The translations under genes were made by a program, and so were the position numbers. From JBFMHD01 sp040752395 [NCBI: Candidatus Hydrogenedentota bacterium] (lineage in GTDB: Bacteria > JBFMHD01), in the NCBI GenBank assembly GCA_040752395.1, contig JBFMHD010000098.1:1-9815 (forward strand): a stretch of 9,815 nucleotides of DNA, read 5' to 3'. The notes beneath the pieces are model-generated. The model was not told the origin of the DNA, did no database searches, and saw only the letters and a program-made list of their open reading frames with translations. Of this stretch, positions 1 through 9,815 are shown piece by piece; within the stretch, counting starts at the first letter, position 1, and each line of letters starts with the position of its first letter.

Positions 1-45
1 TCCTTTCTGTCTCCTGTCTTCTAATTTTGAATTTTGAATTTTGAA
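1..45. repeat. 7-bp-period repeats at left edge (two short arrays)
   Basis: Positions 1-21 read as three 7-bp pyrimidine units (TCCTTTC, TGTCTCC, TGTCTTC), which on the minus strand are GAAGACA, GGAGACA, GAAAGGA, the same family seen at 7830-7857 and 9271-9298. Positions 25-45 hold three perfect copies of TTTTGAA. No coding potential is seen here. The array probably continues to the left of the window or belongs to the trailer of the previous gene. Confidence 0.7.
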
Positions 46-124
46 TCTTTTAATCTCATATTTAGCCAAAATTTTCAAGTAAAATTTAAGTTCATTTTTT
101 AATAAAAAAAAATCAAAAAAATAC

Positions 125-153
125 TTGCATTATTTTTAAAGTTTACATAATAT
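125..153 (+). promoter_or_regulatory. Predicted vegetative-type promoter for flgB operon
   Basis: A -35-like TTGCAT (125-130) and a -10-like TAATAT (148-153) are separated by 17 bases. An A-rich stretch just upstream (about 101-123) could act as an UP element. The same TTGCAW -35 with 17-base spacing recurs before fliG and before the Trm112-like gene, which strengthens the call. The -10 is imperfect. I see no sigma-54 (GG-N10-GC) or clear sigma-28 site. Confidence 0.5.
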
Positions 154-214
154 TTTGACGATAGGGAATATAGATGTAATTTTTACAGTAATATTCACAG
201 GGAGGGTCGTAGCA

Positions 215-652
215 ATGTATATTCCCACTAATCAATATTTTGCAATCGCTCAACGGTCTTTAGACGCTTGTGCCTTAAGACATAAGGTTTTAGCGAACAA
301 CATAGCAAATATAGACACCCCGAATTTCAAACGAAGTGGCGTAACTTTTGAATCACATCTTGCCATCGCTTTACAACCAAAAAAGCCAGGCAAATTAGAT
401 GCACGTAAAACTAATCCTCTGCACTTTGATTTTGAAGATAGAAAAAAAATAATCCCCATAGATGTCAAACCCTATATAGTTAGAGAAATGGAGACCGATT
501 ACCGCAATGATAATAACAATGTTGATCCTGATTTTGAAGCAACTGAACTTGCTAAAAATACTATGCAGTATACGACAATCGCGCAGATTCTAAGAAATAA
601 GTTTAGAGAAATCTCAGATGTAATTAACAGAGCAGGTGGAGGTGCTAGATAA
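215..652 (+). CDS. flgB: Flagellar basal-body rod protein FlgB
   Basis: Proximal rod subunit that joins the MS-ring/FliE to the flagellar drive shaft in the periplasm; exported by the flagellar type III system, so no signal peptide is expected and none is seen. The 145-residue product has the rod-protein N-terminal signature LANNIANIDTPNFKR (residues 26-40) and the family C-terminus with NNVDPDFEATELAKN (101-115) followed by the amphipathic helix that packs in the rod. An upstream in-frame TTG at 155 exists, but ATG at 215 is preferred: GGAGG lies 9 bases before it and the protein then begins at the usual FlgB position. The TAA stop overlaps the flgC ATG by one base, so the two are translationally coupled. 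First gene of the cluster. Confidence 0.96.
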   Translation: MYIPTNQYFAIAQRSLDACALRHKVLANNIANIDTPNFKRSGVTFESHLAIALQPKKPGKLDARKTNPLHFDFEDRKKIIPIDVKPYIVREMETDYRNDNNNVDPDFEATELAKNTMQYTTIAQILRNKFREISDVINRAGGGAR

Positions 653-1113
653 TGTCAATATATAATTCGTATCAGATAAGCGGCTCCGGGCTTACTGCTC
701 AAAGAACAAGACTCGATGTAATAGCTAATAACATCGCTAATGCTGAGACCAGCCGCGGGCTTGATGGTAAACCATATATAAGAAAAAGAGTGATATTCCA
801 GCCCATCGGTGAGGAGATACAATTCAGATGGTTCTTGCCCCCCGGTGACCCGAGATACAGACTTGGTATTAAAAATTCCGGTGAAGGCGTGAGGATTCTC
901 GGAATAGAAGATGACAGAATCACACCATTTAGAAAGATTTATGACCCAACTCACCCGGACGCGGATAAAGATGGTTATGTCTTAATGCCCAATATAAATA
1001 TAATTGAAGAGATGGTTAATATGATAGATGCCACAAGGGCTTATGAAGCCAATGCCCAGGCATTAAGAGCAGCAAAAACAATGGACCAGCGAGCACTGGA
1101 TATTGGTAGATAA
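652..1113 (+). CDS. flgC: Flagellar basal-body rod protein FlgC
   Basis: Proximal rod subunit stacking on FlgB. The 153-residue product carries the rod signature LTAQRTRLDVIANNIANAET (residues 14-33), a middle region ending in DPTHPDADKDGYVLMPN (98-114), and the typical C-terminal helix NIIEEMVNMIDATRAYEAN (116-134). Length fits the family. The start overlaps the flgB stop (TAATG), with a GGTGGAGGT Shine-Dalgarno inside the end of flgB. Downstream, instead of the close coupling to fliE common in other bacteria, a 249-base repeat-filled gap follows. Confidence 0.97.
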   Translation: MSIYNSYQISGSGLTAQRTRLDVIANNIANAETSRGLDGKPYIRKRVIFQPIGEEIQFRWFLPPGDPRYRLGIKNSGEGVRILGIEDDRITPFRKIYDPTHPDADKDGYVLMPNINIIEEMVNMIDATRAYEANAQALRAAKTMDQRALDIGR

Positions 1114-1130
1114 TATAAAGAGGCAAGATA

Positions 1131-1151
1131 TTCGGTTCACTGATAACCGAA
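1131..1151 (+). other. Short inverted repeat after flgC
   Basis: TTCGGTT (1131-1137) and AACCGAA (1145-1151) form a perfect 7-bp stem with a 7-base loop, 17 bases after the flgC stop. There is no U-run directly after it, so it is not a classical intrinsic terminator; it could stabilise the 3' end of flgBC mRNA or be an operator. Function unknown. Confidence 0.45.
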
Positions 1152-1167
1152 CTTAAGAAGCTTCACG

Positions 1168-1285
1168 TTTTTCAGAGGAGTCAACATGAGCGCGGGTTGC
1201 GCTCTACACTATTGTGTTATTGGGTTCTTGTGTTATTGGGTTCTTGGGTTATTGGGTTATTGCGTTCTACACAAAGGATGAAAAA
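1168..1285 (+). repeat. 118-bp structured repeat element, copy 1
   Basis: This matches 9665-9782 without any gap. In order it holds TTTTTC, a Shine-Dalgarno (GAGGAGTC), ATG, a 6-bp GC hairpin (GAGCGC 1188-1193, loop GGGTT, GCGCTC 1199-1204), TACACTA, seven 8-bp units (1212-1267: TTGTGTTA, TTGGGTTC, TTGTGTTA, TTGGGTTC, TTGGGTTA, TTGGGTTA, TTGCGTTC), TACAC and AAAGGATGAAAAA. The 8-mer array is flanked on both sides by a TTGCG(C/T)TCTACAC sequence. It lies between flgC and fliE. No transposase or target-site duplication is visible. Confidence 0.85.
1186..1281 (+). other. Possible 31-codon hydrophobic reading frame in repeat copy 1
   Basis: ATG at 1186 follows GAGGAG by 5 bases and reads 31 codons to TGA at 1279-1281. 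The product would start MSAGCALHY, be rich in V, L, G, C and W through residues 10-28, and end LHKG, like a single-span membrane peptide. The matching frame in copy 2 has the same length and ends. Against it being a gene: between the copies 9 of 10 changed codons alter the residue, and the 8-bp repeats contain no stop in any forward frame, so openness is not informative. It may simply be a by-product of the repeat. Confidence 0.25.
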
Positions 1286-1289
1286 TATA

Positions 1290-1331
1290 GGAGTTAGGAG
1301 TTTGTAATAATAGCTACGAACTCCGAACTCC
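1290..1331 (+). promoter_or_regulatory. Long stem-loop in the fliE leader
   Basis: GGAGTTAGGAGTTTGTA (1290-1306) can pair with TACGAACTCCGAACTCC (1315-1331) over 17 positions with one A-G mismatch and one U-G wobble, leaving an 8-base loop. The right arm is itself a 7-bp repeat (GAACTCC twice, then GAACTTC to 1338). The fliE Shine-Dalgarno begins 17 bases downstream. No U-tract follows, so an mRNA processing, stability or translation-control role is likelier than termination; this is inference. Confidence 0.55.
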
Positions 1332-1362
1332 GAACTTCAAAGTTTTTCGGAGGGGTGATTAA

Positions 1363-1692
1363 ATGGCTACAACAGGTGATGTGCTTAAAATAATAGCCGA
1401 CGATAAGACAAATACTATATTTCAGGCTACAAAAGCAAAACAGAAAAATGATACAACAAATACAGATAGTCTGATTGAATCGTTTCAGGATATATTTAAA
1501 GAAAAAATAAACGAAGTGGATAAATTGATTAAGCACGAAGAGGAGATGGAGATAAAGCTACAAGCAGGCGAGGTTCAAAATCTGCACGATGTGATGATAG
1601 CAGAACAAAAAGCTAAAATAGCGCTCGATTTAGCCATTGCTATAAGAAGTTTTCTGCTCTCGGCTTATGATAAACTTATCCAGCTAAGATAA
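1363..1692 (+). CDS. fliE: Flagellar hook-basal body complex protein FliE
   Basis: FliE is the small rod/MS-ring adaptor that anchors the rod to FliF and is among the first type III export substrates. The 109-residue product has a poorly conserved, lysine/threonine-rich N-terminus (1-35) and the conserved FliE half: FQDIFKEKINEVDKL (41-55), the hallmark AGEVQNLHDVMIAEQKAKIAL (68-88) and the C-terminal IRSFLLSAYDKLIQL (94-108). ATG at 1363 is preceded by GGAGGGG at 7 bases. It sits directly before fliF as in most flagellar operons. The repeat-rich leader separates it from flgC. Confidence 0.93.
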   Translation: MATTGDVLKIIADDKTNTIFQATKAKQKNDTTNTDSLIESFQDIFKEKINEVDKLIKHEEEMEIKLQAGEVQNLHDVMIAEQKAKIALDLAIAIRSFLLSAYDKLIQLR

Positions 1693-1718
1693 AGAAGTCT
1701 CTTTGGAGGGGAAACATT

Positions 1719-3377
1719 ATGCGTGAATTTTTATTAAAAGTTAAAGACCAGTTTTTAAAGTCCTGGCAGACTATGAAATTACCTCAAAAAATAATATTCA
1801 TATTTCTTCTCTCTGTCATAGTTATAACATTGTGTATCGCGATATACATATATTCAAAACCCCAGATGGTAACTATTTTAAAAGAGCTTGATTTAAAGGA
1901 TGTTGCTAAAGTAAGAGATTTTCTACAGAAAGAGGGTTACAAAGTTGACATAGGTGATGATAATAAAAGCATATTAGTTCTACGAGATCAGACCAAGGAC
2001 GCATTAGCAGACCTTGCTTCACAGGATTTAGTTCCCGGGGCTAATATTGTGGGGCTTGAAATATTCGATAAAATTAAGTTTGGTCAGACAGATTATGAAA
2101 GAAGAATAAACCTTATACGTGGTATCACAGGTGAACTGGAGCGTGTCTTACGAAAATTCCCGCATGTTAAAGATGCTAATGTGGAAATACCACTGGTTGA
2201 AGAAAGTATCTATACAGATAAACAACAGCGACTTACCGCAAGTGTAACGCTTTTTCTCGACCCGGCGGATTTTAAATTAAGTTCCAAACAAATCTCAGGC
2301 ATTAAAAGACTTATCTCTGCTTCAATAGCAGGTCTCAATCCAGAGGATGTAGCTGTATTTGACCAGGAATCAGTTGAGTTGATACCACGTACCGATGACG
2401 AAGAAGAAGCCATCGCAGTCTCAAAAGTACCGCTCCGGCTTCAAATACAGAACAGAGAAGCAAATAGACTGAAACGTGAGATAGAGGACCATCTCGGAAA
2501 AGCTTTATCACGTGATAAAGTAGAAGTAATGGTAAAAGTTGAGATGCTCTGGGATAAGATTTCAAAAGAAAGTGAGATCAAGGATTTACCCCAGTGGATG
2601 CAGCCAAAATTCGGCGGTCAACCAATCCAGCTGAAGGTTTCCAGTCTGGAGAAAAATGAGAAACTCAGAGGTGAAGGAGTTCGGCCTGAGGGTGAACCCG
2701 GACTTAAACCCAATGAACCAGTTTATAAATTCGTAAATGAAAAAGGCGAGGTGGTTTACGAAAGTCATGAAAAACGAGACAATTTTATGGACCCAAGTGT
2801 GTTCAAAGAAATAATGGAAAAAGCTGCGGATTTCAGAAGAATAACAGCAAGCGTTATTATAGATGGCGACTGGAAAAAAACTGTTACTAAAGATAATAAA
2901 ATCGAGAGAAAATACCTCCCACGAAGTGATGAATTCCTGAAAGATATTAAAGAGATAGTTATGGGAGCCATCGGCGCGGATGAATCAAGGGGAGATGTGG
3001 TTTATGTTAAATGTATACCATTTGATAGATCAAAACAGTTCGAAATAGAAGAATCAGAACTTAAAAAACACTTAATAATAAAACAATCCATTATCTGGGC
3101 GTTTATTATTACAGTATTTCTATTTATCACAACTATGGTATTCCGTGAACTCGGCCGAAGAAGAAGGATCCGAGAAGAAGAACTCGCAAGACTCCGAGAA
3201 CTCGAAAGACAGAAAGCTATCGCTGAGCAAGGACCACCAGAATTAACCCTTGAGGAACAGGAACGACTCGAATTAGTAAAACGGGCTGAAGCAATGGCTA
3301 AACAGAAACCTGAAATGGTTGCAAACCTTATTAGAACCTGGTTACAGGCTGATATGGAACGACCAGCGATTGAATGA
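1719..3377 (+). CDS. fliF: Flagellar MS-ring protein FliF
   Basis: FliF forms the MS-ring in the cytoplasmic membrane, the base on which the rotor and export gate assemble. The 552-residue product, the usual size, has a first membrane helix at about 24-46, the periplasmic YscJ/FliF ring-building domain after it (to about 220, with EIPLVEESIYTDKQQ and a run ending SIAGLNPEDVAVFD), a second periplasmic ring-building/beta-collar region, a second membrane helix at about 458-475, and an arginine/glutamate-rich cytosolic tail ending PEMVANLIRTWLQADMERP (530-548), the FliG-binding segment. GGAGGGG lies 7 bases before ATG. It follows fliE by 26 bases; fliG follows only after a 159-base gap with its own promoter. 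Confidence 0.97.
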   Translation: MREFLLKVKDQFLKSWQTMKLPQKIIFIFLLSVIVITLCIAIYIYSKPQMVTILKELDLKDVAKVRDFLQKEGYKVDIGDDNKSILVLRDQTKDALADLASQDLVPGANIVGLEIFDKIKFGQTDYERRINLIRGITGELERVLRKFPHVKDANVEIPLVEESIYTDKQQRLTASVTLFLDPADFKLSSKQISGIKRLISASIAGLNPEDVAVFDQESVELIPRTDDEEEAIAVSKVPLRLQIQNREANRLKREIEDHLGKALSRDKVEVMVKVEMLWDKISKESEIKDLPQWMQPKFGGQPIQLKVSSLEKNEKLRGEGVRPEGEPGLKPNEPVYKFVNEKGEVVYESHEKRDNFMDPSVFKEIMEKAADFRRITASVIIDGDWKKTVTKDNKIERKYLPRSDEFLKDIKEIVMGAIGADESRGDVVYVKCIPFDRSKQFEIEESELKKHLIIKQSIIWAFIITVFLFITTMVFRELGRRRRIREEELARLRELERQKAIAEQGPPELTLEEQERLELVKRAEAMAKQKPEMVANLIRTWLQADMERPAIE

Positions 3378-3395
3378 TAATGATAATTTTTATAT

Positions 3396-3424
3396 TTGCA
3401 ATTTTCTAAAAAATATGATATAAT
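3396..3424 (+). promoter_or_regulatory. Predicted vegetative promoter for fliG onward
   Basis: TTGCAA (3396-3401), a 17-base spacer and a perfect TATAAT (3419-3424) lie between fliF and fliG, giving a leader of about 105 bases. No terminator is evident after fliF, so fliG-motE may be read both from flgB and from here. The -10 and spacing are ideal, the -35 matches 4 of 6. Confidence 0.65.
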
Positions 3425-3446
3425 AAAGATTAAAAAGTTAAAAATT

Positions 3447-3495
3447 AGAAGTTAGGAGTCAGGAGTCAGACTTCTTGCTTCTTGCTTCTACTTGC
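3447..3495 (+). repeat. 7-bp-period repeat in the fliG leader
   Basis: Purine units GAAGTTA, GGAGTCA, GGAGTCA (3448-3468) are followed by pyrimidine-rich units GACTTC, TTGCTTC, TTGCTTC, TACTTGC (3469-3495). AGAAGTT (3447-3453) pairs with GACTTCT (3469-3475) to give a 7-bp stem with a 15-base loop. The array lies within the predicted 5' untranslated region of fliG. Confidence 0.7.
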
Positions 3496-3536
3496 TATTA
3501 TTAGAGTCACAATGTTTTTCAGGGGGGGATATTAAA

Positions 3537-4568
3537 ATGCCTGTAAGAAAAGTATCAACTGATGTATTACGCAAACTCACTGGCAAACAGAAAGCAGCTG
3601 TCTTTCTCGTCTCAATGGGTCAGGATGCCTCAAGTGAGGTTATGAAACATTTAAGAGACGAGGAGATAGAAGAGTTAACAATGGAGATAGCTAAATTAGA
3701 GCGTGTTACTCCTGAAGAAAAAGATGCTGTGCTATTAGAGTTTCAGGATATGATGCTGGGTCAGGAGTTCATTGCGCAGGGTGGCATAGATTATGCCAGA
3801 ACCATTCTTGAAAAAGCGCTTGGCAGTGAACGTGCTGTTGAAGTAATAAACAAACTTACCTCATCTTTACAGGTTCGACCCTTTGATTTTATGAAAGGTG
3901 CTGACCCGCAACATCTTCTAAACTTTATTCAGGGTGAACATCCACAGACAATAGCATTAATTTTATCTTATCTTGAACCTGATATGTCATCAAAGATACT
4001 TGCTTCGCTTGATGAGAAGATACAGGCTGATGTCACAAGAAGGATCGCAAAGATGGACAGAACCTCACCTGATGTATTACGCGAGGTTGAGCGGGTTCTT
4101 GAGAGAAAACTCTCGTCACTTGTAAGCGAAGAGTTCACCACAGCAGGCGGTGTTGATGCTATAGTTGAGATACTCAATCTCGTGGACCGCTCAACTGAAA
4201 AATCCATCATAGAAACGCTTGAAGATGAAGACCCAGAACTCGCTGAAGAAATAAAAAAGAGGATGTTCGTATTTGAAGATATAAAAATACTTGATGATAG
4301 AGCTGTACAACAGGTGTTAAGAGAAGTGGATACAAAAGACCTTGCGCTCGCTCTAAAAGGCGTCGATGAAACTGTCCAGACTAAAATTTTTAACAATATG
4401 TCTAAAAGAGCAGGAACAATGCTTAGAGAAGAGATGGAGTTTATGGGACCTGTTAGATTACGTGACGTTGAAGAGGCTCAGCAGAGAATAGTTAATGTTA
4501 TAAGAAAACTTGAAGAATCCGGCGAAATTATTATTGCACGCGGTGGTGAGGAGGAGTTGATTGTCTGA
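3537..4568 (+). CDS. fliG: Flagellar motor switch protein FliG
   Basis: FliG is the rotor subunit that binds FliF through its N-terminus, FliM through its middle, and meets the stator through its C-terminus, setting torque and rotation sense. The 343-residue product shows the N-terminal LTGKQKAAVFLVSMG (14-28), the middle-domain EHPQ motif (134-137, GEHPQTIALILSYLEP), MFVFEDI (243-249) and the charged torque helix region ALKGVDETVQTKIFNNMSKR (272-291) with MLREEMEFMGPVRLRDVEEA (295-314). An in-frame upstream start at 3492 is rejected: ATG at 3537 has a G-run Shine-Dalgarno (3522-3528) 8 bases before it and gives the normal FliG N-terminus. Its end overlaps fliH by 8 bases. Confidence 0.97.
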   Translation: MPVRKVSTDVLRKLTGKQKAAVFLVSMGQDASSEVMKHLRDEEIEELTMEIAKLERVTPEEKDAVLLEFQDMMLGQEFIAQGGIDYARTILEKALGSERAVEVINKLTSSLQVRPFDFMKGADPQHLLNFIQGEHPQTIALILSYLEPDMSSKILASLDEKIQADVTRRIAKMDRTSPDVLREVERVLERKLSSLVSEEFTTAGGVDAIVEILNLVDRSTEKSIIETLEDEDPELAEEIKKRMFVFEDIKILDDRAVQQVLREVDTKDLALALKGVDETVQTKIFNNMSKRAGTMLREEMEFMGPVRLRDVEEAQQRIVNVIRKLEESGEIIIARGGEEELIV

Positions 4569-5496
4569 AAATATTTTTAAAAATCCAAATATAAAAATTG
4601 ACGATAATGTCGTCGTCCTTAAAAGACCAAAACTGCGAACCGAAATACTCTACGAAGAAGAAGAGAAAAAAAAAGTATTAAGAGAAATTTTACTTAAAGA
4701 GTCCGAAGAAATAAAAGAAGCACAATCCCAGCTCGAAGCACTGCAGAAAGAAGCTGCTGAAATCATCGGTAGAGCTGAGAATAAAGCCGACGAAATATTG
4801 AAAAAAATTGAGGCCGATTGTAATAATAAAATCGTTGAGGCTGAAAGAAAAGAAAAAGAAATTTTAGAACTCGCTCAAAATGAAAAACAAAAAATCATAA
4901 CCGAAGCTAATAGTGAAAAACAAAGAATAATTGAGGAATTTCAAAAACAGGGATATGATTCAGGATATAAACAGGGGTTTGAAAAAATCAGTAAGGAAGC
5001 GCTCTCACTCCTCAAACAGGCTGATAAGGTACTTGAAAAAAGCCTCGCAATCAAACACTACATTATTGATACCGCTCGAGGTGACCTGCTCAATGTTATA
5101 AGATTGATATGTAACAAGATCCTACATAAAGAAATCTCTCTCTCTCCTGAAGTTATAACCCCTCGCGTGGAATATGCTCTGAAAAAATTACAAGAAAAAG
5201 AAAAGATAGTTGTCAGGATCCACCCTGATTCAATACCCGAACTCGAAGGACATAGAGAACATTTCTATAAAGAAATACGCGGACTCGACCACCTCGTTTT
5301 TAAAGAAGACCCTTCTCTTGAATTGGGTGACTGCATTTTAGAAACCGACTTTGGAAGTATAGATTCAAGGGTTGAATCCGAGGTCCTGGAAATTACAGAA
5401 AGACTTGATGAAATAGGACTTGACCTGGATTATCTGGATAATGTTGAGAAACAATTATTCCCTGAGGATAAAAATAATGGCCTGCCCACTAACTGA
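4561..5496 (+). CDS. fliH: Flagellar assembly protein FliH (export ATPase regulator)
   Basis: FliH forms the peripheral stalk-like dimer that ties the ATPase FliI to the C-ring and controls its activity. The 311-residue product starts with a short FliH-type segment VVVLKRP (17-23), then a long charged coiled coil (about 32-130, alanine/glutamate/lysine rich, resembling ATP synthase b subunit), GYDSGYKQGFE (131-141), and the C-terminal FliH/V-ATPase E-like domain with EDPSLELGDCILETDFGSID (249-268). The start is TTG at 4561, chosen because AGGAGG (4549-4554) lies 6 bases before it and no nearby ATG fits; it overlaps the fliG stop by 8 bases. Its own end overlaps fliI by 20 bases. Confidence 0.94.
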   Translation: MSENIFKNPNIKIDDNVVVLKRPKLRTEILYEEEEKKKVLREILLKESEEIKEAQSQLEALQKEAAEIIGRAENKADEILKKIEADCNNKIVEAERKEKEILELAQNEKQKIITEANSEKQRIIEEFQKQGYDSGYKQGFEKISKEALSLLKQADKVLEKSLAIKHYIIDTARGDLLNVIRLICNKILHKEISLSPEVITPRVEYALKKLQEKEKIVVRIHPDSIPELEGHREHFYKEIRGLDHLVFKEDPSLELGDCILETDFGSIDSRVESEVLEITERLDEIGLDLDYLDNVEKQLFPEDKNNGLPTN

Positions 5497-6787
5497 TACT
5501 TATCTCTCAATGATACCTGAAATAGAACATATAAGATTCACTGGCGCTGTAACTAAAATTATAGGACTGGTTATCGAGGCATCGGGACCCCGAGTGCCGG
5601 TCGGAGAAGTAGTACTTATAAAAAGAAAAAATAAAATACAAGCATTAAAAGCTGAGGTTGTGGGTTTTAAAGAAAATAGAGTGCTATTAATGCCGATAGG
5701 AGAGATGGAAGGTATCGCACCAGGTTGCGAGGTTATCGGAACAGACCATACTTTATCAATCCCTGTTGGACCTGAACTCCTCGGTAGAGTCTTAAATGGT
5801 ATCGGCGACCCGATGGATGGTAAAGGCGCTCTACCCTGTAAAGAAAGATATTCTATATATAGAAACCCACCTCATCCTTTGAAACGACGCAGGGTTAAAG
5901 AGATTTTATCACTCGGGGTACGAGCTATAGACGGTTTATTTACAGTCGGTCGTGGCCAGAGAATGGGGATATTTTCCGGCAGCGGTGTGGGTAAAAGTAC
6001 GCTACTTGGTATGATAGCAAGATTTACAGAGGCTGATATAAATGTTATTGGACTCATTGGTGAGCGTGGCCGTGAGGTAAGAGATTTCCTTGAAAAAGAT
6101 TTACAGGAGGACGGTTTAAAAAAATCTGTGGTCGTTGTTGCAACGAGTGACTCACCACCACTCTGCAGACTGAGGGGTGCGTTCGTTGCTACTGCCATCG
6201 CTGAGTATTTCAGAGATATAGGTAAGAACGTTCTACTACTATTTGATTCAGTGACAAGATTTGCAAGAGCTCAAAGAGAGGTCGGCCTGGCTATCGGAGA
6301 ACCGCCTGCTCAAAGGGGTTTCACACCATCAGTATTTGAGATCCTGCCACGACTCCTTGAAAGATCAGGTAATAGCGATAGAGGTTCTATAACAGGTATC
6401 TATACTGTGCTCGTCGACGGCGACGATTTTACCGAACCTATATGTGATAATGTAAGGGGTATCCTTGATGGACATGTTATACTTGTAAGAAAACTCGCTG
6501 AACGCGGTCAATATCCTGCAATAGATGTTCTTGGCTCTATAAGCAGAATTATGGTTGAGATAGTTGATGAATACCAGTTCAATAAAGCTTTGAAACTAAA
6601 AGAACTGGTATCTGTGTATCAGGATGCAGAAGACCTGATTAATATCGGCGCTTATGTAAAGGGGTCTAACACCCTGATAGACGAATCAATTAACAAAAGA
6701 AACGATATTATAAATTATCTGAAACAGGGTATCTACGAAAAAGAGGATTATATCGGCTCAAAAGAAAAACTCTTAAAATTATTTTAG
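5477..6787 (+). CDS. fliI: Flagellum-specific ATPase FliI
   Basis: FliI is the F1-beta-like hexameric ATPase of the flagellar type III export apparatus; it unloads substrates from chaperones at the export gate. The 436-residue product has the N-terminal beta-barrel (about 20-95), Walker A GSGVGKST (168-175), the catalytic-loop segment GLIGERGREV (192-201), Walker B VLLLFDS (252-258) and the signature GEPPAQRGFTPSVF (274-287). All key residues are present, including K173 and D257. An ATG 57 bases upstream in frame lies inside fliH; ATG at 5477 is preferred for its GAGGA at 8 bases and normal N-terminus. It overlaps fliH by 20 bases and precedes fliJ. Confidence 0.98.
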   Translation: MACPLTDTYLSMIPEIEHIRFTGAVTKIIGLVIEASGPRVPVGEVVLIKRKNKIQALKAEVVGFKENRVLLMPIGEMEGIAPGCEVIGTDHTLSIPVGPELLGRVLNGIGDPMDGKGALPCKERYSIYRNPPHPLKRRRVKEILSLGVRAIDGLFTVGRGQRMGIFSGSGVGKSTLLGMIARFTEADINVIGLIGERGREVRDFLEKDLQEDGLKKSVVVVATSDSPPLCRLRGAFVATAIAEYFRDIGKNVLLLFDSVTRFARAQREVGLAIGEPPAQRGFTPSVFEILPRLLERSGNSDRGSITGIYTVLVDGDDFTEPICDNVRGILDGHVILVRKLAERGQYPAIDVLGSISRIMVEIVDEYQFNKALKLKELVSVYQDAEDLINIGAYVKGSNTLIDESINKRNDIINYLKQGIYEKEDYIGSKEKLLKLF

Positions 6788-6829
6788 TTTCTGCGAGGTA
6801 TCCCCTCAGTCTTCAGTTGCGAAGGTCTT

Positions 6830-7285
6830 ATGGTCTTTAAGTTCAGGTTTGAGAGAATCCTTGGGTTACGTAAACATAAAGAAAAAGAAAAGATGGAGGA
6901 ATTAGCTAAAGAACAAAAAAAACTTTTTTTATTGTATAATGAATTAAAAAGAAATTTAGAAGAATCTGAAACAAAACTTAAAGAACTCAGAGAAAAAGAA
7001 AAAGGTATGGTAATAATAGAAGAACTCATAAGATACAGGGCTTATTTAACTAAACTTTATAAAGAAGAGGCTGCTTTGAGAAAAAAAATAAAAAAACAGG
7101 AAGAAGTAGTTGAAGAAAAAAGATTAGAATTAGTTGAAGCATCAAAAGAAAGAAGGATGATGGAAAGATTGAAAGAAAATCAAGAGAAAGAATACTGGAT
7201 TGAGTTCTGGAAACAGGATGAGAAAGTAAACGATGACCTGACCACAGCACGAACCATCGCAATGTCTGGAGAAAAAAATGGATAA
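6830..7285 (+). CDS. fliJ: Flagellar export protein FliJ
   Basis: FliJ is the coiled-coil stalk of the export ATPase, like the gamma subunit of F1, inserting in the FliI ring and contacting FlhA. The 151-residue product has the family N-terminus FKFRFERILGLRKHKEKEKM (residues 3-22) and is almost wholly charged helix with lysine/glutamate heptads to about residue 120; length matches FliJ. Sequence conservation in this family is low, so position after fliI is strong support. The start at 6830 has a weak GAAGG site 4 bases upstream; no alternative in-frame start is near. A 42-base gap separates it from fliI. Its end overlaps the next gene by 8 bases. Confidence 0.9.
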   Translation: MVFKFRFERILGLRKHKEKEKMEELAKEQKKLFLLYNELKRNLEESETKLKELREKEKGMVIIEELIRYRAYLTKLYKEEAALRKKIKKQEEVVEEKRLELVEASKERRMMERLKENQEKEYWIEFWKQDEKVNDDLTTARTIAMSGEKNG

Positions 7286-7820
7286 CTCAAGAGTAAATGA
7301 AATATTTGAACGGATACAGGAAATCCAGAATAAATGGAATGACCTCAAACAGAAAATATCAAGAATAAATAATAGAAAAAATAATAAGGATAAATTTAAG
7401 ACTATATTAAATCAGGAGGTTAATAAAAAGATAGACGAAACTGATAAAAAATGTCTTGAGAAGAAAATAGATGAGGTCTCTAAAAAATACAATGTTGACC
7501 CAAATCTAATCAAAGCGATTATAGAAGTTGAGTCGAACTGGAACAGATATGCTGTGAGCCATAGAGGCGCTAAGGGACTTATGCAGTTGATGGATATCAC
7601 GATAAGAGAGTTAGGAGTCAAAGACCCATTTGACCCTGAAGAAAACATCGAGGCAGGCACCCGATTTTTCAGCTCGCTCCTCAAAATGTACGACAATAGT
7701 CTCGAGGAGGCTCTATCAGCTTATAATTATGGCCCTTCAAAAGTAAAAAAAGGAGAGGGTGTACCTAACGTATATCAGGTGCAACAGTATGTTTCTAATA
7801 TACTTAGAAAAGTTTTATAA
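7278..7820 (+). CDS. Flagellar-operon lytic transglycosylase (SLT domain)
   Basis: Soluble-lytic-transglycosylase-like enzyme that would cleave peptidoglycan glycan strands between MurNAc and GlcNAc, probably to open the wall for the rod. The 180-residue product has a charged helical N-terminus (VNEIFERIQEIQNKW, 6-20) and an SLT domain from about 65: VDPNLIKAIIEVESNWN (73-89) with catalytic Glu85 of the ES motif, SHRGAKGLMQLM (94-105), ENIEAGTRFF (122-131) and AYNYGP (148-153). No signal peptide or membrane helix is seen, although the substrate is outside the cytoplasm; export through the flagellar type III system, as known for FlgJ-type enzymes, is the likely route (inference). ATG at 7278 overlaps fliJ by 8 bases, with GGAG 6 bases upstream. 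Confidence 0.9.
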   Translation: MDNSRVNEIFERIQEIQNKWNDLKQKISRINNRKNNKDKFKTILNQEVNKKIDETDKKCLEKKIDEVSKKYNVDPNLIKAIIEVESNWNRYAVSHRGAKGLMQLMDITIRELGVKDPFDPEENIEAGTRFFSSLLKMYDNSLEEALSAYNYGPSKVKKGEGVPNVYQVQQYVSNILRKVL

Positions 7821-7829
7821 TATACCCAA

Positions 7830-7857
7830 GAAGACAGGAGACAGAAGGTAGAAGAGG
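7830..7857 (+). repeat. 7-bp-period purine repeat overlapping the motE ribosome binding site
   Basis: Four 7-bp units, GAAGACA, GGAGACA, GAAGGTA and GAAGAGG, fill most of the 46-base gap. The last unit runs into AGGAG (7855-7859), which sits 7 bases before the ATG at 7867, so the repeat supplies the Shine-Dalgarno of the next gene. Confidence 0.7.
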
Positions 7858-7866
7858 AGTGGTTTT

Positions 7867-8472
7867 ATGCAAGAAAGAGCTAAAACAGTTTTTAAAATAA
7901 TAATTTTATTATTAATATTTTTTATTATGCTCGGTGTAACTATTTATGTCCTTGAAAAAAGTGAAATAATACACATTAAAGAAAGGTTTTATTCTGTTAT
8001 GGTGAAGATACCATATATCAGTAAATATTTCAAAGCGCCAGTGAAGATGACAGCTGAAGTATTAAAAGATGAACTCCTCTCCTGGGAAAACTCTCTAAAA
8101 ATAAAAGAAGATGATTTAAGAAAAAGAGAAGAGAAGATAAAAGCTGATGAGGAAGAACTGCTTAAAAAGAAGGTAGAACTTAAATCACGAGAGGATAACC
8201 TGAAATCGCAGGAAGAGGCATTAAGGAGTCGTAAAGAACGATATGAATCTATGGAGGCTCGGCTTAAAGAACAGGTTGAATATTACTCCGCTATGAAACC
8301 AGAGGATGCAGCTGAACTCTTAAGCAGGATTGACCAGCTCCTTGTTATTGATATATTTAGAAGAATGAACAAAGATATAGTTGTAACTATTTTAACAAAA
8401 ATGGACAAGCAGACAGCAAGCGATATATTGCGAAAAATGTCACTGGAACGTCCCGATATAGAAAACGAATAG
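7867..8472 (+). CDS. motE: MotE/YlxF-family protein (MgtE N-terminal-like domain)
   Basis: Membrane-anchored protein of the family found after fliJ in many flagellar operons (ylxF in Bacillus, MotE in alphaproteobacteria, where it assists the stator-associated periplasmic protein MotC). The 201-residue product has one N-terminal membrane helix (about 9-29, a signal anchor), a linker, a strong coiled coil (about 68-137 with repeated E/K heptads), and a C-terminal domain like the MgtE N-domain and FliG middle repeats: MKPEDAAELLSRID (143-156), DIFRRMNKDIVVTILTKMD (162-180), ASDILRKM (184-191). Topology suggests the coiled coil and helical repeats are extracytoplasmic. The exact role here is not known; the family call is sound. 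Last gene of the operon; fliK, which often follows, is absent. Confidence 0.85.
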   Translation: MQERAKTVFKIIILLLIFFIMLGVTIYVLEKSEIIHIKERFYSVMVKIPYISKYFKAPVKMTAEVLKDELLSWENSLKIKEDDLRKREEKIKADEEELLKKKVELKSREDNLKSQEEALRSRKERYESMEARLKEQVEYYSAMKPEDAAELLSRIDQLLVIDIFRRMNKDIVVTILTKMDKQTASDILRKMSLERPDIENE

Positions 8473-8609
8473 CAGGCAGACTGTCCAGGAATTCGATTTC
8501 AATATGTAATGTGTCCAGTGGAGCAGTATAAGGTAACACCTTAGAATATATGAAAAAATTAGCCGTGTCGCACTAATTTGGACAAGTCGGGAAAAAATAC
8601 AAAAAAGAT
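8473..8609. other. Convergent intergenic gap with inverted repeats
   Basis: No gene is seen. It holds TAAGGT/ACCTTA (8529-8534 and 8538-8543), a perfect 6-bp stem with a 3-base loop that could mark the end of the flagellar transcript. TGTCCA (8512-8517) and TGGACA (8579-8584) are inverted 61 bases apart and enclose both hairpins; TGTCCAG also occurs directly at 8482-8488. This could be a remnant of an insertion-sequence end, but nothing proves it. Confidence 0.4.
8553..8579 (-). terminator. Possible intrinsic terminator of the cyclo-ligase gene
   Basis: Read on the minus strand, AAATTAG, a 10-base loop and CTAATTT are followed directly by further T residues (a run of six T in all, ending at 8553), about 30 bases after the cyclo-ligase stop. 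The stem is only 7 bp and AT-rich; an alternative fold pairs GTG with CAC inside the loop. Layout fits a weak rho-independent terminator. Confidence 0.45.
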
Positions 8610-9161
8610 CTATTTTACAAAGCCGGTTTCGATAAGGATACGGTCCATTTTAACATCGTGTGGGTAAACTATATCTTTAAAACTATCAAATATCTGGAGA
8701 TTATAACATAGACCAACTTTATACATCTTTTTATTTTTTGCAAGCAGTCTATCAAAATATCCGCCTCCGCGGCCTATTCTGTACCCATGTCTATCAAACG
8801 CAAGTCCAGGGACAAAAGCTAATTCAACATTTTTTAAGTCTATTTTTTTACCAGTAGGATTCATATATTTACCTTTCCATTTCTTGAAACCCAAAGAAGA
8901 ATTAAATCGCCGGACTTCTATTTGTGAAGGTTCGCCGGTGTAAACCGGTGCGCACAGAATTTTTTTCTTTTTTATCAGGAGATCGTACAAATCACGCAGG
9001 TCTGGTTCGTCAGGCAGAGGGAAATATCCAAGAATCACTTCCTGATCTTTAATAATATCGTTCTGCAATATCTCAATCATTCGTTTATCATAAATCTTTT
9101 TATTCTTTTTAATTGTTTCGAGCCGCTTCTGGATCATAAATCTAAAATCTTCTTTTTCCAT
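8610..9161 (-). CDS. fau: 5-formyltetrahydrofolate cyclo-ligase
   Basis: Also called methenyltetrahydrofolate synthetase (YgfA/YqgN family): it uses ATP to turn 5-formyl-THF into 5,10-methenyl-THF, recycling an inhibitory folate in the cytosol. The 183-residue product, near the family norm, has a basic N-terminal helix (KRLETIKKNKK), YFPLPDEPDL (46-55), and the diagnostic VPGLAFDRHGYRIGRGGGYF (118-137) followed by DR, where the glycine-rich loop binds ATP phosphates; PHDVKMD (167-173) near the end is also typical. A TTG start three codons upstream is possible but abuts the Shine-Dalgarno; ATG at 9161 has AAGG 9 bases before it. It stands alone, convergent with the flagellar operon and divergent from the Trm112-like gene. 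Confidence 0.94.
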   Translation of the reverse strand: MEKEDFRFMIQKRLETIKKNKKIYDKRMIEILQNDIIKDQEVILGYFPLPDEPDLRDLYDLLIKKKKILCAPVYTGEPSQIEVRRFNSSLGFKKWKGKYMNPTGKKIDLKNVELAFVPGLAFDRHGYRIGRGGGYFDRLLAKNKKMYKVGLCYNLQIFDSFKDIVYPHDVKMDRILIETGFVK

Positions 9162-9184
9162 AGCTATCAACCTTATTACAAATT

Positions 9185-9212
9185 AGTTTAAAAATATTTA
9201 TAAAAATGTCAA
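9185..9212 (-). promoter_or_regulatory. Predicted promoter of the cyclo-ligase gene
   Basis: On the minus strand a perfect TTGACA (plus-strand 9207-9212) and TAAACT (9185-9190) are separated by 16 bases, which puts the start of transcription close to the ATG at 9161 with a leader of roughly 15-20 bases. The -10 matches 4 of 6; the surroundings are very AT-rich, so other -10 choices exist. Confidence 0.5.
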
Positions 9213-9223
9213 CAAAAAAATAG

Positions 9224-9252
9224 TTGCATCAAATTTAATTTTTGAGTATAAT
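9224..9252 (+). promoter_or_regulatory. Predicted vegetative promoter of the Trm112-like gene
   Basis: TTGCAT (9224-9229), a 17-base spacer and a perfect TATAAT (9247-9252) face rightwards, divergent from the cyclo-ligase promoter. The same -35 and spacing occur before flgB and fliG. Transcription would start near 9259, giving an unusually long leader of about 190 bases for a 63-codon gene. Confidence 0.65.
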
Positions 9253-9270
9253 ATATATAAAGCAAAGATA

Positions 9271-9438
9271 GGAGACAGAAGACAGAAGACAGGAGGAGAA
9301 GACACAAAGGATATTAGGGGATGGGTCATAGGGGATGGGGTATATTAGGGGCGGCGCTTAGGGGTTAGGGGTCCGGAGTCGAGAGTCGTGAGTCAGGATA
9401 AGACTGACGACTTAATGACCGGAGACTAGAGACTTTTC
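9271..9438 (+). repeat. Repeat-rich leader: 7-bp arrays and a G-run cluster
   Basis: Positions 9271-9298 hold GGAGACA, GAAGACA, GAAGACA, GGAGGAG. Positions 9317-9371 contain seven runs of three or four G. Positions 9375-9395 hold GGAGTCG, AGAGTCG, TGAGTCA, and GTCAG (9392-9396) can pair with CTGAC (9404-9408), extended by AGTC (9384-9387) with GACT (9409-9412) across a bulge. The whole stretch lies in the predicted untranslated leader of the next gene and shows no coding potential. Confidence 0.65.
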
Positions 9439-9452
9439 AGAGGAGATTATTT

Positions 9453-9644
9453 ATGACTGAAGAAAGAGATATGATAGACGATGAATTACTGGCTATACTT
9501 GCGTGCCCGGCGTGTAAAGGCGATATAGAATATGACAAACCCAATCAGAAACTTATCTGCAAAGGTGAATGCGGCAGAAGGTATCCGATAAGAGAAGGGA
9601 TACCGATTATGCTTATCGATGAAGCTGAATTACCATCTAAATGA
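9453..9644 (+). CDS. Trm112/YcaR-family zinc-ribbon protein
   Basis: Small zinc-ribbon-like protein of the Trm112p/UPF0434 family. Eukaryotic Trm112 activates several methyltransferases; the role of bacterial stand-alone members is not settled. The 63-residue product shows LLAILACPACKGDIEY (12-27) with C18 and C21, then C36 and C40 (LICKGECG, a CX3C pair), and the hallmark RRYPIREGIPIMLIDEAEL (42-60). All four candidate zinc ligands are present. ATG at 9453 is chosen for its GAGGAG (9440-9445) 7 bases upstream; an ATG at codon 7 lacks one. It appears monocistronic, with a repeat-filled leader and a repeat element after it. Confidence 0.92.
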   Translation: MTEERDMIDDELLAILACPACKGDIEYDKPNQKLICKGECGRRYPIREGIPIMLIDEAELPSK

Positions 9645-9664
9645 TAGGAGATAGTGGATCTGAC

Positions 9665-9782
9665 TTTTTCGAAGGAGTCGTAATGAGCGCACTTTGCGCT
9701 CTACACTATTGGGTTCTTGGGTTCTTGGGTTCTTGGGTTCTTGCGTTTTTGGGTTTTTGCGCTCTACACAAAGGATGAAAAA
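9665..9782 (+). repeat. 118-bp structured repeat element, copy 2
   Basis: Ungapped match to 1168-1285. It has TTTTTC (9665-9670), AAGGAGTC, ATG (9683), the GC hairpin GAGCGC/GCGCTC (9685-9690 and 9696-9701, loop ACTTT), TACACTA, seven 8-bp units (9709-9764: TTGGGTTC four times, TTGCGTTT, TTGGGTTT, TTGCGCTC), TACAC and AAAGGATGAAAAA. Over the 96 bases from ATG to TGA it differs from copy 1 at 11 positions. GACTTTTTCGAAGGAGTC (9662-9679) is a near-perfect palindrome counting U-G pairs and could hide the Shine-Dalgarno. It starts about 20 bases after the Trm112-like stop. Confidence 0.85.
9683..9778 (+). other. Possible 31-codon hydrophobic reading frame in repeat copy 2
   Basis: ATG at 9683, 5 bases after AAGGAG, opens 31 codons to TGA at 9776-9778. 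The product would start MSALCALHYWVLGFL and end FCALHKG, a hydrophobic span with few charges. Same length and ends as the frame in copy 1, but changes between the copies are nearly all residue-altering, which argues against selection on the peptide. Kept as a possibility only. Confidence 0.25.
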
Positions 9783-9815
9783 CTAAAGATGATATAAAAA
9801 GAGTCGTGAGTCACA
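9783..9815 (+). repeat. Right-edge AT stretch with start of another GAGTC repeat
   Basis: After the element the sequence is AT-rich and ends with GAGTCGTGAGTCAC, two units of the 7-bp GAGTC family also present at 9375-9395. It is cut by the window edge. Confidence 0.5.

Follow-up and report, generated by a model that had tools for sequence, protein, structure and literature searches.

The window, meaning the whole 9,815-nucleotide stretch analysed here, comes from a motile bacterium and carries flgC, fliE, fliG and a Trm112-like gene, and a 118-bp composite repeat occurs in it twice. The coordinates and ungapped alignment given for it in the preliminary description are right, and 102 of the 118 bases are the same in the two copies (86%). 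Both copies follow the pattern TTTTTC-NN-AGGAGTC-NNN-ATGAGCGC-NNN-TTGCGCTCTACACTA-(TTGNGTTN)n-TACACAAAGGATGAAAAA, and the earlier count of seven 8-bp units (TTGNGTTN) in each holds (n = 7). The features are listed below.

1168..1285, + strand: composite repeat copy 1, 118 nt, between flgC and fliE
1168..1182, + strand: leader and Shine-Dalgarno of copy 1, TTTTTC-NN-AGGAGTC, from sequence
1186..1281, + strand: copy 1 open reading frame of 31 codons, MSAGCALHYCVIGFLCYWVLGLLGYCVLHKG, then TGA
1188..1204, + strand: copy 1 GC hairpin GAGCGC-NNNTT-GCGCTC, starting at the G of the start codon, from sequence
1212..1267, + strand: copy 1 array of seven TTGNGTTN units in the order A B A B C C D
1268..1285, + strand: copy 1 invariant 3' block TACACAAAGGATGAAAAA, with 0 differences from copy 2
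1344..1365, + strand: fliE leader TTTTC-NN-AGGGG and ATG, the leader type found in the repeat
9665..9782, + strand: composite repeat copy 2, after the Trm112-like gene
9683..9778, + strand: copy 2 open reading frame of 31 codons, MSALCALHYWVLGFLGSWVLAFLGFCALHKG, then TGA
9685..9701, + strand: copy 2 GC hairpin GAGCGC-NNNTT-GCGCTC, from sequence and present in the minimum fold of copy 2
9709..9764, + strand: copy 2 array of seven TTGNGTTN units in the order B B B B E F G, the last being TTGCGCTC
9765..9782, + strand: copy 2 invariant 3' block TACACAAAGGATGAAAAA

The window ends 33 bases past copy 2, before any downstream gene. The 26-base head and tail of copy 2 match copy 1 at 23/26 and 25/26 bases, and the runner-up sites in the window reach 17/26 and 19/26. 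The earlier interpretation is partly borne out, in that we find support for a defined module in two intergenic sites; the module may or may not be mobile. The array had also been described as bounded on both sides by a TTGCGYTCTACAC-like sequence. TTGCGYTCTACAC has four sites in the window (1197, 1260, 9694 and 9757), all of them exact, against a chance mean of 0.20 with up to 2 mismatches; four were reached in 0/200 shuffles. The right-hand TTGCGYTCTACAC includes unit 7, so that bound and array overlap on that side.

Translation signals and differences between the copies

The head of the module is the leader type of three ordinary genes in the window, a match that the preliminary description does not mention. 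On the + strand, TTTTC-NN-RGGRG has five sites, namely both module copies, fliE, fliG and the Trm112-like gene, and each lies 5-9 bases upstream of an ATG; 200 shuffles of this strand give a mean of 0.03 and a maximum of 1. The minus strand has one site, with no ATG in the bases inspected after it. Shine-Dalgarno, ATG, open frame and TGA are all retained in both copies, and the stop overlaps a further ATG as ATGA. This second ATG opens 9 codons in copy 1 (at 1278) and 3 in copy 2 (at 9775). The ATGA of copy 1 does not run into fliE, which begins at 1363, 81 bases past the TGA, and has its own ribosome-binding site.

The 16 differences between the copies comprise 8 outside the octamer array and 8 inside it. 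All eight non-array differences fall in three runs, the gap between leader and Shine-Dalgarno, the gap before the ATG and the hairpin loop (P of three runs or fewer = 1.7e-4, a test picked after the pattern was seen). Inside the array, positions 4 and 8 of the unit account for 7/8 differences (P = 3.8e-4, likewise picked after the pattern was seen); the sole exception is a T/C difference at composite position 98. The confinement of the non-array differences to spacers and loop fits preserved sequence blocks better than mobile-element copies that decay freely. The division of the unit into fixed and free positions may stem from unit amplification, and position 4 is also free in an unrelated IMG/VR contig.

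We tentatively favour the possibility that the module is a dispersed intergenic repeat with a complete translation start, translated as an operon spacer and working like the mycobacterial MIRUs, which have many copies per genome; we do not class it as a MIRU. The module would be transcribed along with neighbouring genes, and ribosomes would begin at its own ATG, traverse the array and stop at the TGA. Insertion into an operon such as flgC-fliE would then leave no long untranslated gap. What is kept would be the nucleic-acid word pattern and translatability, and not the peptide.

Alternatively, there may be no unit at all: a common gene-start leader would have met a common octamer microsatellite, and the rest would be shared through one ordinary, functionless duplication. 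The leader is indeed common in the window, TTGNGTT arrays turn up again in unrelated sequences, and scans of viral and genome contigs found no further copies. In addition, the identity of the two arrays is 86% over 56 bases in register, 88% over 40 when shifted by 16 and 91% over 32 when shifted by 24. As the in-register alignment does not beat the shifted ones, these figures do not establish descent unit by unit. Against this, the hairpin and the fixed 18-base tail are also shared, at fixed spacing, and the non-array differences are not distributed like plain decay. We consider this reading quite unlikely.

The encoded peptide and the octamer number

Both copies encode 31-residue peptides that share their ends and have a hydrophobic core (highest Kyte-Doolittle means over 19 residues of 2.19 and 2.01). 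The module combines a short hydrophobic peptide with a ribosome-binding site, as type I toxin-like genes do, and the copies share the stretch from the ribosome-binding site through four bases beyond the stop. This raises the prospect of a multicopy gene for a small membrane peptide, like the dispersed hydrophobic peptide genes of the type I toxins Ldr and Ibs. However, 9/31 residues differ between the copies, and 10 of the 11 base changes in the frame sit in codons with an altered residue, so that no selection on the peptide is visible, albeit with few changes. The changes show no preference for third codon positions (3 first, 5 second, 3 third), and synonymous changes number 1/11 against 24-25% expected at random (P of one or fewer = 0.20 at 25%, from few changes). 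All three forward frames of the array yield a similar hydrophobic octapeptide cycle, which makes the hydrophobicity of the peptide a by-product. The copy 1 peptide has no match in Pfam, NCBIfam or PADLOC, and in PHROG it matches one family of unknown function at E 0.066; that of copy 2 has no match in any of the four, and tblastn against plasmids found none. We regard a peptide gene as decidedly improbable.

The equal unit number had been presented as odd for a tandem array expected to slip. The equality stands, but as an oddity it counts for little with n = 2 copies. One unrelated IMG/VR contig carries 12 TTGNGTTC arrays of 3-12 perfect units, and equal counts occur in 5/66 pairs (7/78 with a looser unit count). 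Two E. coli strains have 5 and 4 perfect TTGGGTTA units. The units of both module arrays run head-to-tail at 8 bp each, as in an octamer microsatellite.

The module could also be one of a family of translated cassettes that are dispersed and supply their own start, with the octamer number frame-locked (4, 7, 10 ...), a fixed TTGNGTTN word pattern that the ribosome or an RNA-binding protein reads, and a peptide free to change. Translation would then keep a microsatellite in check. The array is stop-free in all three forward frames, whatever its history, and with unit numbers besides 4, 7 or 10 the frame would still close within 23-53 residues. We hold such a family to be improbable.

RNA folding

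The hairpin invites comparison with a cis-acting leader RNA. The start codon would lie at the foot of the GAGCGC/GCGCTC stem, the second GCGYTC at the array end would serve the same strand as an alternative partner, and array length would set the switch for translation or read-through. Both stem halves are fixed while the NNN of the loop differs at all three bases, and the T/C difference at position 98 preserves pairing with GAGCGC, as G-U or G-C. The hairpin is seen in the folds of the gap 1114-1365 and of copy 2, and the + strand of this gap folds better than shuffles (z -2.49). On the other hand, the + strand of the module taken by itself is no more stably folded than its shuffles (z -0.25 and 0.17), and the hairpin is missing from the minimum fold of copy 1 alone. 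The fixed stems leave no covariation to test, and no downstream gene is visible after copy 2 before the window stops. Rfam gives 0 matches in the window at gathering score, and at a lax threshold, applied to 1114-1365 only, none is convincing (2 matches far under the cut-off, the best with E 0.26 and 15.3 versus 59.6 bits). A leader RNA of this kind is unlikely in our judgement. Five intrinsic terminator sites were found, none of them at a module copy.

Folds of the minus strand beat shuffles, with z -3.24 for copy 1 (0/200 as good), -1.81 for copy 2 (9/200) and -3.83 for the gap 1114-1365. They could reflect a functional RNA or structural element on this strand, in which hairpins flank an unstructured A/C-rich array and TTTTTC/GAAAAA closes the whole. 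Such an element would leave unexplained why the free positions fall between leader, Shine-Dalgarno and ATG on the + strand, and the absence of Rfam matches at gathering score applies to it as well. We find it very improbable. The likelihood of a G-quadruplex array is vanishingly small. Copy 2 has four GGG tracts at five-base spacing, but the same pattern (with loops of up to 7) has no match in copy 1, and GGG depends on unit position 4, a free position. This candidate was dropped on the failure of the pattern in copy 1.

Further copies and comparable repeats

No transposase is encoded by the 12 window ORFs scanned with Pfam (smaller or overlapping ORFs lay outside the scan), in agreement with the preliminary description. 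No target-site duplication is seen within 10 bases of the ends of each copy (flanks ...CACG/TATA... and ...TGAC/CTAA...). A terminal inverted match, TTTTTC/GAAAAA, extends over 6 bases (7 in copy 1), and its 5' half is also part of the common gene leader.

A search of viral contigs with FliI of the window gave no relative. Exact patterns for the module ends gave 0 stretches in viral contigs. A looser tail pattern gave 2 there, both due to chance, with no array in the preceding 150 bases, and the module-end pattern gave 1 in genome contigs, in a Clostridia bacterium, also due to chance and array-free. When copy 2 was compared by BLAST with 398 genomes from the phylum of this bacterium, a background figure because the phylum may not be that of the window, 1 genome gave two matches, 46 and 45 bases long, at 81%. 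Both lie inside the array part of the query and lack two perfect TTGNGTTN units in a row. BLAST of 1100-1400 found no match in phages and 2 plasmid records, which match the array portion only. A literature text search for TTGGGTTCTTGGGTTC returned no match, and we claim no absence from print beyond the literature searched.

With two copies, the module is a modest lead, well described. Should more copies confirm it, MIRUs would be joined by a further intergenic repeat that is made harmless in operons through translation, and the module would offer a natural test of whether a reading frame stops octamer microsatellite slippage.

MITEs and REP-type elements are small modules that occupy several intergenic sites and have no transposase of their own. 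The module resembles them in this respect but differs in having a terminal inverted match of only 6 bases and no target-site duplication seen. The Bradyrhizobium REP-type elements, as far as the portion of PMC5082802 consulted describes them, bear no resemblance to it.

In the part of PMC12548453 that we draw on, MIRUs seem mobile and insert at start codons, and their ORF becomes coupled to the gene at that site at a spacing of -4. Like a MIRU, our module is short, is repeated at separate intergenic sites and encloses an ORF (here 2 copies, 31 codons each). In the module, too, the stop and an ATG overlap as ATGA. Unlike in a MIRU, the overlapping ATG of the module opens just a few codons and fliE starts separately downstream. 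The same text mentions no octamer array for MIRUs.

The intergenic heptamers GGGNATC and GGGGA(C/T)T of Xanthomonas and Nostoc are over-represented in non-coding regions, according to the sections of PMC4692102 used here. They are likewise G-containing short tandem units, and GGGNATC has a degenerate position, as does our unit (PMC4692102, same sections). They differ in a unit of 7 instead of 8, and arrays have 2-26 units with four preferred; those sections of PMC4692102 describe no shared surrounding module. TAACTGA direct repeats, found in Beggiatoaceae, Cyanobacteria and Bacteroidetes, have a suggested role in translation, as given in the excerpted text of PMC4679880. They too are intergenic tandem units, mostly near start codons in one genome (PMC4679880, same excerpts). 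In the BOGUAY genome, these excerpts of PMC4679880 indicate, the TAACTGA repeats overlap the position where a ribosome-binding site would be expected, with few canonical sites, whereas the array of the module follows a Shine-Dalgarno and ATG.

Two module copies in a flagellar cluster

The window holds a flagellar gene cluster and two 118-base copies of a composite module (leader, Shine-Dalgarno, ATG, GC hairpin, octamer array and an 18-base tail that includes the TGA stop).

215-652, flgB
652-1113, flgC
1168-1285, + strand, module copy 1
1363-1692, fliE
1719-3377, fliF
3' of fliF, in this order, fliG, fliH and fliI
after fliI, a FliJ-like gene (Pfam FliJ match under the cut-off)
after the FliJ-like gene, a transglycosylase gene
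after the transglycosylase gene, a gene with an MgtE_N-like match
next, on the strand opposite to the flagellar genes, 5-formyltetrahydrofolate cyclo-ligase
9453, Trm112-like gene, last in the gene order after the cyclo-ligase
9665-9782, + strand, module copy 2

The copies align without gaps and differ at 16 bases, and each array has seven octamers, which confirms the repeat reported in the preliminary description. Our best reading, favored tentatively and at less than an even chance, is a dispersed repeat that carries its own translation start. The module would work like the mycobacterial interspersed repetitive unit (MIRU) as presented in one review passage (PMC12548453). In that same passage (PMC12548453), the MIRU ORF is coupled at -4 spacing to the gene at which the MIRU inserts, a feature the module lacks, so we do not file it as a MIRU.

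In the 62 bases that flank the array, the eight differences fall into three runs: positions 7-8 of the composite separate TTTTTC from the Shine-Dalgarno block, 16-18 lie between that block and ATG, and 27-29 are in the hairpin loop. P for at most three runs is 1.7e-4, the test having been picked after the pattern was seen. This clustering suggests that sequence blocks are kept between copies, with spacers free to vary. Plain duplication without function, to be weighed against this clustering, is rather unlikely.

No further copy turned up. An exact scan of genome_contigs for the module tail gave one chance match, and exact pattern scans of viral_contigs gave none or chance matches; such scans demand exact letters, so diverged copies escape, and they covered these databases rather than the source genome. 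Among 398 genomes of one phylum, one had weak matches, confined to the array part.

Gene-like start, peptide and folding

Both copies read AGGAG, five bases, ATG, 30 further codons and TGA. On the + strand there are five matches to the leader TTTTC-NN-RGGRG, each 5-9 bases upstream of an ATG: in both copies and at fliE (window 1344), fliG (3516) and the Trm112-like gene (9434). Shuffling this strand 200 times gave a mean of 0.03 and a maximum of 1; the minus strand has one occurrence, and the bases printed downstream of it contain no ATG. Sharing its leader with ordinary genes, the module head looks like this organism's normal gene start, and the organism may use the U-rich stretch 5' of the Shine-Dalgarno generally as a translation signal.

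A small membrane peptide gene is improbable. The hydrophobic core of the 31-residue peptide follows from the octamer in whichever forward frame, and the two peptides differ at 9 of 31 residues. Base differences at codon positions 1, 2 and 3 number 3, 5 and 3. One of these 11 is synonymous, versus 24-25% for random changes (P(<=1) 0.20 at 25%), a count that is no proof of neutrality and no sign of purifying selection; the peptide is not visibly selected. Arrays of 4, 7 or 10 units give both copies equal peptide lengths (23, 31 and 39); for other unit numbers within 3-12 the peptide ends differ (23-53 residues).

A cis-acting leader RNA is unlikely: taken by itself, the module's + strand folds no better than shuffles (z -0.25 and 0.17), and Rfam gave no family at gathering score over the window. 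The gap 1114-1365 does beat shuffles on both strands (z -2.49 on +, -3.83 on minus), and both folds contain an inverted-heptamer stem right of the repeat. On its own, the module's minus strand also outfolds shuffles (z -3.24 and -1.81); a minus-strand RNA or structural element is improbable.

Intergenic 7-bp arrays lie at window 1288-1336, 3435-3489, 9265-9304 and 9376-9394 (units TAGGAGT, CGAACTC, AAGTTAG, CTTCTTG, AAGACAG and GAGTCGA). Those at 1288-1302 and 1317-1336, just 5' of fliE, are mutually inverted and paired in the 1114-1365 fold. A perfect 7-base inverted repeat without a T run (TTCGGTT-CACTGAT-AACCGAA, 1131-1151) lies between flgC and copy 1; its arms are not paired together in that fold.

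Octamer arrays here and elsewhere

Each copy contains TTGCGYTCTACAC twice, 63 bases apart, making four in the window. The arrays read as follows.

Copy 1: TTGTGTTA TTGGGTTC TTGTGTTA TTGGGTTC TTGGGTTA TTGGGTTA TTGCGTTC
Copy 2: TTGGGTTC four times, then TTGCGTTT TTGGGTTT TTGCGCTC

Copy 1 repeats a 16-base unit pair (ABAB) where copy 2 has BBBB. Array identity is 86% in register, 88% over 40 bases when shifted two units and 91% over 32 when shifted three. Given ABAB against BBBB and a register no better than a shift, unit turnover may have occurred in one or both arrays, leaving the net number unchanged. Of the eight differences within the array (56 bases), seven affect the fourth or eighth base of a unit (P 3.8e-4 by a binomial test, again picked after the pattern was seen). 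Across all 14 units, positions 1, 2, 3, 5 and 7 are invariant and position 6 varies once. A plainer cause of this bias is possible, namely that tandem units are alike through copying from one another.

In IMG/VR, 10 stretches contain four TTGNGTTN units plus TTG. Two stretches of IMGVR_UViG_3300001533_002010 (L006 and L010) carry 12 arrays of at least three perfect units (8, 3, 4, 11, 5, 6, 3, 10, 4, 12, 3 and 5). Position 4 of the 74 units in these arrays is G in 30, A in 16, and T and C in 14 each, and position 8 is C throughout, both positions being unspecified in the strict pattern. A looser count (at most two mismatches to TTGGGTTC; 95 units) again shows all four bases at position 4 (G 35, A 23, C 20, T 17), with one base in 87-95 of 95 units at every other position. 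BLAST of the copy 1 array matched two plasmid records, both Vibrionaceae with TTGGGTTA arrays, and 17 of 5426 E. coli genomes. Between ydeI and dgcZ, two inspected E. coli records have five perfect TTGGGTTA units in one strain and four in another.

Such octamer arrays recur between genes as a microsatellite whose length changes, so an equal number in two arrays proves little. Seven and seven is true; the oddity that the preliminary description saw in it is weak, with two arrays compared and equal pairs also present in IMGVR_UViG_3300001533_002010 (5/66 strict, 7/78 looser).

In the units of that contig, position 4 takes any of the four bases and the remaining seven are nearly fixed. All 12 of its TTGNGTTC arrays lie on the minus strand of the stretches, with predicted ORFs on both strands; one thought is a replication-strand effect. 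In E. coli the gene downstream of the array, dgcZ, encodes a diguanylate cyclase.
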